This document shows positions 1 through 64,000 of a stretch of DNA of 64,000 bases, piece by piece. The DNA comes from Indolivaga capnocytophagoides DSM 22835. GTDB taxonomy: Bacteria; Bacteroidota; Bacteroidia; Bacteroidales; Dysgonomonadaceae. The position numbers and the translations under genes are program-made. The DNA lies in assembly GCF_000426485.1 (NCBI RefSeq), contig NZ_AUFL01000005.1:186001-250000 (forward strand). The letters run 5' to 3'. A model generated the notes under the pieces. That model was given only the letters and a program-made list of their open reading frames with translations, did not search any database and was not told where the DNA came from. The number at the start of each line of letters is the position of its first letter. Positions within the stretch are counted from its first letter, which is position 1.

Positions 1-296
1 TCCTGCAAATCGGCATCCAGCATGGCGACATAGTCTCCGGTCGATGCTTCCAATCCGGCATAGATAGCTGCTTCTTTTCCAAAATTGCGAGAAAAAGAAA
101 CGTAACGTACACGAGAATCTTTCTTTCTCAGGTCACGTATAACTTGTAGTGTTTTATCCCTTGAACCGTCATTAACAAAGATAAACTCGAATTCTTGTCC
201 GCTCATCCGCTCTGCAACTTTTACCAACTCCTCATAAAGGAACGGCAAAGCCTGCTCTTCGTTATAACACGGAACAATTGTTGATATTTTATCCAT
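1..296 (-). CDS. Family 2 glycosyltransferase, GtrB/DPM1-like (N-terminal part)
   Basis: The gene is cut by the window edge; only about 98 N-terminal residues are present. Reading from the ATG at 296 the protein starts MDKISTIVPCYNEEQAL, continues with a VNDGSRDKT segment and reaches LDADLQ at the edge. These are the nucleotide-sugar and metal-binding features of GT-A family 2 enzymes, and the spacing resembles the dolichyl/undecaprenyl-phosphate glycosyltransferases (DPM1, GtrB, ArnC). Such enzymes load a sugar on a lipid carrier at the inner membrane, but the substrate cannot be read here. Its start overlaps the stop of the preceding gene by 8 bases (ATGGATAA), which implies translational coupling in the same polysaccharide operon. 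Confidence 0.85.
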   Translation of the reverse strand, partial: MDKISTIVPCYNEEQALPFLYEELVKVAERMSGQEFEFIFVNDGSRDKTLQVIRDLRKKDSRVRYVSFSRNFGKEAAIYAGLEASTGDYVAMLDADLQ

Positions 297-1332
297 TTGC
301 CTTAAACTTATTTTTAAGTAAAATAATCGTATTGAAAACGTTTAACAGAAAAGCAAAACGTTGCTTTATCATCCAAATCATCAGCTGCCCCTTCCATCCC
401 AGCCGTTCGGAGGTCATTCGACCTGCCGCATCTCGGGTTTCGGTACAACATATTATTTTTTTCACATTCCGGTATCTTGTTCGGAATGAATTTTGGTTAT
501 TCGAAAAGTACTCCTGATTTACAGAAGTTATTACCCTCAATATACAATCGTTTGCCAGACGTTGGTCTGCTTCTCCGACAAAAATACTATTTTTATTTTT
601 TATGTATAACTCTTTCAGGTTTCTAAGAAAAATAAGTTCCTGATCCCATCGCTGCGGATCATACCGATTCGACAGCGATTCATCATTCACTTCATAATGA
701 TAAAACACATCCTGCACGAATAGCATATTACCGGCAAACAGCATTGAAGATATAGTAAACAAACGGTCTTCGCATCGCCTCAGCCGTGTATCGAACCTTA
801 TCTTGTACTGTTCTATCAGTTCTCTTTTAAAAAGATGAAGCCATAAGACTCCGAGAATAAACATCCCTCCGAATTTTTCGGAACCAATCATCGGTAATAC
901 GACCTCTTTTTCAAAAAGATCCCCATCATAAACCCCTTCAAAGGGAAGCCTGTTAATTATCTCTCCTTTCCGAACGGCATTAAAACGTATTATATCAGGA
1001 TTCTCTGCGGACAAATACTCTGTCAATTTCCCGTAAGTATCCGATTCAATCCAATCGTCCGGATCAATAAAGCTTATATAATCGCCCGTGGCTATCTCTA
1101 GTCCGGCATTACGAGCAGACGATACTCCACTATTCGGTTGATGAATAACCCTGACTCTCTGATCTTGTAAGGCATAATTATCACAAACAGAGGGTGAACT
1201 ATCCGTTGACCCGTCATCAATCAAAATAATTTCCAACTCCTTATATGTCTGATTCAAGATAGAATCGACACACCGGGTCAGAAACTGTTCCATATTGAAA
1301 ACCGGAACTATAACGGAAATACGTTGCTGCAT
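289..1332 (-). CDS. Family 2 glycosyltransferase of a surface polysaccharide locus
   Basis: A 347-residue protein with a GT-A fold at its N terminus: ISVIVPVFN at 5-13, IDDGSTD at 38-44, NSGVSSARN around 67-75 and the metal-binding DPDD at 90-93. This is typical of family 2 transferases that extend capsule, exopolysaccharide or O-antigen repeat units on the cytoplasmic face of the membrane. The C-terminal 150 residues are not recognised as a named domain and probably hold acceptor-binding helices. The gene follows the cytidylyltransferase after 1 base and overlaps the next glycosyltransferase by 8 bases, so it is an inner gene of the operon. Donor and acceptor sugars are unknown. Confidence 0.88.
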   Translation of the reverse strand: MQQRISVIVPVFNMEQFLTRCVDSILNQTYKELEIILIDDGSTDSSPSVCDNYALQDQRVRVIHQPNSGVSSARNAGLEIATGDYISFIDPDDWIESDTYGKLTEYLSAENPDIIRFNAVRKGEIINRLPFEGVYDGDLFEKEVVLPMIGSEKFGGMFILGVLWLHLFKRELIEQYKIRFDTRLRRCEDRLFTISSMLFAGNMLFVQDVFYHYEVNDESLSNRYDPQRWDQELIFLRNLKELYIKNKNSIFVGEADQRLANDCILRVITSVNQEYFSNNQNSFRTRYRNVKKIICCTETRDAAGRMTSERLGWKGQLMIWMIKQRFAFLLNVFNTIILLKNKFKANG

Positions 1333-1333
1333 T

Positions 1334-2020
1334 CTATTTGTTTTTTAGCTGCTTATATATTGCTTCTGCTATAAAAAAATCGTCTACCCAGTCTATATCG
1401 AAAGCAGCAATATCACTGTTTTCGAAAAGATAAGGCTTCTGCCCTATTCTATCGTTCAGATTCTTATAAACGGTTATATCTGCGAGAAAAATTCCGCTAT
1501 CGACCTCAAACAAAGGTTCAATTGTTTGCGTCCGAGGCCATTTCTCTTTCTGCCTGTCGTAATTTACCGCTCCGCTTTTATTCCAGATAAAAGTTCGCAA
1601 TGCCATTACCGACATCAAAGAATCATAATCAGCTCCCGACAAAACCTCTTTATATTTTGATATTGCTTTAGCATACAACTCCGCATCTATAAACGGCGAA
1701 GTTACATGTGTCCATAAAACAGCACCTTCGGTAATTATTTGGGGTACATATTTAACCAGATCATCAGTAGATGCTGACGAAGTCGCCAGATGTTCGGGAC
1801 GCCGATCTATCTGTATTTTAGCGTTTGATAATGATTCTGCAATATGTATCACCTCATCGTCATTAGTCGACAGCACAATTGTATCTATCTCCTTACAAGC
1901 TATAAGCTGATCGAGTTTTATCCTTAATAATCCCCCCTCAATACCTGCAAAAGAACGGGTATTTTTATGCGGAACACGTTCACTTCCTGCACGGCATGGT
2001 AAAAAAGCAGATATTTTCAT
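1334..2020 (-). CDS. Acylneuraminate cytidylyltransferase family protein (CMP-ulosonic acid synthetase)
   Basis: A 228-residue protein of the NeuA/PseF/KdsB-like family. The N terminus carries the CTP-binding motif FLPCRAGSERVPHKN (about residues 6-20, with R10, R15 and K19 as the usual nucleotide-binding residues), followed by STNDDEV. The family activates a 2-keto-3-deoxy acid sugar (sialic, legionaminic, pseudaminic acid or Kdo) to its CMP form for a glycosyltransferase. The exact sugar cannot be told from sequence alone. The length matches the shorter legionaminate/pseudaminate synthetases. It lies just downstream of an aldolase gene, from which it is separated by repeat copy 2037-2121, and no NeuB-type synthase is in the window. 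Confidence 0.85.
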   Translation of the reverse strand: MKISAFLPCRAGSERVPHKNTRSFAGIEGGLLRIKLDQLIACKEIDTIVLSTNDDEVIHIAESLSNAKIQIDRRPEHLATSSASTDDLVKYVPQIITEGAVLWTHVTSPFIDAELYAKAISKYKEVLSGADYDSLMSVMALRTFIWNKSGAVNYDRQKEKWPRTQTIEPLFEVDSGIFLADITVYKNLNDRIGQKPYLFENSDIAAFDIDWVDDFFIAEAIYKQLKNK

Positions 2021-2036
2021 TTTGATTTTCCGTTTA

Positions 2037-2121
2037 CTAAGGTCGCAGACCTATTTGTTTCTTTGGCAAGTAAATAGGCTGAGCTTGTTATAACATTGAA
2101 ATGTATCATTAAATACTTTCA
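2037..2121 (+). repeat. Dispersed palindromic repeat, near full-length copy (A)
   Basis: Palindromic head AAGGTCGCAGACCT at 2039-2052, then CTTTGGCAAGTAAATAG and the tail ATCATTAAATACTTTC. It fills the gap between the aldolase stop (2119) and the cytidylyltransferase start (2020); the head is 19 bases upstream of that start codon. The strand given is that on which the palindrome comes first. Confidence 0.85.
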
Positions 2122-3678
2122 TTTGATTAATAGTCCATAGACCGATATATTCTTAACTCCGTTGTATTTGGTCGCTGTTATGGTTGCGATTTCTTTTTCA
2201 GGGTTTTCATTAACTGCTCTTGCCAACAGATATTCGTTTTCCTGAGTCAGCATTCTTTCATTCTCTCCGATCAATCCATCATAGCCGTCATATCCGGCAA
2301 TATAAATGGTATTTGCCGAAATTTCGAGAGCAGTCTGTAACGCCAGTGCCGTATGCGAATCCTGATAAAGATCGGAAAATGTAACTGATGCCAATTCGAA
2401 ACTTTTATCTTTCAGCTTTTCGGGAATATACGTTCCCATTTTTCTCGGATAAGGAGGCAGCACGCACGATATACATTCGAGATTGAAATCTGCAAACACT
2501 TTTTCTAAACGGTGTCCCTCATTCCCCACTAAACAGAAATACTGAGGTATGTCTATATCATTATAATATCCGGCATTCTTACTGCTTGCATGTATCAGAC
2601 ATACCGAATGGTTGTTTTGCTTTTTAATCAGCTGTTTAACGGCATATGCGGCACTGGCTCCGCTAGGGCCTCCTCCGATAATAACAGCCAGATCGAAATG
2701 TCGCCTTTCGGCATTGAATTGAGGTAACTTAAGGTTGTCGCCTTTCTTGTCCTTCATATTATTCAAAGCCTGTAAGATACTGTTGATCGAATAAAAACGG
2801 CGGGTTACCCAGTCCATCACATCTTTTTGTGGCAATGAATTGAACCCCGAAACCATATAAGGTAAATTCGTTCCCCAGCGATATTTTTCTTTCAGCCGCT
2901 CAAAGTCGGCAACGGTTATACTCAGACTGTTAAAATCAATTTCCAAGCCTTTGTTCGACGACAGATAAGACAATAACAATTCCGTCCGAAGGTTGCCCGC
3001 TCCACGCCCCATCCCGGTGATGGTTGCATCCACAATATCACATCCAGCATCTATCGCAGCCAGAGTATTGGCAAAAGCCAGTTCTATATTATTATGTCCG
3101 TGAAAACCTATCTTGCATTTCAGTACCGATTTAACCGCCTTGGTTATCTGGCTGACTTGTTCGGGCATCATACTTCCAAAAGAATCGACCATTGCAAAGC
3201 TGTCGACAACACCGTTCAATGAGAGCAGACTGTTTATAAAATCCGGGTATTGAGATGTCCACTTCGACATGTACATAACATTAAAACCGACTTCGAAACC
3301 CATATTCCGAATTTCGGCAGCAGTAACTTTTGCCCTACCGAGATTTGAGGGATCAACTGCCATTCGTATAAAGTCGAGCTTTCCTTTACAAGAGCCCAAT
3401 AACCTGTCTAAATCTTCGACCCGAATTTCTTTCTCATTCAAAATAACACCGATCTTTTTAGACGGCATATATTTACGAGCCCTGCTTATGACATAATCTG
3501 GGCAGAAGTTATATTCTCCTTTGTAGTCATTGCTTAACAGCGAACGATAACCGATCTCTATATACTGAACCGGCAACTTCTCCATCGACTCAAAGTAGTT
3601 CTTTGTCAGATTCTCTTCAAAATCCCAATTTGTATAATATCCGCCATCACGGAGCGTACAATCTAATACCTGTATCAT
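2119..3678 (-). CDS. HMGL-family (DRE-TIM) aldolase with C-terminal MptE/Maf-like Rossmann domain
   Basis: A 519-residue protein with two parts. Residues 1-300 are a DRE-TIM metallolyase/aldolase barrel: LDCTLRDGG at 5-13 (catalytic R10, metal ligand D11) and FHGHNN at 192-197 (metal ligands H193 and H195), as in 4-hydroxy-2-oxovalerate aldolase, HMG-CoA lyase and isopropylmalate synthase. Residues 325-519 carry GGGPSG at 335-340 and a later ISANTIYIAGYDG segment, which resembles the MptE/Maf (DUF115) type of Rossmann domain; that second assignment is only moderate. The start overlaps the stop of the upstream transferase (ATGA). Its place between a CMP-ulosonate synthetase and a transferase suggests it makes or modifies an acidic keto-sugar, for example by aldol joining of a pyruvate-like donor. 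That role is inferred. Confidence 0.75.
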   Translation of the reverse strand: MIQVLDCTLRDGGYYTNWDFEENLTKNYFESMEKLPVQYIEIGYRSLLSNDYKGEYNFCPDYVISRARKYMPSKKIGVILNEKEIRVEDLDRLLGSCKGKLDFIRMAVDPSNLGRAKVTAAEIRNMGFEVGFNVMYMSKWTSQYPDFINSLLSLNGVVDSFAMVDSFGSMMPEQVSQITKAVKSVLKCKIGFHGHNNIELAFANTLAAIDAGCDIVDATITGMGRGAGNLRTELLLSYLSSNKGLEIDFNSLSITVADFERLKEKYRWGTNLPYMVSGFNSLPQKDVMDWVTRRFYSINSILQALNNMKDKKGDNLKLPQFNAERRHFDLAVIIGGGPSGASAAYAVKQLIKKQNNHSVCLIHASSKNAGYYNDIDIPQYFCLVGNEGHRLEKVFADFNLECISCVLPPYPRKMGTYIPEKLKDKSFELASVTFSDLYQDSHTALALQTALEISANTIYIAGYDGYDGLIGENERMLTQENEYLLARAVNENPEKEIATITATKYNGVKNISVYGLLIK

Positions 3679-4925
3679 TTCAGTTCGGGATTAAATACAT
3701 ATTTGATCACTTCTTTCATTTCCCTCCTGATTTCACTTTCAGGTTTTGATTTGAAGTAGTTTATCTTGTTTTCCAGCCCTGCCAAGTCATAAAATTTATC
3801 ATCCATTCCATAGAAGTCTTCGTTTTCCGAATCAGACCATCTTAATGAAATTTTACCTAATGCCAAAGACTCATAATATGCTGTTGTATTAACAGCTATG
3901 GTAAAATCGACTAAATCAGATCTTAAAACTTCCTGCACAGAATGTTCCCGCCCTACAAAAAATAGATTATCAGTAATACTTGCGAAGGCTTTATGTTCGG
4001 AATCGACTACAAACGGATGCTTTTTCAGATAAAACAATATCTTATTGCCGTGCTTGCGATTAAATTCCATAAGCAAAGCCAGTAACTTGTCATTGGAAGG
4101 TATATATACCGACCGTCCCAAGAGTACCAGACATTTACTGAATGACTGATCCACATACCCGATCTCTGCATCTTTGTATTTCGAATTTCCAGCCAATATA
4201 AAACGAGACTCGTCAAAACCTTTAGTCTTCAGATAATCTATGGTAGATTGTCCCCAGCACATCAGTTTATCTGCTATCAGATTATCCATATTGATAATAT
4301 CAAACGGAACCATTTGCTTAAAGTCGCAAAAAACACCATGCTGAAGGCTGATTGTTTCCACTTTATGTTTCTTAAAATAAAGCGTCAGCAGACTTTCTTC
4401 TTTATATGCCGAATTAAAGCAGATATATTTTTTGACATTCGGAGGACACAGTACTTTATCGAGGTATTTAACCTGATTAAACAAGTTGGTAAGTATTGCA
4501 ACCAAATAAAGTTTTGTAGTAAACGATTCTTTTACGGAACGGGAGAAAATAATCCGAAAGGCTTTCAGCAAATGACTTATATATGAGATTCCGAAAGGCG
4601 AATATCCAACCTTGTCAAGTGTCTCAAGACACGTCACATCCGAGTCGGGATAAGTTTTACGGACAGACTCCGCCAGATCACCATAATCTTTACGGTTAAT
4701 CAAATAGGTTATTACCGTTGACTTTTCGGTTTGGAGAACTTGTGAAAGGTTAGTAAATTTTACCCCTTCATAAAATCCCTTAAATACATCCCTGCCTGTT
4801 ACGGCATCATCAGTAAACATACATGTGAGATAACCCGGAATAAGACACCCGATATTATACCCCCTGTATGTATAATCGAGCTTAGAAAGCAGGTCTTTGT
4901 AACGGTTATAAAATCTTGTATCCAT
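3675..4925 (-). CDS. Putative GT-B-type glycosyltransferase of the polysaccharide locus
   Basis: A 416-residue protein without a clear named family. It has the SLQHGVF signature (H196 in QHG, residues 195-197) followed by a CWGQSTIDYLK segment and AGNSKY, an order seen in GT-B transferases that build charged surface polymers, such as polysialyl- and poly(glycerolphosphate)-transferase relatives. A late VNTTAYYESLALGK segment fits the nucleotide-sugar-binding half of such folds. No membrane span is obvious. It is the first gene of its unit: a well-formed promoter lies at 4952-4982. Next to a CMP-sugar synthetase, a CMP-ulosonate donor is a reasonable guess, but not shown. Confidence 0.6.
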   Translation of the reverse strand: MDTRFYNRYKDLLSKLDYTYRGYNIGCLIPGYLTCMFTDDAVTGRDVFKGFYEGVKFTNLSQVLQTEKSTVITYLINRKDYGDLAESVRKTYPDSDVTCLETLDKVGYSPFGISYISHLLKAFRIIFSRSVKESFTTKLYLVAILTNLFNQVKYLDKVLCPPNVKKYICFNSAYKEESLLTLYFKKHKVETISLQHGVFCDFKQMVPFDIINMDNLIADKLMCWGQSTIDYLKTKGFDESRFILAGNSKYKDAEIGYVDQSFSKCLVLLGRSVYIPSNDKLLALLMEFNRKHGNKILFYLKKHPFVVDSEHKAFASITDNLFFVGREHSVQEVLRSDLVDFTIAVNTTAYYESLALGKISLRWSDSENEDFYGMDDKFYDLAGLENKINYFKSKPESEIRREMKEVIKYVFNPELK

Positions 4926-4951
4926 AATATAGTCCGAGAAGTCTTATCCGG

Positions 4952-4982
4952 CAAAGTTAATCATTTAAGGCAATGCCTCAAA
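4952..4982 (-). promoter_or_regulatory. Bacteroidota-type promoter for the polysaccharide operon
   Basis: On the minus strand TTTG (4982-4979) is followed after exactly 19 bases by TAACTTTG (4959-4952), matching the known -33 TTTG and -7 TAnnTTTG consensus. Transcription would start near 4947, about 22 bases before the ATG at 4925. The -33 box overlaps the stop codon of the upstream phosphoesterase gene, so the polysaccharide genes form their own unit. Confidence 0.7.
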
Positions 4983-6240
4983 AAGTTATTTCTACGTTAT
5001 TATCAGCCGGATAAAAATCGAGTTCGATATTTTCGGGCGATAATGGCACAGGCATTCCCATATCCTTTATCAGATGCGCAATCGCTTCCTTCATAGCATC
5101 ATCCACCTTTTCATCACCTTGCAGATGCTGTACAAATATCTGCGACGCCAGATCGGCTAATAAATCTAACGTTTGAGGAGGAAAGCTCATTCCTTTTGCT
5201 CTGATTACCTCCAAAGCCAAAGCTCTGGCACGCGACTGCATTACTTTTTTATTGTCTTCGGCCAGATCGGGCTTACCTTCGATAGCCGTCACGTTTTTTG
5301 TCGATACAGACATTCCGTTTTCGGTCAATTCCACAAAACGGTAAGGATATGCAAATGCCGCCAATGAGCCTGTTTCTATATCATAAATTTTATTTCCTGC
5401 CGGTGATTTGTATTCGGTGATGTCATTTGCATGGAAATGTCCGGTAAATATAGCCTTCATTCCCTGATCAGCTAACAAATCGGCTAAACGGCTCCAATCG
5501 TCCACCAGATAATCTTTAAAGAAATATGACTGCATCATAATATGTTCTACCAATCCATGATGCATCATACCCAGCACCCGTATGTTTTGTTTTCGGGCTT
5601 CAGCCAAAACTTCGGTGATCCACTTTTCAGTTTCGGGTAATATTCTCCCCGATGATATACTATTTCCCTTATAATCCTGATATTTGCAGGCATCTATAGC
5701 GAGCAGCCATGTTTTTTTATCCAGTTCGGCAACATAACTCAATGATGCTGTATCTCGGCTGATTTGTTCCGTATAACCACAATCGGCATATATTTCGGCA
5801 AATTCCTGAGGTGAAATATTTTCTGTCGGCAGGGTTTTATCTCCTTCGTATTTCACCGGGTGAGGAATATTGATATCGTGATTGCCCGGAATAACATAAA
5901 TCCGCACACCTTTATCGATCAGCGGCTGGAGCTTTTTTCTGAAATCTATATGGCTTTGTTTCTCTCCATCTTTAGTTATATCTCCCGGGATCAGCAGAAT
6001 ATCTATGTCGCTTTTCAGATAATCGTCCAATACCTGCTGCAGTACCAATGGAACATCACGAATATCTTTTCCGCTCATATTTACATAATCTTTCACGGCT
6101 TTACCGTCATCCATCAATTGTTCTGACAAATAATGAGGATCACCGATAACACCAAGACGTAAAGATTCGGTACCGGATGCACAAGATTGCAAATGAATCG
6201 AAAAAAACAATATAAAGAAAAACAGTATATACTTCTTCAT
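4978..6240 (-). CDS. Lipoprotein metallophosphoesterase (calcineurin-like)
   Basis: A 420-residue exported protein with a lipobox ending LQSC at C20. The metal-binding motifs of the calcineurin-like superfamily occur in order: GDPHY (D34, H36), PGDITKDG, GNHD, MMHHG and GHFHAND. It should therefore cleave a phosphoester outside the cytoplasm, anchored to a membrane by lipid. The substrate is unknown. The first codon overlaps the stop of the small membrane-protein gene upstream (ATGA), so the two are translated together. The last 100 residues after the catalytic domain are not recognised. Confidence 0.88.
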   Translation of the reverse strand: MKKYILFFFILFFSIHLQSCASGTESLRLGVIGDPHYLSEQLMDDGKAVKDYVNMSGKDIRDVPLVLQQVLDDYLKSDIDILLIPGDITKDGEKQSHIDFRKKLQPLIDKGVRIYVIPGNHDINIPHPVKYEGDKTLPTENISPQEFAEIYADCGYTEQISRDTASLSYVAELDKKTWLLAIDACKYQDYKGNSISSGRILPETEKWITEVLAEARKQNIRVLGMMHHGLVEHIMMQSYFFKDYLVDDWSRLADLLADQGMKAIFTGHFHANDITEYKSPAGNKIYDIETGSLAAFAYPYRFVELTENGMSVSTKNVTAIEGKPDLAEDNKKVMQSRARALALEVIRAKGMSFPPQTLDLLADLASQIFVQHLQGDEKVDDAMKEAIAHLIKDMGMPVPLSPENIELDFYPADNNVEITF

Positions 6241-6479
6241 CGTCCAACCTCTATATATGTATTGTTCAGAAAATCGTCGGCGCGTTTTTTTGTCGTTTTA
6301 ATGATAAAATAACCACATATGTAGAGTACCGTAGCCAACAATAGCATATATCCGCCTTTTATCATCAAAGATTTTTGCTTACGAAAAATACCGAATAAAA
6401 GCACCACAAGACCCGCAATGCCTAATATTATAAGTATCGACTGAATTATTTCTATAAAATCGGCTATTTGATCTAACAT
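6237..6479 (-). CDS. Small membrane protein with two transmembrane segments
   Basis: An 80-residue protein with two hydrophobic stretches (about residues 10-31 and 42-61) separated by a basic loop RKQKSLMIK, so a helical hairpin in the inner membrane. No family is recognised. It is the first gene of a two-gene unit: its stop overlaps the start of the lipoprotein phosphoesterase by 4 bases. The head of repeat copy B ends within 10 bases of its start codon, so the 5-prime untranslated region is largely repeat-derived. Confidence 0.65.
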   Translation of the reverse strand: MLDQIADFIEIIQSILIILGIAGLVVLLFGIFRKQKSLMIKGGYMLLLATVLYICGYFIIKTTKKRADDFLNNTYIEVGR

Positions 6480-6487
6480 ATCTTACC

Positions 6488-6577
6488 TAAGGTTTCAGAC
6501 CTATTTATTGCTTTGGCAAGTATAACCACCAAAGTCTGTTATTAAACTAAAAGTATATCATTAAATACTTTCTGTCA
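6488..6577 (+). repeat. Dispersed palindromic repeat, full-length copy (B)
   Basis: Head AAGGTTTCAGACCT at 6489-6502, second stem CTTTGG/CCAAAG at about 6511-6534, tail ATCATTAAATACTTTC. The head lies 10 bases before the start codon of the minus-strand gene at 6479. Confidence 0.9.
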
Positions 6578-6637
6578 CTTAATTAAATCTACGAAAATAA
6601 GAAAAAAGAATTGTTGATGCATGGATATCTATTTATA

Positions 6638-6702
6638 AATTATATGAATCAGTAGTTAGATTGATAAAACGATCGTTTTTCAAATACTGATTCACATAAA
6701 TT
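6638..6702. repeat. Long interrupted inverted repeat enclosing a 14-bp palindrome
   Basis: AATTATATGAATCAGTA (about 6638-6654) pairs with TACTGATTCACATAAATT (6685-6702), with one or two mismatches. Its centre holds the perfect palindrome AAAACGATCGTTTT (6666-6679). The flanks carry a loose direct repeat ATCTACGAnAATnA at about 6586 and 6706. It lies 100 bases upstream of the terminase-like gene in an otherwise empty 323-base gap (6480-6802) whose other content is repeat copy B. It could be an operator, an attachment-like site or a mobile-element scar. Confidence 0.6.
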
Positions 6703-6802
6703 ATATCTACGACAATTAGTACATACCAAATTTTGATCATAGAGAAGATGTTCACCTGCTGTTTTCTGAAATTTTATCTATACTTAAAAACACTTTACAA
6801 TT

Positions 6803-7378
6803 ATGGCAAAATACACAGAAGAACTAGGAAAGAAAATAGCAGACGCAATAGAACAGGATGAATATACATTAGGTGAAATCTGCACGATGTACAGCATCAG
6901 CCGTAAAACATTCTATCAGTGGGCACGGAATCATTCAGATTTCAAGGAAATGATAGATGATGCCCGTGCAGGTCGTGACGAAAGGCTGGCTCAAAAAGCC
7001 CGAAAAATCCTCAAACAAAGATTAGAGCATGGCTATACCGTAACTACCACCCGTTATAAATATGCAGTAGATGAGTACGGTGAAATATATCTGACAGGAA
7101 AAACGGTAACCATGAAAGAATATGCAGCAGACGAAAAGACACTGAAAATGGCAATGGCAAAAGAAGGAGAAATAGAAGAGAAGGTAGAAAACATTCGTGT
7201 ACCGTGGGAAATCATAGTACAGAATCAAGAGGCTGCCGATCAGATTGAATTACTACGTAACCCCGGAACCGAAGAAGAAATAAGAGAAATATCTCTGCAA
7301 ATCCAACAGAAGTATGCAGCGACACGACAAGAATCTGACCCCAATGCTTACGATCCGTCATTGGACAGTCGGATATAA
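6803..7378 (+). CDS. Helix-turn-helix protein resembling phage terminase small subunit
   Basis: A 191-residue soluble protein. Residues 10-45 form a helix-turn-helix of the resolvase/terminase-small type: a segment LGEICTMYSISRKTFYQWAR, then FKEMIDDARAGRDERLAQKA. This layout matches the DNA-recognition subunit of phage packaging terminases. The rest is charged, and residues 90-160 may be helical. There is no large subunit, portal, capsid or integrase near it, so it is either a phage remnant or a domesticated DNA-binding protein. Start ATG at 6803; no clear promoter was identified. The gap to the next gene holds repeated GTTACCTTTT words. Confidence 0.6.
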   Translation: MAKYTEELGKKIADAIEQDEYTLGEICTMYSISRKTFYQWARNHSDFKEMIDDARAGRDERLAQKARKILKQRLEHGYTVTTTRYKYAVDEYGEIYLTGKTVTMKEYAADEKTLKMAMAKEGEIEEKVENIRVPWEIIVQNQEAADQIELLRNPGTEEEIREISLQIQQKYAATRQESDPNAYDPSLDSRI

Positions 7379-7494
7379 GTAACAATAATGAAAAAGTGCA
7401 ATTCTGGTGTGACTTTTGTTACCTTTTTCAGAAAATGAATAATTGCTTATTGATAACTGTTCTTTGATTTCGTTACCTTTTGCGTTATTATTTA

Positions 7495-7502
7495 TACTTT
7501 TG
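7495..7502 (+). promoter_or_regulatory. Promoter -7 element for the GHL10 gene
   Basis: TACTTTTG matches the Bacteroidota -7 consensus TAnnTTTG. Transcription would start near 7507, just before the ATG at 7518 or 7521. No TTTG at the standard 19-21 base spacing was found. Confidence 0.45.
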
Positions 7503-7517
7503 TCTTTCTAAATTCGA

Positions 7518-9071
7518 ATGATGAAAAAAATATGGATATTCTGGACATCAGTGATGTTCATTCTCGCAGCAATTCTGTTCTCTTCTTGCGGAAGTAAAAA
7601 ACCGCAGCCGAGTTACAGTGATCTGAAATACCCCAAAAGAGAATTTCGTGGAGCCTGGATACAAACTGTATGGCAAGGTCAGTATAAATCGATGAACAGT
7701 ACACAAATGAAACATTATTTCGTTTCGATACTGAACAAGATGCAGGCTGCCGGAATCAATGCTGTCATTTTTCAGGTACGTCCGCAGGCCGATGCCTTCT
7801 ACTATTCCGAGCTGGAACCTTGGAGCAGTTTTATGACAGGAACACAAGGCAAAGGATTGCCGGATGGATTCGATCCTCTAGCTTTTATGACCGAAGAATG
7901 CCATAAACGTGGAATGGAACTGCACGCATGGCTCAACCCATACAGGGTATCGGCATCAGAGAATCAGGTATTGATGAAAAATCACATCTATTACCGAGAG
8001 CCTGAACGTTTCGTAAAATACGGTACTCAAATATTCTTTGATCCGGGTATCCCTGCCAACAGGGAATATATCTGTAAAGTTGTGAAAGACATTGTGAGCA
8101 GGTATAATGTCGATGCCATCCATATGGACGACTACTTCTATCCTTATCCTATCGCAGGAAAACCATTTCCTGACGAGCGCAGCTTTGCCCGCTATGGAGC
8201 AGAACAGGGATTCGATGCGGCGCATAAAGACGATTGGAGAAGAAACAACGTAAACTCACTGATCAAGGAAATAAAAGAAACAATTATACTGACTAAACCC
8301 TGGGTAAGATTCGGGATAAGTCCGTTCGGAATATACCGGAACAAACGCAGCACCCCTAACGGAACAGGCAGCAATACCAACGGACTGCAAAACTATGACG
8401 ACCTGTATGCAGATGTGAAGCTTTGGGTCAAAAACGGCTGGATAGATTACAATATGCCCCAGATATATTGGGAGATCGGACACAAAGCCGCAGATTACAC
8501 AACCCTTATTCAATGGTGGTCTGAAAACAACTTCGGACGTCCTTTGTACATCGGACAGGATATCAAACGAACAATGGATGCAGAAATGCCCTCGGGAGAT
8601 AATCAACTGGATGAAAAGATGCGCCTGTCGAGAAGCTTTCAAAATGTACACGGCAATTCTTTTTGGGACGGATACAGTCTTATCTCAAACTACAGAGGAG
8701 TATCGGATGCACTAAGCCGCGAGTACCACAAATATCCTGCGCTTATTCCCCCATATACTTTTATGCACAACAAAGCTCCACAGAAGGTAAAGAATATCAA
8801 AGAACTCTATACCGAGAAAGAGCATTTACTGATCTGGGACAGCAATAAAAAAGAGGGAAATCCCGAAACGGCCAGCTACTTTGTTATTTACAGATTTGAA
8901 GAAGGTCAACCCGAAAACATTGAAAACCCCGCTAATATAGTAGGTATTACTTCCGATAATCAATACATATTGCCTTATGAAGGAGGTAAACGTAAGTTTA
9001 AATATGTAATTACGGCAGTAGATGCTTTCCATAACGAATCGAAAGGAAAGTCTAAAAAAATTAAGTTATAA
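7518..9071 (+). CDS. Family 10 glycosylhydrolase-like (GHL10) lipoprotein
   Basis: A 517-residue exported lipoprotein (signal peptide, lipobox FSSC at about C23). Residues 40-370 match the GHL10 (DUF187, YngK-type) barrel, beginning FRGAWIQTVWQ and followed by NAVIFQVRPQADAFY, LHAWLNPYR and IHMDDYFYPYP segments, then GISPFGIYRNKR. The C-terminal 90 residues resemble a fibronectin type III-like module. The family is thought to act on cell-envelope or plant glycans, but the substrate is unsettled. ATG codons occur at 7518 and 7521. The next gene follows after 3 bases, so it probably heads a three-gene unit with the methyltransferase and a small protein. Confidence 0.88.
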   Translation: MMKKIWIFWTSVMFILAAILFSSCGSKKPQPSYSDLKYPKREFRGAWIQTVWQGQYKSMNSTQMKHYFVSILNKMQAAGINAVIFQVRPQADAFYYSELEPWSSFMTGTQGKGLPDGFDPLAFMTEECHKRGMELHAWLNPYRVSASENQVLMKNHIYYREPERFVKYGTQIFFDPGIPANREYICKVVKDIVSRYNVDAIHMDDYFYPYPIAGKPFPDERSFARYGAEQGFDAAHKDDWRRNNVNSLIKEIKETIILTKPWVRFGISPFGIYRNKRSTPNGTGSNTNGLQNYDDLYADVKLWVKNGWIDYNMPQIYWEIGHKAADYTTLIQWWSENNFGRPLYIGQDIKRTMDAEMPSGDNQLDEKMRLSRSFQNVHGNSFWDGYSLISNYRGVSDALSREYHKYPALIPPYTFMHNKAPQKVKNIKELYTEKEHLLIWDSNKKEGNPETASYFVIYRFEEGQPENIENPANIVGITSDNQYILPYEGGKRKFKYVITAVDAFHNESKGKSKKIKL

Positions 9072-9074
9072 ATA

Positions 9075-10247
9075 ATGGCACAAGAAAATTTTGAGATGAT
9101 AGCCAAAACCATGGCAGGTTTAGAAGATGTTTTAGCAGAAGAGTTAATCGCTCTTGGAGCTAATGACATACAGATAGGACGCCGCATGGTATCTTTTTCG
9201 GGCGATCAGGCTCTTCTATACAGGGCAAACATGCATTGCAGAACTGCTCTCCGGATACTGAAACCGATTTTCCAGTTTAAGGCAAAAAATGCAGACGAAG
9301 TATACGCCGAAGTAAAAAAGTACAAATGGTACGAAATTCTGACCGAAACAAACACTTTCGCAATAGATGCGGTCGTATTCTCTTCGATCTTTACACACTC
9401 TAAGTTTGTAGCTTACCGTGTAAAAGATGCTATTGCCGACTACTTCACACAACGTGCAGGTAAACGTCCGTCAGTAAAGGTCAGTAATCCTGATGTTTTG
9501 ATAAACATACACATCGCCGAGAATATCTGTACCATATCATTAGACAGTTCGGGCGAATCACTTCACAAACGAGGATACAGGGTCGCTCAGACGGAAGCTC
9601 CGCTCAACGAGGTGCTTGCGGCTGGTATGATTCTGAAAACAGGCTGGAGAGGACAATCAGACTTTGTAGATCCAATGTGCGGGTCGGGTACTCTTTTGAT
9701 AGAAGCCGCCATGATAGCCATGAATATCCCTCCGGGCATTTACCGCAGCGGTTTTGCTTTCGAAAAATGGAATGATTTCAATCAGGATTTGTTCGATACC
9801 ATATACAATGATGACAGTGCAGAACGTGAGTTTAAGTATAAAATTTACGGATCGGATATTCAACAAAAAGCCATTGATATAGCTACCGAGAATGTGAAGA
9901 GTGCAGGAGTAGCGAAATATGTCGAATTAAAAACAATGCCTTTTCAACAATATACAAAGGCTCCTGCCGAGAATGGGTTTATCGTAACTAATCCTCCTTA
10001 TGGAGAACGTATCAAACCAGATGACCTCTTCGGGTTGTACGATATGATCGGAGAACGCCTGAAACATGTATTTATGGGCTATACTGCATGGATACTAAGC
10101 TACCGTAAAGACTGCTTTAACAAACTGGGGCTTAAAACCTCGGAGAGAATCTTTCTGGTCAACGGTTCTCTTGAATGTGAGTTCAGAAAATATGAACTGT
10201 TTGCCGGCAAGAGAGACGATTTGAAGAAAAACCAGGAAACAAACTAG
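9075..10247 (+). CDS. THUMP-domain class I SAM-dependent RNA methyltransferase (RlmL-like)
   Basis: A 390-residue protein. The N-terminal half has a THUMP RNA-binding domain, and the C-terminal half a Rossmann methyltransferase with the SAM loop DPMCGSGTLLIEAA and the catalytic NPPYGERI motif (N-P-P-Y, typical of N2-guanine methylation). It matches the N-terminal module of RlmL, which methylates G2445 of 23S rRNA in E. coli; the RlmK half is absent, as is usual outside the gammaproteobacteria. Cytoplasmic, acts on RNA. It starts 3 bases after the GHL10 gene and ends 3 bases before a small gene. Confidence 0.9.
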   Translation: MAQENFEMIAKTMAGLEDVLAEELIALGANDIQIGRRMVSFSGDQALLYRANMHCRTALRILKPIFQFKAKNADEVYAEVKKYKWYEILTETNTFAIDAVVFSSIFTHSKFVAYRVKDAIADYFTQRAGKRPSVKVSNPDVLINIHIAENICTISLDSSGESLHKRGYRVAQTEAPLNEVLAAGMILKTGWRGQSDFVDPMCGSGTLLIEAAMIAMNIPPGIYRSGFAFEKWNDFNQDLFDTIYNDDSAEREFKYKIYGSDIQQKAIDIATENVKSAGVAKYVELKTMPFQQYTKAPAENGFIVTNPPYGERIKPDDLFGLYDMIGERLKHVFMGYTAWILSYRKDCFNKLGLKTSERIFLVNGSLECEFRKYELFAGKRDDLKKNQETN

Positions 10248-10250
10248 CAG

Positions 10251-10526
10251 ATGGAATTTCTAAAGGTTGGTGATTTTTGGACATATCAGATTCCCGAATG
10301 GGATAATTACGAAAAAGATATTCTTGAAAAGATTCTTTTCAAATTAGACTTTATATCCGTATCCGGCTATATCATGGCTCTCGAGGCAGATGTATGGAAG
10401 ATAGAATATCAGGATCACACTTTCAGACTGGCCAATGATCTGGTGCATGGTTGCGAAATTAAGACGGACAGTGAAGAAGCACTTCCTTTGATGCAGGAAT
10501 TGATCAAAAAACTGCCATTAGAATAA
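10251..10526 (+). CDS. Small hypothetical protein
   Basis: A 91-residue acidic soluble protein with no signal peptide or membrane segment and no family that is recognised. It begins MEFLKVGDFWTYQIPEWDN, has an aromatic-rich first half and ends with a short helix. It starts 3 bases after the RNA methyltransferase and is the last gene before a strong hairpin at 10537-10563, so it belongs to that operon. Codon use looks like that of its neighbours, which supports a real gene. Confidence 0.65.
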   Translation: MEFLKVGDFWTYQIPEWDNYEKDILEKILFKLDFISVSGYIMALEADVWKIEYQDHTFRLANDLVHGCEIKTDSEEALPLMQELIKKLPLE

Positions 10527-10536
10527 CGAAAAAAGG

Positions 10537-10563
10537 GCTGTTCCTTTTTACTTTTGGAACAGC
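10537..10563. terminator. Hairpin between convergent genes
   Basis: GCTGTTCC (10537-10544) pairs with GGAACAGC (10556-10563). T-rich sequence follows on plus and A-rich sequence precedes, so it can end transcription from both the methyltransferase operon and asd. Confidence 0.75.
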
Positions 10564-10591
10564 ACCTTTCTTTATATGTTGAAATACTTAC

Positions 10592-11602
10592 TTACAAAGC
10601 ATTTTCTTTGATCAGGTACTCAGCTATCTGAACAGCATTCAAAGCAGCACCTTTCTTTATCTGATCACTTACCGACCAAAATGAAAGTCCATTCGGATTA
10701 GTTATATCTTTACGGATGCGTCCGACATATACTTCTTCTTTATTAGCTACAAACAATGGCATAGGATAATCTTTGTTTGCAGGGTCGTCTTGAAGTATAA
10801 CTCCATTTCCTTCTGCAGCCAATGCAGCCTTAGCTTCCTCTACAGAGATTGGTCTTTCGGTTTCTATCCATGTAGCTTCGGAGTGAGCTCTTACAACAGG
10901 TACACGTACACATGTAGCACTAACTTCTATATCAGAGTGCATGATCTTGCGAGTCTCGTTGTACATCTTCATTTCCTCTTTGGTATAGCCGTTATCAGTA
11001 AACACGTCGACCTGAGGAATAACATTATATGCCAACTGGTAAGCAAACTTTTCGACAGTAACTTCTTCTTTATTGAGTATCTGTTTAAACTGGTTTACCA
11101 ATTCGTCCATAGCTGTTGCTCCCGCTCCGGATGCAGCCTGATAGGTAGATACATGTACCCGTTTGATGTGAGATACTTTTTCCAGCGGATTCAACGCAAC
11201 CACCAACTGGATAGTGGTACAATTAGGGTTAGCTATAATATTACGGGGACGTACTTTGGCATCTTCGCCATTCACTTCGGGAACAACCAAAGGCACATCC
11301 TTATCCATACGGAATGCACTTGAATTATCGATCATTACTGTTCCAAACTGGGTTATAGTATCGGCAAACTCAATTGATGTACCACCTCCGGCAGAAACAA
11401 ATGCAATATCAATATCTTTAAAGTCATCGTTGTGCTTAAGTTCCTTTACCGTATACTTCTTACCCTTGAAAGTGTATTCTTTACCTGCACTACGGGCAGA
11501 ACCAAACAAGACTAATTCATCAAACGGGAAATTGCGTTCGTCAAGAACTTTCAAAAATTCCTGGCCGACCGCTCCACTTACGCCAACAATTGCAATTTTC
11601 AT
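10592..11602 (-). CDS. asd: Aspartate-semialdehyde dehydrogenase
   Basis: A 336-residue cytoplasmic enzyme that reduces aspartyl phosphate to aspartate semialdehyde with NADPH, the branch point to lysine, diaminopimelate, threonine and methionine. The N terminus shows the NADP-binding GVSGAVGQE loop (7-15). The catalytic cysteine is C128 in the segment NPNCTT, and the conserved QAASGAGA segment follows. The length is normal for the bacterial family. It is transcribed alone: promoter -7 box at 11663-11670 and shared hairpin downstream. It supplies DAP to the murE gene product encoded in the same window. Confidence 0.96.
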
Positions 11603-11662
11603 TTTTGTGTTGATTGTTAATAATAAATAATTCTTTTACCTTGAGACTTAGAATCTCCTTCG

Positions 11663-11670
11663 CAAAGATA
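11663..11670 (-). promoter_or_regulatory. Promoter -7 element for asd
   Basis: TATCTTTG on the minus strand fits TAnnTTTG, followed by GCG as in other promoters here. The start would be near 11658, giving a leader of about 56 bases. No -33 TTTG at standard spacing. Confidence 0.5.
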
Positions 11671-11813
11671 GACTTTTTATCTATGCTATAGATATATGAT
11701 TATATATATTTACGAGAAGAAGAATATTAAGGATAAAGCCGTTATCTAAAAACACAGAAATGCAAAGTATATTTTACATTTCATTGATAGAATAAGTTTA
11801 TCGGATATTGCCT

Positions 11814-11842
11814 TTTGGCTCGAATTTTATTTGGTATATTTG
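11814..11842 (+). promoter_or_regulatory. Promoter for the DUF3298 lipoprotein gene
   Basis: TTTG (11814-11817) and TATATTTG (11835-11842), spaced by 17 bases, two fewer than the consensus. The leader of about 110 bases contains AGGTCT...ATTAAATACT at 11859-11939, perhaps a very diverged copy of the dispersed repeat. The whole gap 11603-11956 otherwise shows only this and the asd promoter. Confidence 0.5.
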
Positions 11843-11956
11843 CGTATAAATTAGTTTTTAGGTCTTATTCCTCTTTGCTCGAGTTGCTCGAATAAATAAC
11901 AATCGGAAGTTATCATTTAGGAATAAGTTATTAAATACTATATGTTATTTTACAAT

Positions 11957-12808
11957 ATGAAAATTCATTATTTATATTTACTGCTACTCGGAGTGTTTGT
12001 GTTCTCAATGGAGTCTTGTAAAAAGCAGGTTTCCAGTACAGCGGATAACGACATACAATTCGACACGATACATTCAGTCCGAAATTATCACATAGACAAC
12101 GACTCTACACAGCCTTCGTCTAACTTGAAAGTGACTTTTATCTATCCGAAATACTATAGCGACGGAGCCTTACTTGATTCGATTCAGGAGATTTTCATAT
12201 CCAGCTTTCTCGATGAACATTATTCGCATCTAAAACCAACCGAAGCTATTACAGCCTATGAAGATGCATATATCGAAAATTACAAGCAAGATGTCAATAT
12301 CTATATCAAAGACCGAGTTTCGGGAGCATCCCATGATGATAATGACAATTACTTCTCTTACTATGAAACGATCAGCAATGAGATTCTTTTCAATAAGGGA
12401 AAAATACTATCTTTTCAGGTAAAACAAGTGAATTATAAAGGAGGTGCAACGTCTTATGAATATCTCAAAAACCATACTATAAACCTCGAAACAGGTAAAT
12501 TAATGATGGAAGATGACATCTTTAATTCCGGATTCGAAAAGTTCCTATCATCAATATTCAAAGACAGGCTGATGAAGTCCAATAAGGTTCAAACAATTAA
12601 TGATCTCGAAAATCTCGGGTATTTCGGTATTGATGAAATAGTACCAAACAACAATTTTTATGTTGACAGTAAAGGTATTACTTATATATTCAACAAAGGT
12701 GAATATTCAGCGTATCAACTGGATGCAATCAAGATCTTTATACCATATGACGAGTTGAGCCTTGTATTGAAAGAAAATTCACCGATAAGTCAATTTATAG
12801 AGAAATAA
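11957..12808 (+). CDS. DUF3298 (RsiV-like) domain lipoprotein
   Basis: A protein of 283 residues if read from the ATG at 11957 (an upstream in-frame ATG at 11942 would add five residues before the signal peptide). It has a hydrophobic signal sequence and a cysteine in SMESC, a weak lipobox. The C-terminal half has the DUF3298 pattern: an NYKGGATSYEY segment, then NLETGKL and, near the end, a KGEYSAYQLDAIKIFIPY stretch. The same domain occurs in RsiV, the lysozyme-sensing anti-sigma factor, and in many lipoproteins of this phylum. Function is unknown. Its TAA stop is joined to the head of repeat copy C. Confidence 0.75.
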   Translation: MKIHYLYLLLLGVFVFSMESCKKQVSSTADNDIQFDTIHSVRNYHIDNDSTQPSSNLKVTFIYPKYYSDGALLDSIQEIFISSFLDEHYSHLKPTEAITAYEDAYIENYKQDVNIYIKDRVSGASHDDNDNYFSYYETISNEILFNKGKILSFQVKQVNYKGGATSYEYLKNHTINLETGKLMMEDDIFNSGFEKFLSSIFKDRLMKSNKVQTINDLENLGYFGIDEIVPNNNFYVDSKGITYIFNKGEYSAYQLDAIKIFIPYDELSLVLKENSPISQFIEK

Positions 12809-12898
12809 GGTCACAAACCTATTTATTGCTTTGGCTTGTATAACAACGTGAGTTTATTATAACTAAAAATGTATCATTAAATACTTTTATTTACTAAA
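12806..12898 (+). repeat. Dispersed palindromic repeat, full-length copy (C)
   Basis: Head AAGGTCACAAACCT at 12807-12820 sharing bases with the TAA stop of the DUF3298 gene, then GCTTTGGCTTGTATAACAAC and tail GTATCATTAAATACTTTTA. It fills the gap before rsmG. Confidence 0.88.
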
Positions 12899-12903
12899 TA
12901 GTT

Positions 12904-13524
12904 ATGGATATTATACTGAAATACTTTCCGAATCTGACAGATAAGCAAAAAGCCCAATTTGCAGCCCTTTATGATCTGTATCTTGATTGGAATTCGAAGA
13001 TCAATGTGATATCCCGCAAAGATATTGAAAACTTGTATACACACCACGTTCTTCATTCATTAGGCATAGCAAAAGTTATTTCTTTCAAGCCCGGAAGTTC
13101 TATAATGGATGTAGGCACTGGAGGAGGTTTTCCGGGAGTACCTTTAGCTATTTTATTCCCTGAAACCCGATTCTTACTTGTAGATAGCATCGGCAAAAAA
13201 ATAAAGGTAGCAACAGAAGTATCGAATGCTATCGGACTTGAAAATATCAGTTTCAGACACTGCAGAGCACAGGAAGAGAAAGGCAAATTCGATTTTGTAG
13301 TGAGCCGTGCGGTTATGCCGCTTGAAGAGTTAGTAAAAATAATAAAGAAGAATATATCCAAAGAACAGCAAAACTCTTTACCAAACGGGCTGATATGCCT
13401 GAAAGGCGGAGAACTGGAAGGAGAAGTAGCCCCATTCAGAAAATATGCCGAAATCGACGATTTGAGTAATTTCTTTTCTGAAGATTTTTTTGAGACAAAG
13501 AAGGTAGTTTACCTACCTCTGTAA
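12904..13524 (+). CDS. rsmG: 16S rRNA (guanine527-N7)-methyltransferase
   Basis: A 206-residue cytoplasmic methyltransferase (GidB family). The SAM-binding loop is DVGTGGGFPGVPLA at about 69-82, followed by LVDSIGKKIKV and VVSRAV, as in E. coli RsmG, which methylates G527 in the 530 loop of 16S rRNA. The length is normal. It is read just after repeat copy C and 16 bases before an MBL-fold hydrolase gene, with which it is probably co-transcribed. Confidence 0.95.
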   Translation: MDIILKYFPNLTDKQKAQFAALYDLYLDWNSKINVISRKDIENLYTHHVLHSLGIAKVISFKPGSSIMDVGTGGGFPGVPLAILFPETRFLLVDSIGKKIKVATEVSNAIGLENISFRHCRAQEEKGKFDFVVSRAVMPLEELVKIIKKNISKEQQNSLPNGLICLKGGELEGEVAPFRKYAEIDDLSNFFSEDFFETKKVVYLPL

Positions 13525-13540
13525 ATAAAATAGAAATACG

Positions 13541-14179
13541 ATGAACATAAAGATATTCGAATTCAATCCAATCGCAGAAAACACATACGTTGTTTATGAC
13601 GAAACCAAAGAATGCGTGATTATCGATGCTGGCTGTTTTTTCCCTGATGAAAAAAGGCAGTTGCTGGATTTCATACTGGACAACGATCTTGTGGTCAAAC
13701 ACCTACTAAATACACATCTCCATTTCGATCATGTTTTTGGAAATAAGTTTATACTGGATCAGTTTGGCTTAAAAGCATTTGCTAACGATAAAGATTTATT
13801 TCTTTTAGAGGCAATGCCGGCACAGATGCGCATGTTTGGATTCAGAGACGCAGAAGAAGCTCCGGAAGTCGGCAGTTTCATTAAAGAAAATGATACAATA
13901 GAATTCGGCAATCAGAAGTTCATTGTATTGGAAGTTCCGGGACATTCGCCGGGCAGCGTTGCGTTTTATAGTATCGAAGGCGAATGTGTATTTGTCGGAG
14001 ATGCCTTATTCAGGGGAAGTATCGGTCGTACCGATCTTGCAGGAGGCAATCAATCTCAATTGATCGAAGCCATAAGAACCCGCTTGTTAACATTACCTCC
14101 GGAAACTATCGTTTATCCCGGTCACGGACCGCAAACAAGCATCAGAGACGAGAAAAGGAATAACCCTTTCTTACAATAA
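13541..14179 (+). CDS. MBL-fold metallohydrolase (glyoxalase II-like)
   Basis: A 212-residue cytoplasmic protein with the metallo-beta-lactamase metal-binding motif THLHFDH (H59, H61, D63, H64), then PGHSPGS, VGDALF and a final YPGHGP histidine. The set of ligands matches the glyoxalase II-like hydrolases, which split thioesters such as S-lactoylglutathione or related small substrates. It lacks the C-terminal domain of true glyoxalase II, so the substrate is open. It forms an operon with rsmG and ends 5 bases before a strong hairpin. Confidence 0.88.
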   Translation: MNIKIFEFNPIAENTYVVYDETKECVIIDAGCFFPDEKRQLLDFILDNDLVVKHLLNTHLHFDHVFGNKFILDQFGLKAFANDKDLFLLEAMPAQMRMFGFRDAEEAPEVGSFIKENDTIEFGNQKFIVLEVPGHSPGSVAFYSIEGECVFVGDALFRGSIGRTDLAGGNQSQLIEAIRTRLLTLPPETIVYPGHGPQTSIRDEKRNNPFLQ

Positions 14180-14184
14180 ACCAA

Positions 14185-14220
14185 TACAAAAAGGCGAATC
14201 AATCGATTCGCCTTTTTGTA
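14185..14220. terminator. Bidirectional terminator hairpin
   Basis: A perfect 16-bp stem with an AATC loop, GGCGAATC/GATTCGCC in its core and A5/T5 at the base, between the convergent MBL hydrolase and tsf genes. Confidence 0.9.
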
Positions 14221-14240
14221 TATTAACTCTATTGTGCTAA

Positions 14241-15065
14241 TTATTCAGCATTCAAAGAGAAACGTTTGAATCCTACAACAGTAAGTTCTTTATCCACAGA
14301 ATGCAGATATTGCTCAATGTTTTGTTTAGGATTCTTAATAAATTCTTGTTGAAGAAGAGTAAACTCTTTGTAGAATTTAGTCAATGCACCTTCAGCAATT
14401 TTCTCGATCAAGTTTTCAGGTTTACCTGCTTCACGAGCTTTTTCTCTAGCAAGGTTTAATTCTCTTTCTTTGATTTCTTCAGATACCTCTTCAGCTTTCA
14501 AAGCAACAGGATTCATTGCAGCAATTTGCATAGCCACATCTCTTGCTACCTGAGCATCCACACCTGCTTTGTTGAAACCTACGATAGTAGCCAACTTGTT
14601 TCCCGGGTGTATATATGATACAACAGAAGGAGCAGACAATGTTTCAAAAGAACCTATTTCCATCTTTTCACCAGTTACCCCCATACGGTCTGTAACTAGA
14701 TCTTCGATTCTGCGTCCATCGACTTGTACATTGTTTAACGCATCTAATGATTCAGGTTTGTTAGCTAATGCAGCATCAAGGATAGTAGTAGTTAATCCTA
14801 CGAATTCAGCATTGATAGCCACGAAGTCTGTTTCACACTTTAATGCTACAAGAGCAGCGAAATCATTGTTTACACCTGCTAATACACAACCTTCAGAAGC
14901 TTCACGGTCGCCACGTTTTGCAGCGAAAGCTTGTCCTTTTTTACGAATAATTTCGATAGCTTTATCAAAATCGCCACCAGCTTCGCTCAATGCATTTTTA
15001 CAATCCATCATACCTGCGCCTGTTCTTTTGCGTAGGTTTTGGATATCAGCCATACTAACTGCCAT
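14241..15065 (-). CDS. tsf: Translation elongation factor Ts
   Basis: A 274-residue guanine nucleotide exchange factor for EF-Tu. The N-terminal UBA-like part (MADIQNLRKRTGAGMMDCKNAL) and the core motif CETDFVAIN, which contacts EF-Tu, are intact. It lies downstream of rpsB, as in most bacteria, but the 206-base gap holds a hairpin with a T-tract and a diverged repeat copy, so part of the tsf message may come from a separate start or from read-through. Confidence 0.97.
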   Translation of the reverse strand: MAVSMADIQNLRKRTGAGMMDCKNALSEAGGDFDKAIEIIRKKGQAFAAKRGDREASEGCVLAGVNNDFAALVALKCETDFVAINAEFVGLTTTILDAALANKPESLDALNNVQVDGRRIEDLVTDRMGVTGEKMEIGSFETLSAPSVVSYIHPGNKLATIVGFNKAGVDAQVARDVAMQIAAMNPVALKAEEVSEEIKERELNLAREKAREAGKPENLIEKIAEGALTKFYKEFTLLQQEFIKNPKQNIEQYLHSVDKELTVVGFKRFSLNAE

Positions 15066-15090
15066 ATTCTTTATTGTATTTTTTAGATTA

Positions 15091-15187
15091 TAAAGGTCTC
15101 AGACCTATTTATTATTTAGGTAAGTAAACAACCAAACACAATATCAATCGTGTGGTATATCAGAGACTTTAGTCTACTTACATTGGT
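15091..15187 (+). repeat. Dispersed palindromic repeat with diverged tail (D)
   Basis: Exact head AAGGTCTCAGACCT at 15093-15106, 28 bases before the tsf start. The right part has drifted: ATTTAGGTAAGTAAACAACC is recognisable, but the ATCATTAAATACTTT tail is not. Confidence 0.8.
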
Positions 15188-15195
15188 ATATTAAA

Positions 15196-15256
15196 AAAAG
15201 AGAAGGTTAAGAATCAGGCCTAAGAATGTTTGTTCCCAGCTGTTATTCTTAACCTT
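15196..15256 (-). terminator. Hairpin with T-tract after rpsB
   Basis: AAGGTTAAGAAT (15245-15256 read on minus) pairs perfectly over 12 bp with ATTCTTAACCTT (15203-15214), followed on the minus strand by CTCTTTTTTT. The 30-base loop is long. It would stop or attenuate transcription between rpsB and tsf. Confidence 0.65.
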
Positions 15257-15271
15257 TATGTATTTACGAGA

Positions 15272-16117
15272 TTACTCTTCGTCTTTCACATATTTGCTAG
15301 CAACAGCAGCCTTCAGAGCTTCTTCGTCATCTTTAGATGCACGTTCTTTTTTAGCTCCGGTTTTAGCTTTACGCTCTCTTCTTGCACCTTCTTCCTGAGC
15401 TTCGGCAGCAGTACTGTCTGCTTTTTCTACTTTGCGTTCTTCTAAACCTTCTTTGATAGATTCGCAAAGGTGAGAAAGAATCACTTCGATAGATTTAGCA
15501 GCATCATCATTTGCAGGGATAACAAAATCTATATCCGAGGGATTAGAGTTTGTATCTACCATTGCAAATACTGGAATACCTAAACGTTGAGCTTCTTTCA
15601 CTGCGATATTTTCTTTCAAAACATCAACAATGAACAGAGCAGAAGGAAGACGTGTTAAATCTTGGATAGACCCTAGAGTTTTTTCCAATTTAGCACGTTG
15701 ACGAGTGATTTGAAGTTTTTCTCTCTTAGAAAGAGTATCAAATGTACCGTCTTTAATCATTTTGTCAATAGTTGACATTTTCTTAACAGCCTTACGGATA
15801 GTAGGAAAGTTAGTCAACATACCTCCTGGCCAACGTTCAATAACGTATGGCATATTTACTGATTGTGATAAATCGGCAACGACTTGTTTAGCTTGCTTTT
15901 TAGTTGCAACGAACAAGATTTTTTTACCTGATTTAGCTATTTGTTTCAATGCAGCAGCAGCTTCGTCAGCCTTTGCGATTGTTTTGTATAGGTCGATAAT
16001 GTGAATGCCATTACGCTCCATAAAAATATAAGGAGCCATAGCTGGATTCCACTTTCTTTTTAAGTGTCCGAAGTGTACACCAGCTTCAAGTAATTGGTCA
16101 AATTCTAATTTTGCCAT
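15272..16117 (-). CDS. rpsB: 30S ribosomal protein S2
   Basis: A 281-residue ribosomal protein with the standard S2 core (VHFGHLKRKWNPAMAPYIF near the start, later PVFAMVDTNSNPSDIDFVIP). The last 50 residues are a charged tail rich in Glu, Lys, Arg and Ala, longer than the 240-residue E. coli protein. Upstream lies a 197-base region with two clear stems that may be a leader. It is part of the rplM-rpsI-rpsB-tsf gene order. Confidence 0.97.
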   Translation of the reverse strand: MAKLEFDQLLEAGVHFGHLKRKWNPAMAPYIFMERNGIHIIDLYKTIAKADEAAAALKQIAKSGKKILFVATKKQAKQVVADLSQSVNMPYVIERWPGGMLTNFPTIRKAVKKMSTIDKMIKDGTFDTLSKREKLQITRQRAKLEKTLGSIQDLTRLPSALFIVDVLKENIAVKEAQRLGIPVFAMVDTNSNPSDIDFVIPANDDAAKSIEVILSHLCESIKEGLEERKVEKADSTAAEAQEEGARRERKAKTGAKKERASKDDEEALKAAVASKYVKDEE

Positions 16118-16313
16118 TTTTGTTTTTTCGTTTTTAATGCGTTTACTTTCTTTTTCTGCAAATTTGAATTGCCGGGTAGCTCATCAAAGAAGTCCCGTCA
16201 ATTTAGATACTAAACGTAACTTTTGCCGACGTATTGACAACGTCTATATTTCTGTTCGCTATAAGAACTAAGCCACGAAAGACCAATTCTGATAAGCGAA
16301 AGCCATAGCCAAA
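16118..16313 (-). ncRNA. Possible structured leader of rpsB
   Basis: The long rpsI-rpsB gap carries two stems on the coding strand: TTCGCTTAT (16300-16292) with TATAGCGAA (16263-16255), and GACGTTGTCAATACGTC (16244-16228). S2 mRNA leaders that bind S2 are known in other bacteria; here the idea rests only on the stems and position. Confidence 0.35.
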
Positions 16314-16700
16314 TTAACGTTTTGAGAATTGAAATCTTTTTCTTGCTTTTGGTTGTCCCGGTTTTTTACGTTCAACAACACGAGGATCACGAGTCATAAA
16401 GCCTTCTGCTCTTAGAGCTGGTTTATCATCTGCATTGATCTTTACAAGCGCACGAGCTATACCTAGACGTGCAGCTTCTGCTTGCCCTTTGTAACCACCA
16501 CCATTCAGATTGATTTTAATGTCATATTTTTCAACAACACCTAATTTATTTAGAGGTTGAGTCACAACATACTGAAGGATTGATGAAGGGAAGTAATTTG
16601 TTAAATCTCGTTTGTTGATAACAATTTTTCCGGTTCCCTCGCTAACGTATACACGAGCTACTGCAGCTTTGCGTCTTCCGATTGCATTTATTACTTCCAT
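16314..16700 (-). CDS. rpsI: 30S ribosomal protein S9
   Basis: A 128-residue ribosomal protein with the expected AIGRRKAAVARV N terminus and the basic C-terminal tail ending GQPKARKRFQFSKR, whose last Arg reaches the P-site tRNA. Normal length. It starts 5 bases after rplM ends, the almost universal L13-S9 pair, so both are made from one message. Confidence 0.98.
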   Translation of the reverse strand: MEVINAIGRRKAAVARVYVSEGTGKIVINKRDLTNYFPSSILQYVVTQPLNKLGVVEKYDIKINLNGGGYKGQAEAARLGIARALVKINADDKPALRAEGFMTRDPRVVERKKPGQPKARKRFQFSKR

Positions 16701-16705
16701 TGTTA

Positions 16706-17161
16706 TTATTTAAGAGAGTTTATATCTAATGTTTTAGGTTGTTGAGCCTCATGTTTATGTTCTGAGCCTCCGTATACATAAAGATTTTTCAAAAGAGCAG
16801 CACCCAAAATATTTTTAGGCAACATACCTTTTACCACTTTATGCACTAATCTGTCAGCACCCTTGCTAAGCAATACGGCTGGAGTAGTTTCGCGTTGTCC
16901 TCCGGGATATCCTGTATATCTCAGATAAACACGATCGTTCCATTTGTTACCAGTTAGAACAACTTTATCAGCATTAATAATAACTACATTATCTCCACAA
17001 TCTACGTGAGGAGTAAAACTTGGCTTATACTTTCCTCTCAAAAGTTTAGCCACCTTTGAAGCCAAACGACCTAAAGTCTGACCCGAAGCATCAATCACAA
17101 CCCACTCTTTTTTCGCGGTTGCTTTGTTTGCGGAAATGGTCTTATAACTTAAAGTATCCAC
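16706..17161 (-). CDS. rplM: 50S ribosomal protein L13
   Basis: A 151-residue large-subunit protein with the L13 core: the WVVIDASGQTLGRLAS segment, a KYKPSFTPHVDCGD segment and GMLPKN. It heads the rplM-rpsI unit. A consensus promoter lies at 17300-17330, which gives a leader of about 135 bases with a long-range stem, a likely site for feedback control. Confidence 0.98.
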   Translation of the reverse strand: MDTLSYKTISANKATAKKEWVVIDASGQTLGRLASKVAKLLRGKYKPSFTPHVDCGDNVVIINADKVVLTGNKWNDRVYLRYTGYPGGQRETTPAVLLSKGADRLVHKVVKGMLPKNILGAALLKNLYVYGGSEHKHEAQQPKTLDINSLK

Positions 17162-17297
17162 TTTCTTTAATTGTTTTAATTTGGTTAATGACTAATACCC
17201 GATCATAGCTTAATCTACTTTTATCTGCTAAGGACACTTGTAAGCAAATAACAAACTATGTATCAAATATTTAAATTCACATTTATAATAATCGGCT
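17162..17297 (-). ncRNA. Putative ribosomal-protein leader of rplM-rpsI
   Basis: The transcript from the promoter at 17300-17330 should begin around 17297. Its first bases CCGATTAT (17295-17288) can pair with ATGATCGG (17206-17199), one G-U pair included, enclosing about 80 bases that contain the hairpin TTTGCT...AGCAGA. L13 autoregulates its operon through the leader in E. coli. That this leader does the same is inferred from position and pairing. Confidence 0.5.
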
Positions 17298-17299
17298 CG

Positions 17300-17330
17300 C
17301 AAAGATACGGATTTTCTGTTAATTAGCAAA
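17300..17330 (-). promoter_or_regulatory. Consensus promoter for the rplM operon
   Basis: On minus, TTTG (17330-17327), 19 bases, TATCTTTG (17307-17300). This is a full match to the Bacteroidota -33/-7 consensus. Confidence 0.8.
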
Positions 17331-17373
17331 AAATATTATCACAGATAATTACGATTTCAACAACAAAAAAAGA

Positions 17374-17394
17374 GTTGTGATTTTTTATCACAAC
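17374..17394 (-). terminator. Terminator of the NlpE-like gene
   Basis: GTTGTGA (17374-17380) pairs with TCACAAC (17388-17394). On the minus strand it is followed by TCTTTTTTT. It isolates the lipoprotein gene from the rplM promoter. Confidence 0.75.
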
Positions 17395-17427
17395 CCTTCG
17401 ATATATTTTCAAGACAACACCGGTCTC

Positions 17428-17868
17428 TTACTCTTTTTTCAACACGTACTGATCGGCTAAGCTGCCTTCTATTTTTTTGCCTTCAATATCCAACTGACGC
17501 AAAGCTCCCTCTTCTACAAAATATTGATTAGGAGCATCTTCTCCCGACAGTGTTATAGTCGAACCATCTGCACTCCAGCTAAATACCCCTTTACTTGCAT
17601 ATGCTTTCGGATTTTTCTCCCCCAGATATTTAAATTCTTTGCTATAAGTACTATCTGTCAGATTGATAATAACCTCCATTCCTCCTGCTGATGCTGTAGG
17701 CAACACACCTTTATAAACCCCTGCGACATCCAATGATGTTCGAGCATTATGATCATCTACAACAGTTGTCAACGAATCACCTCCTACGGACTCTTGCTTA
17801 TCCGCTTGTTTATTATTACAACTGAATAACAAAACCGAAGAGAATAATAACAAAAAGCTTTTTTTCAT
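17428..17868 (-). CDS. NlpE-like lipoprotein lacking the CxxC motif
   Basis: A 146-residue lipoprotein (lipobox LFSC, C17). The mature part follows the NlpE N-terminal pattern: GVYKGVLP, then VIINLTDSTY, YASKGVFSW and TITLSGEDAPNQYFVEEGALRQLD. NlpE proteins usually read LPCADCxG after YxGxLP; here the same place reads LPTASAGG, so both cysteines are missing. It is therefore unlikely to sense copper or disulfide state as E. coli NlpE does. Monocistronic, with a terminator at 17374-17394. Its function is unknown beyond an envelope location. Confidence 0.75.
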   Translation of the reverse strand: MKKSFLLLFSSVLLFSCNNKQADKQESVGGDSLTTVVDDHNARTSLDVAGVYKGVLPTASAGGMEVIINLTDSTYSKEFKYLGEKNPKAYASKGVFSWSADGSTITLSGEDAPNQYFVEEGALRQLDIEGKKIEGSLADQYVLKKE

Positions 17869-18037
17869 AATATTTATATTTTAAATTAACACTAATGATT
17901 TCTCATCATCCCAAGAAAATAAAAATTCCGTGAAATATTCCTCCAGCAAATATAACCTTTCAATGACAAAAGTGTTCATTATTTTATGTTAAGCTATCTT
18001 TAATGTGTTTCAAAACAGAATAATAAAAAACTTTACG

Positions 18038-18045
18038 TAACTTTA
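18038..18045 (+). promoter_or_regulatory. Possible pnp promoter -7 element
   Basis: TAACTTTA followed by CGCG, one mismatch from TAnnTTTG. It is the same variant seen ahead of mraZ and glsA. A start near 18050 would leave a leader of about 27 bases. No -33 box was found. Confidence 0.35.
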
Positions 18046-18076
18046 CGCGATTTTTAGAAGATAGAAAAAAAGAATT

Positions 18077-20260
18077 ATGATTAAACCGATTACAAAAAGT
18101 ATCGATTTGGGTGATGGAAGGTCTATCACCATTGAAACAGGAAAATTAGCTAAACAGGCTGATGGTTCTGTTACCGTTAGAATGGGAGATACTATTCTGC
18201 TGGCTACAGTATGTGCCGCAAAAGATGCAAATCCGGGTGTAGATTTTATGCCCTTGCAAGTTGAATACAAAGAAAAATTCGCCGCATTTGGACGTTTTCC
18301 GGGAGGTTTTTTACGCCGTGAAGGACGTGCATCTGATTACGAAATCCTAACATGCCGATTAGTAGACCGCGCTCTGCGTCCTCTTTTTCCGGATGATTAT
18401 CACGCTGAAGTTTTTGTTAATATAATATTATTCTCTTCAGACGGTAAAGATATACCGGATGCCCTTGCCGGATTGGCGGCATCTGCAGCGTTAGCTGTAT
18501 CTACAATTCCATTTAACGGACCTATTTCTGAAGCACGAGTTGCCCGTATTGATGGTAAATTCGTATTAAATCCGACTTTCGATCAATTAGCACAAGCCGA
18601 CATGGATATTATGGTAGGAGCAACTATCGACAATATCATGATGGTAGAAGGCGAAATGAAAGAAGTGCAAGAATCAGAAATGCTCGAAGCAATCAAATTT
18701 GCACACGAAGCCATTAAGCTACAATGTCAAGCTCAGCTTGAACTTATGGAATTATGCGGTACTACAGAAAAACGCACTTATTGCCATGAAGCGAATGACG
18801 AAGATCTTCGTAAAGATGTTTGGGCTAAATGTTACGACAAGGCTTATGCTGTTGCAACATCATGTAACACAAACAAACACGAACGTGTAGATAATTTCGA
18901 AGCAATAGTTACAGAATATAAAGCGAGCCTTACTGAAGAAGAACTTGCAGAAAAAGGAGCATTGATAGGAAAATACTATCACGATGTGGAAAAAGAAGCA
19001 ATGCGCCGCTCTATTTTAGACGAAGGAAAGCGTCTTGACGGTCGTAAGACTACCGAAATTCGTCCGATCTGGAGCGAAGTAGACTATCTACCCGGAGCCC
19101 ATGGTTCAGCAATATTCACTCGTGGAGAAACACAATCACTTACTACTGTTACTTTAGGAACTAAACTTGATGAGAAGATCATTGATGATGTTTTGAATAA
19201 CGGAAGAGAACGTTTCCTTTTACATTACAATTTCCCTCCATTCTCTACAGGAGAAGCTCGTCCACAGAGAGGTGTAGGACGTCGCGAAGTTGGACACGGT
19301 AATCTTGCCCACAGAGCTTTAAAACCAATGATCCCAACAGGATATCCTTATGTTGTACGTGTGGTTTCTGATATATTAGAATCAAACGGTTCATCATCTA
19401 TGGCAACAGTTTGTGCGGGAACTCTGGCTCTTATGGATGCCGGTGTGGAAATTAAAAAACCTGTAACAGGTATTGCAATGGGACTTATTTCTGAAAAGAA
19501 AGGCACAAACTATGCTGTTCTTTCAGATATTTTAGGTGATGAAGATCATTTAGGTGATATGGACTTCAAAGTTTGTGGTACTGTAGATGGTATTACTGCT
19601 ACTCAAATGGATATTAAAGTAGATGGTCTTTCTTACGAAATTCTAGAGAAAGCATTGAATCAGGCGAAAGAAGGACGTTTACACATCATGGGTAAAGTTC
19701 TTGAAACACTGCCTGCTCCAAGACCAGATCTTAAACCAAATGCTCCTCGTATTGTTGTGATGATGATACCTAAAGACTTTATCGGAGCTGTAATAGGACC
19801 TGGTGGAAAAATTATACAAGGTATACAAGAAGAAACCGGAGCTACTATTACTATCGAAGAGATAGACAATCAAGGTCGAGTAGAAATCTCTGCTACCAAC
19901 AAGGCTTCTATTGATGCTGCTGTTGCTAAAGTTAAAGGTATTACTACTGTTCCTGAAATAGGTGAGGTATATGAAGCGAAGGTTCGTTCGATCATGCCTT
20001 ATGGCGCATTCTGCGAATTCTTACCGGGTAAAGACGGACTTCTACATATTTCCGAGCTATCTTGGGATCGTATAGAAAACATGGAAGATGCAGGCTTAAA
20101 AGAAGGAGATATCTTAGAACTTAAACTAGTTGATATCGATTCTAAAACAGGAAAGATTAAGCTTTCTCGTAAAGCATTACTTCCTCGTCCTCCACGTCCT
20201 GAAAGACCGGTTGTAAAAAAAGACGATCAAGCTCCTGAAGTGGCTGCACCTGAAAATTGA
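18077..20260 (+). CDS. pnp: Polyribonucleotide nucleotidyltransferase (PNPase)
   Basis: A 727-residue 3-prime-to-5-prime exoribonuclease that uses phosphate. Domains in order: first RNase PH-like domain (from [14 protein letters not shown]), helical linker, second RNase PH-like domain with RRDGR-type GKRLDGRKT and FPPFSTGE segments, KH domain ([15 protein letters not shown]), and S1 domain ([20 protein letters not shown]). The length matches the family. It is a single-gene unit ended by a strong hairpin. It works in mRNA decay in the cytoplasm. Confidence 0.98.
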
Positions 20261-20284
20261 TTTCTTGAATTTTCAACATATAAA

Positions 20285-20316
20285 ATAAGGATTGCAAAAT
20301 GCAATCCTTATTTTTT
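20285..20316 (+). terminator. pnp terminator
   Basis: AATAAGGATTGC pairs with GCAATCCTTATT, followed by a run of T residues. Confidence 0.9.
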
Positions 20317-20328
20317 TTACACTGAAAA

Positions 20329-20364
20329 AAAACCGGAGCTATATAAATATATAGCTCCGGTTTT
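20329..20364 (-). terminator. serA terminator
   Basis: A 16-bp stem, AACCGGAGCTATAT (left arm) with ATATAGCTCCGGTT (right arm), flanked by A4/T4. It lies downstream of serA on the minus strand and back to back with the pnp hairpin. Confidence 0.88.
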
Positions 20365-20389
20365 ATATAATGATGTAAATAATCTTATC

Positions 20390-21316
20390 TTACTTGTTTA
20401 CTCTGAAACGTTCATTACCATTTTCGAAGAAGTCTACAATCTGATTAGCCGCAGCTATACCAGCATTCGTATTAGCTTCGCCTGTTTGTGCCCCCATCTT
20501 CTTCGGAGTAGAAAAATACCTGTCTGCAAATTTAGCAACCAGTTCTTCGTGATTTCCGGGCTTAATATCAGTCACATATTTAAAGTCTGTCCGCTCTTCC
20601 ATAAATTTAACGATCTCAGCCTCATTAATCACTTCTTTGCGGGCTGTGTTCAATAACAAAGCTTTCTTAGGAAGTTTACTCAACAATTCGAAATTGATTG
20701 AATTCTTAGTCTCTGCGGTTGCAGGAATATGCAATGATACAAACTGACATGTAGTATATAATTCTTCAACAGATTTAACAGCCTTAACACCTTCTTTCTC
20801 TATAGCCTCAGCCGAAAGAAAAGGGTCGAAAGCATACACATCCATTCCGAATCCTTTAGCTATACGAGCAACATTGCGACCAACGTTTCCGTATGCATGA
20901 ATTCCAAGTTTTTTGCCTAACAACTCACTCCCAGATGTTCCGTTATAAAAATTACGAACAGCATATACTGCTAATCCAAATACAAGTTCTGCAACTGCAT
21001 TTGCATTTTGTCCGGGGGTATTCATTGCACAAATACCATTGGCTGTAGCTGCATCCAGATCGATATTATCATAACCGGCTCCGGCACGCACCACTATTTT
21101 CAATTGCTTTGCTGACGACAAAACATCCTTATCAAAGATATCACTGCGGATAATCGCAGCATCAACATCGGAAACAGCATCTAACAACTGCTGTTTTTCT
21201 GTATATTTTTCAAGCAGAACCAATTCATATCCTGCCTTCTCGATAACACTTCTGATGCCTTTTACAGCCTCTGCCGCAAACGGTTTATCAGTTGCTATTA
21301 ATACTCTTTTACTCAT
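20390..21316 (-). CDS. serA: D-3-phosphoglycerate dehydrogenase (short form)
   Basis: A 308-residue NAD-dependent 2-hydroxyacid dehydrogenase. It has the Rossmann loop AYGNVGRNVARIAKGFG and RAGAGYDNIDLDAA, which in this family closes over the substrate. It lacks the ACT domain of E. coli SerA and so should not be inhibited by serine through that domain. It follows serC after 22 bases, so the operon is serC-serA, the first two steps of serine synthesis from 3-phosphoglycerate. Related 2-hydroxyacid dehydrogenases are possible, but the neighbour makes SerA the best call. Confidence 0.93.
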   Translation of the reverse strand: MSKRVLIATDKPFAAEAVKGIRSVIEKAGYELVLLEKYTEKQQLLDAVSDVDAAIIRSDIFDKDVLSSAKQLKIVVRAGAGYDNIDLDAATANGICAMNTPGQNANAVAELVFGLAVYAVRNFYNGTSGSELLGKKLGIHAYGNVGRNVARIAKGFGMDVYAFDPFLSAEAIEKEGVKAVKSVEELYTTCQFVSLHIPATAETKNSINFELLSKLPKKALLLNTARKEVINEAEIVKFMEERTDFKYVTDIKPGNHEELVAKFADRYFSTPKKMGAQTGEANTNAGIAAANQIVDFFENGNERFRVNK

Positions 21317-21338
21317 AGTATTTTGTTATATCCGATTT

Positions 21339-22412
21339 TTATTTAGCATTGTTTTTTTCGAATTCCTGCATAGCATCAACTAATGCCTGAACACCTTCCA
21401 AAGGCATCGCATTATATATAGATGCTCTGAATCCACCTACCGAACGGTGTCCTTTCAGTCCATCCAAGCCCTTGCTTGATGCAAATTTCAGGAAGTCAGC
21501 TTCCAATTCTTTATAACCTTCAGACATAACGAAACAAACATTCATTAACGAACGGTCTTCTTTCGCCGCAGTTCCGATAAACAGAGGATTACGATCTATC
21601 TCATTATACAACAAAGCAGCCTTTTCTTTATTCAATTTTTCCATAGCAGGAACTCCACCTTTGGCTTTCAACCAACGCAAAGTCTGCATGGCTGCATAAA
21701 TAGGCACTACAGGAGGTGTATTGAACATAGAACCGTTATCGATATGCGTCTGATAATTCAGCATAGTAGGTATCTGACGTGATACTTTTCCTAGAATTTC
21801 ATCTTTAATTACTACAAATGTTAGCCCTGCGGGAGCTAAATTTTTCTGAGCACCACCATATATAAGAGCATATTTAGAAACATCTATCACACGAGAGAAT
21901 ATATCAGAAGACATATCTGCTACCAACGGTACGGGCGAATCAATATCGGTGTGTATTTCTGTTCCGAAGATGGTATTGTTCGTTGTTATATGGAAATAAT
22001 CAGCATCAGCCGGTATCGTATAATCTTTAGGAATATAAGTAAAGTTCTCTGGTTTCGACGATGCAACTTCTACGACTTCACCAAATAGTTTAGCTTCTTT
22101 TTCCGCTTTACTAGCCCAAGTCCCTGTATTCAAATAGGCAGCTTTCTTTTCGAGTAAGTTAAAAGGCACCATACAGAATTGTAAACTTGCCCCACCACCA
22201 AGAAATATTACCGAATAACCTGCGGGAACATTGAGTAGTTCTTTAAACAACGCAATCGTTTCATCCATTACGGCAATGAAATCTTTCCCACGGTGACTAA
22301 CTTCCATTAGAGACAATGTAGATGAATTGAAGTCCAAAATAGCCTTGGCTGTTTCCTCTATTGTCTGCTGTGGTAAAATTGAAGGACCTGCACTAAAATT
22401 GATTTTTTTCAT
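21339..22412 (-). CDS. serC: Phosphoserine aminotransferase
   Basis: A 357-residue PLP enzyme that converts 3-phosphohydroxypyruvate to phosphoserine and also serves pyridoxal phosphate synthesis. The FSAGPSILP start, GGGASLQF, the PLP-lysine segment [12 protein letters not shown] and the final [14 protein letters not shown] phosphate-binding motif are all in place. Normal length. It is the first gene of the serC-serA unit. A -7 like box, TAATTTTG, is at 22459-22466. Confidence 0.97.
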
Positions 22413-22458
22413 ATTTGCAAGAATTAAAATCGTTCTTTCTTATTGGTTAGACATCTGT

Positions 22459-22466
22459 CAAAATTA
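22459..22466 (-). promoter_or_regulatory. Possible serC promoter -7 element
   Basis: TAATTTTG on the minus strand, fitting TAnnTTTG, about 47 bases before the serC start. No -33 box at standard spacing. Confidence 0.35.
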
Positions 22467-22614
22467 ATAAATATATTTGAAATTCGCAGTAATATTAAAA
22501 AAACCAACTTCTTTTTATGTTATTTTGTAGCTACAGATCAAACAATAACAATACACTTTTATCCACCTTAAATTATAGATAAAATAAATGATTTACGGTT
22601 AGGTTACTCCAATA

Positions 22615-24231
22615 TTATAAATCGGCAATCTTATAGCTTCGTCCGTCTACATGATAGTAATATAAAGCTTCGTTTTGGGATCTTCTTAATAACTGCTCAT
22701 CTATATCATAACCTAATAGAAAGGACATAAAATAACTAATACTATTAGAATTAAAGATACCATTATCCAGAAAATGCTCCATCTTTTGAGAAATATACCG
22801 TTTCTGACTATAAGGTATGATCAAAAAAGGAATCTTAAACTGGTCACTTTCTTTCTTCATTATTCCATGACCTTTATTTATTACCTCTCCATGATCAGAA
22901 TAATAAACAATTACAGAAGAAATACTGTCTTTTGCTGAACCTTTGACTAAGTGATCAAGTTGAGATAAAACCCGGTCTGTATGATGGATACTTCGGTCGT
23001 AGTCGAGTGTTATTTCCCTTCCGGGTACTTCCTTAAAATCATCTTGATCCGTCCGATCATACTTATCGTTATAATCGATATGACTTCCCTTCAGATGAAT
23101 AAAGAATATCTGCTTCTTGGATGAATCATATTGTTCACTCACATCCTTCAACAATTGAATATCATCCTTTTCAAAATGATAGAATTTCGAGGTCTTAGCA
23201 TACGAAGCCATCAACCCTATAAAGCTGTCATGCATACCAACCTTATCTTGATTAGAAACCCAATGAGATTCATAACCTGCCAGATTAGCCATTGTCACAA
23301 CATTTTCATTCTTGGTAAACGGAGCAACATCAAGAGGGGACGCAAAACTTAGAGACATTCTCAGCGCCTCTCTGGTTATAGGTGCTACAGAAAAAGCGTT
23401 ATAATAAAGAAGATTTCCTGCTGTATTAAGACTATCGAGGAAGGGAGTTGTTGGTAAATCATAGCCATACAAACTATAATGAGTCCTCAAAGAACTTTCA
23501 CCTATCACCAGAAATATTGTCTGTGGAGAGACATTCTTCTGCGAGTAAGAAAGTCCCGGCATAAGGACTTTCGGCAAGGTTGCTTCTTCTCTGAATTTCC
23601 TCATCTCATTCCAATATGAAAGCGTTGAAATAAACGAATTCACCCCTAAAGGAATCCGAACTGACATACTGGTCTGAATAAAAAGATCCGGAGCAGTATT
23701 AAATTCTTCATAGGCAGTTACTCTTTCGCCTTCTCCTCTTGAGAGAAAGATAGATGCAAAATTTAGACTTAAAGCAATCACTAAAAAGCCAACGATATAC
23801 TTTTTTCGAATCGTTATCGACCGTGCTTCATGCACAGACAACATAATAATTGAAGTAGTCAGGAGAATAGCAGGCAACCAATCTTTTATATATAAGAGAA
23901 AGAAATCTCCGGCCTCAGATGTATTACTTTCAAACATTGAGGAAATACCTCCAAGAGTTAGCAAAGTCCCGTACACTAATTTATGGGTAATATCCGCTGT
24001 CACTAAAAGAGATAAGACAAAAGCAAACACCCAAGAGAACTTCGGAATCTTAGATATAAGAATAATCAAAGATTGTAAAATTACAGCATTTAATACTGCA
24101 TAGATAAGATTGAAGAAAAAACGGCTATCCGGTAATCCAACTCTCATCCAAAACGCTAAAATCCCAAAATACAAAAAACTCAATATTGTAAACCGATACT
24201 TCAGAAATATTGAGCCTAAAACATTTATCAT
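22615..24231 (-). CDS. Membrane phosphoethanolamine transferase-like protein (sulfatase fold)
   Basis: A 538-residue protein with about five N-terminal membrane spans (within residues 10-165) and a periplasmic alkaline-phosphatase/sulfatase domain. GESSLRTHYSLYGYDLPTTP (from G244) is the nucleophile region; a Ser stands where EptA has its Thr. A YYSDHGEVI metal site follows. The family transfers phosphoethanolamine from phosphatidylethanolamine to lipid A or core sugars, which changes charge and polymyxin response. The acceptor here is not known. It overlaps the deaminase stop by one base (TAATG). Confidence 0.88.
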   Translation of the reverse strand: MINVLGSIFLKYRFTILSFLYFGILAFWMRVGLPDSRFFFNLIYAVLNAVILQSLIILISKIPKFSWVFAFVLSLLVTADITHKLVYGTLLTLGGISSMFESNTSEAGDFFLLYIKDWLPAILLTTSIIMLSVHEARSITIRKKYIVGFLVIALSLNFASIFLSRGEGERVTAYEEFNTAPDLFIQTSMSVRIPLGVNSFISTLSYWNEMRKFREEATLPKVLMPGLSYSQKNVSPQTIFLVIGESSLRTHYSLYGYDLPTTPFLDSLNTAGNLLYYNAFSVAPITREALRMSLSFASPLDVAPFTKNENVVTMANLAGYESHWVSNQDKVGMHDSFIGLMASYAKTSKFYHFEKDDIQLLKDVSEQYDSSKKQIFFIHLKGSHIDYNDKYDRTDQDDFKEVPGREITLDYDRSIHHTDRVLSQLDHLVKGSAKDSISSVIVYYSDHGEVINKGHGIMKKESDQFKIPFLIIPYSQKRYISQKMEHFLDNGIFNSNSISYFMSFLLGYDIDEQLLRRSQNEALYYYHVDGRSYKIADL

Positions 24232-24695
24232 TAATATTCTATCTTGTCTTCTTTATCTGTCCACATTCTGAAAGCCTCTAAGGCTTCGGTATGCAACACT
24301 TGAGAAGAAGGAATGCTTCTTAATTCAGGTTTTAGTTCTATCTGCTCATATATAAACGAATCATCAAAACCGATATTTTTGGCATCAACTTTATTGCACC
24401 CGTAATAAATACGCTCAATACGAGCCCAATAGATCGCAGATAAGCACATAGGACAAGGCTCACATGATGTATAAATTTCACAGCCGCTAAGATCAAATGT
24501 ATTTAAAGCGGTACATGCTTTACGAATAGTTGTAACCTCGGCATGAGCCGTCGGGTCATTATTCAGTGTCACACAATTAGAACCTTCCGCAACTATTTTA
24601 CCATCTTTTACGATAACTGCTCCAAAAGGACCTCCCCCATTTGCCACACTATTCATTGAAAGCTCTATTGCTTTCATCATATATTCTTTATTCAT
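24231..24695 (-). CDS. Nucleoside/guanine deaminase (CDA fold)
   Basis: A 154-residue zinc deaminase. The zinc site is HAE (H51, catalytic E53) and PCPMC (C81, C84). The sequence resembles bacterial guanine deaminase (GuaD type) more than TadA, through the DPTAHAEVTTIRKAC context and length, but tRNA adenosine deaminase cannot be fully excluded. Cytoplasmic. It is co-transcribed with the phosphoethanolamine-transferase-like gene, which starts on its stop codon; this pairing is probably not functional. Confidence 0.85.
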   Translation of the reverse strand: MNKEYMMKAIELSMNSVANGGGPFGAVIVKDGKIVAEGSNCVTLNNDPTAHAEVTTIRKACTALNTFDLSGCEIYTSCEPCPMCLSAIYWARIERIYYGCNKVDAKNIGFDDSFIYEQIELKPELRSIPSSQVLHTEALEAFRMWTDKEDKIEY

Positions 24696-24772
24696 CTTTA
24701 TTTCTTTAATAAATAGTCACTAAGGCAATAGTAACCGGATAAAACTTCATTATAAATCAGATCGAGTTTGAT

Positions 24773-25384
24773 TTATAATCCTTTATTGATTTGTTCGATA
24801 TAATCAAGAATCTCTTCTCCTCCTATTTTAGCTTCGGATGAAGTATGGAATATAGGCGGAAGCTCTTCCCATGTTTCATGTAATTTATTCAAATAAACGG
24901 TCATATTCTCATTTAAACGAGATTTGCTCAACTTATCGATTTTAGTAAAAACAATGGCAAACGGAATAGCATTTTCGCCAAGCCACTCGATAAACTCCAG
25001 GTCAATCTTTTGAGGTTCGTGTCTGCTATCAAGCAACAAAAACAGGTTTGTAAGCGCTTCACGTTCCAGAATATAATCCTCGATGATCGTTTTAATACGT
25101 TCACGTCCATCTTTACCTCTTTGAGCATATCCGTATCCCGGTAAATCAACCAGATACCACTCATCATTGATAATAAAATGGTTTATTAACTGGGTCTTTC
25201 CCGGTTTAGCCGATGTCATGGCCAATCCTTTACGATTGGTCAGCATATTTATAAGCGATGACTTACCTACATTAGACCGTCCGATAAATGCAAATTCAGG
25301 CTTCTGATCCTGAGGGCACTTACGATAGTCGGTATTGCTTATTACAAATTGAGCGTCTTTTATTATCATTTTGAATGTATTCAC
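24773..25384 (-). CDS. engB: Ribosome biogenesis GTP-binding protein EngB/YsxC
   Basis: A 203-residue GTPase of the TRAFAC class. G1 is GRSNVGKSS (35-43), then G3 DLPGYGYA and G4 TKIDK. The family is essential in many bacteria and helps assemble the 50S subunit. Normal length. It is followed by a small gap before the deaminase operon. The promoter is at 25391-25420. Confidence 0.95.
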
Positions 25385-25390
25385 AAATTA

Positions 25391-25420
25391 CAAAAATACT
25401 ACTTTAGATAGATAAAACAA
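25391..25420 (-). promoter_or_regulatory. Promoter for engB
   Basis: TTG (25420-25418), 19 bases, TATTTTTG (25398-25391) on minus. The -33 box abuts the head of repeat copy E. Confidence 0.55.
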
Positions 25421-25510
25421 TAAGGTCTCAGACCTATTTATTGACTTTGCCAGTATAACAGCAAGAGTAAGCTATCACTTAAAACACATCATTAAATGCT
25501 TTTATGGCTT
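25421..25510 (+). repeat. Dispersed palindromic repeat, full-length copy (E)
   Basis: Exact head AAGGTCTCAGACCT at 25422-25435, then GACTTTGCCAGTATAACAGC and tail ATCATTAAATGCTTTTA. It lies between the divergent engB and M20 peptidase genes, touching the engB -33 box. Confidence 0.9.
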
Positions 25511-25562
25511 AGTTTTAAATCTTATTCATAACTTTAAGACTTCATTTCAAGTCATCAGAAAT

Positions 25563-26762
25563 ATGAAAATGGAACAATCAGAACTTACGAATGCGATCAA
25601 GGCAAAAGTCAAACTTTATCATAAAGATACTGTAACCCAGTATCAGCATTTACACCAGCATCCCGAATTGTCTTTCGAAGAGAAAAGCACATCCGAATAC
25701 ATCGAAAAACGGCTGAACGGCTGGGGTATAGAATACCGCAGCCACATCGGAGGATTTGGCATACTAGCGTGTATAAAAGGACAGAACCCAACATCACGTA
25801 CTATAGCTCTCAGAGCGGATATGGATGCACTCCCCATTACTGAACAAAACCCCGTCAGTTTTAAATCGGAAAACGAAGGTGTAATGCATGCTTGCGGACA
25901 CGACACACATACAGCAAGTTTACTCTCAGCTGTCAGAATCATAAACGACCTGAAAGATTCTTTCGAAGGTACAATCCTGTTCATATTCCAACCCGGAGAA
26001 GAAAAACATCCCGGAGGAGCAAGCCTGATGCTGAAAGACGGCATCTTCGATACGTATAAACCTGACATTATAATAGGACAACATGCTTATGTCGATTATC
26101 CCGTTGGAACTGTCGGTTTCGAGGCAGGAGTTATCATGGCATCGGCAGATGAAGTCCATATCAAAATCAAGGGCAAAGGAGGGCACGGAGCTATACCTCA
26201 TGAAGCCAACGACACGGTACTTGCGGCCTCTCAGTTAATAGTATCAATGCAGCAAATAGTAAGTCGCCGATCCAACCCGTTCAAACCATGTGTACTGACA
26301 TTCGGGAAGTTCATTGCCGATGGTGCGACCAACATCATTCCCAACGAAGTTACTCTTGCAGGCTCTCTTCGCTGCATGGACGAAGAAGAGAGAAACAAGC
26401 TAAAGCCTATTATAAAAGAGATAGCGATAAGCACAGCTAAGGCATATGGATGCCAATGCGATATTGAGGTCTATGACGGATACCCCTGCACATATAACAA
26501 CGAACAAGTAACAGCAACAGCCAAGTCTTTCGCCATAGAATATCTGGGAGAAGACAAAGTGCTGGGATTGCCCAAACGTATGACATCCGAAGACTTCGGC
26601 TTCTTTTCTCAGGAATATCCGTGTACGTTCTATCGGTATGGGATAATGGGTATGCAGCATTGTACAGGATTACACACCCCGACATTTCTTATCGATGAAG
26701 AGGCCCTGCGAACTTCTGTCGGAACAATTACCTATCTGGCATTAAGATACTGTAACCCATAA
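25563..26762 (+). CDS. M20-family amidohydrolase/peptidase
   Basis: A 399-residue cytoplasmic metallohydrolase of the M20D group (IAA-amino acid hydrolase, N-acyl-L-amino acid amidohydrolase). Metal ligands lie in MHACGHDTH (109-116), EEKHPGGA and the late TSEDFGFF. The lid domain begins at KIKGKGGHGAIPH. It deacylates N-acyl amino acids or splits small peptides; the substrate is unknown. An ATG two codons in (25569) is an equal start candidate. Single gene with a terminator at 26767-26801. Confidence 0.9.
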   Translation: MKMEQSELTNAIKAKVKLYHKDTVTQYQHLHQHPELSFEEKSTSEYIEKRLNGWGIEYRSHIGGFGILACIKGQNPTSRTIALRADMDALPITEQNPVSFKSENEGVMHACGHDTHTASLLSAVRIINDLKDSFEGTILFIFQPGEEKHPGGASLMLKDGIFDTYKPDIIIGQHAYVDYPVGTVGFEAGVIMASADEVHIKIKGKGGHGAIPHEANDTVLAASQLIVSMQQIVSRRSNPFKPCVLTFGKFIADGATNIIPNEVTLAGSLRCMDEEERNKLKPIIKEIAISTAKAYGCQCDIEVYDGYPCTYNNEQVTATAKSFAIEYLGEDKVLGLPKRMTSEDFGFFSQEYPCTFYRYGIMGMQHCTGLHTPTFLIDEEALRTSVGTITYLALRYCNP

Positions 26763-26766
26763 TACA

Positions 26767-26801
26767 AAAAGCTCAGAATAGAATGTCTACTCTGAGCTTT
26801 T
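26767..26801. terminator. Bidirectional terminator
   Basis: AAAAGCTCAGA (26767-26777) pairs with TCTGAGCTTTT (26791-26801), between convergent genes. Confidence 0.88.
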
Positions 26802-26839
26802 CTCTTGTTATCTTTTAAGTCACAAACAAATCTGCAACC

Positions 26840-27964
26840 TTATCTCAATATTTCTGCGAGTTTCTTTAACAGTGCATCACCTCTCAAGTCCTTTTCGATA
26901 ATCTTACCGTCTTTATCCAAAAGTAGAGTATGAGGAATGCTGTTTACTGCATAAGCAGCACCCAATTCTGTTTTCCAACCTTTCAGATCTGACATCTGAG
27001 GCCATGTTATATTCAGGTCTTTGATGCCTTTTTCCCATGCTGCTTTGTCATCATCTAAAGAGATACCGACAATCTCAAATCCTTTTGCTTTATACTTTTT
27101 ATAAGCTTCTACTACAGTTGGCATTTCTGCACGACAAGGAGGACACCATGATGCCCAGAAGTCTACTAATACCACTTTTCCTTTTCCGGCATAATCAGAC
27201 AATGCAATTGTTTCTCCGGCAGGAGTCGCGCCTTTGACATCTACAAATGGTTTACCTATTTCTGTAGCATCCAAAGCCTGTAATCTCTGTTCCAATTTTT
27301 GAACCTTTGCATTGGCTTTCAGTTTAGCATCCAAGCCTGGCAATAACTCTTTCAACTGAGCGGCTGAAAATGAAACACCTCTATCTAAAAGAACATATTG
27401 TCCTAAAACATTAGATATATTAGACTTGGTAAAGTCGAAAGTTGCAGCTTTTATTTCATTATAAACAGAATCATAACTGTTTTCCAATTTGGCTTCTAAT
27501 TCAGGAGTAAGTTTTTTAGCTTCCTTGGCAGCTTCTTCCTCTTTGCTGATAGCAGCCATTCCTTCGCCGATAGTGTTTCGCTTATCGACAAATGCTTGAT
27601 ACTTATCATTCAGATCCGAACCCTTGATAGTCGCCACATAAGTGGTATCAAAAGACATCTCTATGCTGTCGGCTTCCAAAACAAATACAGCCGGACGGCG
27701 CAATGCCTCCATTGAAACAAAACGGATAGCAGGAGCTTCTGCCGCCGATCCGCTAAACACAAATGTACTATTGGCTACAGTCGCAGTATCTACGGAAACA
27801 TAGTCACCAGTGTTTTCGTCAATAATCTGCAAATAAACTTGTTTTCCATCATACTCCGCAGAAGGTAATTTCCCGGTCAGAGCAAATTCCTTCTTCTCGG
27901 GTTTACTTGTACAAGCAGCCATAACAACCGCCAATGTTAGGAACAGTAAAGAAACTTTTTTCAT
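26840..27964 (-). CDS. TlpA-family thioredoxin-like lipoprotein with DUF4369 (paralogue 1)
   Basis: A 374-residue lipoprotein (lipobox MAAC, C18). An N-terminal DUF4369-type beta domain (about 27-125), a helical middle and a C-terminal thioredoxin fold with the redox motif CPPC at 274-277 (WASWCPPCRAEMP) and cis-proline segment NSIPHTLL. Such proteins act in the periplasm as thiol-disulfide reductases or as relatives of ResA/TlpA. It is the first of three tandem paralogues and the only one with CPPC in place of CGPC, which normally gives a different redox potential. Confidence 0.9.
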   Translation of the reverse strand: MKKVSLLFLTLAVVMAACTSKPEKKEFALTGKLPSAEYDGKQVYLQIIDENTGDYVSVDTATVANSTFVFSGSAAEAPAIRFVSMEALRRPAVFVLEADSIEMSFDTTYVATIKGSDLNDKYQAFVDKRNTIGEGMAAISKEEEAAKEAKKLTPELEAKLENSYDSVYNEIKAATFDFTKSNISNVLGQYVLLDRGVSFSAAQLKELLPGLDAKLKANAKVQKLEQRLQALDATEIGKPFVDVKGATPAGETIALSDYAGKGKVVLVDFWASWCPPCRAEMPTVVEAYKKYKAKGFEIVGISLDDDKAAWEKGIKDLNITWPQMSDLKGWKTELGAAYAVNSIPHTLLLDKDGKIIEKDLRGDALLKKLAEILR

Positions 27965-27977
27965 CTTTCTTCAATTT

Positions 27978-28020
27978 TAAGGTCTCTGACCTATTTGTTA
28001 AATCAATAAACGAGTTAATA
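27978..28020 (+). repeat. Dispersed palindromic repeat, truncated copy (F)
   Basis: Head AAGGTCTCTGACCT at 27979-27992, 15 bases before the start of the first TlpA gene. Only ATTTGTT of the inner part is kept. It faces copy G in the same gap, forming an inverted pair. Confidence 0.8.
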
Positions 28021-28044
28021 TACATTTTACATTTGTCTGCTATA

Positions 28045-28138
28045 TTAAGTAAAAGAAAATATTTAATGATATACTTTCAGGTTATAACAGACTTTGATTG
28101 TTTTACTTACCAAAGTAATAAAAAGGTCTGAGACCTTA
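28045..28138 (-). repeat. Dispersed palindromic repeat, full-length copy (G), reversed
   Basis: Reversed order: tail AAAATATTTAATGATATAC, then GTTATAACAGACTTTGATTG, CTTACCAAAGTAATAA and exact head AAGGTCTGAGACCTT (28123-28137). The head runs into the stop codon of the second TlpA gene (28136-28138). Confidence 0.9.
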
Positions 28139-29236
28139 TTTCAATAATTCAGCGAGTTTTTGCTCTAATTGATCACCTCTCAAATTTTCTGCGATAATAT
28201 TCCCATCCTGATCAATCAATAGTGTAAACGGAATACCCTGTACATGATAAGGAGCACTTAGTTCGCTACCCCACCCTTTCAGATCCGACATTTGCGGCCA
28301 AGTCATATTCATTTTTGTCAAAGCAGCAGTCCATGCAGCTTTGTCTTCATCCAAAGAAATACCGACTATTTCAAAACCTTTTGATTTATAAGCAGCATAT
28401 GCTTTTACCACATTAGGCATTTCCTGAACACAAGGCCCGCACCACGATGCCCAAAAATCAACCAATACCAGTTTATTCTTACCAACATAATCAGATAAAG
28501 CGATTTTCTTTCCGGCCGGAGAATCTCCTTTGACATCAATATATTTTTTACCAACAAATCCTCCGCCACCGTTCTGAGCCTGCTTCATTGAAAGAATCTC
28601 TTCTATCAGTTTCTGATGTTCGGGGCTTGATAACGCCTGCAGTTCTTTCACTTGTTCATCAGAGAAAACACCCATAAAGGATATGAAATAGAACTCTCCG
28701 ACCTTATTTTTGATATTTTCCTTAACAAAATCATAACCAATAGTTCCCATTTGCTTGTTCAAAGCATCCATCTGAGACATATAACCCTGACGTACAACAT
28801 CGTCTGTTGCCTGATATATTTTTAAATCCAGCGCATCCAACTGTTTTACTACATCTGATAGTTTATTAAAGAAAACCTGACACTTATCATTCATCGGTGT
28901 ACCCGAAGTTTTAGCGACACTATCTATTGCAACCTCTATAGTTCCATTTTCATAAACAAAAGGAATGCCATTGGGTGTACCCTCAGCGGCTTCTTTTACA
29001 ACAATGTAACCAACAGAAGGTTCGGTTGTCTCTTTTAATTTGAATTTAAATTTCCCATCATGGACAATAACCGAATCAATCGGCTCAAAATTATCCTTCA
29101 ATGATTTCATTGACAATAGGTAAACCATCTTGCCATCGTTAGATTTATTGGCGAATGTCCCGTTCAATTCGTTCTGCTTCGTACAAGAAGCCAATAATAA
29201 AGCTATTACCGGTAATAGGTATAATAGTTTCTTCAT
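28136..29236 (-). CDS. TlpA-family thioredoxin-like lipoprotein with DUF4369 (paralogue 2)
   Basis: A 366-residue lipoprotein (lipobox LASC, C18) with the same plan as its neighbours: beta-rich DUF4369-like N-terminal domain, helical linker (120-215) and thioredoxin fold with CGPC at 266-269 and cis-Pro GIPFTLL. Its stop codon TAA is made from the end of repeat copy G. It is likely periplasmic. The C-terminal thirds of the three paralogues are much more alike than the N-terminal domains, which fits one redox chemistry with separate partners. Confidence 0.9.
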   Translation of the reverse strand: MKKLLYLLPVIALLLASCTKQNELNGTFANKSNDGKMVYLLSMKSLKDNFEPIDSVIVHDGKFKFKLKETTEPSVGYIVVKEAAEGTPNGIPFVYENGTIEVAIDSVAKTSGTPMNDKCQVFFNKLSDVVKQLDALDLKIYQATDDVVRQGYMSQMDALNKQMGTIGYDFVKENIKNKVGEFYFISFMGVFSDEQVKELQALSSPEHQKLIEEILSMKQAQNGGGGFVGKKYIDVKGDSPAGKKIALSDYVGKNKLVLVDFWASWCGPCVQEMPNVVKAYAAYKSKGFEIVGISLDEDKAAWTAALTKMNMTWPQMSDLKGWGSELSAPYHVQGIPFTLLIDQDGNIIAENLRGDQLEQKLAELLK

Positions 29237-29261
29237 GCTTATTTATTTATAATTATTAATT

Positions 29262-29281
29262 AAGTAAAATTTGAGACCTTA
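29262..29281 (-). repeat. Half copy of the dispersed palindrome (H)
   Basis: TTGAGACCTTA at 29271-29281, the second half of the reversed head; the last three bases are the stop codon of the third TlpA gene. Confidence 0.6.
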
Positions 29282-30373
29282 GTCCAGCAATTCTTTCAAT
29301 TTATTTGACAACTGCTCGCCTCTCAGGTTTGTTGCGATTATCGTTCCCTCCCTATCCAGCAACATAGTAAAAGGAATACTCGTAATTCCATATAATTGTC
29401 CGGCTTCACTCTTCCATCCTTTCAGATCCGACATCTGAGGCCAAGTCATATTCAATCGGGATAGAGCACCTTTCCATGCACTGGCGTCCGTGTCGAAAGA
29501 AACTCCGACTATTTCGAAACCCTTGTCCCTATATTCATTATAAGCTTTCACAACATGAGGCATTTCTTTAATACAAGGACCGCACCACGATGCCCAAAAG
29601 TCTACTAATATGATCTTTCCTTTCCCTGCATAATCAGACAAAGATATTTGTCTGCCGTCAGGAGCAGGCATCGAAAAATCCATAAACTTAGCTCCTTTTC
29701 CGGTTTTGGCTTTCTTCTCAAAATAAGCTTTCATCTCGCTCCCCATCCGGCTATTTTGGAATTGAGGACGTGTTTCAGATAATAAATCAAGAATATCCGA
29801 AGGTTCGAACAATTCGATAAAAGAGAATAGGAAGAATTCCCCAACCTCATTGCCAATATTCGATTTTGTATATTCAAATCCGTTGGTTTTAATCGTATTC
29901 AAAAGAGCGTCATATTCTGCAGTTCCCTCCTCAGAATCTAAATACTCTGTTTTTTGAAGCAAAGCTTCCAACTTTGTTTTTTGTAATTCCTGATCCTGAA
30001 TAAACCGATAACATGCTTCATTTCCCGGAGTACCTGATGCAAAAGAAGGTTTTCCCATTTTCAGATCAATAATTCCGCTTTCCAAGACAACCAGTGCTTG
30101 AGGAGCATCTTTTAATTGAGGTGACGACACAAACCCCAACTCTACACCTTCCGTTCTTGACAAATCAGAGAAAACGAATTCATTATTCTGAATCAGAGCA
30201 CTATCAATCTTTACCAAAGAACGTCTGTCATCCGACATCTTCTGAAGATAAATGTATTTACCATTATATCCTGCTCCATCAATAGAGCCATAAATTGTAA
30301 ACTTCTTATTTTGAGCATTTGCACATAAAGCTATCAGTAATAAACAAATACTAAATATTCTGTTCATAAGCAT
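29279..30373 (-). CDS. TlpA-family thioredoxin-like exported protein with DUF4369 (paralogue 3)
   Basis: A 364-residue exported protein. Unlike its two neighbours it seems to have a signal peptidase I site (ALCANAQ, cleavage after Ala20) rather than a lipobox, so it may be free in the periplasm. DUF4369-like domain at 24-115, helical middle, thioredoxin fold with CGPC at 263-266 and cis-Pro SIPFTML. An ATG two codons later is an alternative start. It is upstream in transcription order, and the trio may share one message. Confidence 0.88.
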   Translation of the reverse strand: MLMNRIFSICLLLIALCANAQNKKFTIYGSIDGAGYNGKYIYLQKMSDDRRSLVKIDSALIQNNEFVFSDLSRTEGVELGFVSSPQLKDAPQALVVLESGIIDLKMGKPSFASGTPGNEACYRFIQDQELQKTKLEALLQKTEYLDSEEGTAEYDALLNTIKTNGFEYTKSNIGNEVGEFFLFSFIELFEPSDILDLLSETRPQFQNSRMGSEMKAYFEKKAKTGKGAKFMDFSMPAPDGRQISLSDYAGKGKIILVDFWASWCGPCIKEMPHVVKAYNEYRDKGFEIVGVSFDTDASAWKGALSRLNMTWPQMSDLKGWKSEAGQLYGITSIPFTMLLDREGTIIATNLRGEQLSNKLKELLD

Positions 30374-30383
30374 TTTATTCCTT

Positions 30384-30410
30384 TAAGGTCTCTGACCTTT
30401 TTATTCTATT
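30384..30410 (+). repeat. Palindrome-only copy of the dispersed repeat (I)
   Basis: Head AAGGTCTCTGACCTT at 30385-30399, 12 bases upstream of the third TlpA start, followed by TTTATT only. Confidence 0.8.
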
Positions 30411-30440
30411 TCATGAGGTATTTCTTGTGGCTCGACAAAA

Positions 30441-30820
30441 TCAAAATAAATTCTGCATTAATTAAACACTAACTGCCACTAATAAGCAAAAATAGGCAAA
30501 GTATTCGATAGATAACTGAATATGACGGGCATTTGTTTATTCTTTTTCAATATTTTACCAAAAAGGTTACAAAAGTTACACACTTTATGTTCACTTTTCG
30601 AAGGTTACTTTTTATTTCCTTTATTACTTCAGCTGCCCGTAGTGGCGAAAAATCTTTCGCCTGCAAATACCGGGCAAATAATTATTCGCGCCTACAAAAT
30701 TCCTCAAAAGGTAACAAAGGTGATACCAAAAATGGACTTTTTCCATTGTTACTTTTTTCCTTTATTGTCACATTTCCCCATTAGATTCTAGCTTTTCAAA
30801 GAATATTTACCCATAGATAA
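30441..30820. other. Intergenic region with repeated GTTAC/GTAAC words
   Basis: This part of the 525-base gap 30374-30898 has no convincing gene. It holds an imperfect direct repeat (GTTACTTTTTATTTCC at 30604 and GTTACTTTTTTCCTTT at 30748), opposite-strand relatives (GGTAACAAAGG at 30710) and GGTTACAAAAGTTACA at 30565. The two overlapping 80-90 codon frames here are cysteine- and phenylalanine-rich low-complexity readings and are not called. Confidence 0.5.
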
Positions 30821-30846
30821 AAAAGTAAATAAAAGGTCTGTGACCC
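30821..30846 (-). repeat. Truncated reversed copy of the dispersed repeat (J)
   Basis: AAGTAAATAAAAGGTCTGTGACCCT, with the head at 30833-30846, one mismatch in its right arm. It is upstream of the plus-strand gene at 30899. Confidence 0.7.
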
Positions 30847-30898
30847 TAGGTGTTTTTTTCATACATTTACATTCGAACCATTTAAACAACACATAAAT

Positions 30899-31987
30899 AT
30901 GGGAGCTTTCTTCTCTAACCTACAGGTTAAAATACCTGCGCATGAATCCCTTTCTAACCGGAACATAATTGATTGTATAATAAAAATCCACAATGATCTG
31001 GGCTACGAAACCACCGAAAATGAAGAATCAGCTGATAAAAGTATTATCATAGCCTCAGAGAAATCTACGCCATGGTATTCGATATACGACGAAGACTTTG
31101 ATCTTAAAGCCAATAGTACCGACATTCTAGCTTCTTTCTTAGCCGAATCATTAAGCACAACTGTCTTAAGTACTATGGTAAGTGACAGTGACTATCTGGA
31201 TGTCTCTTTATTCGGCATGGACAAAACGAAACATTCTATCAATAATGTCAATGATGAATTGAAATTCACTTTTCCTGAAATACACAGCTGGAATAGTATA
31301 TTACCTGATAATAAGTCTTTTGAAGATATATTCTCAATATTCAGGGAGCAACAGATATTGGTGGAAAACTATCTGGATAAGCTGGCTCCATTGATACATC
31401 TTTCACCCTTATACATTCAATTAGGATATCAATATTTCGAAGAAATAATGCCTAATAAAGGTATAAAGCTACACTTTTCAAAAAAGGAAAAAGAGCAAAA
31501 GGAAACTCCGTCTGAGACCAACCTCGTATTCTCAGTGTACGGTTCGGATTATAATTTAAAAATTGGAGAACCTCATCCCATATCTTTTCAGATAAGTAAC
31601 ACAGGACTTTCAACAAAGGAAATAGAGATAATAATGGTAGGCGATGCGATTGAACAAGAAATGATTAAACCATCGGATATACAAATACGAATTAATGAAA
31701 TTCAAAAAGAAATATCATTCTTAAAGACAATATCAACTGATAATAGAAAACTATGGGTAGCTCAATTAAGCGAGATCAACATACCCGAAGGTTGCTCCCT
31801 ACCACCCAGCTATTCAATGAAAGAATATAGACGATATATGGAACAGATGTATAAATCGGCTATTATCCTGAACTTCAAAGTAGAAGGAATAAAACCGGGC
31901 AAAACATCTTTCTCTATATTCGCAATTCCCTTACCTAGAGGCTGCGGACAATCGGCTTATGCAGAAATAACATTTACTATAGAATAA
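30899..31987 (+). CDS. Unknown protein, 362 residues
   Basis: No family was recognised with confidence. It has no signal peptide or membrane span, so it is probably cytoplasmic. The first 200 residues include STPWYSIYDEDFD, then a LAESLSTTVLSTMV helix and DSDYLDVSLFG; this order of a W-x-x-x-YDE strand, a helix and DSD-x-LD is reminiscent of an uncharacterised domain found in scattered bacteria. The last 150 residues (from about 210) are beta-rich and look like an Ig-like module (IGEPHPISFQISNTG). A single gene with a terminator behind it. Confidence 0.7.
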   Translation: MGAFFSNLQVKIPAHESLSNRNIIDCIIKIHNDLGYETTENEESADKSIIIASEKSTPWYSIYDEDFDLKANSTDILASFLAESLSTTVLSTMVSDSDYLDVSLFGMDKTKHSINNVNDELKFTFPEIHSWNSILPDNKSFEDIFSIFREQQILVENYLDKLAPLIHLSPLYIQLGYQYFEEIMPNKGIKLHFSKKEKEQKETPSETNLVFSVYGSDYNLKIGEPHPISFQISNTGLSTKEIEIIMVGDAIEQEMIKPSDIQIRINEIQKEISFLKTISTDNRKLWVAQLSEINIPEGCSLPPSYSMKEYRRYMEQMYKSAIILNFKVEGIKPGKTSFSIFAIPLPRGCGQSAYAEITFTIE

Positions 31988-31989
31988 AA

Positions 31990-32025
31990 AAACGGTTCCC
32001 CTTTTAAATCGAAGGGGAACCGTTT
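31990..32025. terminator. Bidirectional terminator
   Basis: AAACGGTTCCCCTT (31990-32003) pairs perfectly with AAGGGGAACCGTTT (32012-32025), between the convergent unknown gene and valS. Confidence 0.9.
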
Positions 32026-32045
32026 ATATATCAACAATCGAGAGA

Positions 32046-34667
32046 TTATTTTTTCAAAGACTCTATCGATTCTTCTATTGTTTTGATCTTGCTTTCGGCA
32101 TCGGCCAGTTTCTTGCGTTCATTTTCCACAATTTCGGGCTTAGCATTCGCTACAAATTTTTCGTTGCTCAGCTTCTTCTGTACAGAAATTAAGAATCCTT
32201 TCAGATAAGTGAGTTCTTCTTCAAGCTTTTTCAGCTCGGCTTCGATGTCGATATTATTGCCGAGAGGAATAGCAAATTCGGTTGTTCCAACCATGAAGGT
32301 CACTGAACCCGAAGATTTATCCGAAACCTGATCAATAGCTGTAAGATTACCCATTTTCTGAATAACAGAATCAAATGTCTTGGCATACTCTCCTAAAACT
32401 TCCAATCCAAGAAGTTCTTTATTCGGAATATTTTTTTGAAGTCGTACAGTGCGGATACCCGACACTATTTCTTTTACCTTTTCGAAGTCAGACAAATAAT
32501 CTGCATTAAATCCTTTCGACTGGGGCATATCAGAAATCATAAGACTTTCACCCGATTGACGGTCAGTCAAAGCTTGCCATAATTCTTCTGTAATAAATGG
32601 CATAAACGGATGAAGTAATCTCACCAGTGAATCAAAGAATCCCAGTGTTGCATTATATGTTACCGCATCTATGGGTTTTTGATAAGCAGGCTTGATCATC
32701 TCCAGATACCATGACGAAAATTCATCCCAAAACAGCTTATACAACTGCATTAATGCTTCCGACAGACGATACTTTCCGAACAGATCTTCAACCTCTTCGA
32801 TAGTCTTCGATAAGATATTATCGAACCATTGTATTGCTATCTTTGCCGATTCGGGCTGTTCAATAGCTGCATCTACTTCCCATCCTTTAATCAGACGGAA
32901 AGCATTCCATATTTTATTGTTAAAATTACGTCCTTGTTCGCAAAGCGCATCATCAAACGGAATGTCATTACCTGCGGGAGCAGTCAACAACAATCCCATA
33001 CGGACACCATCTGCTCCGTATTGGGCTATCAGGTCTAAAGGATCGGGCGAATTACCCAACTGCTTAGACATCTTGCGTCCAAGCTTATCTCTAACGATAC
33101 CTGTAAAATACACATTACGGAAACATGGCTGCTGACGGTACTCGTACCCCGACATTATCATACGGGCTACCCAGAAGAATATAATATCCGGTCCTGTAAC
33201 CAAATCATTCGTAGGATAGTAGTAATTTATTTCTTTATTATCAGGCTCATTAATTCCGTCAAATACAGAAATAGGCCACAACCACGAAGAGAACCAAGTA
33301 TCCAGACAGTCTTCATCTTGTTTCAGATCCGACATTTGAAGATTGCTATTACCTGTTTTCCTGCGTGCTTCTTCCAATGCTTTTTCAGGAGTTTCAGCAA
33401 CTACATATCCGCCCTCCGGCAAATAGTAAGCAGGAATACGATGCCCCCACCAAAGCTGACGACTGATACACCAATCCTTGATGTTCTCCATCCAGTGATT
33501 GTATGTATTTTTGAACTTAGCTGGAAAGAATCTGATCGTATCATCCTGAACAGCTTTTGCTGCCGGAGCAGCCAAATGTTCCATTTTCAGGAACCACTGC
33601 ATAGACAGCTTAGGTTCGATAGCCACGTGTGTACGTTCCGAATAACCTACCTTATTGGTATAAGGTTCAGCTTTCTCCAATAAATCAAGATCAGTCAGAT
33701 CCTTTTCTATCTTTTTACGAACGTCGAAACGATCCATACCTTCGTATGCCAATCCATGTTTATTAAGTGTCCCGTCATCATTGAAAATATCTATTGTTTC
33801 GAGGTTGTACTTTTCACCCAGCATATAGTCGTTCACATCATGGGCAGGAGTTACTTTCAAGAAACCTGTTCCGAATTCCATATCCACATAATCATCTTCA
33901 ATGATAGGTACTTCACGATTAACAATAGGTACAATCACCCGTTTGCCTTTCAGTCTGGCAGTCTTCGGGTCATTGGGGTTAATGCAGACTGCAATATCCC
34001 CAAATATAGTTTCGGGACGGGTTGTTGCTATTACCGCATAATCGTCGTCACCTACTACTTTATACTTCAAATAGTACAGCTTGCTATGTTCTTCTTTATG
34101 GATTACCTCTTCATCCGACAAAGCTGTTTTAGCTTTCGGATCCCAGTTCACCATACGGACACCTCTGTATATTAATCCTTTATTATAAAGGTCTGTAAAT
34201 ACTTTGAATACACTTTCGGAACGCTTTTCGTCCAAAGTAAAACATGTACGATCCCAATCGCACGATGCACCCAGTTTTTTCAACTGTTCGAGAATAATAC
34301 CTCCATGTTTATCAGTCCATTCCCATGCATGTTTCAGAAACTCGTCACGAGAAAGATCTTTCTTTTCGATTCCTTCGGCTGCTAATTTTGCAACCACTTT
34401 AGCTTCGGTTGCAATAGATGCATGGTCTGTTCCGGGAACCCAGCAAGCATTTTTACCCATCATACGGGCACGCCTGATCAAAATATCCTGAATAGTATTG
34501 TTAAGCATATGCCCCATATGCAGCACACCTGTGACGTTTGGCGGAGGTATGACGACTGTAAACGGCTCTCTGCTATCGGGTTCGGAGTGGAAAAACCGAT
34601 TTTCCAGCCAATACTTGTACCATTTGTCTTCAACTTCTGCGGGGTTGTACTTACTTGCTATTTCCAT
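32046..34667 (-). CDS. valS: Valyl-tRNA synthetase
   Basis: An 873-residue class I synthetase that charges tRNA-Val. The HIGH-type motif is HMGH (50-53) in [15 protein letters not shown], and the KMSKS-type motif reads KMSKQ in [16 protein letters not shown]. The CP1 editing domain ([10 protein letters not shown]) and the C-terminal coiled coil that ends the protein are intact. Normal length. It appears to be a single gene; a poor -7 like box, TAATTTCG, is at 34691-34698. Confidence 0.98.
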
Positions 34668-34795
34668 AATCGTATTTAAAATTCAATCTGCGAAATTACA
34701 AAAATGTTTGCATATAGGACTTAACACTTTATCAAAAGTCGTTATGTCCCGAAAAAAGATTGATCACTTCGGACTAAGTATATAAAAAAAACATT

Positions 34796-34803
34796 TACTT
34801 TTG
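34796..34803 (+). promoter_or_regulatory. Promoter -7 element ahead of the TM2 gene and repeat K
   Basis: TACTTTTG fits TAnnTTTG. Transcription would begin near 34808, five bases before repeat copy K, so the transcript would start with the palindrome hairpin. Confidence 0.45.
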
Positions 34804-34812
34804 ATTTTACTC

Positions 34813-34899
34813 TAAGGTCTCAGACCTACTTGATCTTTGGCAAGTATAACAACCAAAGTCTGTCATGAACTGAAAATATCATTAAATACTTTTTTTACT
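34813..34899 (+). repeat. Dispersed palindromic repeat, full-length copy (K)
   Basis: Exact head AAGGTCTCAGACCT (34814-34827), stem CTTTGG/CCAAAG, and tail ATCATTAAATACTTTT. A good reference copy. It forms most of the leader of the TM2 gene. Confidence 0.92.
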
Positions 34900-34913
34900 T
34901 AATATTGTATAAT

Positions 34914-35303
34914 ATGGAAAATACAGAAACAACGAAATCGGCAATCAGTCAAAATCAAATTGATATGTTTCTTGCCTCTCATGGAAAGAAGTTTTCCCCG
35001 ATGCATTTTATGCAAATCAAACAAGAACTGTCAAAGTTGACTGAAAGTCAATATCAAGCCGTTTTAATAGCCGATTACAAAGATCCGACTATGCTTCTTG
35101 TTATATCACTTTTAGTCGGTCCATTGGGCATAGACCGATTCTTATTAAATGATATAGGATTAGGCGTAGGTAAGTTATTAACCTGTGGCGGATGCGGAAT
35201 ATGGACAATTGTCGATTGGTTTTTAATACAAGACAGAACAAGAGAATATAACTATAATTTGTTTGTTCAATCCATCTATGGGATGTCGCATTACTCCAAT
35301 TAA
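34914..35303 (+). CDS. TM2-domain membrane protein
   Basis: A protein of 129 residues from the ATG at 34914 (a TTG at 34905 is less likely). Soluble N-terminal 55 residues, then a TM2 domain: two membrane segments joined by GIDRFLL, the conserved D-R-F motif, and GKLLTCGGCGIWTIVDWF. The molecular role of bacterial TM2 proteins is unknown. It overlaps the DUF2752 gene by 26 bases; the pair TM2-DUF2752 suggests a joint membrane function. Confidence 0.85.
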   Translation: MENTETTKSAISQNQIDMFLASHGKKFSPMHFMQIKQELSKLTESQYQAVLIADYKDPTMLLVISLLVGPLGIDRFLLNDIGLGVGKLLTCGGCGIWTIVDWFLIQDRTREYNYNLFVQSIYGMSHYSN

Positions 35304-35715
35304 GATATTCATAGAAAAAAGCCGGCAATACCCATACAATAACATTATAGCAATTGCATCTATTATTGCCGGTTATTTATTTTTATTGCTCATGGACTGC
35401 GCTTTACACCATGAGTATAAAACGATATGCCCGTTTAAATTAATCACAGGCATTCCATGCCCGGGATGTGGCATGGGGCGTGCCAGCCTGGCACTATTGC
35501 ATGGACATATCGGGGAATCGCTGTATTATAATATCTTATGTATTCCGTTTACGGCTGCAATCAGTATATCGGCAATCTGGCTCATAAGGGATCTTATCAC
35601 CAAAAGGAATTCATTTTTCAGCTATATAAAACAACCATTGGACAGAAAGTGGAAATTCTTACTACTGTTTCTCATCTTGTCAACATGGATTTTAAATATC
35701 TATCACGAAATTTAA
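35278..35715 (+). CDS. DUF2752 membrane protein
   Basis: A protein of about 145 residues from the ATG at 35278, inside the end of the TM2 gene. It has three hydrophobic segments and the hallmark CPFKLITGIPCPGCGMGRA, in which CPGCG could bind a metal or haem-like ligand; family function is unknown. An upstream TTG (35263) is possible. Coupled translation with the TM2 gene is likely from the 26-base overlap. No terminator is seen before the dinB promoter. Confidence 0.85.
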   Translation: MGCRITPIKIFIEKSRQYPYNNIIAIASIIAGYLFLLLMDCALHHEYKTICPFKLITGIPCPGCGMGRASLALLHGHIGESLYYNILCIPFTAAISISAIWLIRDLITKRNSFFSYIKQPLDRKWKFLLLFLILSTWILNIYHEI

Positions 35716-35736
35716 AGAATCCTGCCAAGAAAATAC

Positions 35737-35768
35737 TTGCTCATTCTTCATTTCATTTTGTACTTTTG
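35737..35768 (+). promoter_or_regulatory. dinB promoter with start at or next to the ATG
   Basis: TTG (35737-35739), 21 bases, TACTTTTG (35761-35768). The expected start site is at about 35773, which is the A of the dinB ATG, so the mRNA may be leaderless or nearly so. Confidence 0.5.
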
Positions 35769-35772
35769 TTCT

Positions 35773-36843
35773 ATGCGCAAAATCATTCATATAGATATGG
35801 ATGCCTTTTATGCTTCTATAGAGCAAAGAGATAATCCCGAACTACGAGGCAAACCCGTGGCCGTTGGCTACTCCGGAGAACGGGGAGTTGTTGCCTCCGC
35901 CAGCTACGAAGCTCGCCGTTTCGGGGTAAAATCTGCTATGCCTTCCAAAACAGCTCTTCGAAAATGTCCGCAATTAATATTCATACATAGCAGGTTTGAT
36001 GCTTACGAAACTGCATCTAATCAGATTATGAATATTTTTCATGAATACACGGATCTCGTAGAACCATTATCTTTAGATGAAGCATTTCTGGATGTAACAA
36101 TTAATCATAAAAACATCCCTTATGCAACAGTGATCGCCCAGGAAATAAAAAAGCGGATTTTGGAAGAAACCTCTCTAACGGCATCAGCAGGAGTAGCCCA
36201 CAATAAGTTTCTTGCAAAAATAGCATCGGACTATAAAAAGCCAAACGGAATATTTGTGATAAAACCAAAGGATGCAGAGTTATTCGTTGAAAATCTACAG
36301 ATCGAGCAATTTTTCGGTGTAGGTAAGATTACAGCTCAGCATATGCACCAGATGGGCATCAAAACCGGATTGGATTTAAAGCTAAAATCTGAACAAGAAC
36401 TGGTCAGCCATTTCGGTAAAGCAGGACACATTTATTACCTCAATGCGAGAGCAATAGACGACCGCCCCGTAGAACCCAACAGAGAACGAAAATCTATCGG
36501 TGCTGAAAATACATTCATGAATGATCTGGGAAGTATTGAAGAATTTATACCGCCGCTTAAAGAAATAGCAGCAGAAGTAATAGAACGCATTAAAGAGAAT
36601 AATTTTGAAGGAAAGACGATTACTCTCAAAGTCAAGTATGTTAATTTTAAAACGATAACAAGAAGCCGGACTTTATTAAGCAACATAACAGACTATCATA
36701 CTCTGATGGAAGTTGCGACAGATCTGATCAAACATATAGATATGCAGGAAAAAGTCAGGTTATTAGGATTAAGTATAAAGAAAAATGATAGTCCGGGAAG
36801 CATATCAAGAGCCATTCAGCTTACTTTAGATTTTAAGGATTAA
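35773..36843 (+). CDS. dinB: DNA polymerase IV (Y family)
   Basis: A 356-residue translesion polymerase. Catalytic acidic residues are in IHIDMDAFYAS (D8) and LDEAFLDVT; GVAHNKFLAKIAS and the little-finger domain follow. The reading frame is open from a TTG at 35737, but the true start is the ATG at 35773, where the protein begins MRKIIHIDMDAF as in other DinB proteins. Cytoplasmic, error-prone bypass at stalled forks. It ends against a degenerate repeat. Confidence 0.95.
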   Translation: MRKIIHIDMDAFYASIEQRDNPELRGKPVAVGYSGERGVVASASYEARRFGVKSAMPSKTALRKCPQLIFIHSRFDAYETASNQIMNIFHEYTDLVEPLSLDEAFLDVTINHKNIPYATVIAQEIKKRILEETSLTASAGVAHNKFLAKIASDYKKPNGIFVIKPKDAELFVENLQIEQFFGVGKITAQHMHQMGIKTGLDLKLKSEQELVSHFGKAGHIYYLNARAIDDRPVEPNRERKSIGAENTFMNDLGSIEEFIPPLKEIAAEVIERIKENNFEGKTITLKVKYVNFKTITRSRTLLSNITDYHTLMEVATDLIKHIDMQEKVRLLGLSIKKNDSPGSISRAIQLTLDFKD

Positions 36844-36856
36844 AGTCTCAGGCTCT
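36841..36856 (+). repeat. Possible degenerate repeat head (L)
   Basis: TAAAGTCTCAGGCTCT begins on the dinB stop codon and matches the head with three changes. Weak. Confidence 0.35.
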
Positions 36857-36896
36857 CGACCAACACACCACCACTAATAGGAAAACACATTATAAA

Positions 36897-37490
36897 TTAA
36901 ATCACATGCAGAATAACTCCGTTTTCTTCAGCTAATTTACGTATATTAATAATGGCATATCTCATCCGTCCCAATGCCGTATTAATACTTATCCCTATCT
37001 GATCGGCTATTTCTTTGAAGCTCAAATCCTGATAATATCTCATTTCCAAGACTTCCCGCTGATTATCGGGCAGATACTCAATCAAACGTTTAACATCTGT
37101 CAGTATCTGAGACCAAACCATTTTATCTTCTATAGTGATATCACATAGTGTAGCATCATTCAATAAATCAACTTCCATCTCATCATTTGAGACAGTATTT
37201 TCGTTTCTTTCTAAGCGGAAGTAGTCTATAATCAGATTGTGGGCAATACGCATTATCCACGCCTTAAATTTACCATTCTCAATATAACGTCCCTGTTTTA
37301 TATTGATGATGGCCTTCACAAAAGTGTCTTGAAAAACATCTTCTGCCATTTCTCTATTCTTGATTATAAAGAATATATAGTTATATACATTCTTTCGATG
37401 TCGCCTCAATAGCTCATCAAAGGCATGATTATTCCCTATTGCATAATCAATGACCAATTCCTCGTCAGTCTTGGCTTTCAGTGAATCCAT
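36897..37490 (-). CDS. ECF-type RNA polymerase sigma factor
   Basis: A 197-residue sigma-70 family protein of the extracytoplasmic-function class. Region 2: RHRKNVYNYIFFII, then AEDVFQDTFVKAI and FKAWIMRIAHNLIIDYFR. Region 4: LPDNQREVLEMRYYQDLSFKEIADQIG with its helix-turn-helix. No FecR-type or other anti-sigma gene is adjacent, so the signal is unknown. It may be a housekeeping-type ECF factor of the Bacteroidota. A TAACTTTA box at 37558-37565 may be its promoter. Confidence 0.92.
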   Translation of the reverse strand: MDSLKAKTDEELVIDYAIGNNHAFDELLRRHRKNVYNYIFFIIKNREMAEDVFQDTFVKAIINIKQGRYIENGKFKAWIMRIAHNLIIDYFRLERNENTVSNDEMEVDLLNDATLCDITIEDKMVWSQILTDVKRLIEYLPDNQREVLEMRYYQDLSFKEIADQIGISINTALGRMRYAIINIRKLAEENGVILHVI

Positions 37491-37672
37491 TACTAATATA
37501 TGTATTTATTATAGAGTAATGTTGTTCTATAGGCGATGTAGTTTTTAAGTCTATTTATAAAGTTACAAATAAAGGTCAATTATCCTAATTTTCCAAATTT
37601 TCACAGATTTTAGATCTGAAAAATGTTAACAAAACAACTTTCCAACAAATTAATCAATTAATTATCAGCCGA

Positions 37673-38311
37673 TTACGGAGCAATTCGATTTATAATCCAT
37701 CTACTATCCGATAAGCGGTATTGGATTCGATCGTGTAAACGGCTCGAACGCCCCTGCCAGAACTCGAAAAGGGTAGGCTTTACAATATATCCTCCCCAAT
37801 TCTCGGGACGGGTTATCTCTTTACCTTCAAATTTCCGATTGTATTCGGAGAGTAAGTTGTTCAAATATTCTCTATCCGGAATAATTTCACTTTGCGGAGA
37901 TGCCCATGCCCCCAAACGGCTATTCACAGGACGAACTTCGAAATACGAATCAGACTCCTGCGATGATATCTTTTCGGCATGCCCCTCAATTCTTATCTGA
38001 CGTTCCATTTCCAACCAAATAAAGTTTAAGGCACATTGTGGATTTTCTTCCAATTGATGGGCTTTCTTGCTTTCGTAATTTGTGAAAAACACGAATCCCT
38101 CTTTCCTGAATTGCTTAAGCAATACAATGCGTGACGATGGTTTCATATCCAGACCTACTGTTGCCAGATTCATAGCATTGGGTTCTTTAACCATTCTCCC
38201 GATAGCCTCATTGAGCCATACTTCAAACATATCAAAAGGATCAGGCAATGCGTCCGATTCATTCAGTATGGTTTGAGAAAAGTCTTCCCGCAAATTAAAC
38301 AAGTCTATCAT
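37673..38311 (-). CDS. pdxH: Pyridoxamine 5-phosphate oxidase
   Basis: A 212-residue FMN enzyme that makes pyridoxal phosphate. The FMN-binding part contains PSSRIVLLKQF and FVFFTNYESKKAHQL; the C-terminal signature WGGYIVKPTLFEFWQGR and RLHDRIQY binds PLP. Normal length. The head of repeat copy M is 12 bases upstream of its start codon, so its leader is repeat-derived. It is read alone. Confidence 0.96.
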   Translation of the reverse strand: MIDLFNLREDFSQTILNESDALPDPFDMFEVWLNEAIGRMVKEPNAMNLATVGLDMKPSSRIVLLKQFRKEGFVFFTNYESKKAHQLEENPQCALNFIWLEMERQIRIEGHAEKISSQESDSYFEVRPVNSRLGAWASPQSEIIPDREYLNNLLSEYNRKFEGKEITRPENWGGYIVKPTLFEFWQGRSSRLHDRIQYRLSDSRWIINRIAP

Positions 38312-38321
38312 AAATATGAAT

Positions 38322-38413
38322 TAAGGTCTCAGACCTTTTTATTGCTTTGGTAAGTAAGACAACCAAAGTATGTTACAAATCAGAAATATATCGTCAAATA
38401 CATTCTGTTATTT
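38322..38413 (+). repeat. Dispersed palindromic repeat, full-length copy (M)
   Basis: Exact head AAGGTCTCAGACCTT (38323-38337), TTTATTGCTTTGGTAAGTAAG, CCAAAG, and a slightly drifted tail ATCGTCAAATACATT. Confidence 0.9.
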
Positions 38414-38496
38414 ATTATTACGAAAATAGAACACGAAACTAACACGATTTGTTCTCTAGCTAATATTGGATTTTATTTACATAAAGACACAAAAAA

Positions 38497-38521
38497 GGGT
38501 TATTGACTTGAGCAACAACCC
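38497..38521 (-). terminator. Terminator of the dcw/YqeY unit
   Basis: On minus GGGTTGTTG pairs with CAATAACCC (one bulge), followed by TTTTTTG. It lies just beyond the YqeY stop. Confidence 0.7.
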
Positions 38522-38554
38522 CTAAATATTCTAAACTTGTATAAATACGGTTCT

Positions 38555-39004
38555 TTACGACAGCAATTTTTTAACAGTCTCAGATATTGCACGCCCGGCT
38601 GCTAAACCAGCCAATTCTTTTGTTGCAACCCCCATTACCTTACCCATGTCAGCAGGGCCACTGGCTCCAACCTGAGTAATTATTGCTTTTAATTTAGCCT
38701 CCAGTTCTTCTGCGGTTAACTGCTTAGGAAGATACCCTTCCAGTACCGCCACCTCGGCAAGTTCTTTTTCGGCTAAATCCTGACGGTTCTGAGATACATA
38801 TATTTCCGCACTGTCTTTGCGTTGTTTTACCATCTTCTGAAGAATCTTGATTGCTGTATCATCTTCCAGCTCTCCATGTCCTTCTTTTGAGGTTTTAGCC
38901 TCAATAAATTCTTTTTTAGCACCACGCAAAGCTTCTAATCTTACTTTATCTTTAGCTCGCATTGCGTCTTTAATATCTTCACTTACTTTATCAAACAAAT
39001 TCAT
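38555..39004 (-). CDS. GatB/YqeY domain-containing protein
   Basis: A 149-residue helical protein of the YqeY family, related to the tRNA-binding tail domain of GatB: LFDKVSEDIKDAMRAKDK, VLEGYLPKQLTAEEL and GKVMGVATKELAGLAAGR. The free-standing family probably contacts tRNA or amidotransferase, but its role is not settled. It is the last gene after ftsZ, a common position in Bacteroidales, followed by a terminator. Confidence 0.93.
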   Translation of the reverse strand: MNLFDKVSEDIKDAMRAKDKVRLEALRGAKKEFIEAKTSKEGHGELEDDTAIKILQKMVKQRKDSAEIYVSQNRQDLAEKELAEVAVLEGYLPKQLTAEELEAKLKAIITQVGASGPADMGKVMGVATKELAGLAAGRAISETVKKLLS

Positions 39005-39019
39005 AACTTGTTATTTTTA

Positions 39020-39111
39020 GTAATTTAATTATGGTAAACAAGTAGACCAGTTAACAAGTACTGAATGTACGTCTATCCGTTTACTGATTTAATAAATAGG
39101 TCTGAGACCTT
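39020..39111 (-). repeat. Dispersed palindromic repeat, diverged reversed copy (N)
   Basis: Exact head AATAGGTCTGAGACCTT (39095-39111), three bases from the ftsZ stop. The tail toward YqeY is only loosely similar. Confidence 0.75.
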
Positions 39112-39113
39112 GA

Positions 39114-40409
39114 TCAGTTAAATAAATCGGTAGCCTTTTTATTATTATCAGGCTTATATTCATTTGGGTTGAAATCCTCACCTCTTTTGAATACAGGTGT
39201 ATTCTCTAAAGCTTCGACTATACGATCGTCATCTAATTCTTCGGTCGACAGTATAACTGGTTTCGGCGTAAAGAATGATCTGACATCCATTGTCTTCACT
39301 CCATCCTTACCATAATGCTGCTCGATCATCACATTGATACGACGCTTTTCTTCTTCTTCTTTATATTGACGCTCTTCTTCTTCACGTAATTCTTCGTCTG
39401 ACAACTCGCGCAGATGCTCTTCTATTCCCGGAATGCTCGACATTCCGAAGCCTGTTGCCAAAAGAGTAATCTTCACTTTTGCACCCAAGTCTTTTTCAGT
39501 GGCTGTACCCCAGATAACTTCAATCTCAGGACCAAAGCGTTTCATAAATTCAGATACAGACTCCATTTCTTCAACAATCAACGGATTATCTTCACCCGAA
39601 TAAATATTGAATAATATCTTCTTAGCATCAAATACATCATTATTGTTAAGCAACGGAGAGTGCAAAGCATTCTTGATCGCTTCATCAACACGATATTCAC
39701 CTTCACCCATACCACTACTCATGATGGCGACACCTCCGTCTTTGAGTATTGTCTTCACATCGGCAAAGTCAAGATTGATATGCCCGTGTACAGTGATAAT
39801 CTCGGCAATACCTTTTGCGGCAATAGCTAATGTATCATCAGCTTTGGCAAAAGCGTTAGGTATAGTAAGATCCGAATAAATATCTATCAAACGCTCATTA
39901 TTGATTACCAATAGAGCATCTACATTCTTAGCAATCTCTTCGACACCTTTCAGTGCCTGTATGATTTTTTTGCGGCCTTCGAATACAAAAGGAATAGTTA
40001 CAATACCAACAGTAAGGATATTCATATCCTTGGCTATACGGGCTACGACAGGTGCAGCACCTGTTCCTGTTCCCCCACCCATACCGGCAGTAATGAATAC
40101 CATTTTTGTACCATCGCTGAGCAATTCCTGAATATCCGTCAAGCTTTCTTCTGCGGCCGCTTTTGCGACTTCCGGACGGTTTCCGGCTCCAAGCCCCTCT
40201 GTTGTACGACGTCCAAGCTGCACTTTCACCTCTACCGGTGCTTCATGCAATGCTTGATTATCAGTATTACACAATGCAAACGAAACATCGTGAATACCTT
40301 CATTATACATATGGTTTACGGCATTACCTCCACCTCCGCCAACACCTATCACTTTGATGATTGTTTGCGTTTTCCGTGGAAATTGAAAGTCTAATATTTC
40401 GTCATCCAT
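39114..40409 (-). CDS. ftsZ: Cell division protein FtsZ
   Basis: A 431-residue tubulin-like GTPase that forms the division ring. GTP-binding motifs GVGGGGGNAVNHM (22-34) and GGGTGTG (111-117), and the T7 loop with DFADVKTILKDGG. The C-terminal part has a charged segment with a REEEERQYKEEEEKR helix and ends with a short conserved block (LENTPVFKRGEDF) rather than the enterobacterial tail peptide. Cytoplasmic face of the membrane. Repeats flank it on both sides. Confidence 0.98.
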   Translation of the reverse strand: MDDEILDFQFPRKTQTIIKVIGVGGGGGNAVNHMYNEGIHDVSFALCNTDNQALHEAPVEVKVQLGRRTTEGLGAGNRPEVAKAAAEESLTDIQELLSDGTKMVFITAGMGGGTGTGAAPVVARIAKDMNILTVGIVTIPFVFEGRKKIIQALKGVEEIAKNVDALLVINNERLIDIYSDLTIPNAFAKADDTLAIAAKGIAEIITVHGHINLDFADVKTILKDGGVAIMSSGMGEGEYRVDEAIKNALHSPLLNNNDVFDAKKILFNIYSGEDNPLIVEEMESVSEFMKRFGPEIEVIWGTATEKDLGAKVKITLLATGFGMSSIPGIEEHLRELSDEELREEEERQYKEEEEKRRINVMIEQHYGKDGVKTMDVRSFFTPKPVILSTEELDDDRIVEALENTPVFKRGEDFNPNEYKPDNNKKATDLFN

Positions 40410-40430
40410 ATACTAATATATCTTCTAATT

Positions 40431-40505
40431 TAAGGTCGAAGACCTATTTATTATTTTTATATATAAACTACCAATAAGTAACTGAAAGAATTTAACAATA
40501 TATTT
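40431..40505 (+). repeat. Dispersed palindromic repeat, diverged copy (O)
   Basis: Head AAGGTCGAAGACCT at 40432-40445, TATTTATTATTTTT, ATAAACTACC, drifted tail. It lies 23 bases before the ftsZ start in the 148-base ftsA-ftsZ gap. Confidence 0.78.
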
Positions 40506-40557
40506 ATTATCTCATCAATAGCCATCATTACTTATCGAAACAAAAATGACATACTAA

Positions 40558-41955
40558 TCAATCTTCGTCTTTAAACATGGTTCCTCCAAGATTCTGAATC
40601 TTTCCGAAAAAATCGAATAATCCGGGACCTTTCTTGTCCTTCTTCTTTTTTCTCGGTTTTTCCTCATCTTCATCTTCCTCCTCGTCGTCTTCATCGGTAT
40701 TTACAACCGGAGCAGCCTGCTGCACTACGGGTGCAACGTGTTTTTTAGGTTCTTCTGCAGCTGTTTCAGTTGGTACTGATTCAGATACCGATACCGAAGG
40801 CCTGTTCAAATAATCACTTTTGGAAGTCTCCCGTTTTTCGCAATTCTCGTTAGCAAAAAGCAATAAACCCAAAACTTGTGTATATGCCGGATTCTGAAGC
40901 AGATCGGCAGCATTATTTATATACAAGCGCTTGGCAGCCCCTCGTTTCACCGGCATCTGCAATTTTTCTTCAAGAAATTCGGGTAGACCTGTTAATTGAG
41001 ATGCAGCACCAATGATAACAGCTCCGGCCTCGAGTTGATTATAGTAGCCCGATTCTTTTATCTGATTGATTATATTTAATATAATTTCTTCTTCACGTAA
41101 TTGAATAACCTTATTCAACTCTTTTACATCCACATCCGAATTGGATGTAGTCTGCTTATTTTTATCCTTACCGACTCTTCCGTATTTAATTTTATACGAT
41201 TCGGCGGCAGTGTCAATAAATCCCAATTCTTTAATATCTTTCGTTACGGTACGTCCTCCGAATGGAATCACCACCATATAACGAAGCAAGCCTCCCTTAT
41301 ATATAGAAAGAGTGGTTGTTCCAGCACCAAAGTCAATCAATGCACAGCCGGCTTGTTTATCTGCTTCATCCAAAACAATGGCTCCTGCAGCTACAGGTCC
41401 TACTATATAACCGGCTATCTCCAATTGGTTTTTCTCCACAAGACAGCGGTTCAGATTACTTTTTATATTAGGACGTCCGACAATCAGACGATAACGGCCT
41501 TCGACGACAGAAGCTGTTTTATTAATCGGATCTTCATCATATTGTCCGTCCAAAAATATTTCAGGTGCTACAACACTGTAATTCGTCAAAAACTCAGGCT
41601 TATTCTGACGGGCCTGCTGTTCCATCTGGTCTATAACCGCAAATGTAACATCCGACTCCACGCCCAGATCCTTCGTTAATGAATATTCTATTGCCCGCAA
41701 CGATTTTCCGGCAATAGATACGTATACTTTACCTATTTTACGTCCCGATTTATTTTCGAGTAAGTTTATGAGCTTCTTTATTTTACCGGAAGCTTCATCA
41801 ATATTATATACAACTCCATGTTTCACACAGTTGTCGGACGGGATTGATTCCGAAGCAAGTATAGATATTACACCTTGCTCGTTTTTACGCCCCATAAGAC
41901 CGACAATCTTTGAAGTTCCCAGGTCGATACCCACGATAAAACCCGCCTGTTCCAT
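40558..41955 (-). CDS. ftsA: Cell division protein FtsA
   Basis: An actin-like ATPase of 465 residues from the ATG at 41955; an upstream TTG (42027) would overlap ftsQ and is not favoured. It starts MEQAGFIVGIDLGTSKIVGL, with the SHS2 (1C) domain, then ALIDFGAGTTTLSIYKGG and AVIIGAASQLTGLPEF. It tethers FtsZ to the membrane. The C terminus is unusual: a proline/alanine linker, an acidic run EDDEEEDEDEE, a lysine block and then LFDFFGKIQNLGGTMF, probably the membrane-targeting amphipathic helix. Confidence 0.96.
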   Translation of the reverse strand: MEQAGFIVGIDLGTSKIVGLMGRKNEQGVISILASESIPSDNCVKHGVVYNIDEASGKIKKLINLLENKSGRKIGKVYVSIAGKSLRAIEYSLTKDLGVESDVTFAVIDQMEQQARQNKPEFLTNYSVVAPEIFLDGQYDEDPINKTASVVEGRYRLIVGRPNIKSNLNRCLVEKNQLEIAGYIVGPVAAGAIVLDEADKQAGCALIDFGAGTTTLSIYKGGLLRYMVVIPFGGRTVTKDIKELGFIDTAAESYKIKYGRVGKDKNKQTTSNSDVDVKELNKVIQLREEEIILNIINQIKESGYYNQLEAGAVIIGAASQLTGLPEFLEEKLQMPVKRGAAKRLYINNAADLLQNPAYTQVLGLLLFANENCEKRETSKSDYLNRPSVSVSESVPTETAAEEPKKHVAPVVQQAAPVVNTDEDDEEEDEDEEKPRKKKKDKKGPGLFDFFGKIQNLGGTMFKDED

Positions 41956-42037
41956 ATCTTCTATCTTTTCAGTTAAGGCATTCAGCCTTTTTATTACTTT
42001 AGTATTGCTAATGTTACAAATCAGCAAATACTCTAAT

Positions 42038-42772
42038 TCAACGTTTTGTTCCTATAACTTGTTTGTCGTACTTCAAATTTAATTTCGAATACCTGTTCCA
42101 TCCCGTATTGGGTAAAGCTTCCGTATAGAAAGTTTTCAACCTGGCCAATTTATCCTCGTAGTTATCCAGGCTGCCCAATAAGACCTCATGATCTCCGATA
42201 CGGGTTATCAGCGAGACATCGGTCTTAGATCTTACGACAATTTGTTCAATCTGAGCATTCCAAAATGCGTTATCATACAAATATAATGCAAATTTATATA
42301 AATCTGTTGCAGCAAAGTCTTCTTTTATATTTCCGGTAGCCAAAGGCAAATAAGCTGTATTACGGTTAGATAGAGGCATTGCCTCTCCTTGCTTGTCAAT
42401 ATAATAACTATTGCCATTGTCGGGTATAATACGCAATACCGGAATCCGTTCCTGTATAACGGCTCTTATCCCACCATCACTGGTTATGAATACATTGGCT
42501 GAGCGTATCAGTTTATTTTCTAAAATTTCCTGCTGAATTGCGTATGTATCAACCTCTTTCAGCTGCTTTCCATATGGATTCAATCCTTTGGTATTTATAT
42601 CTTTTTCGATGTCAGATGCTTCGATAAACTTATCATCACTTTTATTATCAACCACAACTTCGAAATGACTGCATACTTTCTCCTGCGGTTGCTTCTCGAA
42701 AAAGAAGGCCGCAAAGATCAGGTATCCGCCCAATAGACATAAACCTGTTATGATTAAAATTTTCTTTACCAT
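42038..42772 (-). CDS. ftsQ: Cell division protein FtsQ/DivIB
   Basis: A 244-residue single-span membrane protein: short cytoplasmic start, hydrophobic segment (about 5-23), then a POTRA-like and beta domain in the periplasm. It links early and late division proteins. Identification rests on position (between murC and ftsA), topology and weak but typical motifs, such as IRSANVFITSDGG and IPVLRIIP. The palindrome of copy P is 10 bases before its ATG. Confidence 0.9.
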   Translation of the reverse strand: MVKKILIITGLCLLGGYLIFAAFFFEKQPQEKVCSHFEVVVDNKSDDKFIEASDIEKDINTKGLNPYGKQLKEVDTYAIQQEILENKLIRSANVFITSDGGIRAVIQERIPVLRIIPDNGNSYYIDKQGEAMPLSNRNTAYLPLATGNIKEDFAATDLYKFALYLYDNAFWNAQIEQIVVRSKTDVSLITRIGDHEVLLGSLDNYEDKLARLKTFYTEALPNTGWNRYSKLNLKYDKQVIGTKR

Positions 42773-42780
42773 TCGAAATT

Positions 42781-42800
42781 GAAGGTCTCAGACCTATTTA
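42781..42800 (+). repeat. Palindrome-only copy of the dispersed repeat (P)
   Basis: Exact head AAGGTCTCAGACCT (42782-42795) followed by ATTTATT. It overlaps the end of murC: the reading AATAAATAG gives its last codons and stop. Confidence 0.85.
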
Positions 42801-44170
42801 TTTAATCGTTCTTCCAATAGTTCTTTTATCGGCTGCAAAAGTTGGTCAATATCTCCCGCTCCGACAGTCAACAGAACTTCTATATCTTTTTTATTCCTTA
42901 TAATATCCAATAGTTCGCTCTTTTTACACAGCGTTTTTTTACAGGTAACTTTATCAAAAATTATTTGAGAAGTCACTCCCTCGATAGGTTTTTCCCTTGC
43001 TGGATAAATATCAAGAAGAATCAATTCGTCCAAAAGCGATAAACTACGGGCAAACTGATCCGCAAAATCGCGGGTACGGCTATATAAGTGAGGCTGGAAA
43101 ACACCTAATACTTTCTTATCCGGATAAAGTTCTTTTACAGATGAAATACTAGCCGATAATTCATCCGGATGATGTGCATAATCATCTATCATCACCAATG
43201 AGTCGGTTTTCAGCATAAAATCGAAACGTCGTTTTGCTCCTTGGAAAGTACGCATACCATTTCTCAATTCATCGTCTGTAGCTCCGTTCAACCAAGCCAA
43301 AGCCATAGAACCGATTCCATTTTCGATATTAATACGAACAGGAACACCTAACTCTATATTCTTCACAACCGAATCGGGTGTCACAAAATCGAAACGTATT
43401 GTACCACTTCCCACTTTTATATTTTCAGCCCTGAAGTCTCCCTTATCCTGAGAATAAGTATATAATCTGACTCCGGATTGCAACTGAGGTTTCAGCTTTA
43501 TATTGTGCTTCACCACGAGAGCTCCACCGGGTTGAATAAGCGATGTAAACTTCTCGAAACTTTTCAGATATTCATCTTCTGTTCCGTATATATCCAAATG
43601 GTCGGGATCAACCGAAGTTATCAAAGCCATATAAGGATGCAGCCAATGAAACGAACGGTCATATTCGTCTGCCTCTACTACTGTAAATTCGCTTTTGTCG
43701 GACAACATCAGGTTACTGTCATAGTTTTTCAGTATCCCTCCCAAGAAAGCGTTGCAATCAAGATGAGAACCTTTCAATATATGAGCCAGCATGCTGGATG
43801 TTGTTGTTTTACCATGAGTACCTGCACAACATAAGGCCTTGCTGGACTGAGTTATCAATCCTAAAACCTGAGCCCGTTTATGTATATCAAATCCATGTTC
43901 TCTGAAATAATTCAGTTCAGGACTATCATCAGGCATGGCAGGAGTATATACTATCAGGGTCGTTTCTTTATCAGTATATAGGACAGGTATATTTGCTACA
44001 TCATCGGCATAATGAATATCCGCTCCTTCTTTCACCAAAGCTTTGGTCAGCAAAGTTTCGGCACGGTCATAACCTCCGACTGATTTACCCTTCGACATAA
44101 AATAACGAGCAAGATTACTCATCCCGATACCCCCTATTCCTAAAAAATATACTGATCTGATATTATCCAT
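42794..44170 (-). CDS. murC: UDP-N-acetylmuramate-L-alanine ligase
   Basis: A 458-residue ATP-dependent ligase that adds L-Ala to UDP-MurNAc, the first peptide step of peptidoglycan synthesis. N-terminal GIGGIGMSNLA (11-21), ATP loop GTHGKTT (117-123) and the late DDYAHHPDEL motif are present. Normal length. The stop codon TAG lies inside repeat copy P, so the last few residues (LNK) derive from it. It is in the dcw operon between murG and ftsQ. Confidence 0.97.
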   Translation of the reverse strand: MDNIRSVYFLGIGGIGMSNLARYFMSKGKSVGGYDRAETLLTKALVKEGADIHYADDVANIPVLYTDKETTLIVYTPAMPDDSPELNYFREHGFDIHKRAQVLGLITQSSKALCCAGTHGKTTTSSMLAHILKGSHLDCNAFLGGILKNYDSNLMLSDKSEFTVVEADEYDRSFHWLHPYMALITSVDPDHLDIYGTEDEYLKSFEKFTSLIQPGGALVVKHNIKLKPQLQSGVRLYTYSQDKGDFRAENIKVGSGTIRFDFVTPDSVVKNIELGVPVRINIENGIGSMALAWLNGATDDELRNGMRTFQGAKRRFDFMLKTDSLVMIDDYAHHPDELSASISSVKELYPDKKVLGVFQPHLYSRTRDFADQFARSLSLLDELILLDIYPAREKPIEGVTSQIIFDKVTCKKTLCKKSELLDIIRNKKDIEVLLTVGAGDIDQLLQPIKELLEERLNK

Positions 44171-44183
44171 TGTCTTTCGCTTC

Positions 44184-45284
44184 TTAAGCCTTTGAGTTTA
44201 TTATCTTTTCGATTTCGTCTACTATACGGTTTGCCGAATCGGGCAATGCCATCTTTTTGATATTGTCCGACAGCTGCCGCAAAGTATCGCCATCATTTAC
44301 TATTTTTACCGCCATGGGTATCAATTCATTTTGAGCATCCGCATCTTTTATCATCACAGCAGCATGATGATCTACCAATGCTTGTGCATTTTTTGTCTGA
44401 TGATCTTCTGCAACGTTGGGCGAAGGCACTAATATGACAGGCTTGCCCAGTATACTCAATTCAGAGATTGATCCGGCTCCTGCTCTGGATACAACCAGAT
44501 CCGCAACCTTATATGCTAAATCCATCCGATTGATAAAATCATACAGATGAATATTTTCAGATTTTTCTTTACTCTGTAGAGACATCGTCAATTCATGCAG
44601 ATACCGTTCTCCGGCCTGCCATACAACCTGTACTCCCGATTCAGCCAACAGCGGCAGATTATGGAGGATACTCTGGTTTAACGTCTTCGCACCAAGGCTT
44701 CCTCCTATCACCAAAATTGTTTTTTTCATCGGATCGAGGTTAAAAAACTTCAAGGCCTCTTCTTGCAATACATTCGTTTCCAGATCCTGACGGCAGGGAT
44801 TACCTGTAAGTACGATTTTTTCTTTCGGAAAGAACCGTTCCATACCTTCATAAGCAACACAAATACGGGCAGCTTTTTCGGCAAGTAATTTATTAGTTAC
44901 ACCAGCATACGAATTTTGCTCCTGCACCAATGTAGGTACACCCAAACGGGACGCCATTTTCAACAATGGCCCGCTGGCATACCCTCCTACTCCGATAGCA
45001 ATATCGGGTTTGAAAGTTTTAACTACTTTCCGAGCTTTTAACAAACTTGTAGCCAATTTCTTCAAAACAACAATATTCTTCAATAAAGCTGATCTATTGA
45101 AACCGGCAACAGGCAGACCTACAATTTCATAACCGGCAGCAGGTACACGCGTCATTTCCATACGATCTTCTGCTCCAACAAACAATATTTTAGCATCCGG
45201 ATAACGCAGTTTAATTGCGTTAGCTATCGATATCGCCGGAAATATATGTCCTCCCGTACCTCCTCCACTTATTATTACTCTCAT
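44184..45284 (-). CDS. murG: UDP-N-acetylglucosamine-lipid I N-acetylglucosaminyltransferase
   Basis: A 366-residue GT-B (family 28) enzyme on the inner face of the membrane that turns lipid I into lipid II. The donor loop GGGTGGHIFPA (7-17), the second loop GGSLGAKTLN and VVSRAGAGSISEL are intact. It lies between ftsW and murC, with the copy Q palindrome 17 bases before its start. Confidence 0.97.
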   Translation of the reverse strand: MRVIISGGGTGGHIFPAISIANAIKLRYPDAKILFVGAEDRMEMTRVPAAGYEIVGLPVAGFNRSALLKNIVVLKKLATSLLKARKVVKTFKPDIAIGVGGYASGPLLKMASRLGVPTLVQEQNSYAGVTNKLLAEKAARICVAYEGMERFFPKEKIVLTGNPCRQDLETNVLQEEALKFFNLDPMKKTILVIGGSLGAKTLNQSILHNLPLLAESGVQVVWQAGERYLHELTMSLQSKEKSENIHLYDFINRMDLAYKVADLVVSRAGAGSISELSILGKPVILVPSPNVAEDHQTKNAQALVDHHAAVMIKDADAQNELIPMAVKIVNDGDTLRQLSDNIKKMALPDSANRIVDEIEKIINSKA

Positions 45285-45299
45285 AAATCTTTATAATAT

Positions 45300-45316
45300 T
45301 AAGGTCTCAGACCTTA
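45300..45316. repeat. Palindrome-only copy of the dispersed repeat (Q)
   Basis: AAGGTCTCAGACCTT at 45301-45315, the fully symmetric form. The ftsW stop TAA (45316-45314 on minus) is built from its right end. Confidence 0.85.
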
Positions 45317-46516
45317 TTCGTAATCAACATTTGCAATACTCTCATCTACGTCTTCATGCTCGTCTTCTTTAGCATTCGAACATGCCAGAATAATACCGAA
45401 GTACACACACGTTATGATCGTAGATGTTCCTCCTCTACTTATAAGCGGCAGTGGCTGCCCCGTTACCGGAATAAGATTTACCGCCACAGCCATATTCGCC
45501 AATGCCTGTATAGTTATAAGCAAAGCTGCCCCGAGCAGTAAATAACGGGGAAATAACTTTTCGCACTTCGAAGCTAAAATTCCAGCCCGAATCATCAATG
45601 CAACATATAGTAAAAGAGTAAACAGACCTCCAAGAAGCCCCATTTCCTCCAGAATTATAGCAAAAATAAAATCGGAATAAGCCTGCGGTAGAAAATCCCT
45701 TTCGGTTCCACTTCCCGGCAGTCCTATAATTTTGCCATTAGCAATAGCTATTTTGGCATGTGATACCTGATAATTTTCATCTGTAATCTTATACTCTCCT
45801 CCATTTTCAGCACCTTCTTCCTCTGCCGAAGAGTGCCTGTCGATACGTGCCTGCCATGTTGCAAAACGATCAGGCAGATAGGCTTTAGCGGTAGAAGCGG
45901 GAATCAGAGTCAACATACCTACCAATAATGTAATAGAAACGATACCAACCAGAGCTATCAATCCCAACTTTTTAAGATCGACTTGTCCGATAAACATCAT
46001 CAGGTAGCAGACAAACAGCAGCAAACAAGCTGTAGATAAGTTCTCGGTAATAATGAGTGCACATGTAATACCGATACCTACAAGTAAAAATTTAAATACC
46101 TGCGACTGATTGTTATCCTTTAATTTACTCAAAAAGAATGCAACATATCCCATCAAAGCAAGTTTGGCTATCTCCGAAGGCTGTATAGTAAACACACCGC
46201 CTACACCAAGCCACCGCTGCGCCCCGTTTACATCCGAACCGAGAAACATGGTCATAATGAGCAACACCCATGACAAAGGCACAAGCAGTATCATTCCCGA
46301 AAAATACCTTGTAGGCACTCTTTGCAGGAATACTACAGCACCGAAACCGATCATCAAAAAGACTGCATGACGGAAAATCGGCCCCCAGTGATTGTGCTGG
46401 CGATAAACAATCGTACTCGAAGCACTAAATACCTCGAGAAGTGATATAATACATAGTGCAATAAATATACACCAGATTGTTTTATCACCTTTAAATATAC
46501 GTTCAAAGATGTTCAT
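45314..46516 (-). CDS. ftsW: Peptidoglycan glycosyltransferase FtsW (SEDS)
   Basis: A 400-residue SEDS-family protein with about ten membrane spans. It polymerises lipid II at the septum with its partner FtsI, encoded in the same cluster. Typical segments are FTIQPSEIAKL, GSGTERDFLPQAYSDFIFAI, and the C-terminal LIPVTGQPLPLISRGGTS. Residues about 220-240 are an acidic extracytoplasmic loop. Its stop codon comes from the repeat. Confidence 0.96.
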   Translation of the reverse strand: MNIFERIFKGDKTIWCIFIALCIISLLEVFSASSTIVYRQHNHWGPIFRHAVFLMIGFGAVVFLQRVPTRYFSGMILLVPLSWVLLIMTMFLGSDVNGAQRWLGVGGVFTIQPSEIAKLALMGYVAFFLSKLKDNNQSQVFKFLLVGIGITCALIITENLSTACLLLFVCYLMMFIGQVDLKKLGLIALVGIVSITLLVGMLTLIPASTAKAYLPDRFATWQARIDRHSSAEEEGAENGGEYKITDENYQVSHAKIAIANGKIIGLPGSGTERDFLPQAYSDFIFAIILEEMGLLGGLFTLLLYVALMIRAGILASKCEKLFPRYLLLGAALLITIQALANMAVAVNLIPVTGQPLPLISRGGTSTIITCVYFGIILACSNAKEDEHEDVDESIANVDYE

Positions 46517-46588
46517 TCAATATGTAAATTAGTAAACTGGATAATGTCCCCTTTTATCGGCTCATTATCTAATTTTCAAATTGATTTT

Positions 46589-47923
46589 TTAAAGCTTACG
46601 TACCCAATATTTAAACTGGTCTCCGCGGTCTTCATAACTCTTAAACAAGTCAAAACTTGCACAACATGGCGACAAAAGGACCGCATCTCCGGCATCAGCA
46701 AGCTGATATGCTTTTGTTACAGCTTCTTCCATTGAGCCGGCATCTTCAATTCTATCGACTTTACCATCGAAGAACTTGTGCAGTTTTGAATTATCCACAC
46801 CTAAGAAAACTAAAGCATGCACTTTAGATTTTACAAGCTCTTCAATCTCAGTATAGTCATTTCCTTTGTCTTTTCCTCCCAGAATAAGCACCACTTTAGA
46901 TTTCATACTCTTCAGTGCATACCAGCAGGAATTAACATTAGTGGCTTTCGAGTCGTTAATAAAGTGAATGCCTTTCACATCAGCGACCTTCTCCAAACGG
47001 TGTTCCACACCTTTGAAATCGCTTAACGACTGACGTAACTTATCATCTGTAATATCCAACAGTTTGGCTGTGATACCGGAAGCTAAAGAATTATACAGAT
47101 TGTGAGTACCTGTTAATGCTAATAAATCTTGTTCCATCTCAAATACAGATTTTGGTGTATGTATAAATATTTTTTTATCATCGGAATATGCAGAAACTCC
47201 TTCTTTTTCGGATTCTGCAAATGTATATATTGTAGCCTGAGGATGTAGCTTTTCTACTTCGACAGTCACAATCGGATCTTCCGCCCAGTATATAAAAGCA
47301 TCCGCCTTAGTTTGATTACGGATAATCCGCATCTTGGCGTCAACGTAATTTTGCATTTTATGATCATATCTATCCAAATGATCAGGAGTAATATTCAGAA
47401 GAATAGCAATATCCGCCTTGAAATCATACATATCATCCAACTGAAAACTGCTCAATTCCAAGACATAGTAATCGAAATTATTCTCTGCAACCTGACGGGC
47501 AAAACTCCGTCCGATATTACCGCCTAATCCAACATTCAGTCCGGCTGATTGTAAAATATGATATATAAGACTGGTAGTCGTGGTTTTACCGTTACTACCG
47601 GTTATACTAATCTTTTTAGCAGAGGTATAACGTCCTGCAAATTCAATTTCCGAAATTACCGGAATATTTTTTGAACGGGCAGCAACAATCAATGGAGCAT
47701 CTTCCGGGATACCTGGACTTTTGATAATCTCGTCTGCTGAAAGAATAAGGCTTTCCGTATGTCCTTTTTCTTCGAAGCTGATATTCTTTCCCGATAGTTC
47801 TTCTTTATATTTTTCCTGTAAAGATCCATTATCCGAAAGAAATACATCAAAACCCTTAGCCTGTGCAAGAATCGCTGATCCTGCACCACTTTCGCCTCCA
47901 CCAAGTATTACTATCCTTTTCAT
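46589..47923 (-). CDS. murD: UDP-N-acetylmuramoylalanine-D-glutamate ligase
   Basis: A 444-residue Mur ligase that adds D-Glu. N-terminal GGGESGAGSA, the ATP loop GSNGKTTT (109-116), NDSKATN and the C-terminal LLSPCCASFDLF are as in the family. Cytoplasmic. It follows mraY after 10 bases, with a 72-base gap to ftsW. Confidence 0.97.
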   Translation of the reverse strand: MKRIVILGGGESGAGSAILAQAKGFDVFLSDNGSLQEKYKEELSGKNISFEEKGHTESLILSADEIIKSPGIPEDAPLIVAARSKNIPVISEIEFAGRYTSAKKISITGSNGKTTTTSLIYHILQSAGLNVGLGGNIGRSFARQVAENNFDYYVLELSSFQLDDMYDFKADIAILLNITPDHLDRYDHKMQNYVDAKMRIIRNQTKADAFIYWAEDPIVTVEVEKLHPQATIYTFAESEKEGVSAYSDDKKIFIHTPKSVFEMEQDLLALTGTHNLYNSLASGITAKLLDITDDKLRQSLSDFKGVEHRLEKVADVKGIHFINDSKATNVNSCWYALKSMKSKVVLILGGKDKGNDYTEIEELVKSKVHALVFLGVDNSKLHKFFDGKVDRIEDAGSMEEAVTKAYQLADAGDAVLLSPCCASFDLFKSYEDRGDQFKYWVRKL

Positions 47924-47933
47924 ATATTCGAAA

Positions 47934-49196
47934 TTATCTCATCTTCAATGTTATCAGTGTTATGGCAGCCAATATGATACCTATAATCCAGAAACGTACT
48001 ACTATTTTAGATTCAGGAACAGGATTAAACGGCTTTTGTATCAACGCCTGTATTCCAGAATTTCCTGCTTTCTGAAAATGATGATGCAACGGAGTCATTT
48101 TGAAAATACGGCGACCTTCACCATATTTCTTCTTTGTAAATTTGAAATAGAACACCTGCATCATCACCGAGATACTTTCAACAAAGAAAACTCCGCAAAG
48201 AATCGGCAACAAAAGTTCTTTATGAATAATCACGGCAAACACACCGATTATACCTCCTAAAGTCAAACTACCTGTATCTCCCATAAACACCTGTGCAGGA
48301 AACGCATTATACCAAAGAAACCCGACAGTAGCCCCGATAAATGCAGCTGCGAAGACTACCAGTTCTTCACTTCCCGGAATAAACATGATATTCAGGTAAG
48401 AAGCAAACTCAACGTGCCCTGACACATACGCCAGAATACCGAGCGTAACCCCTATCACGGCTGAACTTCCAGCCGCTAAACCGTCTAGTCCGTCTGTTAA
48501 ATTAGCACCATTGGATACAGCTGTAACAATGAATATTACAACCAAAACAAATAAAAACCAAGCTGCAGCACTTGAATATTCCCCCATAAAGGAAACAAGC
48601 GACTCATAATCCAGATTATTATTCTTGAAGAAAGGAATAGTGGTCTGTGTAGACTTTACTCCCTCGACAGTATAAGTAACCCGTTCTATTATGTCTTCGG
48701 TATTCCGTACTTCGGTATTCTCTTTTACTATTACAGATGGGCTCAGATATAAAGTCAATCCGACAATAAGTCCTAGACCAATCTGAGCTATTATTTTGAA
48801 CTTACCATGCAATCCTTCTTTATCTTTTTTGAAGACTTTTATATAATCATCCAGAAATCCTAAAGACCCTAACCACACTGTAGTTATCAACATCAATATT
48901 ATATATACGTTCTCCAGACGTGCCAACAGTAAAACGGGAACTATTATCGCTATGATAATTATAATACCTCCCATAGTTGGAGTTCCTTTTTTACTTAACT
49001 GACCTTCGAGTCCCAGATTACGCACAATCTCGCCGATCTGCAATACCTGAAGTTTATCAATAATCCTTCGACCTATAACAGTAGATATAATCAAGGATAA
49101 CAATATAGTCATAGCTGCCCTAAATGATACGTATTTAAACATACCGGCACCAGGGAAGTCTAAGGTATCCAAATAATTAAAAAGATAATATAGCAT
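47934..49196 (-). CDS. mraY: Phospho-N-acetylmuramoyl-pentapeptide transferase
   Basis: A 420-residue membrane enzyme that transfers phospho-MurNAc-pentapeptide to undecaprenyl phosphate (lipid I). The Mg-binding DD is in GFLDDYIKV, and the signature [12 protein letters not shown] and MTPLHHHFQ are present. It is about 60 residues longer than E. coli MraY because of a periplasmic insert at about 185-230, a feature common in this phylum. Ten membrane spans are expected. Confidence 0.97.
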
Positions 49197-49220
49197 TATA
49201 TAATATATATTTAACTTGTT

Positions 49221-50678
49221 CTACAAACCTAAAATTGCTTTTACAACCTCCCTATCATCAAAGTGGTGTTTCACACCTTTTACATCCTGATAGTCTTCGT
49301 GTCCTTTACCAGCTATGAGAATAACATCTCCGCTTTTAGCTAAAGTACAAGCTGTCTTTATAGCTTGTTCCCTCTCAACAATACACAATGTTTTTTTCAT
49401 CTGAACAGGATCAAGACCTGCAACCATATCATCTATGATAGATTGAGGTTCCTCAAATCGGGGATTATCCGACGTTAGAATAACCTGATCACTCAATCTT
49501 ACCGATTCCTGAGCCATAATCGGACGTTTGGTTTTATCCCTGTTTCCTCCGCAGCCCACGACACTTATAACCCGTCCTCCTCCGTCAAGAACATCATGAA
49601 TGGCGTTCAAAACATTAGTCAGAGCATCCGGAGTATGCGCATAATCTACGATTGCAGTAAAACCGTCTTTAGATCTTATCGTTTCGAAACGGCCGGCAAC
49701 AGATTTCAGAGTACTTAATATAACCAACACCTTTTCGATATCCTGCCCTAACAAGACACTTGCTCCATAAACCGCCAGTAAATTATAGACATTGAATACT
49801 CCTACAAATTGGACTTCCAATTCACGTCCATTAATTTCAATAGCTGTTCCATCGAAATGCTTTTCGAGAATGCGGGCCTTAAAATCTCCTAATGATTTTA
49901 CTGAATAAGTATGCTTTTCGGCTTTTGTATTCTGAAGCATTACCAATCCGTTTTTATCATCCACATTGGTAAGAGCGAATGCTGATTCGGGCAGATTATC
50001 AAAGAATAACTTCTTAGCTTTCAGATATTCCTGCATTGTCTTATGATAATCAAGATGATCCTGTGTCAGATTGGTAAAAATACCACCTCTGAACAATAAT
50101 CCGCTTATTCTTTTCTGGTGTATAGCATGTGAACTCACTTCCATAAAAGCGTATTCGCATCCGTCATCAACCATTTTTGCCAAAAATTCATTTAATGATA
50201 TAGGATCAGGCGTCGTATGAGTAGCCGGATATTCATCATCGTTTACATAATTGCATACAGTAGACAGAAGACCTGCTCCATATCCCAATTGACGAAACAT
50301 TTTATATAATAAAGTTGCTGTTGTTGTTTTTCCGTTTGTTCCGGTAACACCAACCAACTGCAATTTCTGGGATGGGTTTCCGAACCATGCCGAAGCCAAC
50401 TTACCTATTGCATCGGCACTGTCTTTTACTTTTACATAGGTAACACCCAATACCGTATCTGCTATATCTCTATCGTATATTATAACTTTAGCTCCCGATT
50501 CGATAGCCTTACTTATGAATTCATGACCATCGACCTGAACGCCTTGAGCTGCAATAAAAGCAAAGCCTTCCGAGACTTTACGCGAGTCCGAAGCAATTCC
50601 TTTTACATCAACATCTTTATCGCCATGTGTATCAATTATATCAACCTGAATATTTGACACTAACTCTTGCAACTTCAT
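49221..50678 (-). CDS. murE: UDP-N-acetylmuramoyl-tripeptide synthetase, meso-DAP type
   Basis: A 485-residue Mur ligase. ATP loop GTNGKTTT (113-120). The substrate-selecting motif DNPR at 404-407 marks addition of meso-diaminopimelate rather than lysine, which predicts DAP-type peptidoglycan. Cytoplasmic; 27 bases downstream of ftsI and 24 bases ahead of mraY. Confidence 0.97.
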
Positions 50679-50705
50679 AGTTTTCTTATTTTATCTTGTA
50701 ATTTT

Positions 50706-52913
50706 TTATTTCAATTCTAATGAGATCGAAGAACCTCTGACAATACGACTGCCCGAAGGCATCGATTGAGAAACTACTTTACCGTAGCCCTGAATCCGTA
50801 CCCGCAGCCCCATTCTTTCCAATACGAAAAGAGCATCGCGGGCACCCATTCCCTTAACATCGGGAACGAGACCATTTTCTATCACATTCTTTCTCAGATC
50901 TATCTTATTGATAGAAGGAGTTGCAACAACCCATTCCGCATCATCCTGAGATGGTGTATAAGGTAAATTAAGACTGCTAAGCACTAGCTCCAGATCCTTC
51001 TTGGAACCACTTTTCACATAAGGAGTCATCAATAATGCAGTATCGGGCTTACAAGCCGAAGGAGCCATGTACACTTTCCGTGCATATACCTGTTCTGCTA
51101 TCTGTTTAAAAACCCCTCCGGGCATCAATCCTCCGGATGGAACACCTTTAGGTCTTCTTATTCCGACAAAACAAGTGTACATCGGTTTTTCAGCCGGAAA
51201 ATATCCACAGAAAGACACGTAATAACCACTTCCGTAGCGTCCCTCCGATGCAATCATTGCAGTACCTGTCTTTCCGGCAATCTGGAAAGATTTGGATCCG
51301 ACAAACTTACCTGTTCCTTCATTTACAACACCAACCAGCATTTGTTGTATCTCTTCCAATGTTTTGGGCGAACAAAGCGATGGGTTAATGATATCTGTAG
51401 TAAATTCTTTCTCTACTTTTCCATCATGCATGAAAGCCTTTGTTATAAATGGCTTTATCATTTTACCTCCGTTAGCTATACCATTATAAAACATCAATAT
51501 ATATATAGGAGGTATTTGAGTTTCGTATCCGAATGACATCCAGGGCAAAGTGGTTCTTGACCAGTAATGCGATTTATCATTGGGATGGCGTATAATTGCC
51601 GTACCTTCTTTTCCTTGCAAAGGTACATCCCAATCTATTTTTTTTGTTATTCCGGTATCATAAATTCGCTGAACATATTTTTCCGGATTATTCTCATAAC
51701 CTTTCAGTATAACTTTAGATACAACGATATTAGATGATATATGTATCCCTTGCGCCACGGTAAGGTCTCCTCTATCCGCTCCATGTCTCCAATAGTGATC
51801 TCTTACAGTACGGCCGCCATATTGAAAAAGTCCTGTTCCTACATGAAATTTCTCATCAGGAGTTACAACTCCATCTTCGAGAGCAATCATCACGGAAAGA
51901 GTTTTAAATGTCGATCCCGGCTCACTCATGTAAGAAAAAGCATTGGGATTTCCTTCGGCATAACTGCCATCAGGCATCCTGTCGAGATTCGAGATTGCTT
52001 TGATCTCTCCTGTTGCAACCTCCATAATGATAGCTGTTCCGGATTCAGCTCCGGTCTCTTCTAATTTCGAATATAAAGCCTTTTCAGTTATGTCCTGAAT
52101 ATCTACATCTAATGTAGTTTTTACATCCCAACCATCTTCAGCAGGAACTTCTACAACATCGAGCCAGCGTCCTTGTATTTTCTGACGGCTTTTCACTCCG
52201 GGCTTTCCCCTTAATATCGAATCATACTTTAATTCGACACCACTTGATCCCCCTTTATCTATATCTTTATATATAGAACCCACTGTACGTCCGGCTAAAC
52301 GTCCAAATGGTTTTGCCCGCATCGAACGTTCTTCGACAATCATACCTGTGCGGTTCGATCTCTGATTAAGAAACGGATATGTACGTAATTCTTTCAGCTC
52401 CACATAATTTACATCACGTTTTATAAGACGGATATATCGGCTTTTCGGTCTGAATTTCTTCTTCGAGCCACTCTCTTTAATTTGTTCTATTTGATTTAAC
52501 TCCCTACGGCTTAAATCCCAGCCGTTCAGTATGAGATTTTTATATTGAGTCGCATTCTTATCAGGATACTTACGCGCTAAAGCTACGGATAAGTCTCCGA
52601 CATACTTCATCAAAGTATCCTTACGTATACCTTCTGCCATAAAGTCGATATAAACACCGTAAAGAGGCTCGCTTGTAGCCAAAAGCCTGCCATCATCGGC
52701 ATATATATTCCCTCTGTTGGGCTTTATCTCCCTATCTTTTTTTACTGTTTCTTTAATCCCCAAAGCACGCCATTGGTCACCTTCGACAAACATGATACGC
52801 ACTATATACACCAGTATGGCAACAAAGATGGCCAGAAACAGGAAAACGATAAACCCATAGCGGTTTATGATCGTTTGCTTCTTGCCTTTTATACTATTTT
52901 CATTTTTTGCCAT
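50706..52913 (-). CDS. ftsI: Septal transpeptidase FtsI (penicillin-binding protein with PASTA domain)
   Basis: A 735-residue class B penicillin-binding protein. One membrane span (about 20-42), a pedestal domain, and a transpeptidase domain with the active site STFK (S334, K337), SSN (393-395) and KTGTA (548-552). Residues 675-735 form one PASTA-like repeat (VPDVKGMGARDALFVLE). It crosslinks septal peptidoglycan with FtsW. Located between ftsL and murE. Confidence 0.96.
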   Translation of the reverse strand: MAKNENSIKGKKQTIINRYGFIVFLFLAIFVAILVYIVRIMFVEGDQWRALGIKETVKKDREIKPNRGNIYADDGRLLATSEPLYGVYIDFMAEGIRKDTLMKYVGDLSVALARKYPDKNATQYKNLILNGWDLSRRELNQIEQIKESGSKKKFRPKSRYIRLIKRDVNYVELKELRTYPFLNQRSNRTGMIVEERSMRAKPFGRLAGRTVGSIYKDIDKGGSSGVELKYDSILRGKPGVKSRQKIQGRWLDVVEVPAEDGWDVKTTLDVDIQDITEKALYSKLEETGAESGTAIIMEVATGEIKAISNLDRMPDGSYAEGNPNAFSYMSEPGSTFKTLSVMIALEDGVVTPDEKFHVGTGLFQYGGRTVRDHYWRHGADRGDLTVAQGIHISSNIVVSKVILKGYENNPEKYVQRIYDTGITKKIDWDVPLQGKEGTAIIRHPNDKSHYWSRTTLPWMSFGYETQIPPIYILMFYNGIANGGKMIKPFITKAFMHDGKVEKEFTTDIINPSLCSPKTLEEIQQMLVGVVNEGTGKFVGSKSFQIAGKTGTAMIASEGRYGSGYYVSFCGYFPAEKPMYTCFVGIRRPKGVPSGGLMPGGVFKQIAEQVYARKVYMAPSACKPDTALLMTPYVKSGSKKDLELVLSSLNLPYTPSQDDAEWVVATPSINKIDLRKNVIENGLVPDVKGMGARDALFVLERMGLRVRIQGYGKVVSQSMPSGSRIVRGSSISLELK

Positions 52914-53004
52914 ATATCCTTTCTTTATCGCCTTGACAATTCAGATGAAATTCAAAGCCGAATCTAAAACACACAGTATTGAACTTTCGCTGTCCTCATT
53001 CAAC

Positions 53005-53343
53005 TCACTCTTTCTCCTTGACTTTATAAGCAGGTTCGGTAGGCGACCGAAGCTCTAACCCATTATCATCCACAAGAGACTGAACTCTTGTCTGCCTACT
53101 TACGCTGGTCAACTCAGAAGATATCGTCAATGATTCGTATTTAACGTCTTTCATTTCGATCTTCAACGACTCTATCTCGGCTTTTTTCGCAATACAGCTA
53201 TACCTATTACTTATATATAGAATAATGATCACAAAGACAACAAGCATAAAGCGTGTATTCTTCAGGAAGAAATCCTCGGTAAGGATTGTTCCGCTTAATA
53301 CATGCATTGTACTTTTTCGTATATCTTTTAATTTCAATGACAT
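53005..53343 (-). CDS. ftsL: FtsL-like division protein
   Basis: A protein of 112 residues from the ATG at 53343. One membrane span (about 32-50, FMLVVFVIIILYISNRY), followed by a predicted short coiled coil (AEIESLKIEMKDVKYESLTI). This size and topology between rsmH and ftsI defines FtsL, a scaffold of the FtsQ-FtsL-FtsB complex. Sequence conservation is weak in the family, so the call rests on position and topology. Confidence 0.82.
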   Translation of the reverse strand: MSLKLKDIRKSTMHVLSGTILTEDFFLKNTRFMLVVFVIIILYISNRYSCIAKKAEIESLKIEMKDVKYESLTISSELTSVSRQTRVQSLVDDNGLELRSPTEPAYKVKEKE

Positions 53344-53376
53344 AATCAACAATTACGAGTTACGAGATGTGAGTCC

Positions 53377-54312
53377 TTATTTCTTTTCAGCAATTCTTAA
53401 CTTAGCACTTCTTGATCTGGGATTCAGAGACTGTTCGTCATCCGAAGGAATGATTACTTTATTATTAACAAGGATAAATGGAGTATTCACATTTCCGAAA
53501 AAATCTTTATCCACATTCCCCTCAAAATTTCCTGTCTTAAAAAAATTCTTCACCAAGCGATCTTCTAATGAATGGTAGGTTATAACAGACAATCTACCTC
53601 CGGAAACAAGAAGATCTTTTGCCTGTTCGAGCATCTCTTTTAGGGCATCCATTTCCTGATTAACCTCTATCCTCAGAGCCTGAAATGCCTGAGCCAGTAT
53701 TTTTTTCTCTTTTCCACCTTTAGTATAAGGTGTAAGAATATCGAGCAGATCTTTAATTTTCCTGAATGGCTTTTCTTTTCGTCTTGCCACTATTTTAAAT
53801 GCAATCTGACGAGACTGCTTCAACTCTCCATACAAATAGAAAACATTCGCCAGATCCCCCTCCTCATACTCATTCAAGACCTGAGCCGCAGAAACACCCG
53901 CCTGCCGATTCATTCTCATATCAAGATCTCCGTCTTCAAAACGAAAAGAAAACCCTCTCTGGTCATCATCGAAATGATGTGAAGACACACCCAAATCAGC
54001 TAAAACCGAATTAACAGATTCGACATGATGGTATTTAAGGAAATTTTTCAGATACCTGAAATTACTTCTTATGAAAGTAAGACGAGAGTCTCCTGTTATA
54101 TTATGGATAGCATCTTCATCCTGATCAAATACATAAAGACGCCCATCTTCCCCTAAACGGGATAAGATCTCACGGGAATGCCCTCCGCCTCCGAATGTAA
54201 CATCAACACAGACATCTCCAGAATGAATATCCATTCCGTCGACACTCGGCATTAACAATACCGGAACGTGATAACCGTCTGCAACAATTAATTTATCTTT
54301 ATTTTCAGCCAT
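53377..54312 (-). CDS. rsmH: 16S rRNA (cytosine1402-N4)-methyltransferase
   Basis: A 311-residue methyltransferase (MraW). The start YHVPVLLMPSVDGM, SAM loop DVTFGGGGHSREIL, LADLGVSSHHFDD and the RGFSFRFEDGDLDMRMN segment are typical. It modifies C1402 of 16S rRNA. Its ATG overlaps the mraZ stop by 8 bases (ATGGCTGA), so the two are coupled. Confidence 0.96.
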   Translation of the reverse strand: MAENKDKLIVADGYHVPVLLMPSVDGMDIHSGDVCVDVTFGGGGHSREILSRLGEDGRLYVFDQDEDAIHNITGDSRLTFIRSNFRYLKNFLKYHHVESVNSVLADLGVSSHHFDDDQRGFSFRFEDGDLDMRMNRQAGVSAAQVLNEYEEGDLANVFYLYGELKQSRQIAFKIVARRKEKPFRKIKDLLDILTPYTKGGKEKKILAQAFQALRIEVNQEMDALKEMLEQAKDLLVSGGRLSVITYHSLEDRLVKNFFKTGNFEGNVDKDFFGNVNTPFILVNNKVIIPSDDEQSLNPRSRSAKLRIAEKK

Positions 54313-54763
54313 TCGGATTCTCTTTATTCATTATTTCCTGAATCTGCATACCAAAATCAGACGGATCGATAAAAGTTTCAGCTAAGCGGTCTTTTCGCCA
54401 AATCTCGATTGTGTTATCAACTCCCAAGAATTGAATTTCAGCCTCAATCCCCACCATCTGCAAATAACGCTTAGGAATCAATATACGCCCACTGGCATCG
54501 ACATCAAGACGTTCTGCATCGACTACAAACTGGCGGAACAACTGCTGATGAGATTTATCCCAGCGATTGAGACGGCTACGCAAATGCTGAACTTCCGCAT
54601 CCCAAACATCCACAGGATACAATACCAAACAATCCTGAAAGAGGTCTTTGCGAAGAACAAACGCAGACTGAGCCACACCTTGCAACACTTTTCGAAAGGC
54701 CGCAGGCACGAAAACCCTCATTTTCGCATCTATCTTTGCATCTATACTCCCCAGAAATTGCAT
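54305..54763 (-). CDS. mraZ: Transcriptional regulator MraZ
   Basis: A 152-residue protein with two AbrB-like (SpoVT/AbrB) halves: IDAKMRVFVPAAFRK and LDVDASGRILIPKRYLQ. It is the first gene of the dcw cluster. In E. coli MraZ represses this operon by binding repeats in its promoter; matching 10-base-spaced GTG repeats occur here at 54820-54846. The E. coli regulation is established; here it is inferred. Confidence 0.95.
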   Translation of the reverse strand: MQFLGSIDAKIDAKMRVFVPAAFRKVLQGVAQSAFVLRKDLFQDCLVLYPVDVWDAEVQHLRSRLNRWDKSHQQLFRQFVVDAERLDVDASGRILIPKRYLQMVGIEAEIQFLGVDNTIEIWRKDRLAETFIDPSDFGMQIQEIMNKENPNG

Positions 54764-54805
54764 ATCACAATTAAGCTTTTACTCCTTATTTTTACATATA
54801 GAGCG

Positions 54806-54813
54806 TAAAGTTA
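54806..54813 (-). promoter_or_regulatory. Possible -7 element of the dcw operon
   Basis: TAACTTTA followed by CGC on the minus strand, one base from TAnnTTTG. A start near 54801 would give a 38-base leader. No TTTG at -33; the putative MraZ site occupies that region. Confidence 0.45.
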
Positions 54814-54819
54814 TAAAAT

Positions 54820-54846
54820 TATCCACTTTGCCCCACTTTAAAACAC
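54820..54846 (-). promoter_or_regulatory. Putative MraZ operator (three 10-base-spaced GTG repeats)
   Basis: On minus: GTGTTTTAAA, GTGGGGCAAA, GTGGATAATT. GTG recurs exactly every 10 bases (54846, 54836, 54826). Known MraZ sites are TGGGN repeats with 10-base period. The rest of the gap 54764-55096 is AT-rich with no further gene. Confidence 0.5.
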
Positions 54847-54992
54847 CAAGTTTTTAAAAAAAGTTTTCAACAGTGCAACTTTTCTAATATTCAACACATT
54901 AAGGGCTTACAACATTTCAATCAGATTTACTAAAAAAATGAAATCAGATTCAATAAATCCCGAACACTTAGTCTTCATTCTTATAAAAAAGT

Positions 54993-55000
54993 TATCTTTA
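54993..55000 (+). promoter_or_regulatory. Possible glsA promoter -7 element
   Basis: TATCTTTA followed by CGC, the same variant as at mraZ and pnp. The start would be near 55005. Confidence 0.35.
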
Positions 55001-55016
55001 CGCTTTCAGGAAAATT

Positions 55017-55033
55017 AAAGGCGTCAGGCCTCT
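55017..55033 (+). repeat. Possible degenerate repeat head (R)
   Basis: AAAGGCGTCAGGCCTCT resembles the palindrome AAGGTCTCAGACCT at 10 of 14 positions. Uncertain. Confidence 0.3.
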
Positions 55034-55096
55034 TTTATCGGAAATAAGGCAATCCGAATTAGGCTATAAAACAGATCATTGAATTTTAATCAGAAG

Positions 55097-55930
55097 ATGG
55101 AAGACCTTGAAGAGAAAGCTGCTTTAAACACTTTGGATCTTGACAAGATATTTAAAAGCAAAGCTCCGAAGCTATACGCTAAAACACCTTCATTTATCCT
55201 CAGGTATTTAAAGAAGAAAGTACATATTGATGAGTTAAACGAAATCTTAACGATCTACAAAGACAGGTACGGAGTAGATTTTATGGATGCTGTTGTCGGA
55301 TATTTCGACCTCAAGCTGAAAATCAACGGACTCGAAAATATTGATAAAAACGGAAGATACATCTTCGTATCGAATCATCCGCTTGGCGGATTAGACGGAA
55401 TCTGCCTATCGGCGATTGTTGGAAAGAAATTTGATAAAAGAATCAAGTATCTTGTCAATGATCTCCTTTACTACATAAAAAACCTTCAACCGATATTTGT
55501 CCCCGTGAATAAATACGGAAAACAGGCAAAGGATAAAGCCAAGGCAATAAATGACGCATATTTATCTGATGATCAAATCATCACCTTTCCGGCAGGAATA
55601 TGTTCACGCAAAACCGGAGGTAAAATCATAGACCTTCAATGGCAAAAATCGTTCATACATAAAGCCATTGAAACTAAACGGGACGTTATTCCCGTACATT
55701 TCAATGCCCATAATTCGAATTTCTTTTATAGATTTGCAAATTGCAGAAAAGCTTTAGGTATTAAATTCAATATTGAAATGCTGTTTCTTCCTGACGAGAT
55801 GTTTAAGAATAAGCATCAGACGTTTACCATCACTTTCGGAGAGCCTATCAAATGGGAAACCTTTGATAAATCGAAAACTCCGCAGCAATGGGCTGACGAA
55901 GTCAAAAATATTACTTATAAGTTAGATTAG
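55097..55930 (+). CDS. glsA: Lysophospholipid-type O-acyltransferase (GlsA-like)
   Basis: A protein of 277 residues from the ATG at 55097 (a TTG at 55079 is possible). PlsC-type acyltransferase with the catalytic HxxxxD motif NHPLGGLD (H94 from this start) and FPAGICSRK as the glycerol-phosphate-like block. In Bacteroides thetaiotaomicron a pair of O- and N-acyltransferases (glsA, glsB) makes glycine lipids, and the next gene here matches GlsB. So this enzyme likely adds the second, O-linked acyl chain at the inner membrane. Confidence 0.8.
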   Translation: MEDLEEKAALNTLDLDKIFKSKAPKLYAKTPSFILRYLKKKVHIDELNEILTIYKDRYGVDFMDAVVGYFDLKLKINGLENIDKNGRYIFVSNHPLGGLDGICLSAIVGKKFDKRIKYLVNDLLYYIKNLQPIFVPVNKYGKQAKDKAKAINDAYLSDDQIITFPAGICSRKTGGKIIDLQWQKSFIHKAIETKRDVIPVHFNAHNSNFFYRFANCRKALGIKFNIEMLFLPDEMFKNKHQTFTITFGEPIKWETFDKSKTPQQWADEVKNITYKLD

Positions 55931-55981
55931 AGCTGTACAAACGGCTAAATCGATCGGCAAATATGAATAACCGAAACATTT

Positions 55982-56077
55982 TCTTTTAAGTAATGAATTG
56001 TAGTAATTATCGATTTTTGAATAACAACAAGCTTTGGCTGTTTCATTTACCAAAGTAATAAATAGGTTTGAGACCTT
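55982..56077 (-). repeat. Dispersed palindromic repeat, reversed copy (S)
   Basis: Reversed: drifted tail, CTTTGGCTGTTTCATTTACC with the AAAG partner, AATAAATAGG and head AAGGTTTGAGACCT-type sequence at 56063-56076. The head ends 14 bases before the glsB ATG. It fills the glsA-glsB gap. Confidence 0.85.
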
Positions 56078-56090
56078 ACTTAGTATAAAG

Positions 56091-57164
56091 ATGGAAAATA
56101 TTATTGCTGAAGTAGACAAAGCTCTAATCAAAGCCGAATTGACGAAAGACAAGTTCTTACGTAAAACAAATAAGGCTAACAACGAAATATATATCATCAC
56201 GCACCACAACTCCCCAAACACCATGAAGGAGATAGGGCGTCTACGCGAAATCGCATTCAGATACTATGGCGGAGGTACAGGAAAAAGCACCGACATAGAT
56301 GAATACGACACGATGGACAATCCATACAAACAATTGATAGTATGGAATCCCGAAGCCGAAGAGATACTTGGCGGTTATCGTTTTATATGCGGCCCCGATA
56401 TACAGTTCGACTCCAACGGAGAACCCATACTTGCAACGTCTCACCTGTTTCATTTTTCTGAAAAGTTCAACAAAGAATACCTTCCGTATACTATTGAGTT
56501 GGGCAGATCTTTTGTATCCCTCGAATACCAAAGCACCAGAGCAGGCTCGAAAGGAATATTTGCCCTTGATAATTTATGGGATGGTTTAGGCGCACTATCC
56601 GTTGCCGATCCGACCATGAAGTATTTTTTCGGAAAAGTAACAATGTACGATACATACAATTCTCAGGCAAGGGATATGATCTTGTATTTCATGAACAAGC
56701 ATTTCCCCGATCCCGAACACCTCATATATCCCAAACAAAGCCTCAATATAGAAACCGACAAGAGAATCTTAAAGCGGCTTTTTACTGAAGACGATCTAAA
56801 AAGTGATTACAAAATATTAAATACATCGGTCAGAAAATTGGGAATCAATATTCCTCCGTTGGTAAACGCTTACATGGGATTATCTCCCCGTATGAAAGTA
56901 TTCGGAACAGCAATCAATGATACATTCGGAAATGTGGAAGAGACCGGAATACTTATCGACAAAGACGAAATTCTGGAGGAAAAACGCAAAAGACACATAG
57001 AGTCGTATCTGCTGGATAAACCTTCGAAACGATTTTTAAAAAGACTCAGACAAATGATTAACTGGAGCTGGAGTTCTTATAACTGGGGATCTTATAAAAC
57101 CGGTAAATCCGGCAAACAAGGTAAAGCAACAGGTCGTTTCACCAGAAAACGCCGTCCTGAATAA
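56091..57164 (+). CDS. glsB: GNAT-type N-acyltransferase (GlsB-like, OlsB family)
   Basis: A protein of 357 residues from the ATG at 56091. The longer frame from 56034 only reads through the repeat and is not used. It matches the OlsB-like/putative hemolysin acyltransferases (ITHHNSPNTMKEIGRLREIAFRYYGGGTG, then QLIVWNPEAEEILGGYRF). GlsB in B. thetaiotaomicron N-acylates glycine in the first step of glycine-lipid synthesis. The C terminus is long, basic and ends GRFTRKRRPE, perhaps a membrane contact. Confidence 0.8.
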   Translation: MENIIAEVDKALIKAELTKDKFLRKTNKANNEIYIITHHNSPNTMKEIGRLREIAFRYYGGGTGKSTDIDEYDTMDNPYKQLIVWNPEAEEILGGYRFICGPDIQFDSNGEPILATSHLFHFSEKFNKEYLPYTIELGRSFVSLEYQSTRAGSKGIFALDNLWDGLGALSVADPTMKYFFGKVTMYDTYNSQARDMILYFMNKHFPDPEHLIYPKQSLNIETDKRILKRLFTEDDLKSDYKILNTSVRKLGINIPPLVNAYMGLSPRMKVFGTAINDTFGNVEETGILIDKDEILEEKRKRHIESYLLDKPSKRFLKRLRQMINWSWSSYNWGSYKTGKSGKQGKATGRFTRKRRPE

Positions 57165-57229
57165 TTGAGAATTAGATTCTGATCATTTTAAACTTCGTAT
57201 AACGATTAGTCTTATAAACAAGCTTTTCG

Positions 57230-57237
57230 TATATTTG
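57230..57237 (+). promoter_or_regulatory. Promoter -7 element ahead of aroA and repeat T
   Basis: TATATTTG fits TAnnTTTG. The start near 57242 would fall inside the palindrome of copy T and give aroA a 220-base leader. No standard -33 box. Confidence 0.4.
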
Positions 57238-57262
57238 TAAGGTCTCAGACCTTTTTGTGATC
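57238..57262 (+). repeat. Palindrome-only copy of the dispersed repeat (T)
   Basis: AAGGTCTCAGACCTTTTTG, exact head at 57239-57252, 75 bases after the glsB stop. No tail follows. Confidence 0.85.
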
Positions 57263-57326
57263 AATAACAATTGAGAATAGAGATTATTTTCAACTGTCAA
57301 CTCACAGTTTACAATCTGCTAAGTTT

Positions 57327-57388
57327 AAGAGCCTATTTATATTTTAGCGGAAATTTTCATTAAGGCTCTTCAAGCTAATTCTTAGCTG
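57327..57388 (+). promoter_or_regulatory. Inverted repeats in the aroA leader
   Basis: AAGAGCCT (57327-57334) pairs perfectly with AGGCTCTT (57363-57370), followed by AGCTAATTCTTAGCT (57374-57388) and later AAGCTTAGCT, which could form alternative stems. It may act as an attenuator or leader structure; no peptide or ligand is evident. Confidence 0.4.
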
Positions 57389-57461
57389 CTTTTTCTACTA
57401 TAAAAAAGCTTAGCTATAAAATTTAAACAGACTCTAAAAAATACTTACTATTATTACAATA

Positions 57462-58685
57462 ATGAAATACGAAATAAGAGGTACAAATACAATCAACGGA
57501 GAAATACAATTGGCAGCATCTAAAAGTATAAGCAACCGTGCCCTTATCTTAAAAGCATTAAGCAACAGTCCCTATCCTATCGAAAATCTTTCGGATTGTG
57601 ATGATACACGGGTTATGGTCGATGCTTTTTCGTCCGATACAAATGCCATTGATATCGGTGCAGCCGGAACCTCCATGAGATTTTTGACCGCATATTTGTC
57701 TCATATACCCGGAGAATGGACTATCACCGGAACCGAAAGAATGCAAAAACGTCCGATAAATGTTCTGGTGGAAGCTCTGAATGCAATCGGTGCACATATC
57801 GAATATCTGCAGACAAAAGGTTATCCGCCACTTAAAATACGAGGTAAAGCACTAAACGGAGGAGAAGTTTATCTTTCGGGAGGGATCAGTTCACAGTTTA
57901 TCTCCGCCCTTTTGATGATTGCTCCGACAATGGAAAAAGGGCTGACCATACATCTCGAAGGAGACGTAATTTCCATACCGTACATCAAACTCACATTAAA
58001 AATGATGGCTGAATTCGGTGTCAAAGCCGATTGGTCGGAAAACGTGATCAAAATATATCCGAACGAATACAAACCCGTAAAGTACATTGTCGAGTCTGAT
58101 TGGTCGGCTGCATCGTATTGGTACGAAATAGTAGCTCTGGCAGATCATGCAGAGATAGAACTGAGAGGTTTATTTAAAGACAGCGGACAGGGCGATTCTA
58201 AAGTTGCCGATCTGTTTGTAGACCTCGGTGTCAATACCGAATATACAGAAAATGGTGTCATATTAACCAAGACAGACCGCTTTGCAAAAAAAATGTTCCA
58301 CAACTTCGTGAATGAACCCGATCTGGCTCAAACATTTGTTGTAACATGCTGCCTTAAAAACATACCTTTTCTATTTACAGGTTTGCAAACTCTAAAGATT
58401 AAAGAGACAGACAGAATAGAAGCACTTAAAGCCGAAATGAAAAAATTAGGCTATCTTCTCACAGACAGCAAAGACAGCATTCTGGAATGGAATGGAGAAA
58501 GATGCGATGCGGAAAGTGATCCGGTCATTGCGACTTACGAAGATCACCGCATGGCTATGGCTTTCGCTCCGGCTGCAATCAAGCTTACACATTTGAAGAT
58601 CAACGAACCACAGGTTGTTTCCAAATCATATCCTAATTATTGGAATGATCTGAATAAAGTTGGCTTTGATATCAAAGAAATTTGA
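57462..58685 (+). CDS. aroA: 3-phosphoshikimate 1-carboxyvinyltransferase (EPSP synthase)
   Basis: A 407-residue cytoplasmic enzyme of the shikimate pathway. The N-terminal LAASKSISNRALIL, the GAAGTSMRFLTAYL segment (family motif GNAGTxxR with Ala in place of Asn), KETDRIEAL and YEDHRMAMAFAP are in order. It is somewhat shorter than E. coli AroA (427). It stands alone from other aro genes and is coupled to an ABC permease gene that starts within a few bases of its stop. Confidence 0.95.
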   Translation: MKYEIRGTNTINGEIQLAASKSISNRALILKALSNSPYPIENLSDCDDTRVMVDAFSSDTNAIDIGAAGTSMRFLTAYLSHIPGEWTITGTERMQKRPINVLVEALNAIGAHIEYLQTKGYPPLKIRGKALNGGEVYLSGGISSQFISALLMIAPTMEKGLTIHLEGDVISIPYIKLTLKMMAEFGVKADWSENVIKIYPNEYKPVKYIVESDWSAASYWYEIVALADHAEIELRGLFKDSGQGDSKVADLFVDLGVNTEYTENGVILTKTDRFAKKMFHNFVNEPDLAQTFVVTCCLKNIPFLFTGLQTLKIKETDRIEALKAEMKKLGYLLTDSKDSILEWNGERCDAESDPVIATYEDHRMAMAFAPAAIKLTHLKINEPQVVSKSYPNYWNDLNKVGFDIKEI

Positions 58686-58696
58686 GTTTTTCACTA

Positions 58697-59524
58697 ATGA
58701 ATTTTTTAGAATTATTTCAATACGATTTTTTCAGCAATGCTCTTCTTGGGAGTATTTTTGCGAGCATCGTATGTGGTATTATAGGCACTTATATTGTTGT
58801 CAAACGGCTGGTTTTTATCAGTGGAGGTATAACCCATGCTTCTCTGGGCGGACTAGGTATCGGTTTTTATGCAGGCATTAATCCGTTTGTATCGGCACTT
58901 ATCTTCTCTGTGTTTTCCGCTTTTGGCATCCAATGGTTTTCATCACGGCAAGGGGTTAGAGAAGATTCTGCAATCGGTGCGTTTTGGTCGTTCGGTATGG
59001 CTATCGGTATTATCTGTATTTATCTGAAAGCCGGATTTGCACCTAATCTTTCCGATTATCTTTTCGGCAATATACTGACCATAACCCGTACAGATATATA
59101 CTTATTTATTGCACTATCTATAGTATTAAGTCTTGTATTCTTCTTTTTCCGGAAAGAAATACTATACACATCATTCGATCCTGATTTTGCCAGAACCAGA
59201 CACCTTCCGATAAAATTGATAGAGTATTCTATGATGTTTTTCATAGCTGTTTCTATCGTGCTGATTATCCGGCTTGTCGGAGTCGTATTACTGATGTCTT
59301 TGCTTACAATTCCACAGATGACAGCTAATTTATATACAGCCAACTATTCGAAAATAATATTCCTGTCTATATTATTCGGATTAATCGGATGTATATCGGG
59401 ACTGATATTGTCAGCATATATCAATGTGCCATCAGGTGCATTTATTATCTTTACCCTGATTGCCATATATTTTATATGCCGCATTCAATGCAAAATAATG
59501 AAGGTAGAGCCGACTAAGGCATAG
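58697..59524 (+). CDS. Metal ABC transporter permease (ZnuB/MntB type)
   Basis: A protein of 275 residues from the ATG at 58697 (a TTG at 58682 overlaps the aroA stop). ABC-3 family integral membrane protein with about eight spans: SGGITHASLGGLGIGFY, FWSFGMAIGIIC, and IRLVGVVLLMSLLTIPQMTA near the end. It would move zinc or manganese inward. No ATPase or binding protein gene is adjacent, so its partners are elsewhere or the gene is an orphan. Confidence 0.9.
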   Translation: MNFLELFQYDFFSNALLGSIFASIVCGIIGTYIVVKRLVFISGGITHASLGGLGIGFYAGINPFVSALIFSVFSAFGIQWFSSRQGVREDSAIGAFWSFGMAIGIICIYLKAGFAPNLSDYLFGNILTITRTDIYLFIALSIVLSLVFFFFRKEILYTSFDPDFARTRHLPIKLIEYSMMFFIAVSIVLIIRLVGVVLLMSLLTIPQMTANLYTANYSKIIFLSILFGLIGCISGLILSAYINVPSGAFIIFTLIAIYFICRIQCKIMKVEPTKA

Positions 59525-59541
59525 ATCAAAATTAGATATAA

Positions 59542-59580
59542 AGAAAAGGACGCCAAATATGATATTCGGCGTCCTTTTCT
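59542..59580. terminator. Bidirectional terminator
   Basis: AGAAAAGGACGCC (59542-59554) pairs with GGCGTCCTTTTCT (59568-59580) between convergent genes. Confidence 0.9.
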
Positions 59581-59606
59581 TTATATCTTTTCCATACTCT
59601 ACAGCA

Positions 59607-61502
59607 TCAGCGTCCTCCGCCTCCGCCGGAAGAAACACTACCAACGGTTGTTACTACTGAAGATGTAGTAAATGTTTTAGTCGAAGTTCCCTTTGTATAT
59701 GTCGTTCCGCTATATAATCCGTGAAAATCAGTACCTCCGGAAGTACTTCCTCCAGTATAGATGGTATATGAAGTATTTGATTTTATTGCCGGAGTACTAA
59801 ACAACATTGTCATTTGGCTGCTGTACGCGCGTGGCACTTTCACGGTCATGATAGAAGTACCATCAGCTGCTTCGATATGAATCAGCTGATTAGCTGTTCC
59901 TGTAGCCCCATATATCACAGAATATTGAGTGCTCACACTTGATGTTGGCGTACTGGTTGCACCTCCGAATCCGACAAGAGTTCCTCCTGTAATCTTGAAT
60001 GTATTATTGTCACAATCAAACCCTTCTTCGGGGGCAGTTGTTCCTGATGAAATAATAGTACCCCCCGTAATGGTCAAAGTTCCATTCGAATCAATACCAT
60101 CATTAGTCTGGCTATAGCAATATACATTGCCACCGTTTATCGCTATGTGGTTGGATGCATTTATACAATCATCGTAAGCTTCGATCTCTATTGTTCCGCC
60201 GTTGATAGTTAGAGTAGCCTTACTTTCAAGTCCCTCAGCTTCAGTCTTGGATGTTTTTATGGTGATTGTTCCGCCGTTCACAGTAAGGTTACCATCGCTT
60301 TTTATCGCTTTGGCGGCAGTATCATCATTCTGATATTTAAACTGATCTCCGGTAGTAGTAACAGAAATGATTCCATCATCAACAGTCAATGTTCCGTCAA
60401 TATTAATACCCTTACCTCCACTTCCCGAGCTGGTAATAGTTACACTCCCTCCCTGCATCAAGAAGTTACCATCTGCTTTGATTGCTGCAGAAGATGAAAT
60501 ATCGGCATCATCCGTATCATAATAGGCATCTCCTGTAGAAGTGAAGTTAAGAGTTCCTGCTGTAATGGTTATATCGCCTTTACTTTTCAAACCCTTTGAA
60601 GCCTTGCCGCTTATTGTTAGATCTAATGTTCCGCCATTTACTATTATATAAGGAGTAATAGAGGTATCCGTATCCGAATAAGACGTTTTTACGGCATCTC
60701 CGTCTGCACTGTTAATACTGATAGTCCCCCCGTTAATCTCAATGTATCCTTCTTCACATTCTATGCCATCGCCCGTAGAAACAAGATTGATAATACCTCC
60801 ATCGATACGGACATAATCATTGGCATGAATTGCATCTTTAGCAGCCCCTGCAACTTTTACAGTCCCACCTTTTATACGTATATAGTCGTCACTGACAATA
60901 CCATGCTTATAACGTCCTTGCACCTGCAGGCTTCCTGCTCCATCGAATATAAGCTGCCCTTCACTAAAGAAAGTCCCTTTCATATCTTCATCGCCGCTGG
61001 CAGTATATGTAGTACCATCGATCAAACGGTTAGAGGTTCCCCCGACCATAGTAACCGAAACTTTCTTTCCGGATTGGATATTGACAGCAGGACCATCGGC
61101 ACTAATTATATCAACACCATTGAGTCCTATTCCAAACTTATAATCGCTATATATCTTCACCGATCCTGAGGATGTTGATCCCGATAACACGTAATTGACC
61201 TCCGTACTCTGATTGGTGGATGTTATCACTACATTTGCACCGTCCGCAACAACAGTAACCCCATCCGAGGAAAAAGGATTTGTAACAGTAGCTGTAGTTC
61301 CCGAGAAATCAATAGTTACAGCATTTACAAAAGTGGTGTCCTTGGTATTTGTAACAAAGTCCTCATCGATATTATTTTCCGTGCCTCCGCTATCAGGAGT
61401 ATCCCCATCGTCAATAGTATCATCGTCACTGCTGCATGATAATGCAAAGACGGCCATTAACGAAATAATAAACAATCCAAATTTTTCTAACTTCATATCC
61501 AT
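59607..61502 (-). CDS. Cthe_2159/DUF4353-like beta-helix lipoprotein (carbohydrate-binding domain protein)
   Basis: A 631-residue lipoprotein (FALSC, C23) with an acidic Asp/Gly-rich linker, a first beta domain, then from about 150 to 500 a parallel beta-helix built from imperfect repeats of the type IxINGGTIxIxSxGDxI (for example IRIKGGTVKVAG, VRIDGGIINLVS, IEINGGTISINS). This matches the Cthe_2159 family, whose founder binds acidic polysaccharides such as polygalacturonate. It ends GSVSSGGGGGR. Probably on the outer surface. No catalytic residues are apparent; function other than binding is open. Confidence 0.8.
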   Translation of the reverse strand: MDMKLEKFGLFIISLMAVFALSCSSDDDTIDDGDTPDSGGTENNIDEDFVTNTKDTTFVNAVTIDFSGTTATVTNPFSSDGVTVVADGANVVITSTNQSTEVNYVLSGSTSSGSVKIYSDYKFGIGLNGVDIISADGPAVNIQSGKKVSVTMVGGTSNRLIDGTTYTASGDEDMKGTFFSEGQLIFDGAGSLQVQGRYKHGIVSDDYIRIKGGTVKVAGAAKDAIHANDYVRIDGGIINLVSTGDGIECEEGYIEINGGTISINSADGDAVKTSYSDTDTSITPYIIVNGGTLDLTISGKASKGLKSKGDITITAGTLNFTSTGDAYYDTDDADISSSAAIKADGNFLMQGGSVTITSSGSGGKGINIDGTLTVDDGIISVTTTGDQFKYQNDDTAAKAIKSDGNLTVNGGTITIKTSKTEAEGLESKATLTINGGTIEIEAYDDCINASNHIAINGGNVYCYSQTNDGIDSNGTLTITGGTIISSGTTAPEEGFDCDNNTFKITGGTLVGFGGATSTPTSSVSTQYSVIYGATGTANQLIHIEAADGTSIMTVKVPRAYSSQMTMLFSTPAIKSNTSYTIYTGGSTSGGTDFHGLYSGTTYTKGTSTKTFTTSSVVTTVGSVSSGGGGGR

Positions 61503-61613
61503 TTATACTTTTTGATTTAAGGGAACTAAGATTATAATCTTTTGTCCTACATGCAAAAAAAATCGATAAACAGGCAGATATAGACGATGAATTTGATGAA
61601 TCTGAATAAAAAA

Positions 61614-61641
61614 AGGCTTCACCCGTGTAGGGTAAAGCCTT
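61614..61641 (-). terminator. Terminator of the S46 peptidase gene
   Basis: On minus AAGGCTTTACCC pairs with GGGTGAAGCCTT, followed by TTTTTATTC. Confidence 0.85.
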
Positions 61642-61663
61642 CATATATCTATATCAGATATTC

Positions 61664-63793
61664 TTATTTTTGGATATTCAGCTCATTTATCAGACGATGA
61701 CAACCCATTATCTTATCGATTGTATATAATACATAACGGATATCGACACTTATTGTACGCTGAAGTTTAGGTTCGAAAATAATATCACCGCTCAAGGCTT
61801 CCCAGTTACCGTCGAAAGCCAGACCTATAAGTTCTGCTTTTCCGTTAAATACAGGACTGCCCGAGTTTCCTCCGGTAATGTCATTGTTTGACAAGAACCC
61901 TACATGCATCGTTCCATCTTCATCGGCATATCCACCCCATTGAGCAGCTTTCAGATTATCAAGAATATACTGTTGAACCGCAAATTCAGGATCATCTTTA
62001 TTTTCTTTTTCCAATACACCTTTTGATGTTGAGTAGTAATCATAAGATACTGCATCTGCAGGGTTATATCCTCCTACCGATCCATAGCTTAAGCGTTGAG
62101 TGAAATTCGCATCTGGAGAAAAGGTCTTTTCGGGTTGCATTTCCATCAAAGCTGCCATAAACTTACGGGCATTTTTATCGATAATCGGATCGTAAGAAGA
62201 AAGATCTTCACGAATCTTCAAACGGCATTCGGCAACCGATGCCGCAAGCACCATAGCCGGATCTTTTTCGAGTTCTTTTATCGGTTTATCAGCTAATAAT
62301 GTAGCTAAAGTATTAATGTCGGTAAGCTTGGTATTTTTAAATACCCAGTCGGTATATTTATCGTAGTCTCCTTTGAATTTATTGTTAATTGTTCCATAAA
62401 TATCAGGTAGATAACCTGCAGGAACTTTCTCTGCATAGAAACGAAGCAAAGCGGGCATAACCTGTTTATCCAAAGCAGGTACATAATCTTTGTACAGATC
62501 AGCCATTTTAGACCTTACAGCGGCAGCTGCCAATTCTTTATCACTCAAGTCTGTTTGTCTGATTATATTTGCAAAACGAACAAGCTCAATGCCATTATTA
62601 AATGTTTCGGCAAAATATGTCGCTATCCTTGCGGGTTCCATTGTGCTGGTGTATGCATTATCCAAGTTTGATAGAACATCTCCGTATTGTTCTTTTGCAG
62701 AAGGTGTCTTTTCTATCCAATCAGCCAAACGAGACTCCAGTGCCTGTTTATCTTCCAAAACATGAAGACGTCTCAATGCCTGATTCATACCCATTGAGTT
62801 TTTCCAATAGTTTGAACTGCGGCTGAATTTCACTGAATATTTAATACGTACAGCATCATCGGCATTCATTGCTTTACGCCAGATATCCTGTTTGATTGTA
62901 CGAACTTCTATACGGGGGATATTTTCGGATGTCATCATCTGAGAGATTCCCCATGACGGCAAATAACGTTCTGTACTGCCCGGATAACCGATAGTCATCG
63001 CATAATCTTTGTCTTTATATCCTTTTATAGAAACCGGTACTGAATATTTAGGTTTATAAGGAACATTATCGCTGCTGTAATTAGCTGCCTGATTATCTTT
63101 ATTGGCATACACTCGGAACACAGAGAAATCTCCTGTATGACGAGGCCATTGCCAGTTATCGGCATCACCTCCGAATTTTCCGATTGATGAAGGCGGTGCA
63201 AACACCATACGAACATCTCGGAATACTTCATAAACTACCAGATAATATTTGTTTCCGGTATAGAAAGGAATGATACGGGCATTTAAAAACTCGTTGCCTT
63301 TATATTGATCCAAAATTTTAACAGATAGAGAATCTATGATTGTATTTCTTTCGTGTTCGGTCATGTTGTCTGTAACACCTGCTGTAACAGCTGAGGTTAC
63401 ATCTTCTGTTTTTTGCAGAAACGAAACGGTAAGCCCTTCGGTGTATAACTCTTCGGCATTCGAATGACTAACAAAACCATCTTTCAGATAATCATGTTCT
63501 ACTGAACTATGCTTCTGAATAGCATCGTATCCGCAATGGTGATTTGTAAATATCAACCCTTCCTGAGATACAGCAACTCCGGTACAACCTCCGCCGAAGA
63601 TAACAACGGCATCTTTCAATGATGCGTTTTTCTCACTGTATACACTATCGATAGGGAAAGTGAAACCCAATTCCTGCATACGGGCAGCACTTTGACGATT
63701 TAATTCTTTCAGAAGCCACATACCCTCATCGGCATGGATAGCAGACAAAGTCAGCAAGGCTCCGAACAATAAAAAGATTCTCTTCATCTTCAC
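61664..63793 (-). CDS. S46 family dipeptidyl-peptidase, DPP7 type
   Basis: A 709-residue exported serine peptidase with a type I signal peptide (cleavage after about A21). The catalytic His is in TNHHCGYD (H85/H86), and the Ser is S644 in GGNSGSPVF. Residue G662, 18 after that Ser, corresponds to the Gly of DPP7 rather than the Arg that gives DPP11 its Asp/Glu preference, so hydrophobic or mixed P1 residues are expected. Acts in the periplasm on peptides from protein breakdown, as in asaccharolytic relatives. The head of repeat copy U is 13 bases before its start. Confidence 0.92.
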   Translation of the reverse strand: MKMKRIFLLFGALLTLSAIHADEGMWLLKELNRQSAARMQELGFTFPIDSVYSEKNASLKDAVVIFGGGCTGVAVSQEGLIFTNHHCGYDAIQKHSSVEHDYLKDGFVSHSNAEELYTEGLTVSFLQKTEDVTSAVTAGVTDNMTEHERNTIIDSLSVKILDQYKGNEFLNARIIPFYTGNKYYLVVYEVFRDVRMVFAPPSSIGKFGGDADNWQWPRHTGDFSVFRVYANKDNQAANYSSDNVPYKPKYSVPVSIKGYKDKDYAMTIGYPGSTERYLPSWGISQMMTSENIPRIEVRTIKQDIWRKAMNADDAVRIKYSVKFSRSSNYWKNSMGMNQALRRLHVLEDKQALESRLADWIEKTPSAKEQYGDVLSNLDNAYTSTMEPARIATYFAETFNNGIELVRFANIIRQTDLSDKELAAAAVRSKMADLYKDYVPALDKQVMPALLRFYAEKVPAGYLPDIYGTINNKFKGDYDKYTDWVFKNTKLTDINTLATLLADKPIKELEKDPAMVLAASVAECRLKIREDLSSYDPIIDKNARKFMAALMEMQPEKTFSPDANFTQRLSYGSVGGYNPADAVSYDYYSTSKGVLEKENKDDPEFAVQQYILDNLKAAQWGGYADEDGTMHVGFLSNNDITGGNSGSPVFNGKAELIGLAFDGNWEALSGDIIFEPKLQRTISVDIRYVLYTIDKIMGCHRLINELNIQK

Positions 63794-63803
63794 TACTTTA
63801 AAT

Positions 63804-63840
63804 TAAAGGTCACAGACCTGTTTATTTATTTGATATAACT
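63804..63840 (+). repeat. Truncated copy of the dispersed repeat (U)
   Basis: Head AAGGTCACAGACCT at 63806-63819, then GTTTATTTATTTGATATAAC. It lies 13 bases upstream of the S46 peptidase start and just after the stop of the upstream gene. Confidence 0.8.
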
Positions 63841-64000
63841 ATTTAATTTTCTTATTTATAAACGGAATTTGAGACAAAGGCAGATCTTTCTTTATCAATA
63901 CCGCTGCAAATACAGCCAATAATATAACTCTGTACGATAACCTCAACACCTCATTTTCTATTGGGACATACATTCCTAATACATACAAAACCGCAACCAA
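63839..64000 (-). CDS. Flippase-like polytopic membrane protein (C-terminal end)
   Basis: The frame is open to the window edge. The last 53 residues end with hydrophobic segments LVAVLYVLGMYVP and LSYRVILLAVFAAVLIKKD, then SQIPFINKKIK. This resembles the C terminus of polysaccharide/oligosaccharide flippases of the Wzx/MATE type in this phylum, but too little is visible for certainty. It is followed after 45 bases by the S46 peptidase on the same strand. Confidence 0.45.
   Translation of the reverse strand: MVAVLYVLGMYVPIENEVLRLSYRVILLAVFAAVLIKKDLPLSQIPFINKKIK

Follow-up and report, generated by a model that had tools for sequence, protein, structure and literature searches.

A putative pyruvate-aldolase cassette for CMP-activated ulosonic acids in Indolivaga capnocytophagoides and other bacteria

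Genes of the locus

What lies at the start of the window, a stretch of 64,000 nucleotides of Indolivaga capnocytophagoides DSM 22835? A preliminary description had read an operon of a transferase, a DRE-TIM aldolase, a NeuA-like cytidylyltransferase and two GT2 enzymes, and all of these genes are found in that order, on the minus strand and running from right to left.

4978..6240, minus strand: metallophosphoesterase lipoprotein (PF00149, 4.6e-14), first gene of the syntenic block and kept upstream of P4 in Dysgonomonas
3675..4925, minus strand: P4, probable GT-B-like glycosyltransferase (weak BFO_1060 match, conserved motifs, recurrence in aldolase cassettes)
2119..3678, minus strand: two-domain protein, predicted pyruvate aldolase barrel (PF00682) followed by a Maf_flag10/MptE-like domain (PF01973 superfamily)
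1334..2020, minus strand: predicted CMP-ulosonate synthetase, a NeuA/PseF-like cytidylyltransferase (PF02348, 4.6e-13; PseF, 7.9e-17; CMP-sialate synthetases of the PDB, 9.5e-10)
289..1332, minus strand: GT2 glycosyltransferase (PF00535, 2.2e-39), syntenic in L053, L054 and L034
1..296, minus strand: 5' part of a GtrB-like polyprenyl-phosphate GT2 (PF00535, 6.7e-28), running past position 1

The genes for P4 and the aldolase overlap by 4 bp, 98 bp separate the aldolase from the cytidylyltransferase, and 1 bp separates the latter from the GT2 gene at 1332-289. The frame of the GtrB-like enzyme comprises 313 aa in full and is completed in L007 at 17355-18296. As the same arrangement is syntenic in the Dysgonomonas genomes L053, L054 and L034, and most of the 83 best-matching loci again pair the aldolase with a cytidylyltransferase, it is not due to chance.

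The absence of NeuB from view, which had motivated the idea of an aldol route, is borne out: neither the window nor its left flank encodes NeuB, and the single copy of the genome lies on contig C2, adjoined by its own NeuA-KdsC fusion. A neuB, pseI or legI homologue in the locus, or another known role of this aldolase subfamily, had been regarded as arguments against such a route; reading on past position 1 brought up no neuB, pseI or kdsA, and no other role was found in the open-access literature. The genome encodes three CTP_transf_3 proteins, namely KdsB, for which KdsA is encoded elsewhere in the genome, the NeuA-KdsC fusion beside NeuB, and the synthetase of the cassette, which has the aldolase as its sole C-C bond-forming partner.

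Domains of the cassette proteins

The protein described as a DRE-TIM aldolase answers to that name over residues 1 to about 312 of its 519; a second domain at residues 317-519 had escaped the preliminary description. In a structure model of the protein (pLDDT 93), the fold of the barrel matches the DmpG structure 1nvm and PDB 3dxi, the only structure of the aldolase subfamily. Profile searches likewise find HMGL-like (PF00682, 8.9e-24) in Pfam and 4-hydroxy-2-oxovalerate aldolase as the best NCBIfam match (5.8e-30; at 94.5 bits, below the equivalog cut-off of 286 bits for TIGR03217), with weaker matches to the isopropylmalate, citramalate and homocitrate synthases of the DRE-TIM superfamily. 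With DmpG/BphI, the barrel shares its fold, the Arg/Asp/His-X-His metal and pyruvate site and a GMGxGAGN motif: R10, D11, S166, H193 and H195 align with the site in DmpG and are invariant in 84/84 fusions of barrel and second domain and in 28/28 phage fusions. The catalytic histidine of the RDG(S/N)H motif, however, is missing, DmpG His21 being replaced by Tyr14 in all of these proteins, so that the acid-base chemistry should differ from that of characterised aldolases. Also unlike DmpG/BphI, which belong to aromatic degradation operons, the subfamily occurs in glycan loci with CMP-ulosonate synthetases and has no acylating dehydrogenase partner. On these sequence comparisons, the barrel is most likely an HOA-like, metal-dependent pyruvate aldolase of the DRE-TIM superfamily.

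The C-terminal domain has the fold of the Maf flagellin glycosyltransferases (5mu5, Z 15.9) and of the GT42 enzymes CstI/CstII (Z about 10), at a low sequence identity of 10-14%; in contrast to these, it is fused behind an aldolase. PF01973 is detected in 50 of 68 members (best 1.2e-6), with no score for the window's own C-terminal domain alone, and hhalign aligns the domain with DUF115-type neighbours at a probability of 97%. Judged by profiles and model together, it belongs to the Maf/MptE-like (PF01973) superfamily. According to PMC11339370, the Maf_flag10 domain corresponds to pfam01973 and is similar to Cst-II, and the Maf enzymes are nonulosonic acid transferases. By its fold, the C-terminal domain is a candidate CMP-ulosonate transferase.

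A further candidate for this role is P4. Its label as a transferase depends on a weak match to the BFO_1060 family glycosyltransferase (1.4e-8, far below the cut-off) and on association. P4 has no meaningful Pfam match and no sequence match in the PDB, while its motifs QHG, WG, HP and E are invariant or nearly so. Although rare in the phylum (2 of 296 genomes), it reappears inside the aldolase cassettes of other genera, and we regard it as a probable GT-B-like glycosyltransferase and a candidate CMP-ulosonate transferase of the cassette. The synthetase, of 228 aa, exceeds the cut-off of CTP_transf_3 (49.9 vs 22.6 bits) and stays below the equivalog cut-off of PseF (61.6 vs 205.7 bits); it is related to PseF by sequence and, from its family, predicted to be a CMP-ulosonate synthetase.

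Recurrence across genomes and phage contigs

The two-domain protein is found across Bacteroidota. In 73 of the 83 best-matching loci (a list of best matches rather than a random sample, with one duplicate, L036/L081), the gene directly after the aldolase encodes a CMP-ulosonate synthetase, at a median gap of 1 bp; for other genes in the same loci the rate is 26/1324 (2%). Some of the partners are NeuA/PseF-like and others true KdsB-like enzymes, the KdsB-like ones scoring above the NCBIfam subfamily cut-off, and the aldolase tree implies 19 changes between the two types, at least 10 of them forced by well-supported (starred) branches. Given this repeated switching of partners, the constant of the cassette is CMP-ulosonate synthesis, not one gene. 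On predicted phage contigs, aldolase and KdsB-type synthetase form one polypeptide, the barrel being fused directly to KdsB and the Maf-like domain being absent (28 such proteins aligned), while in L149 the aldolase adjoins a NeuA-type synthetase.

The association does not extend to all HOA-like proteins: the Bacteroidota paralogues L038-L048, with RDGGLM in place of RDGGYY, have no such neighbour, which makes it a trait of the RDGGY subfamily. Matches outside the subfamily in plasmid and prophage collections (Priestia, Mesorhizobium, Paraburkholderia, Salmonella) have no annotated CMP-synthetase neighbour either.

Several cassettes contain further enzymes. A HAD phosphatase is encoded in 49 of the 83 best-matching loci, and a Leisingera plasmid carries an annotated aldolase-KdsB-HAD row; the phosphatase gene, common in relatives, is absent from the cluster in the window. 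Seven of the 83 have a KDG-kinase-like gene in place of the phosphatase, for which the scheme proposed below offers no explanation. In five of the 83, and additionally in L188, a second pyruvate-type aldolase (HpcH/HpaI) directly follows the barrel gene and precedes the synthetase, and there either aldolase could make the acid. That HpcH/HpaI replaces a decayed barrel can be dismissed, as the barrel residues are intact in these loci.

None of the 83 best-matching loci contains KdsA. At the level of whole genomes, where genes missing from draft or metagenome assemblies may reflect gaps, G133 (a complete Dysgonomonas genome), G172, G008, G348, G589 and G596 carry the cassette and no NeuB. G008 and G596 also lack KdsA, and their only CTP_transf_3 protein is that of the cassette. 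Most carriers (40 of 48) do possess KdsA, so that the usual product should be either a compound different from lipid A Kdo or one made alongside it.

A proposed route and its alternatives

To our knowledge, all known pathways to biosynthetic ulosonic acids (sialic, pseudaminic and legionaminic acids, Kdo) employ PEP-dependent synthases. Here, by contrast, we propose, at a probability of roughly 0.7 and from sequence data, that a CMP-activated 3-deoxy-2-ulosonic acid is made by the enzymes of this cluster, along a route that needs neither NeuB nor KdsA. Support comes from gene content, linkage, domains, metal-site residues, partner switching, fusions and the absence of NeuB and KdsA. The suggestion that an acid sugar is formed by an alternative aldol reaction and then CMP-activated thereby gains weight, from the linkage, the exchange of synthetases, the aldolase-KdsB fusions and the genomes that have the pair and no PEP-dependent ulosonate synthase.

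In this route, the N-terminal barrel would add the enolate of pyruvate to an aldehyde. Since the cluster contains no further enzyme for sugar synthesis, central metabolism probably supplies this aldehyde, as an aldose or aldose phosphate. The product would be a 4-hydroxy-2-keto acid, that is, a 3-deoxy-ulosonate, perhaps phosphorylated, and if the aldehyde was phosphorylated, a HAD phosphatase would strip the phosphate as KdsC does for Kdo. The PseF/NeuA-like enzyme would then join the acid to CMP using CTP, and, in the least certain step, P4, the Maf/CstII-fold domain or both would pass it to a cell-surface glycan that both GT2 enzymes would help to build. Such a cassette would resemble the NeuB/PseI/LegI pathways in its NeuA/PseF-like CMP synthetase and its surface-glycan context, with a pyruvate-aldolase-type enzyme in the place of the PEP-dependent synthase. 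It would equally resemble KdsA-KdsC-KdsB as a set of synthase, HAD phosphatase and CMP synthetase, in many cases with a KdsB-type partner; however, it has an aldolase instead of the PEP-dependent KdsA, its HAD protein is of a subclass IA family and not KdsC, and the two systems usually coexist in the same genome.

This last resemblance raises the question of whether the product is Kdo itself or a near-isomer, made from pyruvate and D-arabinose(-5-phosphate) by an aldolase-based analogue of the KdsA-KdsC-KdsB pathway, which the aldolase-HAD-KdsB row parallels in function. In its favour, G008, with the cassette synthetase as its only CTP_transf_3 protein, keeps WaaA and has neither KdsA, KdsB nor NeuB, and the sister genome G606 keeps WaaA without KdsA (the absence of KdsB was scored in G008 only). 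Yet the KdsA of most carriers, the KdsA and KdsB of the window genome, which would render plain Kdo redundant, and the frequent NeuA/PseF-like rather than KdsB-like partner make this unlikely. We consider it quite improbable that the acid stems from a NeuB-type PEP synthase elsewhere, with the aldolase protein modifying or recycling the sugar and the cytidylyltransferase serving that nonulosonic acid. One NeuB does exist in the window genome, and NeuB lies within about 10 kb, though nearly always distant, in 16 of the 83 best-matching loci; however, the former has its own adjoining synthetase fusion, the other 67 loci have no nearby NeuB, and six carriers have none at all.

The domain structure invites different objections. 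If an HpcH/HpaI-type or unlinked aldolase made the acid, the 519-aa protein could be mainly a transferase, in line with the Maf/CstII fold of its C-terminal domain, and its barrel a side-group precursor maker or a regulatory unit. The loci with HpcH between barrel and synthetase would fit this, whereas 78 of the 83 best-matching loci do without HpcH, the phage proteins dispense with the Maf-like domain and retain the barrel, and the metal-site and DRE residues are invariant even where HpcH is present; we therefore deem it improbable. Finally, the membership of isopropylmalate, citramalate and homocitrate synthases in the superfamily would allow for an acyl-CoA-type (Claisen) condensing enzyme, with the synthetase activating another 2-keto acid. 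Since profiles, structures and folds all match pyruvate aldolases best, this is highly improbable.

From the sequence evidence for the aldolase route, then, bacteria probably have a second means, so far undescribed, of making acid sugars for the cell surface. The open-access literature, which leaves most subscription papers outside its coverage, yielded no description of an aldolase/CMP-ulosonate route, and the E. coli and Vibrio capsule papers that we checked mention no aldolases. It is doubtful, but conceivable, that a class II pyruvate aldolase route to ulosonic acids is widespread and that, in some Bacteroidales of the G008/G606 lineage, it may have taken the place of KdsA and KdsB and provide the Kdo, or a stand-in for Kdo, that WaaA adds to the lipid A core; the PEP-dependent Kdo pathway would then be replaceable.

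Genome annotation infers the production of ulosonic acids from NeuB and KdsA. If the aldolase route exists, such surveys overlook CMP-activated acid sugars made by many Bacteroidota, by other bacteria and by phages, and simple enzymes would be at hand for acid sugar synthesis from pyruvate. A common, so far unassigned aldolase of solved structure would gain a function as well; the open-access literature yielded nothing relevant on BVU_2661, 3DXI or cd07944. This structure, 3dxi, is a structural-genomics entry from Bacteroides vulgatus (BVU_2661). It covers the N-terminal domain of what the entry calls a "putative aldolase" and shows the same barrel at 51% identity over 303 columns.

Gene cluster and recurrence of the aldolase-synthetase pair

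The gene order transferase, aldolase, cytidylyltransferase and two GT2 enzymes, claimed for 1334-4925 in the preliminary description, is borne out, with all genes present as given:

6240-4978, minus strand: metallophosphoesterase lipoprotein
4925-3675, minus strand: P4, a probable glycosyltransferase
3678-2119, minus strand: aldolase protein, 519 aa
2020-1334, minus strand: cytidylyltransferase, 228 aa
1332-289, minus strand: GT2
crossing the window edge (complete in the flank), minus strand: GtrB-like GT2

At four of the five junctions, neighbouring genes overlap or lie no more than 52 bp apart; 98 bp separate the aldolase and cytidylyltransferase genes. The genome is Dysgonomonas-like, its closest named relative being the syntenic D. 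macrotermitis (81% identical). An isolated plus-strand gene at 6803-7378, with no obvious adjoining phage genes, encodes a protein of 191 aa that begins with a helix-turn-helix-like segment and resembles, by eye, a phage terminase small subunit.

The full two-domain aldolase protein occurs in at least 80 genome contigs with 41-81% identity, mostly in Bacteroidota, and also in Balneolota, Thermodesulfobacteriota and one Candidatus Vogelbacteria genome. The genome search for a recurring gene set, as previously proposed, found a CMP-ulosonate synthetase as the next gene in 73 of the 83 best matches listed, frequencies which apply to near relatives of the window protein and not to the superfamily at large. 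It lies directly next or previous in 75/83 loci, with a median gap of 1 bp; the comparison rate for other genes of these loci is 26/1324. An HAD-IA phosphatase is present in 49/83, and an alphaproteobacterial plasmid carries an annotated row of aldolase, 'KDO cytidylyltransferase' and HAD hydrolase.

Two domains of the aldolase protein

Residues 1-312 form an HOA-like DRE-TIM barrel, to which the N-terminal domain of B. vulgatus BVU_2661 (3dxi) is the nearest solved structure, followed by the pyruvate aldolase DmpG and its relatives. Arg10, Asp11, Ser166, His193 and His195 align with the DmpG site; in place of the catalytic His21 of DmpG, however, the barrel has Tyr14. All of 84 fusions and all of 28 phage proteins share this tyrosine, whereas the position is mostly Leu in Bacteroidota paralogues without a CMP-synthetase neighbour and His in canonical-type sequences. 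One such paralogue (L038-L048; ~316 aa, motif RDGGLM) often adjoins a ~100-aa protein, and no CMP synthetase was found nearby. Another set of HOA-like aldolases, from predicted viral IMG/VR contigs (L166-L183), has the canonical RDG(N/S)H motif; its clusters differ, many with a ~600-aa protein and SDRs, and no nearby CMP synthetase was seen.

The high-confidence model of residues 317-519 (pLDDT 95) has the fold of the Maf flagellin glycosyltransferase (Z 15.9, 189/203 residues), and also resembles MptE from archaea and, among GT42 sialyltransferases, CstI/CstII (Z ~10). PF01973, to which the Maf_flag10 domain belongs (PMC11339370), matches 50 of 68 family members.

Exchange of synthetases and absence of NeuB and KdsA

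The cassette synthetase is of two clearly distinct kinds, NeuA/PseF-like or KdsB-like, the latter above the NCBIfam cut-off. On the aldolase tree, synthetase type requires 19 changes, 10 being forced by the starred branches alone. The conserved element is the reaction, CTP-dependent activation of an ulosonic acid, and this is difficult to account for if the aldolase does not make that acid. Contigs predicted to be viral by the IMG/VR collection encode proteins of ~550-590 aa with an N-terminal barrel and a C-terminal KdsB-type synthetase (in L134, HMGL-like, then CTP_transf_3). As these fusions have no Maf-like domain, it is dispensable for the first two steps of the proposed pathway. Most of the contigs L134-L148 and L150-L163, from predicted phage genomes, have one such fusion gene, accompanied by other sugar genes.

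In line with the earlier remark that no NeuB is in view, neither the window nor the adjoining 18 kb on its left has a neuB or kdsA homologue, and the sole NeuB of the genome lies on contig C2. The genome encodes three CTP_transf_3 proteins (PF02348): a KdsB, which has its KdsA elsewhere, a NeuA-KdsC fusion next to this NeuB, and that of the window, whose only partner is the aldolase. NeuB and the fusion lie at 9276-11334 of L008, and the phosphatase half of the fusion is similar to KDN-9-phosphate phosphatase (168 bits, cut-off 180). The complete Dysgonomonas genome G133 carries the cassette. Of its two CTP_transf_3 proteins, one belongs to the cassette; NeuB was not found in it. G008 (100% complete) and G596 each have a single CTP_transf_3 protein, that of the cassette, and neither NeuB nor KdsA was found. 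KdsA occurs in none of the 83 best-matching loci and NeuB in 16, adjoining only once (L085).

The sister Bacteroidales genomes G008 and G606 (loci L037 and L118) keep WaaA without KdsA, and KdsB was also not found in G008, so that the cassette might serve lipid A synthesis there, as a possible replacement of the Kdo route; draft assemblies make this reading tentative. Across the 48 carriers tested, KdsA scores above its cut-off in 40, so Kdo does not explain the cassette in general.

Proposed pathway and its variants

From the observed gene content, linkage, folds and residues we infer catalysis, substrate and product. Most likely, the aldolase would join pyruvate and an aldehyde to a 3-deoxy-2-ulosonate, HAD would dephosphorylate where needed, a NeuA- or KdsB-type synthetase would activate the ulosonate with CMP, and P4 and/or the Maf-like domain would transfer it to a surface glycan. 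The parts are of known kinds; their combination would be new for CMP-ulosonate biosynthesis, and no description of such a pathway was found in the open-access literature.

A 2-keto-3-deoxygluconate-kinase-like PfkB gene lies near the aldolase, without HAD phosphatase, in 7 of the 83 loci (L065, L036/L081, L100, L103, L114, L123). Kinase and HAD co-occur in none, with a chance of ~0.001 if loci were independent, although they are related and L036/L081 is one locus counted twice. An HpcH/HpaI-family aldolase gene directly follows the barrel gene in five of the 83 loci (L074, L075, L105, L124, L127) and in L188, where the barrel has kept its conserved catalytic residues; the cytidylyltransferases there are mostly divergent, and some loci have an SDR.

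P4, for which no Pfam family membership was found, weakly matches the BFO_1060 glycosyltransferase and is present in just 2 of the 296 genomes sampled from the phylum. It nevertheless recurs within aldolase cassettes (L113, L092, L108, L036, L188), an association that makes P4 a candidate for the transferase acting on the cassette product. The Leisingera locus has a weak P4 match, and L188, found through P4 alone, reads aldolase-HpcH-SDR-NeuA-HAD-P4.
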